Below, piece by piece: positions 1 through 64,000 of a stretch of 64,000 nucleotides of DNA. The stretch is from assembly GCF_000265385.1 (NCBI RefSeq), contig NC_018013.1, positions 208,501 through 272,500 on the forward strand, given 5' to 3'. The notes beneath the pieces are model-generated. The model searched no databases and was not told where the DNA came from. It was given only the letters and a program-made list of their open reading frames with translations. Origin of the DNA: Aequorivita sublithincola DSM 14238. GTDB taxonomy: Bacteria > Bacteroidota > Bacteroidia > Flavobacteriales > Flavobacteriaceae. Both the position numbers and the translations under genes were made by a program. Numbering within the stretch: position 1 is the first letter of the stretch; the number at the start of each line of letters is the position of its first letter.

Positions 1-70
1 CATAGCCAATATCCCAGCCTGTTTCGCCGCTAAGATATTTTTGATTCCAAAAAGATTCTAGATCTTTCAT
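1..70 (-). CDS. SAM-dependent methyltransferase, N-terminal fragment (cut by window edge)
   Basis: Only the first 23 codons are in the window, starting at the ATG complementary to 68-70. The peptide begins MKDLESFWNQKYLSGETGWD, a pattern with FW-N-x-x-Y, then G-x-TGWD, found at the start of small Bacteroidota methyltransferases of the thiopurine S-methyltransferase-like type. The rest of the gene, including the SAM-binding motif, lies left of base 1. The family call rests on this short N-terminus only. Confidence 0.55.
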   Translation of the reverse strand, partial: MKDLESFWNQKYLSGETGWDIGY

Positions 71-175
71 AAGTCATTTTTCAATTTATACAACTAATTC
101 TAATTATCTCTTTTTGTCTTTCTTTGTTAAGGGATCAACTCACATTAATTTGCAGTGATCCTCAAACTATTCAGA

Positions 176-592
176 TTATTCTATTTCATTGTCATACATA
201 TAATCGGCTATTTGGCGAATAGTGTTCTCTGGATAAAATTGATAAGGCATCAAGCCAAATTTCTTAACTTCTTCTGGCATTTTTGATTTTTCCGAAGAAG
301 GATTTTTAGTCCATTCAATTATTTCCGCTACAAAATCTTCTTTTGAAGTATCTTCAGAAATATAATTCATTTTCACTGCAATCATTGGCGGTGCCATCAT
401 TTCTTCCTCTGTAGATTTCGGATTGTGGCAAGCATAACAGTTGTTTTCCATTAATTTTTTTCCAGGATGTTCTTGGCTCAGTTTAAATTCAACACTTTCA
501 TTCTTTTCAGTTATTGTCAAATAACTACTGTGATTTTGATTATTACAAGCCGCTAAAAGTATTATGAAAAAAAGTGTTGCTAAAAATCTCAT
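176..592 (-). CDS. Monohaem cytochrome c lipoprotein
   Basis: A 138-residue exported haem protein. Residues 1-16 form a lipoprotein signal peptide ending in the lipobox LAAC (Cys16), so it is probably anchored to a membrane facing the periplasm. A single CxxCH haem-attachment motif (CYACH) lies at residues 52-56, and Met115 in the GLMPY segment is a plausible axial ligand. It likely carries electrons in the envelope; the donor and acceptor cannot be read from sequence. It lies downstream of and co-oriented with a Crp/Fnr regulator gene, about 110 bp away, but has its own candidate promoter. The cytochrome call is strong; the partner is unknown. Confidence 0.85.
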   Translation of the reverse strand: MRFLATLFFIILLAACNNQNHSSYLTITEKNESVEFKLSQEHPGKKLMENNCYACHNPKSTEEEMMAPPMIAVKMNYISEDTSKEDFVAEIIEWTKNPSSEKSKMPEEVKKFGLMPYQFYPENTIRQIADYMYDNEIE

Positions 593-671
593 ATATCAAG
601 TTTTAGGTTGTGAACAAATTAAAATTTATGTAACAGAGTATTATTAATGCTAACAAAAGTTAGAATTCCAG

Positions 672-699
672 CAAATATAAAGAAAGCTCTGATTAGCAA
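672..699 (-). promoter_or_regulatory. Candidate Bacteroidota promoter for the cytochrome c gene
   Basis: On the minus strand a TTG (697-699) is followed 17 bases later by TATATTTG (672-679), matching the Bacteroidota -7 box TAnnTTTG. The spacer is a little shorter than the usual 19-21. The leader to the cytochrome start would be about 75 nt, and the -33 element sits against the stop codon of the upstream regulator gene. Confidence 0.4.
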
Positions 700-701
700 A
701 A

Positions 702-1334
702 TTAAAGCGAAACTATCTGAATACTATTTCTATAGAGTTCTATTTTCCCAAGAGATTCAAGCTTTTTAAGCAAGCGCGAAACCACTACACGAGATGTGTT
801 AAGCTCATAAGCAATTTCCTGATGTGTGGAATTAATCACAGAATCATTGGTTACCTTTTGCTTATTCTGAAGGTATTTTACGAGGCGCTCATCCATATTA
901 AGAAACGCAATGCTGTCAATGGTTTCAAGCATTTCGGTAAGGCGTTTTTGGTAACTTTGAAATACAAAATTCCGCCAACTTTTATACTTGCCCGTCCATT
1001 CCTCCATTTTTTGGATGGGAATCATAATTAATGTTGTGTCAAGTTCCGCAATTGCCCGAATTTCGCTCTTTTTCTGACCTAAACAACAAGTTAAAGTCAT
1101 TGCGCAAGTATCGCCGCGCTCTAAGAAATAGAGCAATAGTTCGTCTCCATTATCATCTTCTCTCAAAATTTTAATTGCACCCGAAATTAGCAGAGGCATA
1201 GACCTCACATAATCACCAATTTCTATCAATTTTTCGCCTTCTACTACTTCTTTTAAAACACCTACCTCATTGATTTCCAGAATGAGTGCTTCTTCAAAAA
1301 TATGAGTGAAATTTTCTCTAATATTATCAATCAT
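702..1334 (-). CDS. Crp/Fnr family transcriptional regulator
   Basis: A 210-residue cytoplasmic regulator. It has an N-terminal cyclic-nucleotide-type beta-barrel (about residues 25-115, with the GDYVRSMPLLISGAIKIL strand pattern) and a C-terminal winged helix (about 150-205, recognition segment NTSRVVVSRLLKKLE). Length is normal for the family. Three cysteines (77, 83, 84) lie in the effector domain next to the usual phosphate-binding position, while the canonical cAMP-binding residues are not evident, so it may sense a redox or thiol signal rather than cAMP; that is inference. It stands just upstream of the cytochrome c gene on the same strand, a plausible target. Confidence 0.85.
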   Translation of the reverse strand: MIDNIRENFTHIFEEALILEINEVGVLKEVVEGEKLIEIGDYVRSMPLLISGAIKILREDDNGDELLLYFLERGDTCAMTLTCCLGQKKSEIRAIAELDTTLIMIPIQKMEEWTGKYKSWRNFVFQSYQKRLTEMLETIDSIAFLNMDERLVKYLQNKQKVTNDSVINSTHQEIAYELNTSRVVVSRLLKKLESLGKIELYRNSIQIVSL

Positions 1335-1517
1335 GAAAAAGTTTTATTGGCAGAGTATAAAGAACGAAAATACCGATTTTAAATTTGTTATTTAGAATTT
1401 TTGTCTGGTTCAGATGGTTCGAATTGTTTCTAAGTATCAATAGAAATTGAATTTTGTTATGGAAACAACACTCCCTTTTTAATCTTTAAATAAAAAGCTA
1501 TAAAATTAGAACACGCA

Positions 1518-2282
1518 CTAAATTCCAATTTCAAGCTTAATGGGGCAATGATCGGAGCCAAAATATTCCGATAATATTTCTACTTTATTTACTTTTTCAA
1601 CCAAAGGGTTGCTAACTAAAAAATAATCTATTCGCCATCCAGTGTTTCGCTCTCTAGATTTAAAACGATAGCTCCAATAGGTGTAAGCAACTGTTTCTGG
1701 ATGGAAGTGTCTAAATGTATCTACAAAACCTTCATTTAGAAAGTTGTCCATCCCATCAATTTCTATTTGCGTGTAGCCCGCGGTTTTATTGTAATTTGCT
1801 TTGTCATTTTTAAGATCAATGGCTTGATGTGCAACATTTAAGTCGCCACAGAGGATTACAGATTTCGTTTTCTCTATATTTTTGAGATAGTTATGAAAAT
1901 CGGTATCCCAACCTTTTCTATAATCTAGTCTTTCCAATTTTTGTCCCGAATTAGGAACGTAAACGTTCACCAAATAGAAGGTATCATATTCTGCGCAGAT
2001 TACGCGTCCTTCTGTATCGTGCTCTGCAATTCCCATATCATAAGTAACTGATATCGGTTCTTTTTTACTCAAAATAGCAACTCCAGAATATCCCTTTCTT
2101 TCTGCCGAATTATAATATTGGTGATAATCTGTCATTTCAGACAAAGCTTCCTCAACTTCCTCGTTCTGCGCTTTTGTTTCTTGAAGACAAAGAACATCCG
2201 GATCCATTTTAGAGATATCATCAAAAAAATCTTTTTTAGTGATTGCTCTTACGCCATTTACATTCCAAGAGATTATTTTCAT
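1518..2282 (-). CDS. xth: Exodeoxyribonuclease III (class II AP endonuclease)
   Basis: A 254-residue repair nuclease of the EEP fold, which cleaves DNA 5' to abasic sites and removes 3' blocking groups using a metal ion. The family motifs appear in order: the N-terminal SWNVNG, LQET with the metal-binding Glu35, the central CGDLNV, and GSDHCPI near the C-terminus with the catalytic His. Its length equals that of other ExoIII/ExoA proteins. It is a single-gene unit; the start is the only ATG that keeps the N-terminal beta strand. Confidence 0.95.
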   Translation of the reverse strand: MKIISWNVNGVRAITKKDFFDDISKMDPDVLCLQETKAQNEEVEEALSEMTDYHQYYNSAERKGYSGVAILSKKEPISVTYDMGIAEHDTEGRVICAEYDTFYLVNVYVPNSGQKLERLDYRKGWDTDFHNYLKNIEKTKSVILCGDLNVAHQAIDLKNDKANYNKTAGYTQIEIDGMDNFLNEGFVDTFRHFHPETVAYTYWSYRFKSRERNTGWRIDYFLVSNPLVEKVNKVEILSEYFGSDHCPIKLEIGI

Positions 2283-2372
2283 CGTTTAGTTTATCTTTTT
2301 GTAAATATCAGAAAGGCCTATTGAATTTCCAATAATATGTTTATGAAATATGTAAACTGAATTCTCAAAAAA

Positions 2373-2951
2373 TCAAAATTCCCAAGCCAAGCCTATTCCG
2401 AAGGAAATATAATTGAGTTTAAGCTCTGTTTCCACATTAGCGATTTCCGCATCTCTTGAAAGTGAACGATATCTAATCTCAGGTCTAAAAGAGAGATTTG
2501 AGGCAAATTCATAATCAACACCCAATGCCGCTTGCCATCCAAATCCGTAACCCGAATCCGCATTAATAGTGTTGGAATTATTTTCCAGTTGTATATGGTT
2601 GTACACTGCTCCTGCTTTTGCTAAATAAGAAAATGCTGAAGTTCCAATGGGGCGGATAATCTGGAAACCAAAGGTAAATCCTGTTTCTTCAAAAGTGAAA
2701 TTTTCTTTTAATAATCTATCGTCTCCTTTAAATTGATTTAAACCCCAGCCTGCGTAAACAGCTAAGTGAGGCATTAATTTATAGGCGCCTATAAGTTCAA
2801 AACCATATCCTACTTTTGAATCGATATTACCAGAATCACTTGTGGGGAAATTTAAACCCGGTCTAAACTCCATTGACCATTTTTCCTGTGTTTTTGCAGT
2901 GAATGAAATCAGAAGGATTGCTGTAGCTATCAATAAAATGTGTTTTTTCAT
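2373..2951 (-). CDS. Outer-membrane beta-barrel protein
   Basis: About 192 residues from the ATG at 2949-2951, chosen because a typical signal peptide (MKKHILLIATAILL, cleavage near residue 22) begins there; another ATG 18 bases upstream would add a polar tail in front. The rest alternates hydrophobic and polar residues in short strands rich in Gly and aromatics (GYGFELIGAYKL, GWGLNQF, ISFGIGLAWEF) and ends in an aromatic residue, as in small OmpW/OmpA-type barrels. I cannot assign a ligand or function. It stands alone between exonuclease III and the carboxylase operon. Confidence 0.75.
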   Translation of the reverse strand: MKKHILLIATAILLISFTAKTQEKWSMEFRPGLNFPTSDSGNIDSKVGYGFELIGAYKLMPHLAVYAGWGLNQFKGDDRLLKENFTFEETGFTFGFQIIRPIGTSAFSYLAKAGAVYNHIQLENNSNTINADSGYGFGWQAALGVDYEFASNLSFRPEIRYRSLSRDAEIANVETELKLNYISFGIGLAWEF

Positions 2952-3141
2952 TGTGTTTTGGGTTCTCATTAAATTCTAACCCAAATTACTTTGAAAAAAA
3001 ATCTTTAACTATGACTTAAGTCAGTTTAAAACTGTTTTTTAGTTAATTAAAATACCAATCACTCAAACGTTAACACTGGCATCAATCTCGTTTATAACAA
3101 ATCTTTCAAACTAATAAAATGTAGTGAAATATGACGAAAAT

Positions 3142-4683
3142 TTATAACGGAATATTGCCGTGTTTTCGGTTTGGTCGCGGAACGTCTTTGGTTTCTAGCA
3201 TCGCGAAAGCTTTCAAAAGTTTTCTACGAGTTTCTCTTGGTTGAATTACCTCATCAATAAATCCGCGTTGAGCTGCTTTAAAAGGATTAGCAAATGTTTC
3301 GGCATATTCAGCTTCTTTTTCTGAGAGTTTTAACTCAGGGTTTTCGGCTGCAGCAATTTCTTTTCTAAAAATAATCTCACTCGCTCCCTTTGCTCCCATC
3401 ACAGCGATTTCAGCCGTTGGCCAAGCGTAGTTCATATCTGCGCCTATGTGTTTACTGTTCATTACGTCATACGCTCCACCATAAGCCTTTCGTGTAATTA
3501 CGGTAACTCTTGGAACGGTCGCTTCGCTTAATGCGTAAAGTAATTTGGCCCCGTTCAGAATAATTCCGTTCCATTCTTGGTCGGTTCCCGGAAGAAATCC
3601 TGGAACATCAACCAAAACTAAAAGCGGGATATTGAAGCAATCGCAAAAACGTGTGAATCGTGCTCCTTTTTTGGAACTGTCTACATCCAAAACTCCCGCT
3701 AAACTCATCGGCTGGTTTGCAACTATCCCGATGCTTCTTCCGCCAAGTCTCGCAAAACCTACTATAATATTTTCTGCGTAATCTTTATGAACTTCAAAAA
3801 AGGAATCTTCATCTATTGTTCCTTTTATTACATCGTGCATATCATAAGGCTTGTTGGCAGAATCTGGTACAATGGTTTCCAATTCATCACGAAATTCATC
3901 AGCAGCTTTAAACGGTAGTTTTTCAGTAAGGGTTTTATTATTCTGCGGAAGATAACTGAGCAAAGTTTTTATTTGTTCTAAGCACACAATATCATTCGCA
4001 GCTGTAAAGTGTGTTACGCCACTTTTTGTAGCGTGAGTTCTAGCGCCACCAAGTTCTTCTGAAGTTACATTTTCATTGGTAACGGTTTTTACAACGTTTG
4101 GACCAGTAACAAACATATAACTACTATCCTGCACCATTAATGTGAAATCTGTCATTGCTGGAGAATAAACCGCTCCGCCTGCACACGGCCCCATAATAGC
4201 TGAAATCTGCGGAATTACGCCTGAAGCTTGCACGTTTCTATAAAAAATATCTGCATAACCACCTAAAGACCGAACGCCTTCCTGAATACGTGCGCCACCT
4301 GAGTCATTTAAGCCAATAACCGGTGCGCCAACGCTCACGGCGTGATCCATTATTTTACATATTTTCTCAGCGTGAGTTTCTGAAAGCGCGCCTCCAAAAA
4401 CCGTAAAATCTTGGGCAAAAATATAAACTAAACGTCCGTTTATTGTGCCATAACCGGTAACCACGCCATCGCCGTAGTAGATTTCTTTTTGCATATCAAA
4501 ATCTGTGGTTCGATGGGTTACAAGAATGCCCATTTCTTCAAAAGAACCTTCGTCTAAAAGATATTCTACGCGCTCACGAGCGGTTAGTTTTTTCTTTTCG
4601 TGCTGTTTTGAAATCCGTTTTTCGCCGCCGCCTTTTTTGGCTTCTTGAATTATTTCTTGCAATTTTTTATTATTGTCAGTCAT
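3142..4683 (-). CDS. pccB: Acyl-CoA carboxylase, carboxyltransferase (beta) subunit
   Basis: A 513-residue carboxyltransferase that moves CO2 from carboxybiotin to an acyl-CoA, most likely propionyl-CoA. It has the two crotonase-like halves of the biotin-dependent carboxyltransferase family, with the GGARIQEG and [12 protein letters not shown] oxyanion segments in the first half and the [10 protein letters not shown] and GGAYDVM segments in the second. The ATG at 4681-4683 (MTDNNKK) matches the usual family N-terminus; the longer frame adds eight residues. It is the third gene of an operon after the biotin carrier and biotin carboxylase. Substrate (propionyl-, methylcrotonyl- or acetyl-CoA) is inferred from family resemblance only. 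Confidence 0.9.
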
Positions 4684-4697
4684 AGAGTTAATTATTT

Positions 4698-4785
4698 CTC
4701 TGCGCAACTCTGTGTTTTTCTCCGTGTAACTCTGCGTAATAGCTATTTCACGGAGTTACACAAAGAACCGCAGAGGTTCACAGAG
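4698..4785. repeat. Imperfect palindromic intergenic repeat (CTCTGTG type)
   Basis: Two arms of about 43 bases, beginning CTCTGCGCAACTC and ending GGTTCACAGAG, are reverse complements with several mismatches and meet at AATAGCTATT. Segments such as CTCTGTG and CGGAGTTACAC are typical of a dispersed Bacteroidota repeat; a relative lies at 25219-25262. It separates the carboxylase beta gene from the biotin carboxylase gene and contains the last codons and stop of the latter. Confidence 0.7.
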
Positions 4786-6226
4786 TTTTTGGTAATCGAA
4801 GTTTTTCTGAATCTTTTAAATATTGTTGTAATGCGAAAAGTGCTGCTATTTTTGCTTCTTCTTCATTGATTGCTTTTAACTTTTCTTCGGAATAGTATTT
4901 CTTTACAAAGTTAGTGTCGAAATTTCCACTTCTAAAAGCTTCATGCTCAAAGACAAATTTTCCAAACGGAAGTGTTGTGCTAACACCTTCAACTTTATAT
5001 TCTGAAATGGCTTCCAGCATTGTTTGCATCGCTTCATTCCGCGTTTTTCCGTAGGTTATCAATTTGGAAAGCATTGGATCATACTGAATTGGAACTTGCA
5101 TTCCTTCCGTAAACCCATCGTCCACACGAATATTTTTTCCGCTCGGCGGACGATAAACTTCCAGTTTTCCAACGCTCGGCATAAAATTGTTTAGCGAATC
5201 TTCTGCGTAAACGCGAAGCTCAAAAGCGTGTCCTGTTATTTTTAAATCTTCCTGTAAAAAGGAAAGTTTTTCGTTATTGGCAACGTTTATTTGCTGTTCT
5301 ACCAAGTCGAGTCCTGTGATAAGTTCTGTAACGGGATGTTCCACTTGTAAGCGCGTATTCATTTCTAGAAAATAGAAATTGAGTTTATCATCTAAAAGAA
5401 ATTCCACAGTTCCTGCTCCTACATAATCACAAGCTTTTGCAACTTTTACAGCTGCTTCGCCCATTTCTTTGCGCAATTCTGGCGTCAAAACTGAAGATGG
5501 TGCTTCTTCAACCACTTTTTGGTGGCGACGCTGAATGCTGCATTCTCGCTCAAAAAGATAAACCGTGTTTCCAAAGTTATCAGCTAAAACCTGAATTTCG
5601 ATATGTCTAGGCGAAGTCACAAACTTTTCAATAAAAACCGAGCCATCACCAAAAGCATTTTCGGCTTCGCTGATGGCGCGTTTCATTTGGTCTTCAAATT
5701 CTTCTGAATTTTCAACAATTCGCATTCCTTTTCCGCCGCCACCTGCTGATGCTTTTATGAGGATTGGAAAACCTATATCTTTTGCAATTTCTTTTGCTGC
5801 GTTAACATCTTTGATGGCTTCAGCAGTTCCAGGAACCATTGGAATATTGTATTTTTTCACCGCATCTTTCGCTGCGAGTTTGCTTCCCATTATACGAATA
5901 GCGTGCGACCTAGGACCGATGAAAATCATTCCACTTTTTTCAACGTGTTCGCCAAATTCAGCGTTTTCACTTAAGAATCCGTAACCTGGATGAATTGCAT
6001 CTACATTTAATTCCTGTGCAACTTTTATAATATTATCTCCTAAAAGATAGGATTCGTTGGAAGGTGGTGGACCAATACAAACTGCTTCATCTGCAAACTT
6101 TACGTGTGGTGCATTTCTATCTGCTTCGGAATAAACGGCAACCGTTTTAATGCCCATATTTCGGGCGGTTTTCATTATTCGCAAAGCTATTTCGCCTCTA
6201 TTGGCGACTAATATTTTCTTAATCAT
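4778..6226 (-). CDS. Acyl-CoA/acetyl-CoA carboxylase, biotin carboxylase subunit
   Basis: A 482-residue ATP-grasp enzyme that carboxylates the biotin of its carrier protein using bicarbonate and ATP. Visible features are the N-terminal KKILVANRGEIALR, the glycine-rich ATP loop KASAGGGGKGMR, the EMNTRLQVEHPVTE active-site segment and a C-terminal biotin-carboxylase domain. The ATG at 6224-6226 is chosen because the protein then begins MIKKILVANRG, the family standard; it overlaps the upstream carrier gene by 8 bases, showing coupled translation. The final codons (T-L-stop) come from a palindromic repeat, so the tail may be a recent addition. Confidence 0.93.
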   Translation of the reverse strand: MIKKILVANRGEIALRIMKTARNMGIKTVAVYSEADRNAPHVKFADEAVCIGPPPSNESYLLGDNIIKVAQELNVDAIHPGYGFLSENAEFGEHVEKSGMIFIGPRSHAIRIMGSKLAAKDAVKKYNIPMVPGTAEAIKDVNAAKEIAKDIGFPILIKASAGGGGKGMRIVENSEEFEDQMKRAISEAENAFGDGSVFIEKFVTSPRHIEIQVLADNFGNTVYLFERECSIQRRHQKVVEEAPSSVLTPELRKEMGEAAVKVAKACDYVGAGTVEFLLDDKLNFYFLEMNTRLQVEHPVTELITGLDLVEQQINVANNEKLSFLQEDLKITGHAFELRVYAEDSLNNFMPSVGKLEVYRPPSGKNIRVDDGFTEGMQVPIQYDPMLSKLITYGKTRNEAMQTMLEAISEYKVEGVSTTLPFGKFVFEHEAFRSGNFDTNFVKKYYSEEKLKAINEEEAKIAALFALQQYLKDSEKLRLPKTL

Positions 6227-6710
6227 TTTTCTGAAATTCAATTAGCAACTTACCCTTATCAACCGTTTCGCCTTTTGCGATTTTTACAGATTTTATAATT
6301 CCGTCGCGCGGCGCGGTTAAGGTGTTTTCCATTTTCATCGCTTCCAAAACACAGAGGAAATCACCTTTTTTAATGTTGTCTCCTACTGAAACATTTACTT
6401 CTAAAATCAATCCGGGCATAGGGGCGTTAATTTCATCTTCAACTGAAGCATTGCCCAATGAAAGACCCATTTTGGAAATAAGCGCGTCAAGTTCATTTTC
6501 TATTTTAACTTGATAGCGATTTCCATTGATTGATAATGTATAGTTTCTTTTAGTGAAATTAGCTTCAATGGTTTCAACCTCAACCGATTTGTTATTGTAG
6601 ATTATGTTGGATTTTATGTCGTCGGAAATGACGTCTAGTGTTTCCAAATCTTTCGAGTTCAATGAAAATTCAAAATTATCATTGACAATCGCTTTATATT
6701 TTTCTTCCAT
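6219..6710 (-). CDS. Biotin carboxyl carrier protein of the acyl-CoA carboxylase
   Basis: A 163-residue carrier. The C-terminal biotinyl domain (about residues 92-163) has the EAMKMEN motif with Lys126 as the biotin site, and a conserved proline/glycine turn (NAPMPGLI) before it. Residues 1-90 are a less conserved extension, presumably for docking to the carboxylase partners. It is the first gene of the operon, overlapping the biotin carboxylase start by 8 bases. In many propionyl-CoA carboxylases the carrier and carboxylase are fused; here they are separate. Confidence 0.92.
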   Translation of the reverse strand: MEEKYKAIVNDNFEFSLNSKDLETLDVISDDIKSNIIYNNKSVEVETIEANFTKRNYTLSINGNRYQVKIENELDALISKMGLSLGNASVEDEINAPMPGLILEVNVSVGDNIKKGDFLCVLEAMKMENTLTAPRDGIIKSVKIAKGETVDKGKLLIEFQKND

Positions 6711-6781
6711 AAACTGAAATTTTGATAAAGGTAAGATTTGTGGAAAGATTATACCAATAGGAAATACTTATATATAGAAAA

Positions 6782-6883
6782 GGTGTCTAAAAGGTAGTTT
6801 AAATATAGGTTTCAATCGCTCAGATTAGCTAAAAGAACCAGAAGTTCAACCTGACAATTGTAATAATTAACTTTTTAGACACC
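6782..6883. mobile_element. Short inverted-repeat element, MITE-like
   Basis: About 102 bp bounded by GGTGTCTAAAAGGTAGTT at 6782 and its near reverse complement AACTTTTTAGACACC ending at 6883. The interior is non-coding, without an open frame. Terminal inverted repeats of about 15 bp in a short AT-rich unit suggest a MITE or the joined ends of a lost insertion sequence; no target-site duplication is evident. It lies between the carboxylase operon start and the 3' end of the giant CHAT gene, so it might alternatively form a terminator-like structure. Confidence 0.5.
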
Positions 6884-6911
6884 AGCCTATGCTTCTAATT
6901 TATTGTTTCAA

Positions 6912-9900
6912 TTATTTTTTTGTGTTTGGTTTTGGTTTTGGTTTCGAGTCTGGTTTTGGTTTTGATTGCGATTTCTTTCCTTTAGCTATCGGGATCGATT
7001 TCGTCTCGATAGCTTTGGGGATCGCTTCAGTTTTGACTTCAACGATTGTCTTAGACTTTAGCTTTTTTCTTACTCCGCTCAACGCAGCTCTTAATTCGTT
7101 TATTCGGGTTTCTAAATCTTTTTGCGATTTATAACCTTCGCCTTTTAAACCTGCGACTGCATTGAGAGATTGGGTTAAGAATTCTAGATGTTCTAATTCT
7201 GCAGCTTTTTTCGCTTCGGAACCTGCTTTTCGCCAAATATTCTTAAAGTTTTTAGTTACCTCGTCCCATTTTGATTCAATTTTTTCATCTTCAACAACTA
7301 AGAGAAGACATAAATCAATATTTAAAGAAGCAATCAAATCCCAATAGTCAAGATCATCTATATTAGATCTTTCTTCTAATTTATTTTCTAAATCAATAAG
7401 CGTTTGCTTAGCCTCGGAAAAGGATCTTAGTTTGTATTTCTCCTTCTCAATAATAAACTCACCTCCATCTTTTATTGCTTCATTAAATACTAATAAGCAA
7501 CCAAGTTCAATTGAATTCACTAACGAATATGTTTTGTTAGAATTAAATTCGTTACCATAAGCTCGCTCGTAATGAGAGATTGCAGCTTTATAAGCATTCA
7601 CTCGTTTTTTAGAATCTGAAGCCAACATAGCTAGGCGTTTGTAGACGCTTCCCAAAAGATTATGACGTTCACCTGTTTCTCCAGCAAAGAGCAATACCGT
7701 AAGATCACTAATTACGCGTTCAATTTTTTGATATGCCTCTTTTTTTGACTCTGAGGAAGTATTTTCACTTTCAAAAATTTCCCTGATATAAAGTTTTGAA
7801 CGTGTGTTGCAGTATTTTTCCATACAAGAAAAGGAAAATTCTGCATTTTCTTTTCTTAGTAGCTCTTCATAGTTTCCGTTAGCTTCAATATACATTGCTA
7901 GTTCCTGATAGATTTTAGCCACTCTTTCTATAATCTGCGGAGTTCTGAAAACATCTCTATCTACGGCTGTCAATATGGTGTTCAATTCTGTTAAATGATC
8001 ATTATCTGTGCCAGTTGCCATCTGTAATTGGTTGAGCAAATTATCTAAATGAATCTCAGCCTCTTGCGGAACAATATAGCTTGGCGACCAAGAACCTGAT
8101 CCAACAGAGATACCTTTCAGCTTAAAGAAAGGGTCTCCATAACATTGATAGGCACCCCAAGTATTGTTTCCTGGGTGTTTTTCATAAATGTAATTACGTG
8201 CATTTTTAACGGCATCCCCAAAATTATATCCGGCAAACATGCTACTGTAAAAAACCTGTGCAAAATCCAACGCTGCGGCATCATTAACAGCCCAACCAGC
8301 CGCGATTACGACTTTTACACCTATACTTATCAATTCAGTACCTATGTTAGCGGCCAGTTTATAGCGATCTTGATAAAATCTTTCGTCTTCCGAATTAGTA
8401 TAACCAAGGTGACAGCAGTTTACGAAAACGAGTTCTGGAACTACTGGCATCTGTTTAATTTCGAATACAGTAAGGAATATTTCTTTTCCGATAACCATTC
8501 CTGATTTATTAGGGAATTTGGAATTGTAAACCCCGTGACCTGCCATATGGATTATTGAATAATCATTACAGAAAAAATTCTTGACAATGCTTTCGGCGCC
8601 AGTTCCTATAAGATGTGTGGTAGGATAACCCACGTTTTCCAGAGTATCTTTAACCATCATTCCTTCCTCTCTTGCGCCTGGCAATTGAGAAATGAAACCG
8701 TCTAATATTGGGTCGGCAATAATCAAGGCTCCTTTATCAGCTACACGTTTTATATTGATTCTGTAATCCTTCGTGGACAGTTGTCTAATCATTCCTGCGT
8801 TAATACACAATGGTTTCGCATTGGTTGTATTATCTTGAAGCAATTCCCAAGGATAGGAAGCAGTTTTGGTATCGAGAATCCAGGAAATGTTTCCTTTTCG
8901 TTTAAGTTTTTCTTTTAAGTTATTTGGAATTAATAATTCGAACAGTGTTTTTGCAGTACAGGCAGACCATTGATTACTGCTAGAAACTTCAGAAATAAAT
9001 AGGTCTATTAATGGAGTACTGCTGTAAAGTTGGTTCTCTTCTTCTCTAGAATCCCCAGTTGAAGAACCGAAAACCATACTGGAAGGCTCCCCTGTTTGCT
9101 CGTTGGCTTCTTTATACTTAATTGTTATCCTGTTCCACCAATCCTCTGCATTGTCCAAAGGAGTTCTCTTTTGAATTCCCAATAAGTTTTTGATTCGTTT
9201 GTTACCAATAATAATATTGTATGTTGAATTTTCTTTATTAGCAATTTTGTTGAGGACATACATACAATTTAAAGCTCTGTTTGCATAACGCTCCACGATT
9301 TCTATGTGTTGAACGGTTTTGTAACCATCGTCCGACAGCAATTTTATCTTTTCATTTGCTCGGTTCACGCCATCAATAATTGCTTTTAGGGAACCTTCAA
9401 CCGAAAGACCGCCATAGCCTGTCGCGATGATAAGGGAAGAAATTCCAATGCCTTTTTTAGGAACGTCAGCGCCACGAATAATTAGTAAATAATTCAAGAC
9501 TCCTTGTTCAATAGATTCTGAAAGCTGAAAGGACGTGAGTTGATCTGGTTCTCCGAGACCTACTATAATCGCGCCTTCATAGTCGCTATTATTCAATTTA
9601 CGAAATATGGCGTTTGTACCGATTTCACCAGGATAGAGCCCTAATCTATGTTTTGAAGTTAGGCTTCCTTCCATATAATTATCTATGGACTTTTCGGCAT
9701 AAAGCACACCATCATTCAAAAAGTGACCCGCAACAACAGGATAATCTGCATATCGTAAATCGCCATTGCTAACAGTAACTGTAACAGGAATTTCGCTACC
9801 AACTGGTTCTATCTCACCACCAAGACCTAAAATTGTTTTTTCCAATCCGCTTTCTGAAAGATCAAAATCAATATCTGGTTCGGCACGGAATATTTTTTCT

Positions 9901-12458
9901 TCACCTCGTAATAACGGTTTTGTATTTCGGAGCAAATTGGTTTGGCCTGTGGAAAGTATTTCCTCTATGGCATTAAACAAATCTGGTTCATTGGCGAGCG
10001 CACCGTGGGTTACACGTGAATAATAGACTGCATTAGCTTCAACAAGCTGTTTTGGAATTCCGGAGGCCCAGGTTACACTTTGATCTCCTTCACTTGTATA
10101 AAGGAAATACAGTTGTTTTTTCGGTGGAATTTCATCAAGATAGTAACCACAAGGAGTCATTTTATCTTTTCCAGCGATATAAACCATGCTTGAATAATCT
10201 ATGTCATCTCTTTTGTTTAGGATGTTATCGCGGTAATTTTTAAAATAATCAAGATCAGATTGAAGCGGTAGTGGCCAATCAGATTGTCCGAAATATTTAC
10301 GCATATTTTCCCAGGTTTCCATTTTTGCGAAATCGTTTTTCGGATCGGTTGTTAAAGGTAACAAAGCTAATATTCCCGGGAATTGAGAGAACATTTTAAG
10401 CAGCCCTTTTTTAGTATTAAAAAGATCTAATTTGCTTAACTTTTGAATTATAGCATCCTCTCCAAACAATACAGAAGGAATTCTAAACGAACCTCCAAGT
10501 GGCGATCCAAGAAAGAGCATTCTAAAGCCTTTTGAAGCTTTTAAGTCTTGCCAAGTATCGTCGTGATTAAGAATAAAATCACGCGCCAAAAGTCCGCCCA
10601 TTGAATGCCCAATAATCTTTATTGGTTGTCCAATTTTCAGTAAACTTTTAATTTTTATATTGAATTCACTGGCGCATTCTGGAAGTGGTTTTCGCCAATC
10701 GAAAGGAAATACTACTACATCATATTTGCCCGACAACCATTTATAAAGTTTATAATATGAAGTTTTTACAACGGAATCTGCAACAATTTTATTCACGTTA
10801 GAATACCCAAGTTTTATCAATCCACCAGTAAGAACTCGACCATAATGAAGCCATATCTCCTTGTCATTTTGTGTTAGGTTGGAACCCATAATTCCTGGGA
10901 GCAACACCACCATAGGCTTTCTGCCTGATGGTGGATCTGAGGAAGGATACAATTCACCAGATTCTACAAGAGCTCTATCGCTTCCGGGAATTTGATCTTG
11001 TGCAAAACTTTTAAAACCTGGAATAATTTGTCCTTCAGCAGTTTTAAGTACTAATTCTATCGCTTCTCGTGTCTTATCATTTTCAAAGTACTTAACGTGA
11101 TTTACATCGACTCCTTGGTCAAAGAAATATTGAATGTTGTCTTTACGTTTTACGCCTAAATACATAGAATCTGTATTCACAACTAAATCATTACGTTGCA
11201 TATAGAACAGTTTTCCAAGAATCACAAAAAGACCTTGTTTAGAAAAACTCAATTTTCCATTCCCCGAAATTATTGCCAAAGCTTGCCCGTTAATAGCGGT
11301 TGCTGGTGATGGATCATTCAATATTTTTATAAAGGGCGATTCGGGTCGTTGAGCTTCTACACCCGGAAGCACGTTTACGTCATCTTTACTTTCAACGGCT
11401 GCGGAAAGTAATTCTTTCAAAATATCTCCAAATGGACCTCCAACTATAGTTACCAAGTTAAAAAATACATTTAGTATATGATCCAATCTTTTTGAAGCCA
11501 GCTTTGTTCCTGCGGCGGGACAGCCAACTCGAATAAACTTAGCGACTGTTATTTTTTTGTCCCTAAAAATTTTGTTGAGTGCCTCTATATTTTTAATATC
11601 TTCTTCCCTATCGTCTTCCTTTTCCAGCAATGCAAGGTGGTTGCTTGTAAACCCTAGAGAAGATTCATCATTATCACTGCTATATTTATTCAAAATATCT
11701 CCAACAATTCCACCTCTAGAATGGGTAAGCAAATGCACCACGGAATTATTAGGAAGCATTTGGGCGAGTTTCACAACATTCAGCAATGGGCTCTCTGTAA
11801 GGGTTCTATGCTGAAAAGCAATTACGTTTTTACCATAAACCTCATGTAATGTATTCCAGACAGGAGTATTTTTCAAATCTTGAAACGCCCCAAAAGTGTC
11901 TGAGTTTGTTCCATGAATAAATAGAAAAAACGGACTGTTGGATGGTTTTCCATCAAAAGTTCCGAATTTAAAATCTTTATCAACAGTGAATAAACCTGCA
12001 CCGATTTTTAAAAAGTTTGTTGGGATAATAGAACTGTCTATTTCATTCTGCAAATGCTTGTCTTCAAGTTTTTCTGAGAGCTCTGCCACTCCTTTCCCTA
12101 TGGCCTTTTTTGCGAATACTTTTAAAAGTTTAAGGGCTATTTTACCGATAAGACCTCTTTCTGTTGAAGGTGCTTCCACAGAACTGGGCAGTACAAAAAT
12201 ATCGGGCTGCATATCGCGACTTCCAGGAGGTTTTAGAGCCGGATCAAGCTCAGGAAAAACTTCATGCATTGTGGACGCATCGCACATCCAAGTAGTGCCA
12301 TCAACAAGAACTAGGTGCAACAACTTATCATTTCCCTCTAGTTCGATTTCGTGCTGATTGGAAACATCTCTATTACTAGACTGTAAATCATAGACAATCG
12401 CTCCATCTTCATCGATTTCCTTACTACCATAAACTACAAGTTTTTTGATTGGTTCCAT
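6912..12458 (-). CDS. Giant protein: two alpha/beta-hydrolase modules, CHAT caspase-like protease domain, helical C-terminus
   Basis: A 1848-residue cytoplasmic protein without signal peptide. Residues about 170-460 form a first hydrolase module (HGTNS near 182, nucleophile-elbow-like THSRGG near 245). Residues about 510-850 form a second, LCAT-like module (LLPGIMGSN near 518, GHSMGG with Ser near 618). Residues about 880-1200 are a linker domain I cannot name (contains VVAGHFLNDG and LYPGEIGT). Residues about 1200-1440 are a CHAT domain with HMAGHG (His1304/1308) and VNCCHLG (Cys1349 in the catalytic position) ending in CYGDPFF. Residues about 1480-1790 are helical and TPR-like, followed by a Lys/Pro/Ser-rich tail. 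CHAT domains are caspase-like cysteine proteases or scaffolds, often in defence or cell-death systems; here substrate and trigger are unknown. It stands alone, with no partner gene close by. Confidence 0.8.
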   Translation of the reverse strand: MEPIKKLVVYGSKEIDEDGAIVYDLQSSNRDVSNQHEIELEGNDKLLHLVLVDGTTWMCDASTMHEVFPELDPALKPPGSRDMQPDIFVLPSSVEAPSTERGLIGKIALKLLKVFAKKAIGKGVAELSEKLEDKHLQNEIDSSIIPTNFLKIGAGLFTVDKDFKFGTFDGKPSNSPFFLFIHGTNSDTFGAFQDLKNTPVWNTLHEVYGKNVIAFQHRTLTESPLLNVVKLAQMLPNNSVVHLLTHSRGGIVGDILNKYSSDNDESSLGFTSNHLALLEKEDDREEDIKNIEALNKIFRDKKITVAKFIRVGCPAAGTKLASKRLDHILNVFFNLVTIVGGPFGDILKELLSAAVESKDDVNVLPGVEAQRPESPFIKILNDPSPATAINGQALAIISGNGKLSFSKQGLFVILGKLFYMQRNDLVVNTDSMYLGVKRKDNIQYFFDQGVDVNHVKYFENDKTREAIELVLKTAEGQIIPGFKSFAQDQIPGSDRALVESGELYPSSDPPSGRKPMVVLLPGIMGSNLTQNDKEIWLHYGRVLTGGLIKLGYSNVNKIVADSVVKTSYYKLYKWLSGKYDVVVFPFDWRKPLPECASEFNIKIKSLLKIGQPIKIIGHSMGGLLARDFILNHDDTWQDLKASKGFRMLFLGSPLGGSFRIPSVLFGEDAIIQKLSKLDLFNTKKGLLKMFSQFPGILALLPLTTDPKNDFAKMETWENMRKYFGQSDWPLPLQSDLDYFKNYRDNILNKRDDIDYSSMVYIAGKDKMTPCGYYLDEIPPKKQLYFLYTSEGDQSVTWASGIPKQLVEANAVYYSRVTHGALANEPDLFNAIEEILSTGQTNLLRNTKPLLRGEEKIFRAEPDIDFDLSESGLEKTILGLGGEIEPVGSEIPVTVTVSNGDLRYADYPVVAGHFLNDGVLYAEKSIDNYMEGSLTSKHRLGLYPGEIGTNAIFRKLNNSDYEGAIIVGLGEPDQLTSFQLSESIEQGVLNYLLIIRGADVPKKGIGISSLIIATGYGGLSVEGSLKAIIDGVNRANEKIKLLSDDGYKTVQHIEIVERYANRALNCMYVLNKIANKENSTYNIIIGNKRIKNLLGIQKRTPLDNAEDWWNRITIKYKEANEQTGEPSSMVFGSSTGDSREEENQLYSSTPLIDLFISEVSSSNQWSACTAKTLFELLIPNNLKEKLKRKGNISWILDTKTASYPWELLQDNTTNAKPLCINAGMIRQLSTKDYRINIKRVADKGALIIADPILDGFISQLPGAREEGMMVKDTLENVGYPTTHLIGTGAESIVKNFFCNDYSIIHMAGHGVYNSKFPNKSGMVIGKEIFLTVFEIKQMPVVPELVFVNCCHLGYTNSEDERFYQDRYKLAANIGTELISIGVKVVIAAGWAVNDAAALDFAQVFYSSMFAGYNFGDAVKNARNYIYEKHPGNNTWGAYQCYGDPFFKLKGISVGSGSWSPSYIVPQEAEIHLDNLLNQLQMATGTDNDHLTELNTILTAVDRDVFRTPQIIERVAKIYQELAMYIEANGNYEELLRKENAEFSFSCMEKYCNTRSKLYIREIFESENTSSESKKEAYQKIERVISDLTVLLFAGETGERHNLLGSVYKRLAMLASDSKKRVNAYKAAISHYERAYGNEFNSNKTYSLVNSIELGCLLVFNEAIKDGGEFIIEKEKYKLRSFSEAKQTLIDLENKLEERSNIDDLDYWDLIASLNIDLCLLLVVEDEKIESKWDEVTKNFKNIWRKAGSEAKKAAELEHLEFLTQSLNAVAGLKGEGYKSQKDLETRINELRAALSGVRKKLKSKTIVEVKTEAIPKAIETKSIPIAKGKKSQSKPKPDSKPKPKPNTKK
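6983..7003. repeat. Copy of a dispersed palindromic repeat inside the CHAT gene tail
   Basis: Twenty of 21 bases equal the intergenic stretch 25306-25326 (core TAGCTATCGG, then ATCGATTTCG; the one difference is G at 6993 for A at 25316). Here it encodes the Lys/Ile/Pro-rich C-terminal tail of the giant hydrolase-CHAT protein, suggesting that an intergenic repeat has been captured into coding sequence. Confidence 0.6.
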
Positions 12459-12791
12459 ATTATTGGGTATTAGGTTATTTTAAAAAATAGATTGGCCTTT
12501 CTTAATGGAAAAAGCTGAATTTTAGCATACAATGCTCAAATACAACAGTTTGAATGAACTTTAATTTTACGGTTAAATTAATTAACCCAAACATAAAGTA
12601 CTGGCCAATAAGCACTTGATTAAAAAAGAGAATGTTTCGTGAGGAAATTAAAAGTTACAATAATTTTTTAAATTCTATCATAATTTTATTGGTTGAATTT
12701 TTTTGTGCTTAAAAGAATATTTAACCACTTCATAAAATTTTAAATGGTTTCCAGATTTATAACTTAATTTCAGTATCTTTTTGAAAACAAA
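12459..12791. other. Divergent intergenic region, no gene
   Basis: A 333-base AT-rich spacer between the divergently transcribed giant CHAT gene and the sugar dehydrogenase gene. I see no reading frame of note, RNA gene or convincing consensus promoter; a TATCTTTTT just before the dehydrogenase start is a weak -7 candidate. Confidence 0.5.
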
Positions 12792-13916
12792 ATGAATATG
12801 AAAAAGTACATTTTTTTGGCAACAATATTCGCTGTTCTCACCTCTTGCGCTCAACAAAAAAAGAAAAGTGATGTTGCACTAAAAACAGAGCCACAATCCT
12901 ATAAAATTGAAGAAGCGGTTAAGGATCTTTCCAACCCTTGGGGAATGACTTGGTTGCCCGACGGAAGTATGCTTATTACCGAAAAAGATGGACGACTAAT
13001 ACATTTTAAAAATGATAAAAAGACCGAAATAGCAAATGTTCCAAAAGTTTACAACAGCGGACAAGGCGGTTTGCTTGATATTGAATTGCATCCAAACTAT
13101 AAAGAAAACGGTTGGATTTATATGACTTATGCTTCAGAAGAAGGGGGTGGCAATGGCGGACACACAGCTTTGATGCGTTGCAAATTAGAAAGTAATTCAC
13201 TCACAAATATTGAAACACTCTACAAAGCCACACCCAACACAACTGCAGGACAACACTTTGGTTCCCGGATTGAGTTTGACAACGAAGGTTTTGTATATTT
13301 TTCTATTGGCGAACGTGGCGAACGAGAAGTGAATCCGCAAGACATAACTCGCGATGGCGGAAAAATCTACAGATTGAACGATGATGGAAGCATCCCAACT
13401 GACAATCCCTTTTATAACGAACCGAATGCCAAAAAAGCAATTTACACCTACGGAAACCGAAATCCACAAGGAATGGCAAAGCATCCCGAAACTGGAAAAA
13501 TCTGGATGCACGAACACGGCCCAAAAGGTGGCGACGAAATAAACATCGTAAAAAAAGGCGCAAATTACGGCTGGGTGACGGTTACATATGGTATTAATTA
13601 TAGCGGTACAAAAATAACAGATGAAAAAATTAAAGAAGGAATAGAACCGCCCGTTTATTATTGGGTTCCATCCATCGCTCCTTGCGGAATGGCGTTTGTA
13701 ACTGGCAATAAATATCCGCAGTGGGAAGGGAAGTTATTGGTTGGCTCCTTAAAATTTTCTTATGTTGAATTACTTACTTTGCAAGGCGACAAAGTAACAA
13801 ACCGAGAGAAAATCGCGCAAGATATCGGCCGCGTTCGAAACGTAAAAATGGGACCCGATGGATTGATTTATATTGCTGTAGAAGGACAAGGAATATTTAG
13901 ATTAATTCCTGAATAA
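12792..13916 (+). CDS. PQQ-dependent sugar (aldose) dehydrogenase, lipoprotein
   Basis: A 374-residue exported protein of the soluble glucose/sorbosone dehydrogenase family, a six-bladed beta-propeller that oxidises aldoses with pyrroloquinoline quinone. The lipobox LTSCA near residues 15-19 indicates a lipoprotein. Family signatures include NPWGMTWLPDG at the first blade, HFGSRIEFD, GNRNPQGMA, HEHGPKGGDEIN and the C-terminal GRVRNVKMGPDGLIY; the acidic and histidine residues in HEHGPKGG typically contact calcium and PQQ. Length fits YliI-type proteins. Start: the first ATG (MNMKK) is used; an ATG two codons later is equally possible. No PQQ-synthesis genes are visible nearby. Confidence 0.88.
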   Translation: MNMKKYIFLATIFAVLTSCAQQKKKSDVALKTEPQSYKIEEAVKDLSNPWGMTWLPDGSMLITEKDGRLIHFKNDKKTEIANVPKVYNSGQGGLLDIELHPNYKENGWIYMTYASEEGGGNGGHTALMRCKLESNSLTNIETLYKATPNTTAGQHFGSRIEFDNEGFVYFSIGERGEREVNPQDITRDGGKIYRLNDDGSIPTDNPFYNEPNAKKAIYTYGNRNPQGMAKHPETGKIWMHEHGPKGGDEINIVKKGANYGWVTVTYGINYSGTKITDEKIKEGIEPPVYYWVPSIAPCGMAFVTGNKYPQWEGKLLVGSLKFSYVELLTLQGDKVTNREKIAQDIGRVRNVKMGPDGLIYIAVEGQGIFRLIPE

Positions 13917-13922
13917 AATATA

Positions 13923-13974
13923 AACCAAAAATTCACGAATGACTTTCTAAAAAAAATTCGAGAATTCTTGGTTT
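13923..13974. repeat. Palindromic ATTCACGAAT repeat between convergent genes
   Basis: AACCAAAAATTCACGAAT is followed after about 16 bases by ATTCGAGAATTCTTGGTT, its reverse complement with two mismatches. It lies between the convergent sugar dehydrogenase and signal peptidase genes, where a hairpin followed by T-runs can end both transcripts. A relative sits at 55092-55144. Confidence 0.65.
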
Positions 13975-13982
13975 TTTAAAAT

Positions 13983-15548
13983 TTACTTTTTAACTCCTTT
14001 TTTCCTTTTTCTCCAGAAATCATAAGCGAACCAACCGATTACCAGAATCACGAAATACATTAAGTATGAAACTGGTTTACCACTTCCACCAACGGTTGTG
14101 AATAGACGTTCCCAACGTACTTTTTTATTGATTCCATCCCAGCTCATCCATACAAAAACAGGTTTTCCAACAACGTGGTTGAAGGGTACAAAACCCCAAG
14201 TTCTAGCGTCTTCACTGTTATTTCGGTTGTCACCCATCATCCAATAATAATCCATTTTGAAGGTGTAATTGGTTAACGCCTTTCCGTTCAACAAAACTTC
14301 AGTGCCAGATTGGGTGATTTTATTGTCAATTCCTAGTTCACTTCCTTCGTAAACTTCAATCACACGTTTGTATAATGGTAGCGTTTCAGGAGTGATGGAA
14401 ACGGTTGCGCCTTTCTTCGGAATATATAAAGGTCCAAAAAAATCGTTGTTCCAAGTATAGTTGTGGTTGTTTGGAAAAATGCTTTGATCCCATTGCCCCT
14501 TTTCACCACGCATGCGTGTAATTTCAACCACATTTGGGTTGTTTTTCAGCAAATTCAGAGATTCTTCTGAAATAGCTGCAAATCTATATGCGCTACTATT
14601 ACTATCGTAGCCGTACCTATCGGTTATATTGTAGCGGTTATGAAGCATTTCCGGGTTTAGCTGTCCATTTACTTTTACTTCATAAGAAAACTGAATTCTT
14701 GCACGATCTGGCAAATCATTCTTTTTTCCGTTGATGAAAACATATCCGTCTCGAACTTCCAAAGAATCACCTGGCAACGCAACGCAACGCTTTACATAGT
14801 TCGATTTCTTATCGATCGGCTTGTAATAATATTTTCCATCACCGTACTGCTGAAAAGCATTCACTGTATCTACAGGCCAGTTAAAAACTACAATATCATT
14901 ATGTTTTATATCCTGAAAACCAGGAAGTCTAAAATATGGAATTTGTGGTTCTGTAAGGTATGATTTTGAATGAACCACCGGAATTGTATCGTGCACCATC
15001 GGAAAAGCAATTGGCGTCATTGGCGCCCGCGCACCGTAATGAAACTTACTCACAAAAAGAAAATCACCAACCAACAATGTTTTTTCCAAAGAGGAAGTTG
15101 GAATCGTAAACGGTTGCATTACATAAGTATGAACAATCGTGGCAGCAACGACCGCAAATAAAATAGAACTAACCCACTCTCCTGTTGAAGTTCGTGGTTT
15201 AAGACTTCTATCTTTTATATGAGTTACTTTTTTAGTATAGTTTATGTAGTAAATATATAGTCCCAAAGTCAAGATTCCCAAAACGGTATCGGTTGTAGAA
15301 TTTCGTCCAAAACTGCGAAGCGTTTCTACCCAAAGAACTGGAAACATAATTAAATTCACAATAGGAACGAAAAGTAAAATTGTCCACCACCACGGACGGT
15401 TTATGATTTTCATCAAAATCACTGCGTTGTAAACTGGAACTGCAGCTTCCCAAGCTTTTCTACCTGCTATTTGGTATAACCTCCAAGTCCCAGCAAAATG
15501 GATTACTTGAACTATTAAGAAAAATAAAAACCAACCTGTCCAACTCAT
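13983..15548 (-). CDS. lepB: Signal peptidase I
   Basis: A 521-residue S26 peptidase that removes Sec/Tat signal peptides at the membrane surface, using a Ser-Lys dyad. The N-terminal part contains several membrane segments (residues about 1-75 and 125-145). The nucleophile serine lies in TIPTSSLEKTLLVGD, the general-base lysine in YVKRCVALPGD, and the conserved MGDNRNNSEDAR box follows. A last membrane helix precedes a basic tail (WRKRKKGVKK). It is longer than E. coli LepB because of an insertion between the dyad boxes, normal in Flavobacteriia. It is the last gene of the parA-parB-DUF5683-dapB-lepB block. Confidence 0.95.
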   Translation of the reverse strand: MSWTGWFLFFLIVQVIHFAGTWRLYQIAGRKAWEAAVPVYNAVILMKIINRPWWWTILLFVPIVNLIMFPVLWVETLRSFGRNSTTDTVLGILTLGLYIYYINYTKKVTHIKDRSLKPRTSTGEWVSSILFAVVAATIVHTYVMQPFTIPTSSLEKTLLVGDFLFVSKFHYGARAPMTPIAFPMVHDTIPVVHSKSYLTEPQIPYFRLPGFQDIKHNDIVVFNWPVDTVNAFQQYGDGKYYYKPIDKKSNYVKRCVALPGDSLEVRDGYVFINGKKNDLPDRARIQFSYEVKVNGQLNPEMLHNRYNITDRYGYDSNSSAYRFAAISEESLNLLKNNPNVVEITRMRGEKGQWDQSIFPNNHNYTWNNDFFGPLYIPKKGATVSITPETLPLYKRVIEVYEGSELGIDNKITQSGTEVLLNGKALTNYTFKMDYYWMMGDNRNNSEDARTWGFVPFNHVVGKPVFVWMSWDGINKKVRWERLFTTVGGSGKPVSYLMYFVILVIGWFAYDFWRKRKKGVKK

Positions 15549-15579
15549 TTTTAAATATGTTAATTGTTAAATGTTAATG

Positions 15580-15608
15580 GGGCCCTTCGACTGCGCTCAG
15601 GTTGACAT
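15580..15608. repeat. Dispersed repeat fragment CTTCGACTGCGCTCAG
   Basis: The segment containing CTTCGACTGCGCTCAG followed by GTTGACA matches a widespread Bacteroidota intergenic repeat. A relative with CTTCGACTTAGCTCAG on the minus strand lies at 26173-26188. It sits in the spacer between dapB and lepB. Confidence 0.55.
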
Positions 15609-15646
15609 CTTCGTTAATTTGTGATTGGAAAATCTTCAATCGTCAA

Positions 15647-16354
15647 TCAAAATTCGTCAATCCTTAGCACATCTTTCATTGTAAAAATACCTTTTTTATC
15701 TTTTAGCCATTCCGCTGCTAAAATTGCACCTTTTGCGAAACCTTCGCGGCTGTGTGCTTCGTGTACAAATGAAATAGTATCTATCTCTGAATCGTAAGAA
15801 ACTAAATGCGTTCCCTTTACGTCTTCTTCCCTTTTCGCGATGATATTCAGACTATTTTCTTCGGAAGTATTTAGCTTCCAATTCTTTTTATTACTGTGTT
15901 TTAAAATTCCTTCGGCAATCGTAATTGCTGTTCCGCTTGGCGCATCTTTCTTTTCAAGATGATGTATTTCTTCAACTGAAACATTGTATTCCTTCCAAGG
16001 AGCCATCAACTTTGCGGCGTATTCGTTGATACTGAAAAAAAGATTAACTCCTATGCTGAAGTTGGACGCAGAGATGAAACTTCCGTTACGTTTTTCACAT
16101 AACTTTACCATTTCATCATATTTTTCAAGCCAGCCTGTTGTGCCTGAAACTACAGGAATTCGAGCTTCCAATGCTTTCGAAATATTTTTAACAGCAGCTT
16201 CAGGTGAAGAAAATTCTATGGCAACCTCAGCATCTTCAAAATTTCCTTCGGAAGAATCTATGCTACTTTTAAAGACTACAGAATGTCCTTTTTCTAAAGC
16301 CAACCTTTCAATGGTTTTACCCATTTTTCCGTAACCAAGAAGTGCTATTTTCAT
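15647..16354 (-). CDS. dapB: 4-hydroxy-tetrahydrodipicolinate reductase
   Basis: A 235-residue cytoplasmic enzyme of the diaminopimelate/lysine pathway that reduces hydroxy-tetrahydrodipicolinate with NAD(P)H. The N-terminal Rossmann motif ALLGYGKMGKTIE, the central SGTTGW and SNFSIGVN segments, and the substrate-binding EIHHLEKKDAPSGTA box are all present. The protein is slightly shorter than the 270-residue E. coli enzyme, as usual in Bacteroidota. It is third to last in the parAB-lepB block, upstream of signal peptidase I. Confidence 0.95.
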   Translation of the reverse strand: MKIALLGYGKMGKTIERLALEKGHSVVFKSSIDSSEGNFEDAEVAIEFSSPEAAVKNISKALEARIPVVSGTTGWLEKYDEMVKLCEKRNGSFISASNFSIGVNLFFSINEYAAKLMAPWKEYNVSVEEIHHLEKKDAPSGTAITIAEGILKHSNKKNWKLNTSEENSLNIIAKREEDVKGTHLVSYDSEIDTISFVHEAHSREGFAKGAILAAEWLKDKKGIFTMKDVLRIDEF

Positions 16355-16489
16355 AAGTTAAATGACAGGTGACGGATGACCGAAGACGAATGGCGGAAAA
16401 CGGAAATTCTAAAATATTGATTCTTGATTCTTTGTTCTTTCATCTTTGTTCTTTTTTCTTTCTACCAACTGTCCACTATCCACTACCAA

Positions 16490-17071
16490 CTACTTAAACC
16501 GATACGTCAGCGACATTCCATATTGCGGCGCTGCATTAAACTGATTATAATCAAAATTGGGTTGGAGCGAAAGGTCTTCACTTACTTCATATTGCCTTAA
16601 ATGCGCATCTACATTGGCATCTACAACGTTCAACAAATAGAATACTACTGTTACAATAACGCTATAGCTTTTGTTTTTCTGAGCGGTTTTCTGAGCGTTT
16701 ATTAAACGGTCTGTAGAAACACCTTGAAATTCATCATCCGTGTAACCGGCAAGTCTTCTTTTGTAAGCATCACGGAAACGAGTATAATCATCATCTTGCT
16801 GCTTGTAAAAATAAACTCCAGCCGCCATTCCTGCATAAATGATAGGAATTTTCCAATATCGTTTGTTATAAACTTGCCCTAAACCTGGAACTACCGCAGA
16901 ATAAAAAGCAGCTTTTGCAGGTGCCAGCGGATTGTATTCTTCCTGTGGCAAAAGTGAATCGTTTACCACGATTACTCTTTCATCCTTTTTCACTGTTAAA
17001 GAATCAGATGTCTGCGCGAACAGTGTTGTGGCGAAGATTAAAAAAAAAATATGTAGGAATCTATTTTTCAC
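16490..17071 (-). CDS. DUF5683 domain membrane protein
   Basis: A 193-residue exported protein of unknown function found beside parB in many Flavobacteriia. It has a signal peptide (MKNRFLHIFFLIFATTLFAQ) and, after about residue 50, the DUF5683 core with KAAFYSAVVPGLGQVYN and a hydrophobic helix IPIIYAGMAAGVYFY. A second hydrophobic segment (VIVTVVFYLLNVVDANVDAHL) follows. The start overlaps the 3' end of parB by 11 bases, so the two are probably translated together. Function is unknown; a role in the envelope is inferred from the leader and membrane segments. Confidence 0.85.
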   Translation of the reverse strand: MKNRFLHIFFLIFATTLFAQTSDSLTVKKDERVIVVNDSLLPQEEYNPLAPAKAAFYSAVVPGLGQVYNKRYWKIPIIYAGMAAGVYFYKQQDDDYTRFRDAYKRRLAGYTDDEFQGVSTDRLINAQKTAQKNKSYSVIVTVVFYLLNVVDANVDAHLRQYEVSEDLSLQPNFDYNQFNAAPQYGMSLTYRFK

Positions 17072-17960
17072 TTTTAATTAGCTTCAAAATACGTTCGAAG
17101 TCTTCTTTATTCTTAAAAGGAACAACGAGTTGCCCTTTTCCCGATTTAGAAACTTTCACTTCAACAGAAGTTTCAAAAAGATCAGTCAATTCTTTCTTTG
17201 CTTTTTTGGCGAAAGGAGGTGCGCTCGTTTTTTCAGTTGCGGTCTTTTGGTTTGGATTTTTATAATTTCGAACCAAAGCTTCGGTATCGCGAACGGAAAG
17301 GTTTTGACTTAAAATCTTTTCGTAAATATCAAGTTGGTCGCTTAAATCGTCAACATTTATCAATGCTCGACCGTGGCCCATGCTGATGAAACCGTCGCGC
17401 ATTCCGGTTTGGATGATTGGATCCAATTTCAGCAAACGCAAGTAATTGGCGATTGTGGAACGGTTCTTCCCTACCCTGTCGCTAAGTTCTTCTTGAGTAA
17501 CGTTTATTTCTTCAATTAAACGTTGGTATGAAAGTGCAATTTCAATAGGATCTAAATCTTGACGCTGGATGTTTTCAACCAGAGCCATTTCCAAAGATTC
17601 CTGATCGTTCGCAATACGAATATATGCAGGAATGGTTTCTAACCCAACCAATTTTGAAGCCCGAAAACGGCGTTCGCCACTTACCAATTGGTATTTATTG
17701 AAATCTAATTTACGAACCGTAATTGGTTGAATAACGCCAAGTTCCTTTATAGATGAAGCCAATTCACGAAGCGATTCTTCATTAAAACTGGTTCGTGGCT
17801 GAAAAGGATTTACTTCAATACTACCTAAATCCAACTCCACGATACTGCCAACAACCTTATCCGCATTTTTATCGGAAGCCGATTTTATATCGTTGGAAGG
17901 ATCTTTCAACAATGCTGAAAGTCCGCGGCCTAAGGCTTGTTTTTTGGTCGCTTTCGCCAT
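17061..17960 (-). CDS. parB: Chromosome-partitioning protein ParB
   Basis: A 299-residue centromere-binding CTPase. The order is: basic N-terminus with the ALGRGLSALL motif that stimulates ParA, a ParB/Srx CTP-binding domain with the NPFQPR and GERRFRAS boxes (about residues 50-140), a helix-turn-helix region (TQEELSDRVGKNRSTIANYLRL) that binds parS, and a C-terminal dimerisation segment. It starts one base after the parA stop. I searched by eye for the TGTTTCACGTGAAACA parS motif and did not find it in the window. Confidence 0.95.
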   Translation of the reverse strand: MAKATKKQALGRGLSALLKDPSNDIKSASDKNADKVVGSIVELDLGSIEVNPFQPRTSFNEESLRELASSIKELGVIQPITVRKLDFNKYQLVSGERRFRASKLVGLETIPAYIRIANDQESLEMALVENIQRQDLDPIEIALSYQRLIEEINVTQEELSDRVGKNRSTIANYLRLLKLDPIIQTGMRDGFISMGHGRALINVDDLSDQLDIYEKILSQNLSVRDTEALVRNYKNPNQKTATEKTSAPPFAKKAKKELTDLFETSVEVKVSKSGKGQLVVPFKNKEDFERILKLIKSEK

Positions 17961-18731
17961 TTATTCTTTTTCGTTTTTTTGGATTAATTCGTGCGCCAAA
18001 CTTAAATAATTATCGGCTCCTTTACTTGAAGCATCGTAACTAATAATACTCTCGCCATAACTGGGCGCTTCACTTAAACGCACATTGCGCTGAATGATTG
18101 TTTTGAAAACCATTTCGTCAAAATGCTTTTTCACTTCATCTACAACTTGGTTTGAAAGTCGCAAACGCTGATCATACATTGTAAGTAACAAACCTTCAAT
18201 ATCTAGGTTTGCATTGTGTATTTTCTGAATGCTTTTAATCGTGTTCAACAGTTTTCCAAGGCCTTCCAAAGCAAAATATTCACATTGAATTGGAATCAGA
18301 ACTGAATCTGCTGCCGTTAATGCATTCAAAGTAAGCAAACCCAATGATGGTGCGCAATCTATAAGAATATAGTCGTAATCTGCTTTTAAGCCTTCAATGG
18401 CTTTTTTCAGCATATATTCACGGTTTTCTACGTCAACCAATTCAATTTCAATGGCCACCAAATCTATGTGGGACGGTATTAAATCTAAATTTGGAGAATT
18501 TGTGGCAACGATGGCTTCCTTTGCAGTCGCGCTGTGCTCTAACAATTGGTAGGTACCAACCTCAACACTTTCAACATCAATTCCTAATCCTGAGGTTGCA
18601 TTTGCCTGAGGATCTGCATCTATAAGTAAAACTTTTTTCTCCAAAACGCCCAATGAGGCCGCTAAATTCACTGAGGTAGTAGTCTTTCCCACTCCTCCTT
18701 TTTGGTTTGCAATTGCAATTATTTTACCCAT
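17961..18731 (-). CDS. parA: Chromosome-partitioning ATPase ParA
   Basis: A 256-residue deviant-Walker ATPase that drives chromosome origin segregation together with ParB. The N-terminal motif KGGVGKTT includes the signature lysine, LLIDADPQANAT is the Walker A' switch, and YDYILIDCAPSLG is the Walker B box. It is the first gene of the conserved parA-parB-DUF5683-dapB-lepB unit. A TACTTTTA about 40 bases upstream is a candidate -7 element, one base off consensus. Confidence 0.95.
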   Translation of the reverse strand: MGKIIAIANQKGGVGKTTTSVNLAASLGVLEKKVLLIDADPQANATSGLGIDVESVEVGTYQLLEHSATAKEAIVATNSPNLDLIPSHIDLVAIEIELVDVENREYMLKKAIEGLKADYDYILIDCAPSLGLLTLNALTAADSVLIPIQCEYFALEGLGKLLNTIKSIQKIHNANLDIEGLLLTMYDQRLRLSNQVVDEVKKHFDEMVFKTIIQRNVRLSEAPSYGESIISYDASSKGADNYLSLAHELIQKNEKE

Positions 18732-18824
18732 TAATTTGCTCGAAATTTTGAGGGTTAAAAGTACGATTATTTATATGGATAGAAAATGAATTTGTTAACA
18801 GGAAGTCAACAAAATAAGTTATGT

Positions 18825-18880
18825 GTTCAGAGTTATAAGTTTTCAATTTCATAACTCTGAACTCATATCTCATAACTTTT
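18825..18880. repeat. Inverted repeat GAGTTATAAG ... CATAACTCTGAACTC
   Basis: TTCAGAGTTATAAG is followed after a short loop by TCATAACTCTGAAC and another TCATAACTTTT. A related array of GAGTTATGA and CATAACTC/TGAACTCTTA units lies at 63706-63766 in the 23S-5S spacer. It separates parA from the enoyl-CoA reductase-like gene and may act as a transcript end. Confidence 0.55.
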
Positions 18881-19760
18881 AGGATTTCTTTTTATCCCGT
18901 ATCATCGCTTCCAACATATCCCACATTTGTTGCGGAACTTCTTCTAAAAGATTCATTTGTCCCGCGCCTTTTAACCATTCGCCACCATCTATTACTACTA
19001 CTTCTCCGTTTATGTATGCTGAAAAATCTGAAACTAGATAAGCTGCAAGATTTGCAAGTTCTTGGTGTTCACCAACTCGTTTTACAGGAACCTTTTTTGC
19101 AGGATCGAATTTTTCTTTTAAATCGCCCGGAAGCAATCTATCCCAAGCTCCTTTTGTTGGGAAAGGTCCTGGAGCGATTGCATTAAAACGGATTCCGTAT
19201 TTTGCCCATTCAACGGCTAAAGAACGCGTCATTGCTAACACACCTGCCTTTGCCGTTGCACTCGGCACCACGTATGCAGAACCTGTGAAGGCGTAAGTTG
19301 TTACAATATTAAGAACGGTTTTATTGGTTTCTTTCTTTTCAATCCAATGTTTTCCGAAAGCAAGTGTACAGTTTTTTGTTCCTTTTAAAACGATATCTAT
19401 AATTGTATCAAAAGCATTTGCTGAAAGTCTTTCTGTAGGTGAAATGAAATTTCCTGCGGCATTGTTCAAAAGAACGTCAACGCTGCCAAATTCCTTTACG
19501 GAAGCTGCTACCATTGCTTCTACTTCATCATAATTTCTTACATCGCATTGCACTGGAAGTACTTTTCCACCTGTTGATTCTTCAAGTTCCTTTTTTACGG
19601 TTTGAAGTTTTTCAATGTTTCGGGAAGTGATAACCACATTGGCTCCAAGTTCCAAAAAGTAGGTTGTCATTGCTTTTCCTAAGCCGCTTCCGCCGCCTGT
19701 TACAACTATTGTTTTTCCTTTTAAAGCGTTGTCGCGAAGCATTTTTGCAGTATAATCCAT
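18879..19760 (-). CDS. SDR-family oxidoreductase, dienoyl-CoA reductase-like
   Basis: A 293-residue short-chain dehydrogenase. The coenzyme loop TGGGSGLGKA lies near residues 21-30, NNAAGN is the structural NNAG box, and the C-terminal part has GPFPTKGAWDRL and INGEVVVIDGGEWL as in peroxisomal 2,4-dienoyl-CoA reductase-type proteins. The position of the catalytic YxxxK tyrosine reads SATAK, so Tyr is replaced by Ser while Lys is kept; this replacement is a known trait of the dienoyl-CoA reductase branch and supports a fatty-acid beta-oxidation role. Single gene; substrate is inferred. Confidence 0.85.
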   Translation of the reverse strand: MDYTAKMLRDNALKGKTIVVTGGGSGLGKAMTTYFLELGANVVITSRNIEKLQTVKKELEESTGGKVLPVQCDVRNYDEVEAMVAASVKEFGSVDVLLNNAAGNFISPTERLSANAFDTIIDIVLKGTKNCTLAFGKHWIEKKETNKTVLNIVTTYAFTGSAYVVPSATAKAGVLAMTRSLAVEWAKYGIRFNAIAPGPFPTKGAWDRLLPGDLKEKFDPAKKVPVKRVGEHQELANLAAYLVSDFSAYINGEVVVIDGGEWLKGAGQMNLLEEVPQQMWDMLEAMIRDKKKS

Positions 19761-19963
19761 AAAATATTTTGTTTGTCAGTAAAGATAAGAAGTAAAACTA
19801 GGAATGAATAATTAGTTAGAAAGAAATAGCAGCAATAAATCAATTCCACAGTATTTCCAGAAATAGAATCTAGAAAGTTAACGTAGGCATAAAAGAAAGC
19901 ATTTTAAGGGTTAAAGACTGTGAAAATATTCATCTTCACTAACAACAAATGGTATATTGACCT

Positions 19964-20590
19964 ATGGAAAAAATATTAGTAGCAGGTGCAAATGGCACCA
20001 CAGGGAAAAAAATAATTTCGATATTAAAAGAATCTAATAAATATGAACCTATTGCGATGGTTCGGAAAGAAGAACAAGCTTCACATTTTAAAACTGAAGG
20101 TGTAAAAACGATGCTTGCAGATTTAGAAAATGATGTGAGCCAAACCACAAATGGAATTGACCGCGTAATCTTCGCAGCGGGTTCTGGTGGCAAGAAAGTG
20201 ATGGAAGTAGATCAAGAAGGTGCAAAAAAACTGATGGATGCTTCTAAAGAAAAAGGAGTGAAAAAATTTGTAATGCTAAGTTCAATGGGCGCTGACAATC
20301 CAGAAAAAGCAGAAGATTTAAAAGAATATCTAAAAGCAAAACACAACGCAGATGAATATCTGAAACAATCTGGCGTTCAATACACCATTGTACGTCCCGG
20401 AGCCCTAACTAACAATGATGGAAAAGGGAAAATTTCTTTAGAAAACAAACTTAATAAACAAGGCGAAATATCCCGAAGTGATGTAGCGGAAACGCTTGTA
20501 GCTTCTCTGGAAGATGCAGTTGCAAAAAATAAAACCTTTGAAATTTTAGAGGGCGAAACTTATATTAAAGCGGCGCTAGAAAAGATATAA
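19964..20590 (+). CDS. Atypical SDR / NAD(P)-binding protein (YwnB-like)
   Basis: A 208-residue Rossmann protein of the NmrA/atypical SDR type. It begins with the coenzyme loop VAGANGTTGKK (residues 5-15), then VIFAAGSGGKK and MLSSMGAD, the last matching the SSxGA segment of this family, followed by YTIVRPGALTN. Such proteins bind NAD(P) and act as reductases or redox sensors; the substrate is not known. It is monocistronic and ends before a strong bidirectional terminator. Confidence 0.85.
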   Translation: MEKILVAGANGTTGKKIISILKESNKYEPIAMVRKEEQASHFKTEGVKTMLADLENDVSQTTNGIDRVIFAAGSGGKKVMEVDQEGAKKLMDASKEKGVKKFVMLSSMGADNPEKAEDLKEYLKAKHNADEYLKQSGVQYTIVRPGALTNNDGKGKISLENKLNKQGEISRSDVAETLVASLEDAVAKNKTFEILEGETYIKAALEKI

Positions 20591-20614
20591 AATTTTCAGA
20601 ATATTCTATTAAAC

Positions 20615-20648
20615 AAAAAGCACCTGAAAAATTTAAGGTGCTTTTTTT
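20615..20648. terminator. Bidirectional rho-independent terminator
   Basis: AAAAGCACCT and AGGTGCTTTTTTT pair around a 10-base AT loop, with T-runs on both sides. It lies between the convergent NAD(P)-binding protein gene and the 2H phosphoesterase gene and can serve both. Confidence 0.85.
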
Positions 20649-20668
20649 ATGGGTTTCTGTTATTAAAA

Positions 20669-21352
20669 TTATTCAGATTTCCAAAGTAATTTTTGTGCGG
20701 TTCCGTGATCACCTAGATGATAAACGCTTATTGACGTTGCTTTAAAGCGAATTGGCTTAAAAATAGTTGAAGCTAAACTATCCAATAGCGTTTTTTGAGC
20801 AACTCCCAAACTAATGTGCGGATCAAAGTTTTCATAACTATGTTTCTCCACAAATTCAGGAACATACGTCACAGTAGATTCACTGATTGGACTACCGTCT
20901 GGGTTTTGTATGAAAGCTTCGTCAGAACCGTTTTTCAATATAAATGATTTCATCAACTCAATAGTTTTCTCGTGAAGTTTTAATAATTGCTGACTTTTTT
21001 CAACTGAAATCATTGCGAAGCTTTCTTCTTTTTCCTTATAATAGAAAAGATTTTCTGCTTTTAAGGAATCGTTTTCAATTGTGCTGAAAAGTCCTTCCAA
21101 AGCATTATTCACTTTCGGTAAATCTTCTTCATTGATGAAACATTGCAACAACGTGATGTGGGGAATGTGGTTTTCATCAAGTGTTATGGTTTCAGGATTG
21201 TTCTGCTTCATCAACGCGTTTAGATAAATGGCTTGCGCGTGCATCTCTTCCGAAGGTGTTAACAATACGTCTATTGCGATTATATTTACCTCCTTTGGCG
21301 TGCAGGAAAAAATCATCAAACCTAAACCGATTGCGATTAGATATTTCTTCAT
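20669..21352 (-). CDS. 2H phosphoesterase (2'-5' RNA ligase-like) lipoprotein
   Basis: A 227-residue protein with a lipoprotein signal peptide (lipobox FSCT, Cys near residue 17). The mature part has two HxT/S motifs, HIPHITLLQ and DPHISLGVA, the paired catalytic signature of the 2H phosphoesterase superfamily (2'-5' RNA ligases and cyclic phosphodiesterases). An exported enzyme of this type would act on phosphodiesters in the envelope; no specific substrate can be deduced. It follows the secreted hydrolase gene on the same strand after an 11-base gap and is probably co-transcribed with it. Confidence 0.75.
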   Translation of the reverse strand: MKKYLIAIGLGLMIFSCTPKEVNIIAIDVLLTPSEEMHAQAIYLNALMKQNNPETITLDENHIPHITLLQCFINEEDLPKVNNALEGLFSTIENDSLKAENLFYYKEKEESFAMISVEKSQQLLKLHEKTIELMKSFILKNGSDEAFIQNPDGSPISESTVTYVPEFVEKHSYENFDPHISLGVAQKTLLDSLASTIFKPIRFKATSISVYHLGDHGTAQKLLWKSE

Positions 21353-21362
21353 ATTAAAAAAT

Positions 21363-23009
21363 TTACTGAACCACCACTTTTATGGTTTGGGTGGAAATAC
21401 CGTTGTCTATTTTCAACAAATAGATTCCGCTGGAAAGATTTTGATTCCAAGAAATTTCTCCTTGTGGTGTGTTCCAAGTTTGCTGCATCAGTTTCTGTCC
21501 AGTTATACTGAAAACTGAAGTGGTTACTTGAGTGTTTAAAGAATTCTTCGGAATTGCTATAACAATGTTGCTAGAAACTGGATTTTGTGAAAGAACAAAT
21601 TGATTGTTTAACTGATTTTCTGAAATTCCTATGGTTCCATTTCGTATTTCATCTAAAGCAAACTGAGCGCTTGCAGCAGTTACAGTTACGTGATCTTCGT
21701 TAGTATTTTGAATAAAAACATTTACAAAAGGTGAATTGGCCAAGTTGGGCGTAGCATACCAATCTGGATTGTCTATCGCCAAAGAACTCATTGTAGGAAT
21801 AAAGGAATACAGATCCTGTTGCAGGGCATTGATAAAATCTATTAAAACTTGGTTGCCGCCACCATCGCCAAGAGCATCGCTGATGCTTCCAGTTCCACCA
21901 GGAGAACTATCTAAACCTGCACTAGTACTAGGCGACTGTGAAGTAGTAGCATAAGTGTTTACAGGAATACCTGCAAAGAAAACCGTTAGGTCTGTAACGG
22001 TGTTGGTCTGGTTTGTTGGCGGAGTGAACTTGAGCGCAACATCTATATTTGTTAAAGCATCTATAGTAAGATTGGTGTCTACCACTGTGGCGCCGGGGCT
22101 TCCTGTAGTTGTTCCGTTGCCGCTACCGTTTATCATTGTTACGTTTCTCACACTACTTGGGAAACCTAGAGCTTCTAACTCTGCCTGAAATTCATTTCTA
22201 AAACCAGGAGCACCCAAAGGCAAAACTTTAGTTGGATCTTGCTCAAAGTCAGAGCCAGCCAAAAGATGACCTTTTAAATGATCCAGCAGCATTTCCTTCG
22301 CCGCAGGAGAATTCAAAAGTTGATCCACAACTTGTTGCGCAGTTGCGTCGCCTACTTGAATTGCGAAATAATTTATTAAATACTGAAGACTGATAGGAAT
22401 ATTCGCCCCGCGATGTGGTGAATCAAACGAAATATAAAGACGTGTTTCGGCATCTAGACTATTGGCTTCCATATATGCCAACCCATAACGAGCAATCAAG
22501 CCACCCATACTTGGACCGAGAACTACTAGTTCTTCATTACCTACTTTGTCTGCGTTTAATTTTTGAATCATTGCAATCAAAACCATCGCGTTCCGCTGAA
22601 TGTAGTCTGCGCCGCCATCTATGTCTTTTCCGCCTGTGTTATATACTGGTGCGTTTAGGATTACAATATCAAAACCTTCATTACGAAGAATGTCTGCCAT
22701 GTTTTGTCCGTCAAAACTTAGGCTGGCGTAGAGACCGTTGATGTCTCTAGCATCTCCTGGATCAAAACCGTCTAGGATTATTATGGGTTTGTCTAAAACT
22801 CCATCCAGATTGTCTAAAAATATTTCATATTCACCTTGACCAAAATAGGCTTGCGTTTCTTCATAACCTTGATAGGGAATGGTTGCGGTAATTGTTTCAA
22901 CGGCTTTGCTCTCCGGATATATTGCGTTTTCAGGAATATTTTGAAAACGTATTTGGGCGAAGGTGAATTGGGTGGTGAGGATTAAAAGGAGAATGTAAAA
23001 CTTTTTCAT
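21363..23009 (-). CDS. Secreted alpha/beta hydrolase with T9SS sorting domain
   Basis: A 548-residue secreted enzyme. It has a signal peptide (residues 1-18, MKKFYILLLILTTQFTFA), a PGAP1/lipase-like alpha/beta-hydrolase core with the nucleophile elbow GPSMGG (about residues 167-172) in VVLGPSMGGLIARYG, and the IILDGFDPGD loop near residue 80. The last about 75 residues form a Por-type C-terminal domain ending LSSGIYLLKIDNG, then TIKVVVQ, which directs export by the type IX system. It probably hydrolyses esters or lipids outside the cell; the catalytic Asp and His are not assigned. It is co-oriented with the 2H phosphoesterase gene that follows 10 bases downstream. Confidence 0.85.
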   Translation of the reverse strand: MKKFYILLLILTTQFTFAQIRFQNIPENAIYPESKAVETITATIPYQGYEETQAYFGQGEYEIFLDNLDGVLDKPIIILDGFDPGDARDINGLYASLSFDGQNMADILRNEGFDIVILNAPVYNTGGKDIDGGADYIQRNAMVLIAMIQKLNADKVGNEELVVLGPSMGGLIARYGLAYMEANSLDAETRLYISFDSPHRGANIPISLQYLINYFAIQVGDATAQQVVDQLLNSPAAKEMLLDHLKGHLLAGSDFEQDPTKVLPLGAPGFRNEFQAELEALGFPSSVRNVTMINGSGNGTTTGSPGATVVDTNLTIDALTNIDVALKFTPPTNQTNTVTDLTVFFAGIPVNTYATTSQSPSTSAGLDSSPGGTGSISDALGDGGGNQVLIDFINALQQDLYSFIPTMSSLAIDNPDWYATPNLANSPFVNVFIQNTNEDHVTVTAASAQFALDEIRNGTIGISENQLNNQFVLSQNPVSSNIVIAIPKNSLNTQVTTSVFSITGQKLMQQTWNTPQGEISWNQNLSSGIYLLKIDNGISTQTIKVVVQ

Positions 23010-23105
23010 TGGGAATTAATTTTGGTTTTGATGGGAAGGTAAGAAAAATTTGGTTGGCAGATTTCAATTATAGGCTTCTTTAAGAGGATTACTCCTATTT
23101 TAAAA

Positions 23106-23783
23106 TTAAGATATGCTTTTTACCATAACATCATCGATTAACCAGACATCATTTTTTTTCCGAATAAAAATTGTACCAGAGAATCCACATTTAGGACCAC
23201 AAGAAAAACTTCCTTCCATAATTCCAAATTTTTTGGATTTATCAAAAGAAATTCTAGAGAAACGAACTATGCCGACAAAAGGAAAGTCATACTTTTCTCT
23301 CCAAATTAAAGTTCCTTGTGGGAACTCAGAACGATATCTATATTCAAAATTCTTATCATTATTTATATGAGAAAAGTTAATTCGATATGCCTTCTTATAG
23401 ATAGAATCAATTTTCAAATTATATGAATCAAAATGTCTTTGAAGTTGATAGTTTACTCTACCGTCTATTTCATAAATTGTGTCATAAACAACCAAAACTC
23501 TTTTTGTTGTATCGGCTGCAAGTTCTGCCTTTTTTATTTTGTATTTCTTCCACATCTCTCCTTGACCAGTCGTATCGATTCCAATAATGCTATCATTTTC
23601 ATCAAAAATTGGAATTGGAGGTGGAGGCGGCACAATACGAACACCAGGATGTAATGAATCTATAAGTTTAGGAAAAATTTCCTTAAAAACGGATTTTTCA
23701 AAATCCAATTCAGAAATATTTGATTCACAACTCGAAAGAATACAACAGCCTGAGAACAATAAAAGAAAAATTTTCAAACTCAT
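23106..23783 (-). CDS. Lipoprotein of unknown function
   Basis: A 225-residue exported protein with a lipobox near residue 14 (ILSSCES). The mature region contains a proline run (PPPPPIP), aromatic strands, and a conserved-looking C-terminus with GSFSCGPKCGFSGTIFI and VWLIDDVM. I recognise no family. The SCGPKCG pair of cysteines could form a disulfide. It is a single gene between the secreted hydrolase and aldehyde dehydrogenase. Confidence 0.65.
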   Translation of the reverse strand: MSLKIFLLLFSGCCILSSCESNISELDFEKSVFKEIFPKLIDSLHPGVRIVPPPPPIPIFDENDSIIGIDTTGQGEMWKKYKIKKAELAADTTKRVLVVYDTIYEIDGRVNYQLQRHFDSYNLKIDSIYKKAYRINFSHINNDKNFEYRYRSEFPQGTLIWREKYDFPFVGIVRFSRISFDKSKKFGIMEGSFSCGPKCGFSGTIFIRKKNDVWLIDDVMVKSIS

Positions 23784-23811
23784 TTTAATTAAATAATAAT
23801 AAATTCTATTC

Positions 23812-25173
23812 TTAAAACTTCATAAACCTCCGCATCAATTTCAATCGAAACGGTGAATGTGGATAATAACGAATTGAAGGATCTAACCAAGTAGGTTTAT
23901 CCATCACACTTTTATAATGTGTAAAAGTTTTAAAACCTGCTTCGCCGTGGTAATTTCCCATTCCGCTATGGCCAACGCCTCCGAAGGGAAGGTTTTCGTT
24001 GGTGATGTGCATAACGGTTTCATTGATCGCGCCGCCACCGAAGGAGATTTCTTTTAGAACTTTCTTCTTGATAGAACTACTTTTTGTGAAAAGATAGCAA
24101 GACAACGGTTTAGGGAGGCTGTTTACTAAGGCAATTGCTTCCTCTATGGTTTCATAAGTTATAACGGGAAGGATTGGGCCAAAGATTTCTTCTTGCATAA
24201 CGGCATCTTCCAACGTTACGTTTTGCATTATCGTTGGCTGAATGCAGCGAGTTTCTACATTAGTTTCGCCACCATAATATATTTTTTCTTTGACGAGCAT
24301 CTTCGTTAAACGCTCAAAGTTATTGCTATTAATTATTTGAAGATAGTTATCATTTTCAAAAGCGAAGTGTTGGCTTTCAATTTCCTTTTTTGTCTGTTCC
24401 AAGAATTGCTTTTCAATACTTTTATGAACGAGCACGTAATCTGGCGCAATACAGGTTTGCCCTGAATTGAGGAATTTCCCCCAGACTAAACGCTTCACTG
24501 AAATTTTAAGGTTACAGTTTTCGGTAACTATGGCGGGACTTTTTCCTCCGAGTTCTAAAGTTACTGGAGTCAGATTTTCTGCGGCAGCTTTGTAAACTAT
24601 CTTTCCAACCTTGGTGCTTCCTGTGAAAAACATTTTGTCGAATTTCTGTTTTAAAAGTTCTTGGGTTTCTTCTACTCCGCCTTCAACCACTGTGAAAAAA
24701 GCTGGATCAAAATTTTCCTTTACAATTTTTGCCATTGCTGCGGCGGTGTTTGTTGGTAATTCGCTAGGTTTTAAAATTACTGTGTTTCCTGCTGTGATTG
24801 CTGCAATGATTGGTGCGAAAGAAAGTTGATACGGATAATTCCACGCGCCAATGACCAAGCAGACACCCAAAGGTTCTGGAATTATATAACTAGAAGCTGG
24901 AAAGTTAAGAATGCCCGTAGAAACATTTTCTTTGCGAGCCCATTTAAAAATCATTTTTCGGGCTTCTTTGATGTCTCTGTAAAGCAACGAAAGTTCGGTA
25001 GTATAATTATCGAATTCTGACTTTTTAAAGTCATTGTATATTGCTTCGTGGAGCAATGCTTCGTTTTGCTCTAACGCTTTTTGAAGGGTTTTTAATTGTG
25101 CTCTTCTAAAGTGAATGTTTTTTGTGGCGTGGGTGTTGAAGAAGTTGCGTTGGGCGGTGATAATTTCTTTCAT
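23812..25173 (-). CDS. Aldehyde dehydrogenase (NAD(P)-dependent)
   Basis: A 453-residue oxidoreductase of the class-3 ALDH type that oxidises aliphatic or aromatic aldehydes to acids. The catalytic cysteine is in SGQTCIAPD and the general-base glutamate in TLELGGKSPA; the coenzyme loop FTGSTKVGK and the GNTVILKPSE segment are present, as are the C-terminal NLPFGGVGHSG and YHGEAGF. Length matches the ALDH3 subgroup (about 450-460 residues). No neighbouring pathway genes identify the substrate. Confidence 0.93.
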   Translation of the reverse strand: MKEIITAQRNFFNTHATKNIHFRRAQLKTLQKALEQNEALLHEAIYNDFKKSEFDNYTTELSLLYRDIKEARKMIFKWARKENVSTGILNFPASSYIIPEPLGVCLVIGAWNYPYQLSFAPIIAAITAGNTVILKPSELPTNTAAAMAKIVKENFDPAFFTVVEGGVEETQELLKQKFDKMFFTGSTKVGKIVYKAAAENLTPVTLELGGKSPAIVTENCNLKISVKRLVWGKFLNSGQTCIAPDYVLVHKSIEKQFLEQTKKEIESQHFAFENDNYLQIINSNNFERLTKMLVKEKIYYGGETNVETRCIQPTIMQNVTLEDAVMQEEIFGPILPVITYETIEEAIALVNSLPKPLSCYLFTKSSSIKKKVLKEISFGGGAINETVMHITNENLPFGGVGHSGMGNYHGEAGFKTFTHYKSVMDKPTWLDPSIRYYPHSPFRLKLMRRFMKF

Positions 25174-25218
25174 AGTTTATTTATTTTAATTGAATAAGCA
25201 AACGCTACGATGAATTTG

Positions 25219-25262
25219 TCACCACAGAGGCACAGAGAACACAGAGAACACAGAGCTCTAAC
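25219..25262. repeat. CACAGAG-type dispersed repeat
   Basis: Direct runs of CACAGAG (CACCACAGAGGCACAGAG, then ACACAGAG twice) in an intergenic spacer, related to the repeat at 4698-4785. Confidence 0.55.
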
Positions 25263-25299
25263 AATCTATTTAAAATTATCAATTTCGATTTGACTTTCG

Positions 25300-25326
25300 T
25301 TCCGATAGCTATCGGAATCGATTTCG
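25300..25326. repeat. Perfect palindrome TTCCGATAGCTATCGGAA with extension
   Basis: TTCCGATAGCTATCGGAA (25300-25317) is a perfect 18-base palindrome, and its right part with the following ATCGATTTCG recurs at 6983-7003 in the CHAT gene. It lies just after the stop of the CarboxypepD_reg gene in the spacer to aldehyde dehydrogenase and could help terminate transcription. Confidence 0.7.
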
Positions 25327-25335
25327 ATTTCCCTC

Positions 25336-26100
25336 CTACTTATCCCTATTCAAAACCTTATATTCTTCATAACAACCACTTATGGCATCTAGAATTTGAA
25401 GGTCGTTTGCGGTACGGATGAAGTCTTTGGAATAGCTGCATTTGTTTAGAATTTCATCTATATCTGCGCGTTCCAGTTGGAGTACAGCCATTAAAGTTTC
25501 ACGGTCGAACTTACTTTGAAGTAGATTTCGTATCTCGTCATCATCCTTCATTTTACGAAGTTTTTTCATCTGCCTTGGTCGTTTTCCGAAGACATTATAG
25601 AGAAAATCTGCCGGATTGAAAATAGAACTAAGCACCTTACTTACTGCGCCTGGTTGGTTGCTTCCGCCTTCGTAGCCTGAGTTTAGGCCTGAAATTCTAT
25701 AACGGTAATTATCATAAATAGGAATGAGTTTCGCGTCAATTTCTACATAACCTGTTAGCTGAACAGGTCTAATAACAACTTCTTCCAAAGCAATTCCCAA
25801 CTCAGTCATTTTCACTTTAATATCGCCAAATTTAAGCCAGTCATTGGTTACACGAACGCGAATGGATTTAAAACCTAGATAAGAAAAAAACAGAGTGTCA
25901 TTTACTGCTGCTTTAATTGCGAACTCCCCTTTTTCATTGGTGGTTGTTCCTTTTACTTGGTTTAGGTTTACGATGTTTACGTTTTCCAAAAGCTTGTCGT
26001 CTGCATCGTTCATTACGGTTCCTTTGATGGTATTGTTATCTTGTGCAAAAGAGTTTGCAGCGATAAAAAGAAGGGTAATAAGTAGGATAATTTTTTTCAT
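25336..26100 (-). CDS. CarboxypepD_reg-like domain protein, exported
   Basis: A 254-residue exported protein counted from the ATG at 26098-26100, chosen because a signal peptide (MKKIILLITLLFIAANSFA) begins there; the longer frame adds ten residues. Residues about 22-105 form a carboxypeptidase-regulatory-like beta-sandwich (IKGTVMNDADDKLLENVNIVN) typical of TonB-receptor N-termini, but no barrel follows. The rest is basic and helical. It may be a signalling or accessory component of the outer membrane; no receptor gene is adjacent. Confidence 0.75.
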   Translation of the reverse strand: MKKIILLITLLFIAANSFAQDNNTIKGTVMNDADDKLLENVNIVNLNQVKGTTTNEKGEFAIKAAVNDTLFFSYLGFKSIRVRVTNDWLKFGDIKVKMTELGIALEEVVIRPVQLTGYVEIDAKLIPIYDNYRYRISGLNSGYEGGSNQPGAVSKVLSSIFNPADFLYNVFGKRPRQMKKLRKMKDDDEIRNLLQSKFDRETLMAVLQLERADIDEILNKCSYSKDFIRTANDLQILDAISGCYEEYKVLNRDK

Positions 26101-26164
26101 AAACGGTTTTAATATACGGAAAAATTTCACTGAGGCGAAATGTTCCTTTCTTTTTCAAATTTAT

Positions 26165-26770
26165 TTAGGTTACTGAGCTAAGTCGAAGTAGCAATGTTTC
26201 TTTGACGCCGCCGAACCATTCGCCTTTCAAAATACTTAGAATAATACTGTCTCGTCGTCCTTCAAGTGCTGCGCAATTACTTCTTAAAATGCCTTCAACA
26301 GTGCAGCCTAAACTTTTCATTGCCGCAATACTTCGTGCGTTGTTTGCATCTGCACGAAACTCTACACGCTCTATGCCAAGTTTTTCAAAGGCGAATTCAA
26401 GCATCAGTATTTTGCATTGTTTATTTAACCCTATGCCTTGAAATTCCTCGCCGTACCAAGTGTAACCCAATTGAATGGTGTTGTGTGTTTTTTGATAATC
26501 ATAAAAACGAGTGCTACCAGCAATTTGCTGCGTATGTTTATCGAAAACAATAAAAGGGTATGAAGTTTCTTCTTTTCTTCCGCGTAAAGCGTGACCCATA
26601 TAAGTTTTCAAATTCTCTAATCCGTCTGCGGGTTGAAGCGAATATTTCCAAAGGTCAGGTTGTTGTTCTGAAAAATGAATCAGCTTATCAATATCCTGAT
26701 GATGCATCGGATTGAGCCGCACAGCGTCGTTTTCGAGTATATGTTCCTGCAGAAAGTTGAAGGTTTCCAT
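26165..26770 (-). CDS. GNAT N-acetyltransferase (RimJ/RimL type)
   Basis: A 201-residue acetyltransferase. The acetyl-CoA fold shows in QLGYTWYGEEFQGIGLNK (motif A with the pyrophosphate-binding turn) and RVEFRADANNARSIAAMKSLG (motif B), as in RimJ/RimL-like proteins that acetylate peptide N-termini or small amines. The final residues (RLSSVT) are encoded by a dispersed intergenic repeat (CTTCGACTTAGCTCAG on the minus strand), so the natural stop may have been overwritten. Single gene, substrate unknown. Confidence 0.85.
   Translation of the reverse strand: METFNFLQEHILENDAVRLNPMHHQDIDKLIHFSEQQPDLWKYSLQPADGLENLKTYMGHALRGRKEETSYPFIVFDKHTQQIAGSTRFYDYQKTHNTIQLGYTWYGEEFQGIGLNKQCKILMLEFAFEKLGIERVEFRADANNARSIAAMKSLGCTVEGILRSNCAALEGRRDSIILSILKGEWFGGVKETLLLRLSSVT
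26173..26188. repeat. Dispersed repeat CTTCGACTTAGCTCAG at the GNAT gene end
   Basis: On the minus strand the 16 bases match, but for two positions, CTTCGACTGCGCTCAG at 15584-15599. Here the copy supplies the last codons of the acetyltransferase gene. Confidence 0.55.
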
Positions 26771-26780
26771 AAGTATTAAA

Positions 26781-26810
26781 AAAATACGGGCCTCTTTATT
26801 TGAGGCCCGT
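26781..26810 (-). terminator. Terminator of the DEAD-box helicase gene
   Basis: ACGGGCCTC and GAGGCCCGT pair around a 7-base loop; on the minus strand the stem is followed by a run of T. It ends transcripts coming from the DEAD-box helicase gene (minus strand) before the acetyltransferase start. Confidence 0.85.
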
Positions 26811-26955
26811 AAATATAATTATATAGACGTTAATGTGGTACTAAAGTTTTTGAAAATGCTGGGTGTTTGATGTTAGATGATGAATGTGAAAAAATTCGTC
26901 CGAACTAATAAACTCATCAACTTTTAAACCCTAAACTTTTCAATATATCAACTTC

Positions 26956-28806
26956 TTAGTCCTTTCTTCTGCGTCTTCCGCCAGTACCTTTAGTATCTGG
27001 GCGCTCACTGCTTCTTCGGCTTTTACCTTTAAAAGCTGGTTTGTCGCCTCCGCCGAAACCACCGCTGCTACGCTTTTTGAAACTTCCTTTGCGTTCGCCG
27101 CGATCTCCACCTCTGTCTCCACGATCTCCTCGATCGTTTCTATCGCCTCTTCTTTTGCTACGGTCGCGATCGCGTCCGCCACCACCACTGCTTCTACCGC
27201 CGCTACGACCTGTGTCTTTAGAAATTTCGACATTAATCTGACGTCCTTCTAGTTGGAAATCCTTGAAGATACCCATCACTAATTCTTGGTGTGTCGTATC
27301 TGTATTAAAGAAAGAGAAACTGTCTTTTACGTCAACTTTATAAACATCGTCTTTTCCTAGTTGCAACAAATCACGAAGGAAATCCTTCAAACTCATCCAA
27401 TCGAAATCGTCTTTATTACCGATGTTTAAGAAATAACGCGTACTGTCTTTATTTTCTTCAGCATAATTGCGTTCGCTGCCTCCTGAAATATTAAGATCTT
27501 TACTGTTTTTGTAGTAATTCAAGAAACGAGTAAATTCAACTGAAAATACTTTTTGGATTAATTCTTCCTTAGAAAAATCAGCCAATACTTCATTTATATT
27601 CGGAAGATAAGCATTTATTTCAGGGTTAATTTTCGTGTCTTTTATATTATTTGCCAAGTGAAACATCTGAACTTCACAGATTTCCATTCCAGAAGGAATT
27701 TCCTTTGCTATGAATTTCTTTTGAATCATTTTTTCAATTGTGTGAATTTTTCGCACTTCACTTTTTGAAACGATAACCATAGAAATCCCAGTCTTTCCTG
27801 CACGACCCGTACGACCGCTTCGGTGAGTGTAGATTTCAGTTTCGTCTGGCAATTGGTAATTTATTACGTGTGTAATATCGTCCACGTCAATTCCACGAGC
27901 GGCAACGTCTGTTGCAACAAGCATTTGTATTTGGCGTGCGCGGAATGATTTCATTACCGTATCACGTTGGCTTTGGCTTAAATCTCCGTGAAGTGCTGCA
28001 GCATTGTATCCGTCTTCAATAAGTTGTTCGGCAACTTTTTGTGTGTCGCGTTTTGTTCTACAGAAAATTACAGAAAAAATTTCTGGATTTGCATCTGCCA
28101 AACGTTTCAAAGCGCTATAACGGTCGCGAGCGTTCACTAAATAATATTCGTGTGAAACTTGGTCTGAACCTACGTTCTTTGTTCCAACGGTAATTTCTAC
28201 CGGAGTATGCATAAATTTCTTTGCAATGGTAGAAACCTCTTTCGGCATTGTTGCGCTAAACAACCAAGTACTTTTCTCTTTTGGCGAGTGTGAAAGGATT
28301 TCGGTGATGTCTTCATAAAAGCCCATGTTGAGCATTTCATCTGCTTCATCTAGCACGCAATATTCAATTTTTGATATATCGATCAACCCACGGCCAATCA
28401 TATCTTTCATACGTCCCGGCGTGGCAACGATAACCTGCGAACCTTTTTTAATCTGGCGTGCTTGGTCGGTTATACTCGCTCCACCATAAATAGCGGTTAC
28501 GTTTAGCCCTGGCATATACTTACCATAAGCTATCATTTCATTTGTAATTTGAAGACAAAGTTCGCGAGTTGGCGAAAGGATAAGACCTTGTGTGGTGCGA
28601 CTTTTTACGTCAATTTTTTGCAACATTGGGAAACCAAATGCTGCGGTTTTACCAGTTCCTGTTTGCGCAAGGGAAACCATATCGGTTTCGCGCTCTAAAA
28701 GGATTGGAATTGCTTTTTCTTGTACTTCCGAAGGGGTTTCAAAACCCAAGTCGGCGATCGCTTTTAGAAGATGTTCTTCCAAGCCGAGTGCTTTAAATGC
28801 TGTCAT
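26956..28806 (-). CDS. deaD: DEAD-box ATP-dependent RNA helicase
   Basis: A 616-residue RNA helicase of the CsdA/DeaD type that unwinds RNA during ribosome assembly and in the cold. Motifs in order: Q motif region at residues 2-30, AQTGTGKT (motif I), PTREL (Ia), TPGR (Ib), LDEADEML (II), SAT (III), then in the second domain HRSGRTGRAG (VI). A DbpA-like RNA-binding domain follows at about residues 460-540, then a basic Gly/Arg/Ser/Asp-rich tail (residues about 545-616) with RGDRG-type repeats. The gene has a leader of about 140 nt, and a terminator at 26781-26810. Confidence 0.95.
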   Translation of the reverse strand: MTAFKALGLEEHLLKAIADLGFETPSEVQEKAIPILLERETDMVSLAQTGTGKTAAFGFPMLQKIDVKSRTTQGLILSPTRELCLQITNEMIAYGKYMPGLNVTAIYGGASITDQARQIKKGSQVIVATPGRMKDMIGRGLIDISKIEYCVLDEADEMLNMGFYEDITEILSHSPKEKSTWLFSATMPKEVSTIAKKFMHTPVEITVGTKNVGSDQVSHEYYLVNARDRYSALKRLADANPEIFSVIFCRTKRDTQKVAEQLIEDGYNAAALHGDLSQSQRDTVMKSFRARQIQMLVATDVAARGIDVDDITHVINYQLPDETEIYTHRSGRTGRAGKTGISMVIVSKSEVRKIHTIEKMIQKKFIAKEIPSGMEICEVQMFHLANNIKDTKINPEINAYLPNINEVLADFSKEELIQKVFSVEFTRFLNYYKNSKDLNISGGSERNYAEENKDSTRYFLNIGNKDDFDWMSLKDFLRDLLQLGKDDVYKVDVKDSFSFFNTDTTHQELVMGIFKDFQLEGRQINVEISKDTGRSGGRSSGGGGRDRDRSKRRGDRNDRGDRGDRGGDRGERKGSFKKRSSGGFGGGDKPAFKGKSRRSSERPDTKGTGGRRRRKD

Positions 28807-28955
28807 TATAATTTAATAAAATTTTTATATGCGTGCTAATGGGAAGCGACTGGACATATAAAAACGGACAGCTTCACTATAACACTCCTCACCCTGAGGA
28901 TTTTTCCTGAAAATTCAAACCATCAAGGCTGTGATTTTTCAAGGGCGCAAAAGTA
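28807..28955 (-). promoter_or_regulatory. Promoter and long 5' leader of the helicase gene
   Basis: On the minus strand TACTTTTG (28948-28955) fits the TAnnTTTG -7 box, giving a leader of about 140 nt. It contains a small hairpin (CCTCA, GGG, TGAGG at 28891-28903). Long leaders of this kind often mediate cold or autogenous control of DEAD-box genes; function here is inferred. The remaining bases up to 29135 show no gene. Confidence 0.4.
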
Positions 28956-29135
28956 ACTTAAAGTTTTCAGTATTCAGTTACAGTTGGCAGTTTTTTTACA
29001 GAAGGAAAAATCTTTGCTCAAACTAACGATTTATTTCAGTTCGAATTAATGATTAAAAAACTCCAAAATAATATCTGCTATTTTACTTTTGTATTTCTAT
29101 TTTTGAAAAAAAATCATTTCATCTAAATTGTAATT

Positions 29136-29732
29136 ATGATTAAGCGTTTACTATTTCTAGGGGTTCTTCTAAATTCGTTTTTGGCAATTTCCCAAACTAT
29201 TGAATTTGGACCTTTAGTTCAATATCATCGTTCAGCCTTTATTTTTGAAGATAGAACAAAAATAATTGTTGGAGACGACAATATAAATTACGGAAACAAA
29301 ACAACCGAAAGCGACAGCCATATTGGCTTTGGTGGTTATGCGGCTTATTATACCGAGAATACCTTTTCGTATGCCGTGGACTTATTTTATGTTGCCACCT
29401 CATCTCCAAATTATGGCGATAATACCTTTCATAGTATCAATCTAATTCCAACGGTTGGCGCAGAAATTGGAAATTCTAACTTGCATTTTAATTTAGGAAT
29501 TGGAGCTGGGTTTATGTTGAACAAACCTTCCTTCGACAATGTAAAAGACGTACAACCAAGAAATTATAGCGCCATTGATGGTCTTGTGAAATTGGCCCTT
29601 CAATATAGAATTAAAGAACTTATGAGCATTGACGGAGGTGTTCTTTACGGTGTAAACAATGTAGTTGACGAGCAGCGTAGATTCCATTTTTATATAGGAG
29701 CTCGCGTGCCTTTAAATTTGTTAATTGATTAA
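29136..29732 (+). CDS. Exported outer-membrane beta-barrel-like protein
   Basis: A 198-residue protein with a signal peptide (MIKRLLFLGVLLNSFLAISQ). The mature part is rich in alternating aromatic and polar residues and glycines (IGFGGYAAYYTENTFSYAVDLFYV, NLGIGAGFML, IDGGVLYGV, FYIGARVPL), typical of a small outer-membrane barrel. No specific family is recognised. A TACTTTTG about 45 bases upstream (29084-29091) is a candidate -7 box without an evident -33 element. Confidence 0.7.
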   Translation: MIKRLLFLGVLLNSFLAISQTIEFGPLVQYHRSAFIFEDRTKIIVGDDNINYGNKTTESDSHIGFGGYAAYYTENTFSYAVDLFYVATSSPNYGDNTFHSINLIPTVGAEIGNSNLHFNLGIGAGFMLNKPSFDNVKDVQPRNYSAIDGLVKLALQYRIKELMSIDGGVLYGVNNVVDEQRRFHFYIGARVPLNLLID

Positions 29733-29759
29733 AGAAAGTGATTGACAGATCCCAAAGGT

Positions 29760-29784
29760 TAGATTGCTTCGTGCCTCACAATGA
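29760..29784. repeat. Dispersed repeat fragment AGATTGCTTCGTGCCTC
   Basis: AGATTGCTTCGTGCCTC followed by ACAATGAC resembles a repeat that is scattered in intergenic regions of many Bacteroidota. It lies in the spacer between the convergent barrel gene and rdgB. Only this copy is in the window. Confidence 0.4.
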
Positions 29785-29842
29785 CTATTTGGGGTCTAAA
29801 ACTGCCTACTGCAATTGCAAACTGCGACTGAACACTACCAAC

Positions 29843-30415
29843 TTATTTAGAAAGATAATCAATCAATTGACGCATTGCTTTTCCTCGGTGGCCAATTTCG
29901 CTTTTTTGTTGAAGTGTCATTTGGGCGAAGGTTTTGTCAAAGTCTTTTGGTTGAAAGATTGGATCATAACCAAAACCTGAATCGCCAAGAATTTCTTTGG
30001 ATATCTCACCTTCACAAATTCCTAAAAACATAATATTGGAATGATTCATTGAAAGGGCAATAGCCGTTTTAAATCTTGCAGAACGATCTTCTTTATCTTC
30101 CAGATTTTTCAACAGTTTTTGAATGTTTGCGTTGGAATCGTGAGAAACTCCAGCATATCGGGCACTGTAAACTCCGGGTTCGTTATTGAGGGATTTTACT
30201 TCTAAACCTGTGTCATCTGCAAAACAGTCCAAATTATATTTGTTTCGAACGTAATTTGCTTTCAAAATAGCGTTGCCTTCAATGGAGTCTGCGGTTTCTT
30301 CAATGTCTTCGTCGCAGCCTATGTCGTCCAGACTTAGTAATTCAATATGATGCGGAAGCATTGCTTTTACTTCTATGAATTTATTTTTATTGTGGGTAGC
30401 GAAGACGAGTTTCAT
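29843..30415 (-). CDS. rdgB: Non-canonical purine NTP pyrophosphatase (RdgB/HAM1)
   Basis: A 190-residue cytoplasmic enzyme that hydrolyses dITP, ITP and XTP, keeping damaged purines out of nucleic acids. It has the N-terminal FATHNKNKFIEVKAML, the FADDTGLEV catalytic box, the GVYSARYAG segment and the C-terminal FGYDPIF and GHRGKAM, all typical of the family. Length is normal. It is co-oriented with the SpoU methyltransferase upstream. Confidence 0.95.
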   Translation of the reverse strand: MKLVFATHNKNKFIEVKAMLPHHIELLSLDDIGCDEDIEETADSIEGNAILKANYVRNKYNLDCFADDTGLEVKSLNNEPGVYSARYAGVSHDSNANIQKLLKNLEDKEDRSARFKTAIALSMNHSNIMFLGICEGEISKEILGDSGFGYDPIFQPKDFDKTFAQMTLQQKSEIGHRGKAMRQLIDYLSK

Positions 30416-30493
30416 TTTGATTTACGATTGTCGATTAACGATTTTTGATTTTTGAACCTTAGTTTTTGTAATTTATTTGGAATTTGATGTTTG

Positions 30494-31153
30494 CTATTTG
30501 GAATTTACCTCGTTATATCTTTCAATAATTTCTTCCGAAGCCTTAATCGTTTTCTTCAACCATTGCATTTCAACTTCAAATTTTTCTTCTTCGGAAAGCT
30601 GCCAATTTACATTGCTTTGCTTCATTTTTGAAACTACGCTTTGTAAAATAATTGCTGCAGAAACCGAAATATTCAAACTCTCTGTGAAACCATACATTGG
30701 GATTTTCAGAAAACCATCGGCTGCATTCATAACCGTATCGCTCAATCCATCTGTCTCTTTTCCGAAGAAAAAAGCACTTTTTTTTGAAACATCAAACTCG
30801 TGAAGCATCGTAGAATTTTCGTGAGGCGTGGTTGCAATAATTTGATAGCCGGAACTTTTCAAATTTGAAATGCATTCCTTTATAGAATGATATCTTTTAA
30901 AATCTACCCATTTTTGGGCTCCCATTGCAATTTCCTTATCAATGCGTTTGCTTACCTTTTCTTCCACCACGTGCAAATCTTGAATTCCGAAAACATCGCA
31001 AGTTCGCATTACAGCGCTAGTATTGTGAAGTTGATAAACATCTTCCGTAACTACTGTAAAATGACGCGTACGTTCAGAAAGCACTTTTTGAAAACGTGTA
31101 TTTCTGTGTTCTGTGAGGTAAGTTTGAAGGTGATCTAAAAGTTCTAAATTCAA
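30494..31153 (-). CDS. SpoU-family RNA 2'-O-methyltransferase (TrmH type)
   Basis: A 219-residue SPOUT methyltransferase. The three SpoU motifs are in place: NTSAVMRTCDVFG (I), FFFGKETDGLS (II) and IPMYGFTESLNISVSAAI (III), which form the knotted SAM site. Length and N-terminal helices agree with TrmH, which methylates the ribose of G18 in tRNA; a rRNA target cannot be excluded. It is upstream of rdgB on the same strand. Confidence 0.9.
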   Translation of the reverse strand: MNLELLDHLQTYLTEHRNTRFQKVLSERTRHFTVVTEDVYQLHNTSAVMRTCDVFGIQDLHVVEEKVSKRIDKEIAMGAQKWVDFKRYHSIKECISNLKSSGYQIIATTPHENSTMLHEFDVSKKSAFFFGKETDGLSDTVMNAADGFLKIPMYGFTESLNISVSAAIILQSVVSKMKQSNVNWQLSEEEKFEVEMQWLKKTIKASEEIIERYNEVNSK

Positions 31154-31264
31154 AGTTAATGAGTTAGGAGGTTATTGAATTTTGGCTAAGATAAAAGTTA
31201 TTGGTTTAATAGATTGTTTCTTAAATCAGCAATTTTGAATAACTTAGTAACAAATAAGCAAATA

Positions 31265-31936
31265 ATGAAAATTGCAGTACTAACAGGAGCTGGAGTTAGC
31301 GCCGAAAGCGGGATAAAAACTTTTAGAGATAGCAACGGACTCTGGGAAGACCACGATGTGATGGAAGTTGCCTCGCCTGAAGGTTTTGCACGTAATCCAG
31401 CTTTGGTATTGGATTTTTACAATCAACGTCGTAAAGAATTATTGACGGTTCAACCAAATGCCGCACATTTTGCTTTGGCGGAACTTGAAAAACTTTACGA
31501 TGTTACTATAATAACTCAAAATGTGGACGATTTACACGAACGGGCTGGAAGTACGAATGTAATTCACCTTCACGGAGAACTTTTAAAAGCGCGAAGTACG
31601 TTTGACGAAGACCTAATATTCGACAGGAAAAAAGATTTAAACTTAGGCGATTTCTGCGAGCACAACCATCAACTGCGCCCACACATTGTTTGGTTTGGCG
31701 AAATGGTGCCAATGATAGAAGTGGCTGCAGAGATTGTTGAAAAGGCAGATGTAGTAATTATTGTTGGAACTTCAATGCAAGTCTATCCCGCGGCAGGTTT
31801 GATGCAATATGCGAAGGAAAACGCGCATATTTATTTCGTTGACCCAAAACCAAGCATTTCAAAAAGCAAAAGAATTACTGTTTTTGCCGAAAATGCCTCA
31901 ACAGGGATTCCAAAGGTTGTTGAACTTTTAAAATAA
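31265..31936 (+). CDS. cobB: Sir2-family NAD-dependent protein deacylase
   Basis: A 223-residue sirtuin that removes acyl groups from lysines using NAD. The ATG at 31265 is chosen because the protein then starts directly with the NAD loop MKIAVLTGAGVSAESGI. TFRDSNGLW, TQNVDDLHERAG, the catalytic His103 in HLHGEL, and VIVGTSMQVYPAAG follow. The zinc-binding cysteines of class I enzymes are absent, and YxxR-type residues (FYNQRRKE) suggest class III (desuccinylase/demalonylase) specificity. A gene of unknown function follows 6 bases downstream. Confidence 0.92.
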   Translation: MKIAVLTGAGVSAESGIKTFRDSNGLWEDHDVMEVASPEGFARNPALVLDFYNQRRKELLTVQPNAAHFALAELEKLYDVTIITQNVDDLHERAGSTNVIHLHGELLKARSTFDEDLIFDRKKDLNLGDFCEHNHQLRPHIVWFGEMVPMIEVAAEIVEKADVVIIVGTSMQVYPAAGLMQYAKENAHIYFVDPKPSISKSKRITVFAENASTGIPKVVELLK

Positions 31937-31942
31937 TGAATT

Positions 31943-32509
31943 ATGCTTCCCGAAGATTTAAAAGAAAAATTGATGGAGGTTGACAGCAGTCGTGAAAAGA
32001 GGCTCGAAATTGCCTATTGGATAACCAAAAAACCTCATTTTGTTCGTGAAACACTTCAATGGTGTTTTACAGAAGAAAGTGAACTTTTAGTTCAATCTGC
32101 TTGGATTTTGGAGATTATCTGCGAGCATAAAGCAAAGAACTTCTTTAAATATATGCACTTATTTTTTGAGCAGCTTCCCAATATAAAAAATGATTCTGCG
32201 CTGCGTTCCTGTGCAAAAATTTGTGAAATGCTTTGCCATTATCATTTTATGTATGGTTTTGGTATATTTTATAGTGTCTTAAATAAAAACGAAAGACAGT
32301 GTATTACCGAGTGTTGTTTCGATTGGCTAATAACGGACCAGAAGGTTGCTTGCCAAGCTCCCGCGATGCAATGTCTTTATTATCTAGGAAGAGATAAAGA
32401 CAAGAAATGGATTTACCCCGAATTAAGAAACATTCTAACTGAAAATGCCCCAAATAAAAGTGCTGGATATCAAGCAAGAGCTAGAAAAATTTTGAAACGG
32501 ATTTCATAA
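31943..32509 (+). CDS. Conserved helical protein of unknown function (HEAT-like)
   Basis: A 188-residue, entirely helical protein rich in aromatic residues and cysteines (seven to ten Cys, e.g. LRSCAKICEMLCHYH and ECCFDWL). The paired amphipathic helices of about 35 residues resemble HEAT repeats. Proteins like this are commonly found after the sirtuin gene in Flavobacteriia, sometimes mislabelled adenylosuccinate lyase; no lyase motif is present here. It begins 6 bases after the sirtuin stop, so they form an operon. Function unknown. Confidence 0.7.
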   Translation: MLPEDLKEKLMEVDSSREKRLEIAYWITKKPHFVRETLQWCFTEESELLVQSAWILEIICEHKAKNFFKYMHLFFEQLPNIKNDSALRSCAKICEMLCHYHFMYGFGIFYSVLNKNERQCITECCFDWLITDQKVACQAPAMQCLYYLGRDKDKKWIYPELRNILTENAPNKSAGYQARARKILKRIS

Positions 32510-32601
32510 ATAATCTTCGGAAACTGTTAAAATATCTTTAAGTTTCAAAGGCTTGAGTAGCCAGTTGTTTAATTTTATAAATCCCAAAATTCAAAACGAA
32601 T

Positions 32602-33084
32602 ATGAAAAAATATCTTTTAATTTTTGCCGCCATTGGTTCTATTGCAATCACTTCTTGCAAAAACGAAACCAAAAATGAAGATCCTGAAGTTGTGTCTCCA
32701 GAAGATGGAGATATAATGGAAAGCGATGTGAATCCTCCTGAAATAGCTTGCTATCGCTATGTTTCAGAAAAAGATACCGTTTTGCTCCAAATGGAAAAAA
32801 TGAACGATGATGTTGCAGGAACTTTAAGCTATAATTACTTCGAAAAAGACAAAAACGATGGCACTTTTGAAGGAATCATGGTTGGAGACACTTTAAAAGC
32901 GGACTACACATTTGAATCTGAAGGTTCAGTTTCAGTCAGGGAGCTTATTTTCATCAAGAAAGAAAACAAACTTGTAGAAGGTTATGGCGAATTGGAACAA
33001 GTAGCTGGGAAAATAAAGTTTAAGAAGAAAACAAAATTCAACTTCAATTATCTTATGCCTTTGGAAGAAGTAAATTGTGATTAA
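32602..33084 (+). CDS. Lipoprotein of unknown function
   Basis: A 160-residue exported protein with a clear lipobox near residue 19 (AITSCKNE). The mature part is acidic at first and then forms beta strands (VLLQMEKMNDDVAGTLSYNYFEKD, then DTLKADYTFESEG and VRELIFIKKENKLVEGYG). This pattern of an ion- or metabolite-binding small beta protein appears in Bacteroidota lipoproteins but gives no function. The next gene begins 22 bases downstream. Confidence 0.65.
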   Translation: MKKYLLIFAAIGSIAITSCKNETKNEDPEVVSPEDGDIMESDVNPPEIACYRYVSEKDTVLLQMEKMNDDVAGTLSYNYFEKDKNDGTFEGIMVGDTLKADYTFESEGSVSVRELIFIKKENKLVEGYGELEQVAGKIKFKKKTKFNFNYLMPLEEVNCD

Positions 33085-33106
33085 AATAATTTAAAACCAA
33101 TCAATT

Positions 33107-33517
33107 ATGATTAAAGAATATTGGCTCAACCTTCCCGTAAAAGATTTAAAGCGGTCAAAAAAGTTTTTCACTGAAATAGGTTTCTCTTTCAAAACCGAAC
33201 GCGAAACAGATACTATGACGGCCCTTGTGGTCTGGAAAGCCACAATGCCTATTATGTTTTTTGAAGAAAAAATGTTTGAAAACGTTGTTCAGAACAAGGT
33301 TTCAGATGCTTCAAAAGCAACAGAATTAATGATTTCCTTTGATGCTGAAAGCGAAAAAGAAGTTGATGAAATGGCCGAAAAAGTAAAGAAAGCCAGAGGA
33401 ACTATTTTCAGCAAACCGCAAACAATTCAAGGATGGATGTACGGTTTCGCTTTTAGCGATTTGGACGGCCATCGTTGGAATATGCTTTTTATGGATCAAA
33501 AGAATATGCCGAAATAA
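33107..33517 (+). CDS. VOC-family (glyoxalase/extradiol dioxygenase fold) protein
   Basis: A 136-residue protein of the vicinal oxygen chelate superfamily. The beta-alpha-beta-beta-beta repeats are visible: NLPVKDLKRSKKFFTEIGFSF at the N-terminus and the paired GWMYGFAFSDLDGHRWNMLFMD at the C-terminus, the latter the typical D-x-x-G-H-x-W segment. These proteins include glyoxalases, antibiotic-resistance proteins and small-molecule binders. Metal ligands are incomplete, so catalysis is uncertain. It ends before a strong hairpin. Confidence 0.8.
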   Translation: MIKEYWLNLPVKDLKRSKKFFTEIGFSFKTERETDTMTALVVWKATMPIMFFEEKMFENVVQNKVSDASKATELMISFDAESEKEVDEMAEKVKKARGTIFSKPQTIQGWMYGFAFSDLDGHRWNMLFMDQKNMPK

Positions 33518-33550
33518 TTTCAGTTTGAAAATGACTTTTTTCCACAAAAA

Positions 33551-33580
33551 AACTTGACAAATTTTAAAATCTGTCAAGTT
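33551..33580. terminator. Bidirectional terminator
   Basis: AACTTGACA and TGTCAAGTT pair around a 12-base AT loop, with A-run before and T-run after. It lies between the convergent VOC gene and the 47-residue protein gene. Confidence 0.8.
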
Positions 33581-33603
33581 TAAATTTTTAGAAAAAGGTT
33601 CTT

Positions 33604-33747
33604 TTAAGCGGTATCTCGAGGTTGGTGTTTTTCCTGCTTTTGTTTTACTTGAGGATTAATTTCCTTTCCGTGTGTAGCGCTTTTATTGATTGCTTGTTCT
33701 TTTTTAGATTGTTTTTCTGGTATTACGTTTTTATCATCCTTGTCCAT
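33604..33747 (-). CDS. 47-residue hydrophilic protein, stress-type
   Basis: A short frame on the minus strand encodes 47 residues that are almost all charged or polar (starts MDKDDKNVIPEKQSKKEQ and ends EKHQPRDTA). It contains no hydrophobic core, so it is probably disordered, like small KGG-type stress proteins. It lies 78 bases downstream of the DUF421 gene, within a stress-like cluster, and directly upstream of a terminator. Support is codon use, position and length; no family is identified. Confidence 0.5.
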   Translation of the reverse strand: MDKDDKNVIPEKQSKKEQAINKSATHGKEINPQVKQKQEKHQPRDTA

Positions 33748-33825
33748 AACTTTTATTTTTTTTGTTCAATCTATAAGGTACACAACTTTAAACCGCCATT
33801 AAAATTTTTAAAAGAGAATTAACAT

Positions 33826-34347
33826 CTATCTGTTAACTCCTTTAAGCAACCAATCTTCTACTTTTACGTTTTCATCTTTGCTGTGTAGAACGGCAATATC
33901 ACCGGTACATTCAAAAATTACAGCACGAACTTGCGATAGTTCCAAAATATTTGCTTCTCTCAGTTTGGAGCGTAAATCCGCTTCAGTAACTCTCGCCTTC
34001 CTCAGGTTAGTGTGTAAAATGTTTTGACCGTCCATTAATAGCAACGGCTGATTATCTACTATTTTTTCAACGACATCAAATCTCCTCAAAACAGCCAAAA
34101 AAATCTGAAGTAAATAAACTGCAGCCAACCCCACAACACCTTCCAATAAACTTACTGACTTTGAAAGCACCGTCGTTGCAATAAGAGAGCCTATAGCTAC
34201 TGTCATCGCAAAATCAAAACTGCTCATTTTTGAAAAGCTACGTTTACCAGCAAGTCTTGTGAAAACTATTGTGGCTATATAAATTCCAATAGTCGTTAAT
34301 ACAATTGCTATAAGTGATGTCGGGGACGATTCGAACCATTTTTCCAT
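33826..34347 (-). CDS. DUF421 domain inner-membrane protein
   Basis: A 173-residue protein of the YetF/YcaP type. Three membrane helices occupy about residues 10-90 (LIAIVLTTIGIYIATIVF, FAMTVAIGSLIATTV, VGLAAVYLLQIFLAVL), followed by a soluble DUF421 domain with LLMDGQNILHTNLRKARVTEADLRSKLREAN. The family is found near sporulation, biofilm and stress genes; its activity is unknown. It sits in a group of stress-like genes with the FAD oxidoreductase upstream. Confidence 0.88.
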   Translation of the reverse strand: MEKWFESSPTSLIAIVLTTIGIYIATIVFTRLAGKRSFSKMSSFDFAMTVAIGSLIATTVLSKSVSLLEGVVGLAAVYLLQIFLAVLRRFDVVEKIVDNQPLLLMDGQNILHTNLRKARVTEADLRSKLREANILELSQVRAVIFECTGDIAVLHSKDENVKVEDWLLKGVNR

Positions 34348-34373
34348 TATTATGTTTTGATTTTAATTAAAAT

Positions 34374-35573
34374 TTATCTGTTGAATTTATAATATTCAAG
34401 ATATGGATGCGGGGTTTTATTGATGGAATGAATTATTGCATCCATTCCCATTGCGCTAAAAGTGATACCATTTCCGCCAAAACCCAATATATAATGTTCG
34501 TTCTTTTGAGGATCAGTTTTTCCAAAATAAGGCAATCCGTCTTTTGTTTCGCCAAAAGTACCAGCCCACGAATAATCTGCTATAAAAGGTATTTCGGGAA
34601 AACATTTTTGAAACTTTTTGGCAAGTTCTCTTTCTTTCTTGGGAAGCAACGCATCGCGGCGTGTTGCATTTTTAAAATCTCGGTCGCCACCGCCCATTAC
34701 AATGCGTCCATCTTCTGTGCTTCTAAAATATAAATAAGGAGCATCGGTATTCCAATAAATATGTTTTTTGAAAGCCTGAGGAAGTGTTTCATAAGCTTCG
34801 GAAGCCAAGGCAAAAGTGCTTTTTAGATTTACAATATTTTCTTTAACAGTTTCGGTGCTCTCATAGCCTGTGCAATGTACAACGTGATCTACTTCAATCG
34901 TTAAACCACTTTTTGTCTTGGCTATTGTTTTCTCCTTATTCGTTTTTATCTCTTCAATTTCTGTTCTGTCATAAATCTCTAAACCTTTCTTACTACAGTA
35001 TTTTAAGATGTCATTTGCTAATTTATAGACATCCATAATAGCACCAGATTGTGATTCTATGGCAGCGAATGCTTTTAAACCAAGATCTTGTAATTCATCT
35101 TTCAAGAGCCATTTCACCTTAAAACCATGTTCTTGTCTCGCTTCAAATTCATCTTTCAAAAACGAAATATCTTTTTTAGAGGAAGTGAAATAAACACTCT
35201 TCTTATATTCAAAATCACAAGAGCTCTTGACTTTAGTTGCAACTTTTTTTAGTTCCTTGATTGCTTTTTCACAATTTTGATAGCTTGATACTGCGCAAGT
35301 AAGTCCAACTTGTTCAATCAATTTATGAAGCGGCACATCAATTTCATATTGAAGCATTGAAGTGCTTGCGGCGGTACTTCCGTTGCAGATATCACGACGA
35401 TCCACCATTATCACCTTTTTGCCTTCTTCAATAAGTTTATAAGCCGTAAGAGCGCCAGTTATACCTGCACCAATAACCAATACTTCCGAAGAAATTGATT
35501 TTTGCAATGAAGGATAACTTTGAGGAAGGGAATTAACTATAAGCCAATAAGGCTCGTTTGAACGTATATCCAT
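34374..35573 (-). CDS. FAD-dependent oxidoreductase (DadA/glycine-oxidase-like)
   Basis: A 399-residue flavoprotein from the ATG at 35571-35573 (MDIRSNEPYW); a longer frame adds ten residues. The FAD loop VLVIGAGITGALTAYKL is near residue 29, the second FAD/substrate part shows VVHCTGYES, and the C-terminus has YSWAGTFGETKDGLPYFG and GFGGNGITFSAMG, as in D-amino-acid and sarcosine-oxidase-like enzymes. The substrate is unknown. It precedes the DUF421 gene by 26 bases on the same strand. Confidence 0.88.
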   Translation of the reverse strand: MDIRSNEPYWLIVNSLPQSYPSLQKSISSEVLVIGAGITGALTAYKLIEEGKKVIMVDRRDICNGSTAASTSMLQYEIDVPLHKLIEQVGLTCAVSSYQNCEKAIKELKKVATKVKSSCDFEYKKSVYFTSSKKDISFLKDEFEARQEHGFKVKWLLKDELQDLGLKAFAAIESQSGAIMDVYKLANDILKYCSKKGLEIYDRTEIEEIKTNKEKTIAKTKSGLTIEVDHVVHCTGYESTETVKENIVNLKSTFALASEAYETLPQAFKKHIYWNTDAPYLYFRSTEDGRIVMGGGDRDFKNATRRDALLPKKERELAKKFQKCFPEIPFIADYSWAGTFGETKDGLPYFGKTDPQKNEHYILGFGGNGITFSAMGMDAIIHSINKTPHPYLEYYKFNR

Positions 35574-35760
35574 AGTTTTTTTATTGAAAGATACTGAAAG
35601 CATGCCATTTTTACTGAATTGCTATTGGTTATTATTTGCAATTTTCTTCAAATCAAAAATTCCTTAACACTTATCGTTAAACACTTCTCAATTGTGAAAT
35701 TGATAAGAACTTTTTTTGAACTACCAGTGTACCTTTAGAAAAAAATTAAAACAAAAAACT

Positions 35761-36246
35761 ATGAAAACTACAAATGAAGAAGCAAAAGAGCACAACCACG
35801 ATAAATTGGTAAACAATTTACAAGAGTTGTTAGAAAAAAATTATGATGCTGAAAAAGGTTTTACTAAGGCAATGAAGGACGCCAAAAACACAAGGTTAAA
35901 ATCATTTTTACAGCAACAAGCTGCTCAAAGAGGCCGTTTTACTAATGAGCTTACACAAGAAATTAGAAACCTAAACGAAACGCCAAAAGATAGCGGTAGT
36001 TTCACAGGAGATCTTCACCGTACTTGGATAGACATTAAAAGTGCAGTAACGGGTAATGAAGACGAAGCCGTTCTGGAAGAATGCATTAGAGGTGAAAAGG
36101 CAAGTTGGGATGAATATGAAAACAAGTTAAAAAATGAAAACTTCCCTCCGAACGTAGCTAATGTTGTCCAAAAGCAAGCTTCAGAAATTCACAATACATT
36201 GTCTAAAGTGAAAACTTTAGAAGACCTTGCCGATAAGGTAGAATAA
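35761..36246 (+). CDS. DUF2383/PA2169-family ferritin-like protein
   Basis: A 161-residue four-helix protein starting at the ATG at 35761 (MKTTNEEAKEHNHDKL); the longer frame adds 15 residues. It has the PA2169/DUF2383 pattern: an N-terminal helix with NNLQELLEKNYDAEKGFTKAM, then LKSFLQQQAAQRGRF and a long charged helix (ECIRGEKASWDEYENKLKNE). These proteins resemble ferritin-like bundles and are linked to stress and high-salt survival. Function of this one is inferred from family only. Confidence 0.85.
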   Translation: MKTTNEEAKEHNHDKLVNNLQELLEKNYDAEKGFTKAMKDAKNTRLKSFLQQQAAQRGRFTNELTQEIRNLNETPKDSGSFTGDLHRTWIDIKSAVTGNEDEAVLEECIRGEKASWDEYENKLKNENFPPNVANVVQKQASEIHNTLSKVKTLEDLADKVE

Positions 36247-36274
36247 TACAATGAAGAAGAAAAATGGCAAGAAA

Positions 36275-36307
36275 AAAGCCCTGAAAACATTATGTTTTCA
36301 GGGCTTT
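36275..36307. terminator. Bidirectional terminator
   Basis: AAAGCCCTGAAAAC and GTTTTCAGGGCTTT form a 14-base stem with a 5-base loop, between the convergent DUF2383 gene and the DUF4397 gene. Confidence 0.88.
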
Positions 36308-36336
36308 CGATTTAACCAAATTAATCAAAAACAACA

Positions 36337-37341
36337 TTAATTCTTAACAAACTTCTTATTTGCAATTACGCTATTACCATCTAAAATAGTAAGATTATAA
36401 ATTCCTTTATTTAAATTACTCACAATTATACTGTTGTCACTATTAGTTACGCCTTTAGAAATTTGGCGTCCCAACATATCTGAAATTATCATAGAATATT
36501 GGCTTAGGTCTATGCCATTCGTGTTAATGTTTAACTTTTCAGAAGTAGGATTTGGATATATCGAAAAATTAGAGACATCAAAGTCAGAAACGCTAAGAGG
36601 AACAACTGGAAGAGCTAATAATGCACCACCTAAAGGGCTTGCAACGTACAATCCAAAAGCAGGACCATTTGAATTTTGCGAAGGATCTAAAAATCCAGAA
36701 GCTAAAACTGTTAGAGCTGCACCGTCCAATCCTAAAGTTGCCAATGGAGCTTGATATCTAGCAACAGTAACCGCACCAGTTGCATCGGTTACATCAAGAA
36801 CATAATCTGCGGTTGGAAGTTCCAAATATCCTTGAAATTCTGAGTATGAAATATTGTCAACAATAGTTCCAGCGCCAGCGCCAGTTTCAACAACGTCAAC
36901 AGTTGGAGCGTCTGTAGAACCGTGATGTACTAAAACATCTACGTTCGCAGAATTTGAAGCCATTTCACGAGCCATCGGGAAAACTTGCAGTGTTAAAGGT
37001 GGCGCAGGATTGTATCCTGTTGGGCTTGCTATACCGTCTGCGACAACCACATATTTTTCATTTGCCGTAAGTGTAACAGGAACCGTTATTATCGCGTCGC
37101 CCACACTTGTGCTGTTTCCTGGAGCTACAGCTATTTCAATTTGAACACCTGCCGGAAGATCTAAAAACGGAGTTGCTGTTCTAAAAGCAAAATCGTCTAA
37201 GGCAAGGTTGCCATTTATGTAAACATCAACGGTTGATGCAGCCGCATCGGATGAGTTGTGTATCACTTGGACACGTGCTGTTTGTGCAATCGAACTTAAT
37301 GTGAATAAAGCAATTGCGAGAATTGGTAGTACTTTTTTCAT
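36337..37341 (-). CDS. DUF4397 domain secreted protein with T9SS sorting tail
   Basis: A 334-residue secreted protein. A signal peptide (MKKVLPILAIALFTLSSIA) precedes two DUF4397 modules (about residues 22-130 and 130-240), each an immunoglobulin-like unit with ADVFVxxxxxAPxVD-type strands (VDVYINGNLALDDFAF and NVDVLVHHGSTDAPTVDV). The last about 70 residues are a Por-type C-terminal domain (FSIYPNPTSEKLNI, then SNLNKGIYNLTIL), which sends it through the type IX system to the surface. It may be an adhesin or cell-surface binding protein. Confidence 0.88.
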   Translation of the reverse strand: MKKVLPILAIALFTLSSIAQTARVQVIHNSSDAAASTVDVYINGNLALDDFAFRTATPFLDLPAGVQIEIAVAPGNSTSVGDAIITVPVTLTANEKYVVVADGIASPTGYNPAPPLTLQVFPMAREMASNSANVDVLVHHGSTDAPTVDVVETGAGAGTIVDNISYSEFQGYLELPTADYVLDVTDATGAVTVARYQAPLATLGLDGAALTVLASGFLDPSQNSNGPAFGLYVASPLGGALLALPVVPLSVSDFDVSNFSIYPNPTSEKLNINTNGIDLSQYSMIISDMLGRQISKGVTNSDNSIIVSNLNKGIYNLTILDGNSVIANKKFVKN

Positions 37342-37556
37342 GATAAATGATTTTTAGTTTGAGTAAAACTACAAAACAAACTATTTTGTTTAATCTTTTT
37401 TCAGAAAAGTTTAACAAAATGAATTTTACACCTGATTAATAGCACTTTATAAATAGGTAAGGATTCTGAACTTTAAGAGTTTTCAATAATTAGGGTGAAA
37501 AACTCATTATTGAGCATAAAGAAAGAGGCTTCCTATAAAGACAGTACCTTTTATAT

Positions 37557-37780
37557 GATACCTACGAAAATGCAATAGCAAAGCGAATAAATGGAGTTTT
37601 AAAACAAGAATTTGACATAGCGAAAAACGTCAAGGACTTTGGCATAAAGCAGAAACTTACTATAAAAATATACAACAATGTGAGACCACATTTGTCAAAT
37701 CATATATTGATAGTAATACAAATACACCAACAAAACATATTGAAAAGAAAATAATACAAATCAAAAAACCTGAACAATGA
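37557..37780 (+). pseudogene. IS3-family transposase (rve domain) C-terminal remnant
   Basis: A plus-strand frame encodes DTYENAIAKRINGVLKQEF (37557-37613) and, further on, IYNNVRPHLSN, the conserved end of the integrase core of IS3/IS150-type transposases. The typical TP.. ending is found only after a frameshift near 37715 (TPTKHIEKK in the next frame, stop at 37780). The first two thirds of the gene and both insertion-sequence ends are missing. It is therefore a decayed fragment, with no activity expected. It lies in the 550-base gap between two T9SS protein genes. Confidence 0.75.
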
Positions 37781-37797
37781 GGTCATTGTTCAGGTTT
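37764..37797 (-). terminator. Strong hairpin terminator of the large T9SS gene
   Basis: AAACCTGAACAATGA and TCATTGTTCAGGTTT pair perfectly around GG; on the minus strand it is followed by TTTTTTG. It ends the LTD/HYR gene transcript. The left arm overlaps the last codons of the IS3 fragment, so the hairpin may include an inherited insertion-sequence sequence. Confidence 0.85.
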
Positions 37798-37891
37798 GAT
37801 TAATAAATTTAATCCTTTAATAATCTGTATCGGTTATTTAGGACTAAACGATGTTTTCCTTAATCTAGAATTTTAAGGAATTTACTCTTAC

Positions 37892-40800
37892 TTACTCTTT
37901 AATCAAGCGTTTCACAGTGCTTGCGTTGTTACCAATTATCTGAACTACATAAACGCCAGAAGCAAGTGATGAAACATCTACTGCTTTTTCACCTTGCATT
38001 GTGCGAAGGTCTGTTGTGTTTACTAGTTTTCCGTTTATGTCATAGATCATCATTTTCTCTAAAGAAATGTTGGTCTTGTTCACAAGGTTAACCACATTGC
38101 TCGCTGGGTTTGGATATAATGCCAAACCTTTGTCCAATGAGTTTTTACCAACACCAATTGTGGTTTCCACAGTAAGTACAAAACTACAAGTAGAAACGTT
38201 TCCGTATTCATCCTCGGCAGTTAGTGTAATGGTGTGTGTTCCATCAGGAAGCGGAGTTCCCACTGCTGGAGACTGGCTTGTGATGGTTACTGGGTCGGTA
38301 CAGTTGTCAACAGCTGTAGCTTCGCCAGTTGCAAAATAGTCTGGCAAGATGTAGAACAAGCCACCAGCTCCTGGATCAACAGTTTGATCTGCTGGGCAGG
38401 TAATTACTGGAGCAAGTTTGTCTACCACATTTACTTCGGCAGTACAAGAGGCAATGTTGCCACTAGCATCACTTACAAACACGGTAATCATTATTGGAGT
38501 TCCAATATCTGCACAGCTAACTGTGGTTACATCTACTGCGATGGTGCTAATTCCACAAGCTTCAACTATATCAGAAAGAAGGCTATAAGGATCGATGGTT
38601 GTAGTTCCATCAGGTCCAAGCTCAACTTCTACAACATTGCCTGTTCCAGCAAGTTCATAGCTAAGATCAAAATTATCTACGCCAGCTGCCCAGCCCCAAC
38701 CGCCAAGATCGTCAAAAGTCCAACGAACTTGGAACGCTGCATTTGCAAAAGCAGAAGCATCAATTGACTCCGTTTGGATGTTTGGAACCAAATCTGCATC
38801 GTAAAGTGCTATTTGTTGCCAAGCTGTTCCATCATAAACCTCAACAGTGAATGTTTGGTCTCCAGATTCCTGGAAAGCAACATCATAGCCAACCAATACA
38901 TTGGTTGCGTCTGTAAGGCCGTATACTGGAGAAGATAAGGAAACTTTATTGGTTTGTCCACTACCAGCTGCGTCATCATTAAAGATTGCTGCGTTGGATG
39001 TGAAATCATCACCAGTAGGCATTGCGCCAGAACCAAAGGTCCAATCTGCAACTCCAGCTAGAATCTCAGTAGACCATCCTGCAGGAACGGTAGTTCCTTC
39101 AAAATCTTCTGTTTCTGAAACTGTTGGATTTGTTCCACAAGTAATTACAGGAGCAATGTTGTCAATAACATTAACTGTTGCAAAACAAGTCGCAGCATTT
39201 CCACTGTCGTCCGTAACCGTAACTTCAACAAGCTTTTCACCTAAATCTGAACAAGTAAAATCTGCTGTGGTATTACCGTTTACAGTAGTTGTATAGTTAC
39301 AAGCTTCCTCCACACTCTGTAAAAGTGTGTTAGGGTCTATACTCGCCATTCCGTTAGCATCAAGAAAAACATCTACTGAGGAAGAAGTTGGGACAACATA
39401 CGTTTGCCCTACGTTTAAGGTTCCTGGAGTCGCTGCAGTTGGTGAATTCCAAGTAAAATCTGGATAGAAAGTACCTGTTCCGCTTAATTGCAAAGATTCG
39501 CCAATTGGAGTACTATTTGGTTCTGAAACACCAATATCTGTTGAAGTTAGACCAGCTGCAACGCCATCTACTGCCGTTAAGCTTCCTTCGTAGCTCAAAA
39601 ACTGAATAACATTTCCATTATTCACTAAAGCGATCGCATCTGGCGAACCATTTTGAATACCCGCTATTTCAAAGTTTACGGCACCAAAACCATTGCCTTC
39701 ATCATCAATAGTTCCGCTTAAATTCACCGTATTGTACTCAGTACCTCCGCTTCCATTATAAAAAACCAATGAATAAGTACTTAAAACCGTACCTGAAGGA
39801 CCAGCAACTTCTACGCCTTCGTCTTCGTCTGTTCCTGCATTATCGTAATGAATTTCATTTATAAAAACTGAAGCGCCAGATGCTTCGCCAAGACAGGTAA
39901 TTATTGGCGCGGTAGTGTCCTGCACAGTAACTGTGGCGGAACAATTTGAAGAATTTCCAGCAGCGTCAGTAACTGTAAGTGTTACAGAGTTAGCGCCTAC
40001 CATAGAACAATCGAAAGTTGAAACATCCAAACTCAAAGAAACAGCGCCACAAAGATCTGAAGAACCGTTATCAACTTCAGACGGGGCAACTGTAACCATT
40101 CCTGTTATCGGGTCAAGTTCAACGGTAATATTTTGGCAAATAGCTACAGGAGCTTCATTATCAATAACGGTTATCAAAAATTGACAAGTTGAATTGTTAT
40201 TATCACTATCAGTTACTGAAAGCGTTACAGTATTAACGCCAACTGGGAAAGTACTTCCGCTTGCAGGTGTTGCCACAATTAATGAAGAAATGTCTCCGTC
40301 TTCAGCATCCATAGCTAGACCAACAAAGCTCACTGCTGCACCACAGGTTCCAGTAACATTGTTTACAGTAATATCTGCTGGGCAAGAAATCATTGGACTA
40401 GAACCAGAGCCAGAACCCGCAAAGGTTTGTCCTGCATTGATAAGACCTGACGAACCAACTACTGGACCGCTCCAAGTAAAATCTGTATAAAGACTGCCTG
40501 TGCCCATAAGTTGAAGTGATTCACCAACTGGCGTAGAACTAGGTTCTGAAACTCCAATATCCGTTGAAGTCATTCCGTTTGCTGCTCCCGAAGTAGCTGC
40601 AAAAGAACCTTCATAACTCAAAAACTGGATTACAGTGTTTCCAGCATCAATCAACGCTAAACCATCTGGAGCTCCATTTTGCATGCCAGAACTTAAAAAC
40701 CAAACTGTTCCAAATCCTGCACCTTCATCTGGAATTGTTCCCGATAGGTTTATAGTTCCATAATCTGTACCATTGGAACCGTTGTACAATTCAACTTTCC

Positions 40801-40957
40801 AGCCGGATAAATCTGTTCCCGCAGGACCAGCAATTTCAAATCCTTCAGCAACATCCGATCCAGCATTATCGTAATGTAATTCATTAATAAAAATAGCTTG
40901 CGCCTGCAAAAGCATCGTTGTTGCAATCAATAAGATTGTTAATGTAATTTTTTTCAT
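37892..40957 (-). CDS. Large secreted T9SS protein with two LTD modules and HYR repeats
   Basis: A 1021-residue secreted protein. After a signal peptide (residues 1-19) come a lamin-tail-domain-like module (about 20-195, FINELHYDNAGSDVAEGFEI), two HYR immunoglobulin-like repeats (about 195-355), a second LTD module (about 360-535), more HYR repeats, a beta-sandwich module with GWGWAAGVDNFDLSYE (about 665-780), another HYR pair, and a C-terminal sorting domain (LYPNPASNVVNLVN to KRLIKE). HYR-LTD proteins are typical type IX cargoes involved in adhesion or nucleic-acid binding. The two LTD modules are near copies of each other. Confidence 0.88.
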   Translation of the reverse strand: MKKITLTILLIATTMLLQAQAIFINELHYDNAGSDVAEGFEIAGPAGTDLSGWKVELYNGSNGTDYGTINLSGTIPDEGAGFGTVWFLSSGMQNGAPDGLALIDAGNTVIQFLSYEGSFAATSGAANGMTSTDIGVSEPSSTPVGESLQLMGTGSLYTDFTWSGPVVGSSGLINAGQTFAGSGSGSSPMISCPADITVNNVTGTCGAAVSFVGLAMDAEDGDISSLIVATPASGSTFPVGVNTVTLSVTDSDNNNSTCQFLITVIDNEAPVAICQNITVELDPITGMVTVAPSEVDNGSSDLCGAVSLSLDVSTFDCSMVGANSVTLTVTDAAGNSSNCSATVTVQDTTAPIITCLGEASGASVFINEIHYDNAGTDEDEGVEVAGPSGTVLSTYSLVFYNGSGGTEYNTVNLSGTIDDEGNGFGAVNFEIAGIQNGSPDAIALVNNGNVIQFLSYEGSLTAVDGVAAGLTSTDIGVSEPNSTPIGESLQLSGTGTFYPDFTWNSPTAATPGTLNVGQTYVVPTSSSVDVFLDANGMASIDPNTLLQSVEEACNYTTTVNGNTTADFTCSDLGEKLVEVTVTDDSGNAATCFATVNVIDNIAPVITCGTNPTVSETEDFEGTTVPAGWSTEILAGVADWTFGSGAMPTGDDFTSNAAIFNDDAAGSGQTNKVSLSSPVYGLTDATNVLVGYDVAFQESGDQTFTVEVYDGTAWQQIALYDADLVPNIQTESIDASAFANAAFQVRWTFDDLGGWGWAAGVDNFDLSYELAGTGNVVEVELGPDGTTTIDPYSLLSDIVEACGISTIAVDVTTVSCADIGTPIMITVFVSDASGNIASCTAEVNVVDKLAPVITCPADQTVDPGAGGLFYILPDYFATGEATAVDNCTDPVTITSQSPAVGTPLPDGTHTITLTAEDEYGNVSTCSFVLTVETTIGVGKNSLDKGLALYPNPASNVVNLVNKTNISLEKMMIYDINGKLVNTTDLRTMQGEKAVDVSSLASGVYVVQIIGNNASTVKRLIKE

Positions 40958-41126
40958 GTGTGTATAATATTTAGTTTAATTAGAAAGACAAGTTTTTAGG
41001 CAGCACTATGGAATGCAAGAATATTCATCGTTTTAAAACGTTTCATAGATAATTTGTAAAAAGTTTTGAGCGCCAAATATAATTTATACCTCCATTATTT
41101 AAAAGTCTAAGAGTATTGGGTTATAA

Positions 41127-42512
41127 TTAGTTTTCAACAGGAATACCCGCATTTTTAATTGCTGCAAAACCTCCTGCAACATCCACAACATTATGAATTC
41201 CGCGACTCTTTAATATTGAAGCCGCAATTACCGAACGATAGCCACCTGCACAATGCACATAAAATTTTTCGTTCTGCGGAAAATCATTCAAATGATTGTT
41301 AAGAAAACCAAGTGGTGCGTGAGTCGCCCCTGGAATATGTTCGTTGGAAAATTCGCCGTCGTTACGAACATCAAAGATTGGAACGTTGTTTTCCATTTCC
41401 TGCTTTAAGGTTTCGGCGTCAACAGATTCTAAAGTATCGATTTCTTTTCCAGCTTCTATCCAGGCTTCAATTCCGCCCTGCAAATAACCAAGCGTTCTAT
41501 CAAAACCAACTCTGGATAATCGTGTAATTGCTTCTTCTTCTCTTCTTGGAGAAACAACTAAAAGTATTTTTTGTTCCACATCTGCCAACAAAGCACCAAC
41601 CCAAGGCGCAAAACCGCCATCCAAACCAATAAAAATGGAACGTGGAATGTGCCCATCTATAAATTCAATCTGGTTGCGAACATCTAGAACAATTGCTCCA
41701 GTTTCATTTGCTATATTTTCAAAAGTATTTGGGTCCAAGGGAGTTGTTCCTTGCGCCATAACTTCATCAAAGTTTGTATAACCTTCGCGGTTCATTTTCA
41801 CATTCATCGGAAAATAGAGTGGCAGCGGTGCTAAACCATCCGTTACTTCTTTTATAAATTCTTCGCGAGTCATATCTGCCCGCAAAGCATAATTCATCTT
41901 TTTTTGATTGCCCAAAGTATCAACGGTTTCCTTCATCATATTTTTTCCGCAGGCAGAACCGGCACCGTGTGCAGGATAAACTATAACATCATCTGCCAAA
42001 GGCATTATTTTATTTCGAAGGCTATCAAACAAAATTCCAGCTAAATCTTCCTGCGTAATTTCATTTGCTTTTTGGGCTAAATCTGGACGACCTACATCAC
42101 CCAAAAACAAGGTGTCGCCACTAAAAATTGCGTAGTCTTTTCCGTTTTCATCTTTCAATAAATACGTCGTACTTTCCATAGTATGACCTGGTGTATGAAT
42201 AGCTGTGATTGTAACATCACCCAATTTATAAACTTCTTCATCTTTGGCCAGAAGCACTTCAAAAGTTGGATTTGCGTGTGGTCCGTAAACAATGGAAGCA
42301 CCAGTTTGCTGTGCTAATGTTAAATGTCCGCTCACGAAATCTGCGTGAAAATGGGTTTCAAAAATATATTTAATTTTTGCGCCATCTCTTTCAGCACGCT
42401 CTAAATAAGGCTTTGTTTCACGCAAAGGATCAATAATTGCAGCTTCACCATTGCTTTCTATGTAGTAAGCCCCTTGAGATAGGCAACCTGTATAAATTTG
42501 TTCAACTTTCAT
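41127..42512 (-). CDS. MBL-fold persulfide dioxygenase with pseudo-rhodanese and rhodanese domains (CstB-like)
   Basis: A 461-residue cytoplasmic enzyme. Residues about 1-245 are a metallo-beta-lactamase domain of the ETHE1/persulfide-dioxygenase type (ETHFHADFVSGH zinc/iron box and SGDTLFLGDVGRPDLA). Two rhodanese-like domains follow. The first (about 255-355) reads VVSPRREEEAI where the catalytic cysteine loop should be, so it is inactive. The second (about 360-455) has the CAGGYRS active-site loop with Cys. This is the domain layout of CstB, which oxidises low-molecular-weight thiol persulfides to thiosulfate. Co-occurrence with the bacillithiol gene bshB1 about 1.9 kb away supports bacillithiol persulfide as a substrate (inference). 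Confidence 0.9.
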   Translation of the reverse strand: MKVEQIYTGCLSQGAYYIESNGEAAIIDPLRETKPYLERAERDGAKIKYIFETHFHADFVSGHLTLAQQTGASIVYGPHANPTFEVLLAKDEEVYKLGDVTITAIHTPGHTMESTTYLLKDENGKDYAIFSGDTLFLGDVGRPDLAQKANEITQEDLAGILFDSLRNKIMPLADDVIVYPAHGAGSACGKNMMKETVDTLGNQKKMNYALRADMTREEFIKEVTDGLAPLPLYFPMNVKMNREGYTNFDEVMAQGTTPLDPNTFENIANETGAIVLDVRNQIEFIDGHIPRSIFIGLDGGFAPWVGALLADVEQKILLVVSPRREEEAITRLSRVGFDRTLGYLQGGIEAWIEAGKEIDTLESVDAETLKQEMENNVPIFDVRNDGEFSNEHIPGATHAPLGFLNNHLNDFPQNEKFYVHCAGGYRSVIAASILKSRGIHNVVDVAGGFAAIKNAGIPVEN

Positions 42513-42653
42513 CGTTTTCTGTTTTCAGCAAATATAATGATTGTAAGCACTAAAGTTTTAAGAAGAAATATTGAAAGTGCCTATTTTCACAAAACTTTTG
42601 CATTAAGACATTCAAGTTATTTTATCTTTACCCTTTAACATAACTATATAATC

Positions 42654-42986
42654 ATGAAAAAATTAGCTTTTATTTTACTTACATTATTAGTGGTTTCTTG
42701 CTCTACGGAAGGAAAACAAGAAGATGTAGTTCGCGAACTTTCCAAAAAAGATGCCATTGAAAAATTGCAGCTTCCAGAAGGCACTAGTTTCAATAATGAA
42801 AACATTGAAGTTACAGAAATGGAAACTGGAGAAGCTTCAATCGGTACAAGTTATTTAGTGAAAATAACAATAAAATCTCAAGACCGTGAGGGTAATGAAA
42901 TTGTAAAAGTCCATACAATGACTTATAAAAAAACAGGTGAAGGCGGTTTGTCTCCTGAAGATTATGAACTTGTTTCTTTTGAATAA
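42654..42986 (+). CDS. Small lipoprotein of unknown function
   Basis: A 110-residue lipoprotein with a lipobox near residue 16 (VVSCST). The mature part is about 90 residues, beta-rich (SYLVKITIKSQDREGNEIVKVHTMTYK), with no recognised domain. It starts 20 bases before the M28 peptidase gene and is probably co-transcribed with it. A TTG (42598-42600) 22 bases before TATCTTTA (42623-42630) is a candidate promoter. Confidence 0.6.
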   Translation: MKKLAFILLTLLVVSCSTEGKQEDVVRELSKKDAIEKLQLPEGTSFNNENIEVTEMETGEASIGTSYLVKITIKSQDREGNEIVKVHTMTYKKTGEGGLSPEDYELVSFE

Positions 42987-43005
42987 TATTTAGTATTTCC
43001 ATTAT

Positions 43006-44031
43006 ATGAAAATTATCCTTTTTTTAATTTTTTCACCTCTTTTTGTTTGTTGCAATGCTACACAAAATCAAGTCGGTTCGAAAAAAACAAACGTTGATTA
43101 CGCAAATACAATAACTGCCAACGCTCTTAAAAAGCATTTATACATTTACGCAGGTGATGAAATGGAAGGCCGCATGACTGGTACTAAAGGTCAGTATATG
43201 GCTTCCAATTACATACGTGATTTTTATGTGAAAGAAGGCATTGAAGAAGCACCAGGAACGGACAATTATTTTCAAAATATTTCTGCTAGCTTTTTCGCTG
43301 GAAGACGGGATGCACAACCGTCTGAAAATGTGGTGGCTTTTATAAAAGGCTCTGAAAAACCTGAAGAAATTATTGTCATTTCAGCACATTTAGATCACGT
43401 TGGTACCGATAAAGAAGGAAATGTTTTCAATGGAGCAGATGATGATGGTAGCGGCACAGTTTCAATTTTGGAAATAGCGCAAGCCTTCCAGCAAGCGGTA
43501 AAAGATGGAAATGGACCAAAACGTTCTATTCTTTTTCTACACGTTACTGGGGAAGAAATTGGGCTATACGGTTCTAGATATTATACCGAAAACCCGTTAT
43601 TTCCTTTGGCAAATACCGTTTGCGATCTTAATATAGATATGATTGGAAGAGTTGATCCCGACAAAAAGGACAATCCAAACTATCTTTATTTAATTGGAAG
43701 TAATATGTTAAGTCAGGAATTACAAGATGTTTCAACTGAAGTAAACAATAAATACACAAAGTTGGAACTGGATTATAAATATGACGATCCCAATGATCCA
43801 AACCGTTTTTACTACCGAAGTGATCATTATAATTTTGCAAAAAACGATGTTCCTATTATTTTCTACTTCAACGGTGTTCACGAAGATTACCACAAAATGA
43901 CGGACACACCAGATAAAATTGAATACGATTTAATGGCAAAACGCGCTCAGCTTATATTTTACACCGCTTGGGAAATAGCCAACCGTGACCAAAGAATTGC
44001 GGTAGATAAAAAACAAAAGAAACAGGTTTGA
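43006..44031 (+). CDS. M28-family zinc metallopeptidase, lipoprotein-like
   Basis: A 341-residue exported peptidase. A signal peptide with a cysteine near residue 16 (FVCCNATQ) suggests membrane anchoring. The zinc-binding M28 set is present: HLDHVGTD (residues 128-135), NGADDDGSGT (the bridging Asp), TGEEIGLYGS (catalytic Glu), NIDMIGR and, near the end, FYFNGVHEDYHKMTD with the last His. Such enzymes release N-terminal amino acids from peptides. It forms a small operon with the lipoprotein gene upstream. Confidence 0.9.
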   Translation: MKIILFLIFSPLFVCCNATQNQVGSKKTNVDYANTITANALKKHLYIYAGDEMEGRMTGTKGQYMASNYIRDFYVKEGIEEAPGTDNYFQNISASFFAGRRDAQPSENVVAFIKGSEKPEEIIVISAHLDHVGTDKEGNVFNGADDDGSGTVSILEIAQAFQQAVKDGNGPKRSILFLHVTGEEIGLYGSRYYTENPLFPLANTVCDLNIDMIGRVDPDKKDNPNYLYLIGSNMLSQELQDVSTEVNNKYTKLELDYKYDDPNDPNRFYYRSDHYNFAKNDVPIIFYFNGVHEDYHKMTDTPDKIEYDLMAKRAQLIFYTAWEIANRDQRIAVDKKQKKQV

Positions 44032-44170
44032 AGGGAATCATGAATCACGACTGAAGTGAATCACGAACCACGACGGTTTGACCCACGACATTGGAAACGA
44101 GTCTAAATGGTTGGCTAAACGCACAAAACCTGAAACAAGAAACTAAAAACCAAAGATTTCGAAAACAAAA

Positions 44171-44196
44171 AAAGCTTCCCATTTCTGAGAAGCTCT
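44171..44196 (-). terminator. Terminator downstream of tRNA-His
   Basis: On the minus strand GAGCTTCTCAG and its partner GGGAAGCT form a stem with an AT loop, followed by TTTTTTTG. It directly follows the 3' end of the tRNA-His gene. Confidence 0.65.
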
Positions 44197-44203
44197 TGTC
44201 TTG

Positions 44204-44278
44204 GGTGGAAGACCGGGTTCGAACCGGCGACCCTCGGTACCACAAACCGATGCTCTAACCAGCTGAGCTACAACCACC
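44204..44278 (-). tRNA. tRNA-His (anticodon GTG)
   Basis: Reading the minus strand gives the acceptor strand GTGGTTG, D-stem GCTC/GAGC, anticodon stem-loop TCGGT-TTGTGGT-ACCGA with GTG, T-arm GCCGG-TTCGAAC-CCGGT, and the acceptor 3' strand CTTCCAC. An extra G precedes position 1, as required for tRNA-His. The CCA end is not encoded in full. U5-U68 and U6-U67 do not pair in this reading, leaving two mismatches in the acceptor stem. Confidence 0.9.
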
Positions 44279-44405
44279 ATTTTGCTGTGCTTTAAAACAC
44301 AACTTCGCTAAGCGGACGCAAATATAAATCAAATCTTACGGTTGCGCAACAACCTTCTTCAAGATTTTTCTTAAATTTTAAATTTCGTCTTTATTGCGTA
44401 AAGAT

Positions 44406-45122
44406 TTAAATTAAATCGAAAATCGAATCTACTGCTGGAAAGCGTTCTACTGTAAAACCTTCGGCATATTCGGTGCCTATAAGTCTTCCCAAATCCTGAG
44501 CTCTGTATGTTATGCTATCTCTAAAATTAGTTGAAGAAATCGGCGTTTCCGGTTCATCTGCTTCTCTTTTATGGAATTGGCTTTTATAAGCAAAAACTGC
44601 TTCCAACTTTTGGTCCATAAATCCAGTTACGTCTACAACAAAATCTGGTTCAATGTTTTTCCATTGAATGTAATGATAAACATATTTAGGGCGCCAAGCC
44701 TTTTGATGATTGCCTTCAAGAATGGTTTCAATTTTTTGTAAACCGCTTAAAAAGCAGGCGTCACTAACTAGCTTACTCGCCATTCCGTGATCAATATGGC
44801 GATCGTCAATTGCATTGCAAAGCACCATATCTGGCTGGTATTTTCTGATGATTTTGATTATTTCAAGTTTAGAGGCGGCGTTGTTTACTATAAATCCATC
44901 CGAAAACTCCAAATTATGTCGAAACTTTACGCCTAAAATTTCTGCGGCGTTTGCAGCTTCTTGATCGCGAATTTCAGCCGTGCCTCGGGTTCCAAGTTCG
45001 CCACGAGTTAGGTCTAAAAGCCCTACTTTTTTTCCGTTACTTATTTCTTTTGCCAAAGTTGCTGAACAGCCCAATTCCACATCGTCTGGGTGAGCGCCAA
45101 TGGCGAGTATATCAATTTTCAT
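44406..45122 (-). CDS. bshB1: Bacillithiol biosynthesis deacetylase BshB1
   Basis: A 238-residue zinc-dependent LmbE-family deacetylase that removes the acetyl group of N-acetylglucosaminyl-malate to make the glucosaminyl-malate intermediate of bacillithiol. The signature AHPDDVEL (near residue 9), RGELGTRGT, and the later DRHIDHGMASKL metal and substrate boxes match the family, and length is as expected. It is downstream of the PLP trans-sulfuration gene (8-base gap) on the same strand, a pairing that joins sulfur amino-acid supply to thiol synthesis. Confidence 0.92.
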   Translation of the reverse strand: MKIDILAIGAHPDDVELGCSATLAKEISNGKKVGLLDLTRGELGTRGTAEIRDQEAANAAEILGVKFRHNLEFSDGFIVNNAASKLEIIKIIRKYQPDMVLCNAIDDRHIDHGMASKLVSDACFLSGLQKIETILEGNHQKAWRPKYVYHYIQWKNIEPDFVVDVTGFMDQKLEAVFAYKSQFHKREADEPETPISSTNFRDSITYRAQDLGRLIGTEYAEGFTVERFPAVDSIFDLI

Positions 45123-45130
45123 AATCTATT

Positions 45131-46297
45131 TTAAATTTTTTCCATTTTTGAAACCGATTGAAAAGCTTCTTCCAAATCGGCTATAATATCTTCTACTTCT
45201 TCAATTCCAACTGAAAATCGCAATAAGCCATCACTTATTCCTTGTTCTTTTCGTGCTTCCGAAGTTAATAAACCGTGAGAGGTTTTTGCTGGCGAAAGAA
45301 TAGTAGATTCCACTCCCGCCAAACTCATTGATGGTTTTATCATTTTTAAACCTTTCAAGAAATCTCCAACATTCAAAGATTCATTTATTTCGAAAGAAAG
45401 CATTCCAGTGTAACCATTCATTTGCTTTTTTGCAAGTTCGTGTTCTGGGTGACTCTTTAATCCAGGATAATAAACTTTCTCAACCAAAGGATGTTTTTCT
45501 AACCATTTCGCCATTTTTTTAGCGTTTTTGTTTTGTGCTTTTACGCGAAGTACCATAGTTTTCATACTTCGTTCCAAAAGCCAAACTGTATAATCACTAA
45601 GGCTTCCACCTAGGTTTTTGGCAAGATTCCAGATTATTTTTATTTGTTCTTCACTTGCAGCTACTGCTCCCGCACAAATATCACTATGACCACCCATATA
45701 TTTGGTAGCGCTGTGAATCATAATATCAATTCCGAAATCTGCTGGGGTTTGATTTATAGGTGAAGCAAACGTATTGTCTATCATCGTTACGATGCCGTGT
45801 TGTTTTGCTATTTTTGAAATCATTTCCAAATCTGTAATTCGCATTAATGGATTGGAAGGCGTTTCAACAAAAATAACTTTGGTATTCTTTTGAATTTTTT
45901 CAGAAAAATCTGCTTCCGAAAAACCTTCAGCAAAGGAATATTCAATTCCGAATTTATGAAATTCTTCAACTACAAAATTATACGTTCCACCATATAAAGT
46001 CTGCGGAAGAACCACGTGATCGCCTTTGTGCAAAAACGCCAACATTGTAGTGCTCACAGCTGCCATTCCGCTTCCGAAGATAAGGGCGGCTTCACTTTTT
46101 TCTAGCATCGCTATTTTTTTGCAAAGCGCTTCCTGGTTTGGCGTGTTGAAGTAACGCGGATAACGCTTTACGTCCACATCTTCATAAGCATAACTGCTAG
46201 ACATAAATAATGGTGAAATAGCGCCTTTAAACTGCTTGTCTTCAACTTCACCAACATGAGTGCAAATGGTGTTGGGACCTAAATTTTGTGATTTCAT
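45131..46297 (-). CDS. PLP-dependent trans-sulfuration enzyme (cystathionine gamma-synthase/methionine gamma-lyase type)
   Basis: A 388-residue enzyme of the Cys/Met metabolism PLP family, from the ATG at 46295-46297 (MKSQNLGPNTICTHVGE); a second ATG lies 9 bases upstream. The PLP lysine is in IHSATKYMGGHSD. The PLP-contact segments FGSGMAAVST and LPQTLYGGTY and the C-terminal VGIEEVEDIIADLEEAF are present. Members include cystathionine gamma-synthase, gamma- and beta-lyase and methionine gamma-lyase; sequence alone does not separate these. It precedes bshB1 by 8 bases, so cysteine or thiol metabolism is likely. Confidence 0.9.
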   Translation of the reverse strand: MKSQNLGPNTICTHVGEVEDKQFKGAISPLFMSSSYAYEDVDVKRYPRYFNTPNQEALCKKIAMLEKSEAALIFGSGMAAVSTTMLAFLHKGDHVVLPQTLYGGTYNFVVEEFHKFGIEYSFAEGFSEADFSEKIQKNTKVIFVETPSNPLMRITDLEMISKIAKQHGIVTMIDNTFASPINQTPADFGIDIMIHSATKYMGGHSDICAGAVAASEEQIKIIWNLAKNLGGSLSDYTVWLLERSMKTMVLRVKAQNKNAKKMAKWLEKHPLVEKVYYPGLKSHPEHELAKKQMNGYTGMLSFEINESLNVGDFLKGLKMIKPSMSLAGVESTILSPAKTSHGLLTSEARKEQGISDGLLRFSVGIEEVEDIIADLEEAFQSVSKMEKI

Positions 46298-46487
46298 GGT
46301 ATACATTTTTTTGGAGAGTTTAAAGGTATGATTTTTTCAAGAACACTACATTAAGGTAGCGATATATATCTTTTTTCTGAACATTTTTCGCTTCATATAA
46401 ATAGCTTTGTATCAATTTTTATGACTTCATTAACTGAAAATTTGCCTGCATTCTATCAAATTTGTTAAAATTAATTTTAATAATATA

Positions 46488-47663
46488 ATGTCAGAAAATA
46501 AAACTAGGAGAGGCTTCAAAAAGAAGCGATATACTATTCCAATCATAATTTTAATTCTACTTATTGCATTTAGATTATATCTTCCTATTCTCGTGAAAAA
46601 CAATATTAATAAGGTCTTGGCAGATATTCCTGGCTATTATGGACAAGTTGATGATGTAGGTATTTCTTTATATCGTGGCGCTTATGTAATTAATGGAATG
46701 TACCTAAACAAAGGAACTGCGGAAAGCCAAATTCCGTTTTTAAACTTTCCTAAAAGCGATATTTCCATTGAATGGAAATCACTTTTCAAAGGAAAAATTG
46801 TGAGCGAAATAATTATGACCAGTCCCGAAATTGTTTACATTTTTGAAGACCAGAAAGAGGAAAGCGGTGATGCGAATGTGGACGATTGGACAAAAGCACT
46901 CACAGACATCGTACCTATAGACATTAACCATTTTGAAGTGCACGACGGCAAAATTGCATTCGTTCAACTTTCTGCAGACCCAAATATAGATTTGCAAATA
47001 GACAAACTCGAGCTAACTGCGGACAACCTGCGAAACGTGGTGGAAAAAGGACGCATTCTCCCCTCGCCCATTCGCGCGAGTGGTGTTTCCATTGGAAACG
47101 GAAAAGTTTCTTTGGAAGGAAATATGAATCTTGTGAAGGAAATTCCAGATATGGATTTGTCTTTTTCACTTGAAAATGCTGATGTTACGGCTTTAAACGA
47201 TTTCACAAAATACTATGCCGGTTTAGATTTTGACAAGGGTACATTTGGAATTTACAGCGAAATCGCCATCGCTGATGGTCATCTTATTGGCTACGTAAAA
47301 CCACTTTTCACCGACACTAAATTAATAGGTGAAGGCGATAGTTTTCTTGATGTTTTATGGGAAGGATTTGTAGGAATCTTCAAATTTGTTTTGAAAAACC
47401 AAGGCACAGACACTTTAGCGACCAAAGTTCCTTTTGAAGGAGATCTGAATAATGTGGAAGCCGGCGTTTGGCCTACCGTTAAAAATATTTTTGAAAATGC
47501 TTGGATCGAAGCTTTTAAAGGCGAAGTTGATGACGATATCAATTATAAAGATGCCTTTGATAAAGGTGAAATTACTCGCGAACAAAAACGTGAAATCCGT
47601 AAAAAAGAACGTGAAGAACGTAAGACACAGCGCAAAAAGGAACGCGAAGTTAAGAAAGGCTGA
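46488..47663 (+). CDS. DUF748 / AsmA-like inner-membrane protein
   Basis: A 391-residue protein with one N-terminal membrane helix (TIPIIILILLIAFRLYLPIL, about residues 15-35) and a long periplasmic beta-rich part typical of DUF748/AsmA-like proteins: VDDVGISLYRGAYVINGMYL, IEWKSLFKGKIVSEI. The C-terminal 35 residues are a highly charged Lys/Arg/Glu helix (REQKREIRKKEREERK), probably a coiled coil. The family may carry lipids between membranes; function here is inferred. Confidence 0.75.
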   Translation: MSENKTRRGFKKKRYTIPIIILILLIAFRLYLPILVKNNINKVLADIPGYYGQVDDVGISLYRGAYVINGMYLNKGTAESQIPFLNFPKSDISIEWKSLFKGKIVSEIIMTSPEIVYIFEDQKEESGDANVDDWTKALTDIVPIDINHFEVHDGKIAFVQLSADPNIDLQIDKLELTADNLRNVVEKGRILPSPIRASGVSIGNGKVSLEGNMNLVKEIPDMDLSFSLENADVTALNDFTKYYAGLDFDKGTFGIYSEIAIADGHLIGYVKPLFTDTKLIGEGDSFLDVLWEGFVGIFKFVLKNQGTDTLATKVPFEGDLNNVEAGVWPTVKNIFENAWIEAFKGEVDDDINYKDAFDKGEITREQKREIRKKEREERKTQRKKEREVKKG

Positions 47664-47803
47664 TTTTTAAATAAGACGTATAGCCAAAGGACGTAAGAAC
47701 TTTTTGTTTTACGAAAATTTAAAATATCATAAAAAAATTTAGCCTTACATTCTAATTTCTAATACCTTACAACAAAATCACGAGCATTTATCAATCTAAC
47801 TAT

Positions 47804-48244
47804 ATGAAAGTAATTACAGCTACAATTTATAACCTTGAACAGCTCGTTCCATTATTTGACGGCTTTCGCGTTTTTTACAAACAAGCTTCAAACCCCGACG
47901 CAGTCAGAAATTTTTTGAACGATAGGTTCTTAAAACAAGATTCAGTAATATTTCTATGCTTAGATTCTTCTGAAAAAGCTCTGGGTTTTACGCAGCTTTA
48001 TCCTAGTTTTTCTTCAGTTTCAATGCAACGCGTTTATATTTTAAACGATCTATTTGTAACTTCAGAAGCTAGAAAACAAGGTGTCGGCGAAGCACTGATG
48101 GAGCGTGCAAAACAATTCGGAATAAAAGAAGGTTGTAGAGGGATTACCCTTGAAACTGACGCTGACAATCCCGCACAAACGCTTTATAAAAAGTTGGGTT
48201 GGAAAAAAGATGATCACGTAAATCATTATACTTGGGAAGTATAA
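47804..48244 (+). CDS. GNAT acetyltransferase
   Basis: A 146-residue GNAT protein, a single-domain acetyl-CoA-dependent N-acetyltransferase. The core motifs are VYILNDLFVTSEARKQGVG (motif A with the pyrophosphate loop) and GITLETDADNPAQTLYKKLGW (motif B). The amine substrate is unknown. It is 44 bases upstream of the TPR gene and probably transcribed with it towards trmD. Confidence 0.88.
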   Translation: MKVITATIYNLEQLVPLFDGFRVFYKQASNPDAVRNFLNDRFLKQDSVIFLCLDSSEKALGFTQLYPSFSSVSMQRVYILNDLFVTSEARKQGVGEALMERAKQFGIKEGCRGITLETDADNPAQTLYKKLGWKKDDHVNHYTWEV

Positions 48245-48287
48245 TCTGTTTCAATTAGCGTATTTTTACATTTCAAACTTTATTGCA

Positions 48288-48782
48288 ATGGACCATCTCA
48301 CCAAACTCGAAGAACTTCTAAATGGAGCCAATAACGACATAAAAAATGGCGCTTTTGACGAAGCCACCAACAAACTTGAAAAAATAATTGATATGGATCC
48401 TGATTTTGGAAAGGCATACAATCATATGGCTTATCTATACGATGTAAAATTTAAGGAATATGAAAAAGGCGAAACGCTCTACAAGCTTTGTTTAGAAAAA
48501 AGCCCGATGTATCCACCCGTTTATTATAACTATGCCGTACTTCTTTCCACACTCAGAAAATATGATGAATTAGAAGAACTGCTCAATACTGCCATCAATA
48601 TTCCTGGCATCACCAAATCCACTATCTACAACGAATACGCAATAATGTACGAACAACAAGGCAAATTGGACCAAGCCATTGAGTTCTATAAAAAATGCGG
48701 GATGGACACTTTAGACAAAGCCACTTTGGAACGCGCCAAAGCTTCCATAGACCGCTGTAAACTGAAAAAAGACTTTCTATAA
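48288..48782 (+). CDS. Tetratricopeptide-repeat protein
   Basis: A 164-residue cytoplasmic protein made almost wholly of TPR-like helix pairs (about four): [60 protein letters not shown] and [24 protein letters not shown]. No enzymatic motif is seen. It overlaps the start of trmD by one base (ATG in TAATG), showing tight translational coupling. TPRs mediate protein binding; the partner is unknown. Confidence 0.85.
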
Positions 48783-49456
48783 TGCGAATAGACATAATAA
48801 CCGTAGTTCCGGAATTGCTCCAGAGTCCGTTTGAAGTTTCAATATTAAAACGCGCTATTGAAAAAGGCATTGTAGAAGTACATACCCACAACCTTCGCGA
48901 TTGGTCCACAAACAACTACAAACAGATAGACGATTACCAGTTTGGCGGCGGCGCAGGAATGGTGATGATGATTGAACCTATTGATAAATGCATTTCAGAA
49001 TTAAAAGCTGAACGTGATTACGACGAAATAATCTATATGACGCCGGATGGAAAGACTTTCAATCAACACGCAGCCAATGAACTTTCATTGAAAGAAAACA
49101 TCATAATTCTCTGCGGACATTATAAAGGAGTGGACCAGCGTGTACGCGACCATTTTATAACCCGCGAAATATCTGTGGGCGATTTCGTTTTGAGTGGTGG
49201 CGAACTTGCGGCGGCTTTGGTTTGCGATGCAGTTATTCGTTTAATACCTGGGGTTTTGGGCAATGAAACCAGTGCGTTGACAGATTCTTTTCAAGACGAT
49301 TTATTAGCGCCACCCGTTTATACACGTCCTGCAGAATATAAAGGTTGGGCAGTTCCTGAAATACTTACCAGCGGCAATACTCCAAAAATCGAAGAATGGC
49401 GTGAAGATCAAGCTTACAAACGGACTCAGGAACGCAGACCTGATTTGTTGGAGTAG
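48782..49456 (+). CDS. trmD: tRNA (guanine-N1-)-methyltransferase
   Basis: A 224-residue SPOUT enzyme that methylates G37 of tRNAs to prevent frameshifting. It begins with [20 protein letters not shown] and has the [10 protein letters not shown] loop, the trefoil-knot SAM site [13 protein letters not shown] and [20 protein letters not shown] helix, and the C-terminal [12 protein letters not shown]. Length is normal. In most bacteria trmD is followed directly by rplS; here rplS is about 4.7 kb downstream. Confidence 0.96.
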
Positions 49457-49518
49457 CTGATGGCATAAATAACTGAGTGAAATTTGTAAAACATCAAAAA
49501 CTTACAAAATAAATTAAA

Positions 49519-50220
49519 ATGAGTGTATTCTCTTATCATCTTATTGAGTTGCCTTTTTATAAAGCGATAAAGGGAATGTTCTCAAATTCAATTTCAAAAA
49601 ATACCAACGGACTAATTCACTCAGAATATATGACTGCAATGACCTTAGGTGCTCCAATTCTATCTACCTCAAGACTCTTAATAGGACAAGTAGCCGTTTT
49701 CATACAATGGGAAAACGAAATTGCATTGGACGCATTTTTGGAAGAAGACAATTTTGGTAGAATACTAGCAAAAGGTTGGCACTTGCGTTTGTCTTTTATC
49801 AGAGAATGGGGGAAGTTTAGTGGGTTCGAAATACCTGAATATAAAGATTACTTAGAGAGGCCGAATTCTCCAGTTGTTGCAGTAACCATTGCAAGAATGA
49901 AACCTTTTGCAGTTCCAAGATTTATTCATTGGGGAAGACCTGTAGAAAAATTAGTGCGAGATCATCCAGGAACTACTCTTTCATTAGCATCAGTAAAATT
50001 TCCAAATACAGTTTCAACATTTTCCATTTGGAAAACAGAAAAAGAAATGACCGATATGGTTCACGGACATAGTGCTGTTGAAAAACCTAAAAGGCATGCG
50101 AACGCAATGAAAGAAAGAGAGCGGAAAAACTTTCACTTTGAGTTTACAACTTTAAGATTTAGACCCATTGCAGAATTTGGCAAGTGGAAAGGACAAACAG
50201 GTTTTATTCCAGGCCTTTAA
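49519..50220 (+). CDS. CrtA-like (spheroidene monooxygenase-related) protein
   Basis: A 233-residue protein resembling the CrtA family: WGRPVEKLVRDHPGTTLSLASVKFP, then TVSTFSIWKTEKEM and MVHGHSAVEKP. In phototrophs CrtA adds oxygen to carotenoids. Related non-carotenoid proteins with unknown function are common in actinobacteria and Bacteroidota. No carotenoid genes are in the window. It begins 63 bases after trmD and precedes a second unknown gene by 15 bases, so the two form a probable operon. Confidence 0.65.
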   Translation: MSVFSYHLIELPFYKAIKGMFSNSISKNTNGLIHSEYMTAMTLGAPILSTSRLLIGQVAVFIQWENEIALDAFLEEDNFGRILAKGWHLRLSFIREWGKFSGFEIPEYKDYLERPNSPVVAVTIARMKPFAVPRFIHWGRPVEKLVRDHPGTTLSLASVKFPNTVSTFSIWKTEKEMTDMVHGHSAVEKPKRHANAMKERERKNFHFEFTTLRFRPIAEFGKWKGQTGFIPGL

Positions 50221-50235
50221 AAGACTTAAGCAGAA

Positions 50236-51105
50236 ATGGGAACTCCAAATAGGAAACAAACCTTTCAAGATTGGATTACTCAAAAATGGGTTATTCTTTT
50301 TGGAAATAAAATTGATGCTGAAGAACACAAATGGCTTATAGGTCCTTTTGGTTCTACAAACGGTATTGGCTTAAAATTTATTCAGCAATTAGCCAAAAAG
50401 GAACATCTAGTTATTGACAAACACAAAAAAGACAGAGGTCTAATTCAATCAATAAACCAACTAAAACTATCTGAAAATGAATTAGAAGCATTATCTCAAA
50501 GTGTCATTGATTTTTATGAAAACACATCTAATTACGACCTTGATTTAAAAGTAAAGTGGAATCCATTCTTTAAAGGATTTGGCTTTTTGATAAAAATAAT
50601 TTTCAGCAATAGAATAGAACAATTAAATGTCCCAATTCAAAATTCGAAGGGCTCGAAAGGGTTAAAAAGTGAAATAATACACTTATTGGAGCCTACAAAA
50701 AATGAAATTAAACGCACAATTTGGCTCAGAGCATATAAAACTACAGGCCAAGTAGTATATTCAGGCGTTTATGAAACTTGTACTATTCCATCAGGTGAGA
50801 CGTGTATAAAAGCAATTTTCCCTTTACCGAACGGAAATGCAATAGTCATTTTAAAACCTAGAGTTGGAATTAATGGTGAACTTATTTTAGAATCTTCAGG
50901 ACGAAGAATTGGTGATAGCGGTTTTTATTTTTTGCTCAGGGATTCAAAAGGACAGTTGTGGACTAAATTCATTAAATCATTTAAAGATAAGCTAGTCGTA
51001 AGCTGTGAAAATGATGAAATTACTGCTGTGCAAACTTTAACGCTTTGGAATTTAAGAGTATTGAAATTTGAATATGAAATAAAAAAAATACAAAGAAATG
51101 TGTAA
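50236..51105 (+). CDS. Conserved hypothetical protein, partner of the CrtA-like gene
   Basis: A 289-residue soluble protein of no recognised family. The N-terminal half is helical and charged (DAEEHKWLIGPFGSTNGIG, LSENELEALSQSVIDFYENTS). The C-terminal half is beta-rich (IWLRAYKTTGQVVYSGVYETC, GNAIVILKPRVGINGELILESSG, SGFYFLLRDSKGQLWTKF). No signal peptide. It follows the CrtA-like gene by 15 bases, suggesting a functional link. Function unknown. Confidence 0.6.
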   Translation: MGTPNRKQTFQDWITQKWVILFGNKIDAEEHKWLIGPFGSTNGIGLKFIQQLAKKEHLVIDKHKKDRGLIQSINQLKLSENELEALSQSVIDFYENTSNYDLDLKVKWNPFFKGFGFLIKIIFSNRIEQLNVPIQNSKGSKGLKSEIIHLLEPTKNEIKRTIWLRAYKTTGQVVYSGVYETCTIPSGETCIKAIFPLPNGNAIVILKPRVGINGELILESSGRRIGDSGFYFLLRDSKGQLWTKFIKSFKDKLVVSCENDEITAVQTLTLWNLRVLKFEYEIKKIQRNV

Positions 51106-51181
51106 AACAATTGTTTAATTTTAGGCTTATTATAAACTCGTTGCAATTATATTACTTCAAAATCAATCAAACCAACACAAA

Positions 51182-52981
51182 ATGAAAACCAATCAAATAA
51201 TAACAATACTACTAACAATAGCTCTTTTCGCCGCCTGCAAAAACGAATCAAAGGAAAAAGAAAACACTAAAACCGAAAATACCGTGAGTGCAGATTTCAA
51301 CAAAATGCTCGACAATTACTACCAAGAAGGTTTAAAGTTAAACCCGCTAAACGCAACATTTTCAGGAGATACGCGCTACAACGACAGTTTTCCGAATTTT
51401 CTTTCGGACGAATATACTTCGCAATTGAAAACCTTTTATACAAACTATAAAGAAGAAGCTTCAAAGTTTGATGATTCCACTTTAAGCGAAACTGAAAAGA
51501 TGAGCAAAGACATTCTTCTATGGGAATGCAACATCAATCTGGAAACGCTTACTTTCAAGAACAGCACTTATTTTCCTATCGACCAGATGTGGACTGTGAA
51601 TTTAATGATGGGGCAATTGGCAAGTGGAAGCAGCGCCCAACCTTTTAAAACAGTAGAAGATTACAACAATTGGTTGAAACGTTTGGATGGTTATGTAGTT
51701 TGGTTAAATTCAGCAGAAACACGAATGAAAGAAGGAATGGCAGCAGGTTATGTGCTTCCAAAATCATTGATTGTAAAAGTAATTCCACAATTAAAAGCAA
51801 TGACGGAACCAAATCTGAATAAAAATCTATTCAATTCGCCAGTAAAAAATTTCCCTGATAATTTTTCCGATGAAGACAAAAATCAACTAACGGAAGCCTA
51901 TTCAAAAATGGTTTCAGAAAAAATAATTCCAGCATACCAAAATCTTCACGATTTTATGGCTGGCGATTATTTAAATGCGGGAAGAACAACTACGGGAATT
52001 GCAGATACACCAAGCGGAGAAGCATATTACAAACACCAAATAAAACAGTACACTACAACGGAAATGACCGCCGATGAAATTCACCGATTGGGTTTAAGCG
52101 AAGTGGCGCGAATTTCTTCAGAAATGGAAAAGGTGAAAGAACAGATTGGTTTTAAAGGTGATTTGAAAGCATTCTTCAATTTTGTGCGAACCAATGAAAA
52201 GTTGATGCCATACAAGGAACCACAACAAATCATCGATCATTTCTATGCTATTTACGATACAATGAAACCTAAACTGGAAGTACTTTTCGATCACAAACCC
52301 AAAACTACTTTCGAAGTAAAACAAACTGAAAAATTTCGTGAAAGTTCTGCTAGTGCCGAGTATAATCCTGGCAGTTTAGATGGCACGCGTCCTGGAGTTT
52401 TTTATGTTCCAATCCCAAATGCTTCAGAATATAATATTTACAGCGATGAATCTTTATTTTTACACGAAGCCATCCCAGGCCATCATTACCAAATTTCATT
52501 AACACAAGAAAATGACGAATTGCCAATGTTTCGCAAAACGCTTTTCTACAGTGGTTACGGCGAAGGTTGGGCACTTTATAGTGAATCCCTTGGAAAAGAA
52601 CTCGGTCTTTATACAGATCCCTATCAATATTTCGGAATGTTGGACGCAGAAATGCACCGAGCAGTTAGATTGGTTGTAGACACAGGAATGCACTCTAAAG
52701 GCTGGACGCGCGAGCAAGCTATTCGATATTGTCTAGAAAACGAAGCCGAACCAGAAGCCGGAATAGTTTCAGAAATAGAACGCTATATGGCAAATCCTGG
52801 ACAAGCATTAGCTTATAAAATTGGCCAATTAAAGATTTTAGAACTCCGCCACAAAGCAGAAAAAGAACTTGGAGACAAATTTAAAATAGGCGAATTCCAC
52901 AATCAGGTTTTGGAAACAGGCTGTATTCCATTGCAATTGCTTGAAAATAAAATTAACTTGTGGATTGCTAATACGAAGTAA
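51182..52981 (+). CDS. DUF885 family zinc-peptidase-like lipoprotein
   Basis: A 599-residue exported protein with a lipobox near residue 19 (FAACKN). The core is DUF885, related to M32-like/thermolysin-type proteins, with a HExxxGHH motif (HEAIPGHH, residues 428-435) and a later EGWALYSE segment typical of the family, which may bind metal. DUF885 members are thought to be peptidases, but this is not proven for most. It stands alone between the CrtA-like operon and the sdpR/I pair, ending at a strong terminator. Confidence 0.87.
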   Translation: MKTNQIITILLTIALFAACKNESKEKENTKTENTVSADFNKMLDNYYQEGLKLNPLNATFSGDTRYNDSFPNFLSDEYTSQLKTFYTNYKEEASKFDDSTLSETEKMSKDILLWECNINLETLTFKNSTYFPIDQMWTVNLMMGQLASGSSAQPFKTVEDYNNWLKRLDGYVVWLNSAETRMKEGMAAGYVLPKSLIVKVIPQLKAMTEPNLNKNLFNSPVKNFPDNFSDEDKNQLTEAYSKMVSEKIIPAYQNLHDFMAGDYLNAGRTTTGIADTPSGEAYYKHQIKQYTTTEMTADEIHRLGLSEVARISSEMEKVKEQIGFKGDLKAFFNFVRTNEKLMPYKEPQQIIDHFYAIYDTMKPKLEVLFDHKPKTTFEVKQTEKFRESSASAEYNPGSLDGTRPGVFYVPIPNASEYNIYSDESLFLHEAIPGHHYQISLTQENDELPMFRKTLFYSGYGEGWALYSESLGKELGLYTDPYQYFGMLDAEMHRAVRLVVDTGMHSKGWTREQAIRYCLENEAEPEAGIVSEIERYMANPGQALAYKIGQLKILELRHKAEKELGDKFKIGEFHNQVLETGCIPLQLLENKINLWIANTK

Positions 52982-53007
52982 ATAACCAATTCAATATAAT
53001 AATGTAG

Positions 53008-53034
53008 GCGCGCGATTTATCGCGCGCTTTTTTT
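53008..53034 (+). terminator. GC-rich terminator after the DUF885 gene
   Basis: GCGCGCGAT and ATCGCGCGC form a very stable stem with a 2-base loop, followed by seven T. It ends the DUF885 transcript. Confidence 0.9.
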
Positions 53035-53047
53035 CATTCAAAAAATA

Positions 53048-53089
53048 TTGCACATTCAAAAAGTTATTTAGATATTTGTCTAAATAACT
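53048..53089 (+). promoter_or_regulatory. sdpR promoter with perfect palindromic operator
   Basis: AGTTATTTAGA (53062-53072) and TCTAAATAACT (53079-53089) are exact reverse complements separated by TATTTG, a 28-base palindrome. A TTG (53048-53050) and GATATTTG (53071-53078) 20 bases later form a near-consensus promoter, the -7 box lying in the middle of the palindrome. This is the expected layout of an ArsR-type operator that blocks transcription of its own gene. Confidence 0.75.
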
Positions 53090-53098
53090 AAACAAATT

Positions 53099-53353
53099 TT
53101 GAAAGATATTTTCAAAGCATTAAATGATGACACCCGAAGGGAAATACTGGAACTGCTGAAAAAAGAAGATTTAACCGCTGGGGAAATAGCGGACAATTTC
53201 AGAATTTCAAAACCCAGTATATCTCATCATTTGGATATTTTGCAACGGGCAGATTTAATTTCGGGTGAAAAAAAAGGACAGTTTATTCACTATTCAATAA
53301 ACACCACAATTCTTGACGATGTTTTTACTTGGCTACTAACCCTCAAAAAATAA
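53099..53353 (+). CDS. sdpR: ArsR-family autorepressor, SdpR-like
   Basis: An 84-residue winged-helix repressor starting at a TTG codon (53099). It has MKDIFKALNDDTRREILELL at the N-terminus and the recognition region GEIADNFRISKPSISHHLDIL, then the wing GEKKGQFIHYSIN. No metal-binding cysteines are present, so it is probably a metal-independent ArsR protein like Bacillus SdpR, whose release depends on SdpI. The SdpI-like gene follows 5 bases after its stop. Confidence 0.9.
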   Translation: MKDIFKALNDDTRREILELLKKEDLTAGEIADNFRISKPSISHHLDILQRADLISGEKKGQFIHYSINTTILDDVFTWLLTLKK

Positions 53354-53358
53354 ATATT

Positions 53359-54015
53359 ATGCAATTCAATTTAAAAAAAGAGCTTCAATTGCTCCTACTT
53401 TCGGTTTTGCCAGCTTCATTTCTGGCGTATGTTTGGAACGGCTTACCAGCCAAAGTGCCTTTACAATGGGGCATGGACGGTGCAGTAAACCGTTATGGCT
53501 CCAAGATGGAATTGTTACTTATCGGTATTCTACCCATTGTACTTTATGCACTATTTCTCTTTATACCGAAAATTGACCCCAAGAAACGATTAGATTCAAT
53601 GGGTAATAAATACTATACTATAAGATTGATAACAGCTTTGTTTATAACAGTGTTATTCACTTTTATTATTTACTCTATAAAGGAACAATCCCTTGGCAAC
53701 CCAAACTATATATTTATGATTATTGGCGCGTTTTTCGTGTTACTCGGTAATTATTTTAAAACGATTAAGCCAAATTACTTTGTAGGAATAAGAACACCTT
53801 GGACTTTAGAAAATGAAAGTATCTGGAAAACAACACACAGATTTGCAGGAAAATTATGGGTAGCTGGCGGCCTCATTATAATAATTTCCTGTTTCATATT
53901 TAATGAACAAACTGCATCAACTTTATTTCTAATAATTACAGGAATAATAACGTTAATTCCTATTGCACATTCGTACATCCAATTTAAAAACCCTCCAAAG
54001 GAGTCTATTTCCTGA
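53359..54015 (+). CDS. sdpI: SdpI-family membrane protein (immunity/signal protein)
   Basis: A 218-residue integral membrane protein from the ATG at 53359; the longer frame overlaps sdpR and is unlikely. Six membrane helices are visible (e.g. LQLLLLSVLPASFLAYVW, LLLIGILPIVLYALFLFI, VAGGLIIIISCFI). The N-terminal half is DUF1648 with LPAKVPLQWGMDGAVNRYG, the C-terminal half SdpI with FVGIRTPWTLENESIWKTTHRF. In Bacillus, SdpI protects against the SdpC toxin and sequesters SdpR. No toxin gene is in the window. Confidence 0.88.
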   Translation: MQFNLKKELQLLLLSVLPASFLAYVWNGLPAKVPLQWGMDGAVNRYGSKMELLLIGILPIVLYALFLFIPKIDPKKRLDSMGNKYYTIRLITALFITVLFTFIIYSIKEQSLGNPNYIFMIIGAFFVLLGNYFKTIKPNYFVGIRTPWTLENESIWKTTHRFAGKLWVAGGLIIIISCFIFNEQTASTLFLIITGIITLIPIAHSYIQFKNPPKESIS

Positions 54016-54074
54016 TATAAATTAACTCAGGAACTATCAATTAAGTTACTTAGCGCATTTAAATTAAAAATCAC

Positions 54075-54104
54075 TTGCCAAATTACTTAATTTACTTACT
54101 TTTG
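54075..54104 (+). promoter_or_regulatory. rplS promoter, full Bacteroidota consensus
   Basis: TTG (54075-54077) is followed by 19 bases and TACTTTTG (54097-54104), an exact TTG-N19-TAnnTTTG promoter. Transcription should start near 54110. Confidence 0.8.
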
Positions 54105-54109
54105 CACCC

Positions 54110-54175
54110 ACTTAATTCAACCTCTGGCGAGAACCGCGAACGTTGTTTTAATTTAAACCTTATCAAATTAACAAA
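54110..54175 (+). promoter_or_regulatory. Structured 5' leader of rplS
   Basis: The leader between promoter and start codon contains CAAC (54119-54122 region) that can pair with GTTG further on, enclosing CTCTGGCGAGAACCGCGAAC with an inner GG/CC hairpin. Ribosomal-protein leaders of this kind bind the encoded protein and repress translation. A Flavobacteria-specific L19 leader has, as I recall, been described; assignment here is by position and pairing only. Confidence 0.4.
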
Positions 54176-54526
54176 ATGGAAGCGTTAATAAAATTTGTAC
54201 AAGACGAATTTGTAACAAAAAAAGAATTTCCTGAATTCGGAGCTGGTGACACTATTACTGTCTATTACGAAATCCGTGAAGGTGAAAAAACTAGAACCCA
54301 GTTCTTTAGAGGTGTTGTAATCCAAGTGAAAGGAACAGGTATTACCAAAACTTTTACAATCCGAAAAATGAGCGGTACTGTAGGTGTGGAACGTATCTTC
54401 CCACTTAATATGCCAGCTCTACAAAAAATTGAGATCAATAAAAAAGGTAGCGTGCGTAGAGCTCGTATTTACTACTTTAGAGGTCTTACTGGAAAGAAAG
54501 CTCGTATCAAAGAAAAACGTTCATAA
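54176..54526 (+). CDS. rplS: 50S ribosomal protein L19
   Basis: A 116-residue ribosomal protein at the 30S-50S interface. It has the family segments FGAGDTITVYYEIREGEKTRTQFFRGVVI, SGTVGVERIFPLN, and the C-terminal GSVRRARIYYFRGLTGKKARIKEK. Length is normal. It is monocistronic, with its own consensus promoter, leader and terminator. Confidence 0.97.
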   Translation: MEALIKFVQDEFVTKKEFPEFGAGDTITVYYEIREGEKTRTQFFRGVVIQVKGTGITKTFTIRKMSGTVGVERIFPLNMPALQKIEINKKGSVRRARIYYFRGLTGKKARIKEKRS

Positions 54527-54550
54527 CTCATTCTTTGTTGAAAACTCTCA

Positions 54551-54578
54551 AAAGCCCTGTATTTGCAGGGCTTTTTTT
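54551..54578 (+). terminator. Terminator after rplS
   Basis: AAAGCCCTG and CAGGGCTTT pair around TATTT, followed by a run of T. Confidence 0.88.
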
Positions 54579-54822
54579 ATGAACAATTGTTGATAAGCGA
54601 TGTTTGTAAACTGTGGATTCTTAAAGGGTTACAACCTCTTGCCAATTCAATTATACGTTCTATATTAGCTGTATCAAAATGGTGTTACAGCCAAGATGAT
54701 AAACTAAAGTAACGTTCTTTTACACTATTTTTTCCAAATTGTTCACGAAGCTAACGCTCGCAAGAATGTTAGTCTCCAGATTAGAAAAAATAAAAAGACT
54801 ACACTTTATAGGCTTTTTTTAA

Positions 54823-54984
54823 TTGCCTGAAGTACTCACGATCTTTAGATTATTAGTACTGAGATTAAAAAAAGTTTTTGGGTCAGTTATTGAAAATGGT
54901 ATCAACCTCACGGAAGATGGAAATTACAAAAACGGAACCCGTGTAAGTAAAGCACAACCGCAAGAATATAATAACCTTGCTTAG
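54823..54984 (+). pseudogene. Orphan reading-frame fragment in the rplS-icd gap
   Basis: A frame of 53 codons without ATG (first possible start TTG at 54823, stop TAG at 54982-54984) ends SVIENGINLTEDGNY and RVSKAQPQEYNNLA. The composition is protein-like, yet no family is recognised. It may be the remaining 3' end of a decayed gene. The surrounding bases 54579-54822 hold no gene; AAAAAGACTA/TAGGCTTTTTTT (54796-54820) just before it resembles a terminator. Confidence 0.3.
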
Positions 54985-55026
54985 AATTCACTCCGGTGAA
55001 TTGGTTGGTAAAAGTTTACTTTACAA

Positions 55027-55068
55027 GGAGCCATATCACAATGTATTTATACAGTGATATGGCTTTTC
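55027..55068 (+). terminator. Hairpin with T-run in the rplS-icd gap
   Basis: AGCCATATCAC and GTGATATGGCT pair around a loop of about 14 bases, followed by TTTCTTG. Its stem is long and well formed although no complete gene ends here, implying a vanished gene or an unannotated RNA upstream. Confidence 0.65.
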
Positions 55069-55090
55069 TTGTTTTAAATGCTTTTGGTTT

Positions 55091-55144
55091 TTTACCGCAA
55101 ATTCACGAATACTAATGTATAATTATTCGTGAATTCGTGGTAAG
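55091..55144. repeat. Palindromic ATTCACGAAT repeat upstream of icd
   Basis: TTTACCGCAAATTCACGAAT is followed after a short loop by ATTCGTGAATTCGTGGTAA, nearly its reverse complement. It belongs with the repeat at 13923-13974. Confidence 0.65.
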
Positions 55145-55244
55145 CTAATCAATCAGCTCGACTACTCAACTTCTCAATTCTAAACAACTCAACTTCTAAA
55201 CTTTTAAACTCATAAACCCTCTTTCAAAACCCCTTACAAATCGC

Positions 55245-55252
55245 TATATTTG
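55245..55252 (+). promoter_or_regulatory. Candidate -7 box of icd
   Basis: TATATTTG matches TAnnTTTG; the -33 position reads TTTC rather than TTTG. The leader to the icd start would be about 40 bases. Confidence 0.45.
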
Positions 55253-55269
55253 CATTCTTTAAAATTTAA

Positions 55270-57525
<2,256 letters not shown>

Positions 57526-57542
57526 AAGCTAAAACGTTTTAA

Positions 57543-57572
57543 AACCTTCAGCGCTGCTGAAGGTTTTTTTAT
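57543..57572 (+). terminator. Terminator after icd
   Basis: AACCTTCAGC and GCTGAAGGTT form a perfect 10-base stem with loop GCT, followed by a T-run. The TonB receptor starts 17 bases beyond, so some read-through is possible. Confidence 0.9.
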
Positions 57573-57588
57573 ACATAAAAACAAGCAT

Positions 57589-59949
57589 TTGAAAAAAATA
57601 ATACTTTTTCTACTTTTCTTCGGAAGCATCGCAACTTTCGCACAGGAAAAATTTACGATCAGCGGCACCATTTCCGAAGCAGATTCTGGCGAAACTCTTT
57701 TTGGAGTAAACGTACTTATTCCTTCGCTTCAAACGGGAACTGTAACCAATCAGTACGGTTATTATTCCATAACGCTTCCAAAAGGCGATTATGAAATTTA
57801 TTATAGCAGTATTGGTTTCGCCACTCAAAAAGTTGAAATTTCCCTTTCAGAAAACATAAAAAAAGACTTCGAATTAGCAACCGATACAGAAAGTCTAGAT
57901 GAAGTTGTAATAGAAGCTAATGGTGAAAATCTAAACATTCGCAGTTCGCAGATGAGCGCCAATACGCTTTCTTCAAATACCATTAAAAAGATTCCTGTAG
58001 TTTTGGGCGAAGTTGATGTTATAAAAGCCATTACCTTACTTCCCGGAGTTACAAGTGCAGGTGAAGGCGCCAGTGGTTTCAACGTTCGCGGCGGTGCGGC
58101 AGATCAAAACCTAATCTTATTAGATGAAGCTACACTTTATAATTCTTCTCACTTGTTTGGTTTCTTTTCGGTTTTCAATCCAGATGCGATTAAGGATTTG
58201 ACGCTTTACAAAGGAGGAATTCCAGCGCGCTACGGCGGACGGATTTCTTCAGTATTAGACATTTACCAAAAAGATGGTAACAAGCGAGAATATCACGCAA
58301 GCGGCGGAATTGGTCTTGTTGCAAGTCGTTTGCTTTTGGAGGGCCCAATAAAAAAAGATGAAGCTTCTTTCTTAATTGGCGGCCGTAGTAGTTATGCACA
58401 TTTATTTCTTCCGCTATTTAACAATGATAACGTGGCCTATTTTTACGATCTAAACGCCAAACTAAGCTACAACGTTGACAATAACAATCGGCTATTTTTA
58501 TCAGGTTACTTCGGAAGAGATGTTTTTGAAATTTCTGACACTTTCGCGAATAGCTTCGGAAATACAACTTTAAACCTTCGTTGGAATCATCTTTTTTCAG
58601 ATAAATTATTTTCAAACCTTTCGCTTATCTATTCAGATTACTACTACGGTTTGGAGTTGAAATTTGTTGAATTTGATTTTGATAGCGGGATTCGAAACTT
58701 CAATTTAAAATATGATTTCACAAATTACATTTCAAACAACGTAGATTTACGCTACGGGATCAATAGTATTTACTACAATTTCAATCCCGGAGATGTAACG
58801 CCAACAACTGAAACTTCAGGAATAAACCCCTTCAAACTAACCGATAAATACGCTTGGGAAAACGCTGCCTATGTTGATGCTGAAATTGATTTCTCAGATA
58901 AAATTTCCGTTCAAGCAGGGCTTCGTCTTTCTACTTTTAACCGATTGGGGCAAGATGAATTGTTTTTATATGAAAACGACAGCCCAATAAATTACAACCT
59001 AAGTTTAGATATTTACCAAAAAGCAAAACCGATTGATACCGTTTCTTTCAGCCGAAGCGAAACCATAAAATCCTTCGCTAATTTGGAGCCGCGTTTTTCA
59101 ATTTCCTATTTATTGAATGATGATTCGTCCATAAAAGCCAGTTATAATAGGATGGCGCAGTACATTCACTTAATTAGCAACACCACTTCGCCTACGCCGT
59201 TTGATATTTATGCTCCCAGTGGAAAATATATTGAACCACAGTTGGCAGACCAAGTAGCTGTGGGTTATTTCAGAAATTTTGAAAATTATTCTTTGGAAGT
59301 GGAAAGTTTTTATAAAAAGGTGAAAAATCGTTTAGATTATGTTGATGATGCAGATTTAATAGCCAATGATGCTATAGAACAAATTCTGCTGAATGGTGAG
59401 GCAAGAGCTTATGGTTTAGAGGTTCTTTTCAAAAAGACAACAGGGAAATTTCAAGGTTGGCTGGCTTATACCCTTTCAAAAAGTGAACAGCGCACACCAG
59501 GCAGGACAGCTATTGAAACTGGGATAAACAATGGCGAATGGTACAATTCTGCTTGGGACAAAACACACGATATCTCTTTAACTGGGCAATACGAGCTTTC
59601 AAAAAAATGGTCGTTTGGCGCAAATTTCATCTTCCAAACTGGAATACCAACCACCTATCCAGAAGGACAGTATGAATATAATGGCGTTGTAGTTCCGGTT
59701 TATGAAACTCGCAATAGCAGTCGTCTTTCTGCATTTCATCGTTTAGATCTCTCGGCTACTTGGACTCCAAAACCTGAAAGCACAAAACGTTGGAAAGGCG
59801 AATGGGTTTTTAGTATTTACAACGCTTACGACCGAAAAAACGCAGCTTCAATCAGTTTCAGTGAAAATACGGATATTGGTCAAAACGAAGCTGTTCGGCT
59901 TTCTATTTTCGGGATAATCCCTTCGGTTACCTATAATTTTAAATTTTAA
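57589..59949 (+). CDS. TonB-dependent receptor with CarboxypepD_reg domain
   Basis: A 786-residue outer-membrane receptor starting at a TTG codon (57589), chosen because the signal peptide (MKKIILFLLFFGSIATFA) begins there. Residues about 20-105 form a carboxypeptidase-regulatory-like domain (FTISGTISEADSGETLFGVNVLI), then a plug (about 115-220, EVDVIKAITLLPGV, and GFNVRGGAADQN) and a 22-strand barrel ending in YNFKF. It imports an unknown substrate with energy from TonB. A DUF4249 lipoprotein gene follows 4 bases later; such pairs are typical of Bacteroidota uptake systems. Confidence 0.92.
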   Translation: MKKIILFLLFFGSIATFAQEKFTISGTISEADSGETLFGVNVLIPSLQTGTVTNQYGYYSITLPKGDYEIYYSSIGFATQKVEISLSENIKKDFELATDTESLDEVVIEANGENLNIRSSQMSANTLSSNTIKKIPVVLGEVDVIKAITLLPGVTSAGEGASGFNVRGGAADQNLILLDEATLYNSSHLFGFFSVFNPDAIKDLTLYKGGIPARYGGRISSVLDIYQKDGNKREYHASGGIGLVASRLLLEGPIKKDEASFLIGGRSSYAHLFLPLFNNDNVAYFYDLNAKLSYNVDNNNRLFLSGYFGRDVFEISDTFANSFGNTTLNLRWNHLFSDKLFSNLSLIYSDYYYGLELKFVEFDFDSGIRNFNLKYDFTNYISNNVDLRYGINSIYYNFNPGDVTPTTETSGINPFKLTDKYAWENAAYVDAEIDFSDKISVQAGLRLSTFNRLGQDELFLYENDSPINYNLSLDIYQKAKPIDTVSFSRSETIKSFANLEPRFSISYLLNDDSSIKASYNRMAQYIHLISNTTSPTPFDIYAPSGKYIEPQLADQVAVGYFRNFENYSLEVESFYKKVKNRLDYVDDADLIANDAIEQILLNGEARAYGLEVLFKKTTGKFQGWLAYTLSKSEQRTPGRTAIETGINNGEWYNSAWDKTHDISLTGQYELSKKWSFGANFIFQTGIPTTYPEGQYEYNGVVVPVYETRNSSRLSAFHRLDLSATWTPKPESTKRWKGEWVFSIYNAYDRKNAASISFSENTDIGQNEAVRLSIFGIIPSVTYNFKF

Positions 59950-59953
59950 AACT

Positions 59954-60754
59954 ATGAAGAAGTTATTTTTATTAGTGATTTTCTTCGGAATTCTAACTTC
60001 TTGCGAAGATGTTATTGATGTTGAACTTAACGACGCACCGCCACGATTGGTAATTGAAGCTAATTGTAATAAAACCATTGAATCAGAACAAGTTCAGGCC
60101 AGAGTGAGGTTGACAACAACTAAACCATTTTTTGGAAACGAAAATACTATTGTTGATGATGCTGAAGTAAGAATAATTACTGAAGAAGGATATATTGTAA
60201 ATCTAGAATATTTTAACGATGGTACTTATACGGCACCTTTCCCCGTAGAAAGTGGAAAAGATTACAAATTAGAAGTTATTTACAAGGATGAAATTTACAC
60301 AGCTACTGAACAATTGTACACAACTTCACCTTTAGAATTTGTTGAACAGCGCGACGACGGAGGCTTCACGGGAGAAGACATTGAATTGAAAGCGTTCTTC
60401 ACAGATCCAGCCAATGAAACAAATTTTTACTTTTTTGAAGGACTTTCACAACGAGGAAGAGTTTTAGACGTTTCTAATGATGAGTTTTACAATGGCAACA
60501 CAATTTTCGGTTATTATTTGGTAGAAGATTTGGCTTCAGGAGATAAAGTTCAGTTCAACCTTTATGGTGTGAACGAAGCATTTTACAATTTTATGTTTGT
60601 GCTTTTGCAACAAACCGGCGGCGGCGGCGGACCTTTTGAAACACAACCTGCAACAGTTCGTGGAAATATAGTGAATCAAACAAATCCAGAAAATTATCCT
60701 TTGGGTTATTTTAGGATTTCTGAAATATCTACACTTAATTACACCGTTGAGTAA
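59954..60754 (+). CDS. DUF4249 domain lipoprotein, receptor partner
   Basis: A 266-residue exported protein with a lipobox near residue 17 (LTSCED). DUF4249 signature strands include PRLVIEANCNK, VDDAEVRIITEEG, and YTAPFPVESGKDYKLEV, with conserved aromatics. In these pairs the lipoprotein lies at the cell surface beside the TonB-dependent receptor, probably as the substrate-binding component. A glycine run (GGGGG) near residue 220 is a flexible linker. It starts 4 bases after the receptor stop. Confidence 0.9.
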   Translation: MKKLFLLVIFFGILTSCEDVIDVELNDAPPRLVIEANCNKTIESEQVQARVRLTTTKPFFGNENTIVDDAEVRIITEEGYIVNLEYFNDGTYTAPFPVESGKDYKLEVIYKDEIYTATEQLYTTSPLEFVEQRDDGGFTGEDIELKAFFTDPANETNFYFFEGLSQRGRVLDVSNDEFYNGNTIFGYYLVEDLASGDKVQFNLYGVNEAFYNFMFVLLQQTGGGGGPFETQPATVRGNIVNQTNPENYPLGYFRISEISTLNYTVE

Positions 60755-60804
60755 AACACTATTCCAAAATCTCACATCGTCAATCGTAAATCGTAAATTT
60801 GTCT

Positions 60805-61620
60805 ATGTCTTTCATAAAAACAACCGAGTCCGATTCAAAATACAATCATTTAGAGAAAATGAGCGTTTCTGAATTGCTTCAAAACATCAACAACGAGGAT
60901 AAAACTGTTGCTTTTTCAGTTGAAAAAGCACTTCCGCAGATAGAAAAACTTACTGAAAAAGTAGTTGAAAAATTGAAAGACGGAGGAAGGTTATTCTACA
61001 TTGGCGCTGGAACTAGCGGCAGATTAGGAATTGTAGACGCAAGTGAATGCCCACCAACATTCGGTGTTCCTCACGATTTGGTTGTAGGTTTAATTGCTGG
61101 TGGCGATATTGCAATCCGAAAAGCGGTTGAATTTGCAGAAGATTCCGAAAATCAAGGTTGGGAAGATCTTCAAAAAGAAAATATTTCGGATAAAGATGTT
61201 GTTATTGGCATTGCGGCTTCAGGCACCACTCCTTATGTAATTGGCGCGTTGAAGAAGTGTAATGAAGGTAATATTCCTACAGGCTGCATAACTTGTAATG
61301 AAGGCAGTCCATTGGCACTAACAGCGCAATTTCCTATAGTTGTAACCGTCGGGGCAGAATTTGTAACTGGAAGTTCACGTATGAAAGCAGGCACCGCTCA
61401 AAAGCTAGTTCTTAATATGATTTCTACCGCAGCAATGATTCAATTGGGGCGAGTTAAAGGAAACAAGATGGTTGATATGCAATTGAGCAATAATAAACTT
61501 GTAGATCGTGGTGTAAAAATGATTATGTCTGAATTGGACGTTTCAGAAAAAGAAGCACAATCACTTTTAGAAAAATATAAAAATGTTCGCAACGCAATAA
61601 ATAATTTTCAAAATGGGTAA
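60805..61620 (+). CDS. murQ: N-acetylmuramic acid 6-phosphate etherase
   Basis: A 271-residue cytoplasmic SIS-domain enzyme that splits the lactyl ether of N-acetylmuramic acid 6-phosphate to recycle peptidoglycan. It has FYIGAGTSGRLGIVDASECPP, GGDIAIRKAVEFAEDS with the conserved Glu, IGIAASGTTPYV, and GSSRMKAGTAQKLVLNM. Start: the ATG at 60805 is preferred over an in-frame TTG six bases upstream. No other recycling genes are adjacent. The DUF6095 gene overlaps its end by 8 bases. Confidence 0.95.
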   Translation: MSFIKTTESDSKYNHLEKMSVSELLQNINNEDKTVAFSVEKALPQIEKLTEKVVEKLKDGGRLFYIGAGTSGRLGIVDASECPPTFGVPHDLVVGLIAGGDIAIRKAVEFAEDSENQGWEDLQKENISDKDVVIGIAASGTTPYVIGALKKCNEGNIPTGCITCNEGSPLALTAQFPIVVTVGAEFVTGSSRMKAGTAQKLVLNMISTAAMIQLGRVKGNKMVDMQLSNNKLVDRGVKMIMSELDVSEKEAQSLLEKYKNVRNAINNFQNG

Positions 61621-61837
61621 AAAGCACACGGACTTCGATTTGCTCAAAAAAGGAATTAAATTCATGGCTTTTGCTTTGCCACTACTTTTTTTAAGCCCTT
61701 ATTTACTCACCTTGTCTTTCCTTAACAAAGAAACCTATATGTTCTACGTGTTCCTTTTCTTCGGAATTGTAGCTGGTGCCGGAGCTATTTACCTTTGTTT
61801 TAGAGGTATTAATACAATAATGAAATCTATTTTTTAA
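61613..61837 (+). CDS. DUF6095 small membrane protein
   Basis: A 74-residue protein with two membrane helices (FMAFALPLLFLSPYLLTL and MFYVFLFFGIVAGAGAIYLCF), basic at the N-terminus. It matches the DUF6095 pattern found after murQ in Flavobacteriia. The ATG lies inside the murQ 3' end (overlap 8 bases), so translation is coupled. Function unknown. Confidence 0.85.
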   Translation: MGKKHTDFDLLKKGIKFMAFALPLLFLSPYLLTLSFLNKETYMFYVFLFFGIVAGAGAIYLCFRGINTIMKSIF

Positions 61838-61848
61838 TTTTATAAAAT

Positions 61849-61879
61849 TAAAAAGGCTATCTCGAAAGACGGCCTTTTC
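61849..61879. terminator. Bidirectional terminator
   Basis: AAAAGGC and GCCTTTT pair around a 14-base loop, between the convergent DUF6095 gene and the T9SS protein gene. Confidence 0.7.
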
Positions 61880-61898
61880 AAAATAATTCAATATAATA

Positions 61899-62999
61899 TT
61901 ACTCTTTCATAATTTTAACGGTCTTTTCATTTTCATTTATCTTCACTGTTACTAAATAAATACCTTTTGCCAAAGGTGACAGATCCAGTTCCACCTTAGG
62001 AGTTTGGAGTTGTAAATGTAGAATCTTCTGACCCAATAAATTGCTAATGTAGATTTCTGAGATATTTTCAGAATGTTTCAATATCAGTAAATCTTTTGTT
62101 GGATTAGGATAATATGTGAAATTGGCATCACTAAAGTCTGAAACACCTAAAGTTAAATTCAATCTTCCAAAAAATTGAGCGGAAGCATCATCAATTAACA
62201 CACTTACTCCGGTATTTGGGTCTAACCGACTAACACCCGCACCGCTTGAATATAAAATTTCTCCACTTCCAAGTTTCACCACACCTCTTAAGGCACCAAC
62301 ACTCCAATAATCAATGACAGAACCGTCTGTTTCAGAAATGCGGTAAAGCCCATTTTGGTTACCTCCATTTACACTACTAAACACAGCAGCAAGTATTACA
62401 CCTGGTTGCTCTATTTCTATTTGTTCAATAAAAGAAAGAACATCTGGTTCCACAATATTACCTAGGAAGGCACCATTATAATCACGTCGATCAATATTGT
62501 TACTTGCAATATAGGAAATATACACTTCACCATTTCCGTTATCTATAATATCAAATGGCGAATCAGACTGCGGAGTTACCAAAAAAGATCCCAAATTATT
62601 ACCGTTAAGATCAAAGCGGATAATTCCATTTCCCGGGGCGCCGTTATTGTCGCCAGCATTACAAACCCAGACTTCACTTCCATTAACAACAGCCAATCCC
62701 CGGATATTATCTAATCCAGTATCTATACTAAACATTAAATTGCCGTCCAGATCGTAGCGTTCAATTTTATCTGCTAATTGATATGTAATCCAAATTTCAT
62801 CTTCTACTTGAATCAAAGCTTTGGGAGTTCCTGAATCAAGAGTTATAAATGAAGGATCAATAATTTCACCTGTTTGAGAATTCAAGAGACGTACTTGGGA
62901 ATCTTGTATAACGGCGATGCGTTCTTGTGTATAAACTAAACAAACGCTGAAAATTAATATTAGAGCGAAGAGTTTTGTCAAAAATGTATTTTTTTTCAT
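61899..62999 (-). CDS. Secreted beta-propeller-like protein with T9SS sorting tail
   Basis: A 366-residue secreted protein with a signal peptide (MKKNTFLTKLFALILIFSVC). The mature part holds NHL/YncE-like propeller blades (ALIQVEDEIWITYQLADKIERYDLDGNLMFSID, LAVVNGSEVWVCNAGDN, GNGEVYISYIASNNIDRRDYNG), about six repeats with Asp-Gly turns. The C-terminal about 75 residues form a Por-type sorting domain (FTYYPNPTKDLLILKH, then LAKGIYLVTVKI). Typical of type IX cargo; ligand unknown. Confidence 0.85.
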   Translation of the reverse strand: MKKNTFLTKLFALILIFSVCLVYTQERIAVIQDSQVRLLNSQTGEIIDPSFITLDSGTPKALIQVEDEIWITYQLADKIERYDLDGNLMFSIDTGLDNIRGLAVVNGSEVWVCNAGDNNGAPGNGIIRFDLNGNNLGSFLVTPQSDSPFDIIDNGNGEVYISYIASNNIDRRDYNGAFLGNIVEPDVLSFIEQIEIEQPGVILAAVFSSVNGGNQNGLYRISETDGSVIDYWSVGALRGVVKLGSGEILYSSGAGVSRLDPNTGVSVLIDDASAQFFGRLNLTLGVSDFSDANFTYYPNPTKDLLILKHSENISEIYISNLLGQKILHLQLQTPKVELDLSPLAKGIYLVTVKINENEKTVKIMKE

Positions 63000-63551
63000 A
63001 ATAGCTTTATTTGTATGTAGTTAAGATATATAGAATTATGCTTTAACACAAGTTAATTCTCTTATACTAAATATCCGATTTCTAAAATATTTGGTTTACT
63101 AGAAAATTTAATCACGTCTGTGTCATAGTTCAATACTACATTTGGATACCTCTTTTAATATAAATGCAACCAGAATGCCACTTTTCAAAAAAATGAATTA
63201 GAAATAATGCTACATGAATACATTTTTATAACTATCTAATTGGAACATTTGAAATTAAAAAATACAGAGTTCGAAATTAAGATTCGAAAAAAATGGATTA
63301 CAATCTGACTCTATCTTGCAAGTAACTAGACTATTCAAATACATCTTTTTTTTGAATCAAAGAATCTCAATCAAATAGATGACGGAGGTCTATGAAGGAA
63401 GATGGCTCTATTAAAGTGAAGCGGCAAATTCCACTCTTGGATAGATTTTTAATCTTGACTACAAAAAAACCGTATCAAAATAAAATGATTGAATATTTAA
63501 GGAAAACCTCAAACTGTCAACACTTTCTGAGGGAGCGTTTACTCCATAAAA
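63000..63551. other. Intergenic region before the 5S gene, no gene
   Basis: About 550 bases of AT-rich sequence upstream of the T9SS gene. I see no supported gene. A 93-residue frame (63392-63673) runs into the 5S gene and is likely a chance frame. Confidence 0.6.
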
Positions 63552-63583
63552 AAAGTCCCAATCAATTAAATGATTGGGACTTT
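63552..63583 (-). terminator. Terminator of the rRNA operon
   Basis: AAAGTCCCAATCA and TGATTGGGACTTT pair around ATTAAA; on the minus strand it is followed by TTTTTTT. It ends the 16S-23S-5S transcript just after the 5S gene. Confidence 0.9.
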
Positions 63584-63587
63584 AAAG

Positions 63588-63696
63588 GAAGGCGGCGACC
63601 TACTCTTCCACATAACTGCAGTACCATCGGCGCAAACGGGCTTAACTTCTCTGTTCGGAAAGGTAAGAGGTGAGCCCCGTCGCTATAACCACCTTA
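63588..63696 (-). rRNA. rrf: 5S ribosomal RNA
   Basis: The minus strand reads AGGTGGTTATAGCGACGGGG at the 5' end, then CACCTCTTACCTTTCCGAAC, AGAGAAGTTAAGCCCG, GCCGATGGTACTGC and GTGGAAGAGTAGGTCGCCGC, the conserved 5S pattern. Length is about 109 nt, with exact ends uncertain by a few bases. It is the last gene of an rRNA operon. Confidence 0.95.
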
Positions 63697-63705
63697 GTGT
63701 TTAGT

Positions 63706-63766
63706 TAGGAGTTATGAGTTAAGAGTTATGAAAGTCATAACTCAGCACTCTGAACTCTTAACTTCT
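63706..63766. repeat. GAGTTATGA / CATAACTC repeat in the 23S-5S spacer
   Basis: GAGTTATGAGTTAAGAGTTATGA and CATAACTCAGCAC, CTGAACTCTTAACT form overlapping direct and inverted repeats. Related sequence is at 18825-18880. Inside an rRNA spacer such a hairpin can mark a processing site. Confidence 0.55.
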
Positions 63767-63879
63767 AGCCATAGGCTAGAGAATATCTTGACATATAGAA
63801 ACAAAGTATAGGGGAAAAGTGAATTTACTTACTTAAAAGAGTTGCTTCCCTCCACCGAAATGGAGGGATGCGTCGTACA

Positions 63880-64000
63880 TAAGCTTACGGGCTATTAGTA
63901 CCACTCGGCTGGGACATTACTGCCCTTACACCTATGGCCTATCAACGTGGTAGTCTCCCACGGCCCTTTAAAGAAATCTCATCTTGTGGTGGGTTTCGCG
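63880..64000 (-). rRNA. rrl: 23S ribosomal RNA, 3' end (cut by window edge)
   Basis: The minus strand reads CCCACCACAAGATGAGATTT, then CCGTGGGAGACTACCACGTT, GATAGGCCATAGGTGTAAG, and GCCGAGTGGTACTAATAG, the conserved 3' end of 23S rRNA. The rest of the gene and the 16S gene lie beyond base 64000. The 3' boundary is approximate. Confidence 0.95.

Follow-up and report, generated by a model that had tools for sequence, protein, structure and literature searches.

A giant protein of Aequorivita sublithincola joining two lipase-like hydrolases, a CHAT protease and a TPR-S scaffold: a candidate signal-gated cell-death effector

We analysed a stretch of 64,000 nucleotides from Aequorivita sublithincola DSM 14238 (hereafter the window) and found that one giant gene joins two alpha/beta-hydrolases, a macro/M17-N-like domain, a CHAT caspase-like protease and a TPR-S scaffold in a single polypeptide. 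The domains had fold matches, and their active-site residues were invariant among close homologues. The gene was patchily distributed, under purifying selection and associated with TIR genes in a minority of its relatives. The protein is probably a self-contained effector through which cells kill themselves in response to infection. The fuller reading, in which the single chain waits for a signal and then kills the cell as the effector of a conflict (probably anti-phage) system, seems to us evenly balanced between right and wrong. By kind the protein belongs with the conflict effectors of the caspase clan that are tied to TIR signalling; the union of protease and phospholipase in a single chain is unusual. 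No description of the 1848-aa protein was found in the open-access literature.

The giant open reading frame, noticed earlier in a sequence-only reading of this DNA, proved to be single and uninterrupted and to lie on the minus strand, which that reading had left unstated (Table 1). A profile search of each segment, which had been proposed as a check, placed four Pfam domains above their curated cut-offs: DUF7379 with 97.9 bits (cut-off 33), LCAT with 40.0 (21), CHAT with 81.1 (24) and TPR-S with 42.9 (27.6). The CHAT assignment (PF12770) was based on the score and on the His1308/Cys1349 pair, that of TPR-S (PF20308) on the profile, and that of the LCAT / LPLA2 family (PF02450) on the score and a predicted Ser-Asp-His triad. 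Residues 889-1081 were assigned to Macro / Peptidase_M17_N by fold and profile. In fold comparisons the CHAT region matched separase/Craspase/SAVED-CHAT and residues 1463-1766 matched the central regulatory region of ASK1; missing entries in the fold-match lists were not counted as evidence. The predicted model had pLDDT values below 50 at residues 858-864 and 882-888 of the linker. The protein differs from lysosomal phospholipase A2 / LCAT in being multidomain and in having no signal peptide evident by eye, and its lipid substrate is putative.

Table 1. Features of the giant gene and its flank, in window positions.
Feature	Position	Strand	Remarks
Biotin carrier, biotin carboxylase and carboxyltransferase genes (flanking)	3142..6710	-	Co-directional neighbours, not parts of the system; named by eye
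Whole coding sequence	6912..12458	-	1848 aa; open reading frame, and homologues sharing this architecture
N-terminal beta-rich region, residues 1-168	11955..12458	-	Predicted model m77fc5eb32095; no Pfam match
Hydrolase 1 (DUF7379, alpha/beta-hydrolase), residues 169-500	10959..11954	-	Ser247, Asp424, His454
Hydrolase 2 (LCAT/lysosomal PLA2-like), residues 504-845	9924..10949	-	Ser619, Asp792, His818
Linker, residues 846-888	9795..9923	-	Partly low confidence; candidate processing site
Macro/M17-N-like fold, residues 889-1081	9216..9794	-	Conserved glycine loop Y-G-G 1015-1017
CHAT caspase-like protease, residues 1100-1451	8106..9161	-	His1308, Cys1349
TPR-S scaffold, residues 1463-1766	7161..8072	-	Like the ASK1 central regulatory region
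C-terminal tail, residues 1767-1848	6915..7160	-	Lys/Pro-rich end; poorly conserved

The catalytic motifs were found largely where they had first been read. THSRGG occupied residues 245-250 with Ser247, GHSMGG residues 617-622 with Ser619 (read as near 618), and PGIMGSN was slightly shifted to residues 521-527 (read as near 518); His1304, His1308 and Cys1349 of the CHAT domain were all present. In an alignment of the window's own protein with its closest listed homologues longer than 1600 aa, H182, S247, D424 and H454 of hydrolase 1, S619, D792 and H818 of hydrolase 2, and H1304, H1308, C1348 and C1349 of CHAT were identical in all 119 sequences. A wider alignment held 68 sequences from named genomes (37-100% identity, window protein included), and the residues of hydrolase 1 and CHAT were unchanged in all of them. 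S619 and H818 were altered in three, all from one Chitinophaga clade (L106, L108, L111), in which Gly replaced Ser619 and Tyr replaced His818 while the residues of hydrolase 1 and CHAT were retained. Asp430 was rejected as the acid of hydrolase 1, as it varied in the wider set whereas Asp424 was constant. The CHAT nucleophile is likely C1349 rather than C1348, since P0192, a homologue without LCAT, carries Ser in place of C1348. Degenerate active sites in all three modules had been named as one finding that would speak against an effector; residue invariance in the sequence comparison instead suggests intact enzymes, and we rejected degeneracy except for hydrolase 2 in the three Chitinophaga sequences. 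The glycine loop of the macro/M17-N-like domain was also conserved, and ADP-ribose binding by it is putative. M17-N domains may be merely structural, and a macro fold by itself cannot show ligand binding.

The homology search scored 7987 proteins, of which 1136 matched at E<=0.001, and the named sources ranged from Aequorivita to Chitinophagaceae. All four Pfam domains were present in 115 of the best 120 homologues listed; P0038, P0039, P0076, P0114 and P0120 were without at least one. The fusion is therefore a conserved design and not an oddity of one genome, and on the same count we rejected a chance fusion or assembly artefact. A gene-calling artefact was rejected on the open frame, the full-length conserved homologues and dN/dS values of 0.05-0.07. 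These values were obtained in seven of ten comparisons with other copies of the gene, in all of which dS exceeded 1, the remaining three being saturated; the minimum, 0.03-0.04, fell in hydrolase 2 and CHAT. Some homologues had a different composition. P0141 and P0177, each from a contig millions of bases long, were without both hydrolases, and P0192 and P0259 were without LCAT. P0268 kept DUF7379 and CHAT, had no TPR-S match and carried an N-terminal SLOG domain (LD_cluster2, 38.7 bits, cut-off 25.3; STALD under its cut-off). We read P0268 as a sensor swap and counted it for the signal-gated effector. The hydrolase-free, LCAT-free and SLOG-bearing variants are natural experiments on the roles of the modules. 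P0234 and P0196 were dropped as cases of domain loss, as their gene models open at or within the LCAT module and could be truncated.

To survey the neighbourhoods of homologues, which had likewise been proposed, we took the best 76 loci of 410 confirmed candidates and listed the neighbours of the 63 that lay outside the Aequorivita group. Conflict-type genes were found at some relatives. A universal partner gene was rejected: no neighbour family was constant in the other genera, and the most widespread occurred in nine of the 63 loci and was not consistently close. A Pfam scan covered 20 neighbouring proteins, chosen as operonic-looking or of interest. The TIR partners were of differing kind: a CHASE2-TIR protein in Kriegella (L069), an LRR-Roc-TIR gene 26 bp downstream in Chryseobacterium (L092), an upstream TIR gene followed by a ParA-like ATPase in Chitinophaga (L088), and nSTAND1 upstream with TIR downstream in a Flammeovirgaceae genome (L085). 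The same ParA-like ATPase was found at L122, where a custom TIR profile detected a TIR gene before it, and this profile also detected TIR genes at L073, L104, L102 and L066. Further TIR neighbours were seen in a Sphingobacteriales genome (L131) and, of PCTIR type and 32 bp downstream, in Algoriphagus (L127). In Muriicola (L072) a caspase gene lay 13 bp downstream. The Kriegella aquimaris locus had three TIR-type open reading frames upstream of the relative and looked like a defence island (L069:5092-9712). At L085:89-12453 a TIR_2-bearing open reading frame, the nSTAND1 NTPase, the giant effector and TIR were arranged like an operon, with more TIR-type open reading frames nearby.

The proximity of TIR genes was quantified in 58 genomes from the 63 non-Aequorivita loci, which contained 163 TIR_2 matches in 309 Mb. 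A match lay within 3 kb of the gene in nine genomes (L066, L069, L073, L085, L088, L092, L102, L122, L131) against 0.19 expected (P about 1e-13), within 1 kb in four against 0.07 (P about 7e-7), and near the gene in five of the 51 genomes with five or fewer matches against 0.10 (P 5e-8), all three P values being rough owing to rounded genome sizes, clustered TIR genes and a 3 kb limit set after the loci had been seen. At L066 and L102 the TIR gene was on the opposite strand, 2.3-2.7 kb away. In the other 49 of the 58 genomes the gene had no TIR_2 domain as close as 3 kb. Counting L104 (custom profile) and L127 (PCTIR-type), whose genomes were outside the TIR_2 search, 11 of the 63 loci had TIR nearby, requiring nine changes on the 71-row tree; L104 and L131 were near-sisters carrying the same TIR gene. 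Within the flanks the count of TIR was 8 of 226 up to two genes away and 7 of 506 at four or more genes (P 0.086). Part of the signal may come from shared defence islands, because far TIR genes in the same flanks were not much rarer. An isochorismatase control gave 50 matches in the 31 genomes searched first, none closer than 3 kb to the gene by eye, with low power and a tiny expectation; in the L089 genome one coordinate was about 3.4 kb off, with a shared contig not confirmed.

Within Aequorivita a TIR_2 match was present in all 14 genomes that carry the gene and in 3 of 14 that do not (Fisher 3.4e-5), a correlation with only two independent contrasts, and 3 of the 28 genomes were less than 90% complete. 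Neither this genus-level correlation nor the near-versus-far test is decisive. There was no TIR gene in the window, and thus none in the operon of the protease; the TIR_2 matches of this genome were at 1.71, 2.90 and 2.97 Mb and the gene at 0.22 Mb.

One other TPR-S protein was found in the genome, a protein of 744 aa (L137:8038-10272) whose gene is followed after 0.3 kb by a TIR_2 gene (L137:6838-7749). Like the giant protein it holds protease, hydrolase and TPR-S in one chain. It differs in having Peptidase_C14 instead of CHAT, an esterase-like hydrolase of DUF676 type instead of DUF7379/LCAT, no macro-like domain by Pfam, and the order protease-hydrolase-TPR-S. As the protease and hydrolase families differ, the combination of protease, hydrolase and TPR-S seems from these comparisons to have been assembled twice, once with an adjoining TIR gene. 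Muriicola (L072) encoded a protein like the 744-aa one, two genes away from its copy of the effector. On one strand at about 2.90 Mb (G000:C1, L137:6838-12441) a 655-aa TPR protein, the 744-aa protein and a 303-aa TIR protein were encoded together; this set is probably a TIR-linked system, by appearance a separate conflict operon. Two further CHAT proteins, each about 1100 aa long and only 6.6 kb apart, were seen at about 1.79 Mb of the same genome (L002, L003; G000:C1).

We propose that infection would activate a TIR-type NADase, encoded by a neighbouring gene in some relatives and elsewhere in the genome for Aequorivita, which would make an ADP-ribose-type signal. The signal would be received by the macro/M17-N domain, the TPR-S scaffold or both, and reception would unlock the CHAT protease. 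The protease may then cut flexible linkers near 493-497 and 858-888, which are low-confidence stretches of the predicted models, and/or host proteins, and cleavage would release or activate the two lipase modules. The freed lipases would break membrane lipids, and the membrane damage would lead to death and defence. TIR/NAD signalling would in that case be joined to membrane-lipid destruction via a protease in one chain, DUF7379 and the macro/M17-N domain would have a testable role in conflict systems, and the regulatory scaffold of ASK1 would gain a bacterial conflict-type protein among its relatives. More tentatively, and with the chances somewhat against it, the protein may represent a new class of TIR-signal-dependent immune effectors in which one chain combines an ADP-ribose-type receiver (macro/M17-N and ASK1-like TPR-S), CHAT and two phospholipases released by the protease. 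Such a class would be a bacterial, pore-free counterpart of pyroptosis, whose cousins swap the sensor (SLOG) or drop one lipase or both.

The TPR-S domain was reportedly described by Burroughs and Aravind in 2020 and proposed as a sensor of NAD-derived signals; Kaur et al. 2020 and 2021 were rejected as its source, since neither main text contains the term. Type IV Thoeris uses a TIR protein to make N7-cADPR, which activates a caspase-like protease (PMC12847820). At the level of description, the likeness to the giant protein lies in a caspase-clan protease linked to TIR genes (here in a minority of relatives) and presumably in an NAD-derived signal and cell death; the giant protein differs in having CHAT and not a classical caspase, fused with two hydrolases and a macro-like fold, and in having no TIR nearby in the window. 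In VMAP (MoxR-vWA) systems, caspase domains are always accompanied by a neighbouring alpha/beta-hydrolase gene (PMC7159879), so caspase-superfamily and alpha/beta-hydrolase domains co-occur there too, in separate genes as opposed to one polypeptide. ADPR-binding macro effectors are outlined for type II Thoeris (PMC11204291); the TM-macro effector ThsA shares a macro fold in a TIR-linked effector, whereas the giant protein has no transmembrane part noted and an M17-N-type fold match, and common binding residues are hypothetical. TIR-like NADases of DUF4062 are summarised as acting in phage defence (PMC13174449), and a precedent for a protease-activated proenzyme is sketched in PMC12799240.

A conflict effector gated in another way is rather unlikely: TPR-S would sense a protein (for example one from a phage, or an oligomerised partner) and CHAT would free the lipases. 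It has a precedent in TPR-CHAT/Craspase and is close to the sequence-only model of a self-regulated, membrane-damaging protease-lipase. The sequence-only interpretation was partly supported. The TIR genes near some relatives, far above expectation in the 58 genomes, favour gating by an NAD-derived signal, as do the presence of TPR-S in the 744-aa, TIR-adjacent caspase protein of this genome and the SLOG domain of P0268. The giant protein further differs from Craspase TPR-CHAT (Csx29) of type III-E CRISPR in its C-terminal, ASK1-like TPR part and its fused lipases. A CRISPR link was rejected: window positions 1-30000 held no CRISPR-like repeats, in line with the absence first reported, and no Cas7-11-like gene was seen by eye in the first 31 kb (1-31 kb). 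Over the same 31 kb no gasdermin gene was recognised by eye. PADLOC gave a weak BovA match only, on the CHAT region (E 6.8e-5).

The gene was carried by 14 of 28 Aequorivita genomes, the window genome included, and in all 14 it was followed immediately downstream by biotin-carrier/carboxylase/carboxyltransferase-type genes (identified by eye) reading in the same direction. Cochleicola showed a similar neighbourhood by eye, as did Ulvibacter, where an NTPase gene intervened. This stable place beside acyl-CoA-carboxylase-like genes is unusual for a mobile defence gene and counts against the defence reading. Together with the strong purifying selection it would suit a housekeeping protein, either a lipid enzyme or a factor that remodels membranes, which would act alongside the neighbouring acyl-CoA carboxylase and be matured by its own CHAT protease; we consider this explanation improbable. 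Half of the genus is without the gene, and in all 12 non-carriers from which the sugar-dehydrogenase locus was obtained (the other two gave none) the sugar-dehydrogenase gene directly adjoins the carboxylase genes; neighbour families change in other genera, and a lipase would need neither sensor nor protease modules. Judged from sequence, the gene is optional but under constraint, because only some genomes carry it and dN/dS is low. Copies with internal stops were seen in related genomes (L019/L020 in G016, L014 in G025, L018 in G020): two Aequorivita carriers had such copies, and in a third the copy was broken across two contigs, one piece containing a stop, which suggests occasional loss or assembly error.

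A programmed-death switch that answers stress (redox, envelope or peptidoglycan damage) in the manner of ASK1, and is not dedicated to phage defence, is very unlikely: the ASK1 match and the peptidoglycan-binding, M15 or CHAP genes adjoining several relatives favour it, but the TIR, PCTIR and nSTAND neighbours indicate invader defence and the ASK1 similarity is confined to the scaffold.

Elsewhere in the window, positions 21363-23009 of the minus strand encode a 548-aa protein that is probably another lipase or esterase: inspection by eye shows a start resembling a signal peptide, the alpha/beta-hydrolase motif GPSMGG and a C-terminus resembling a sorting signal.
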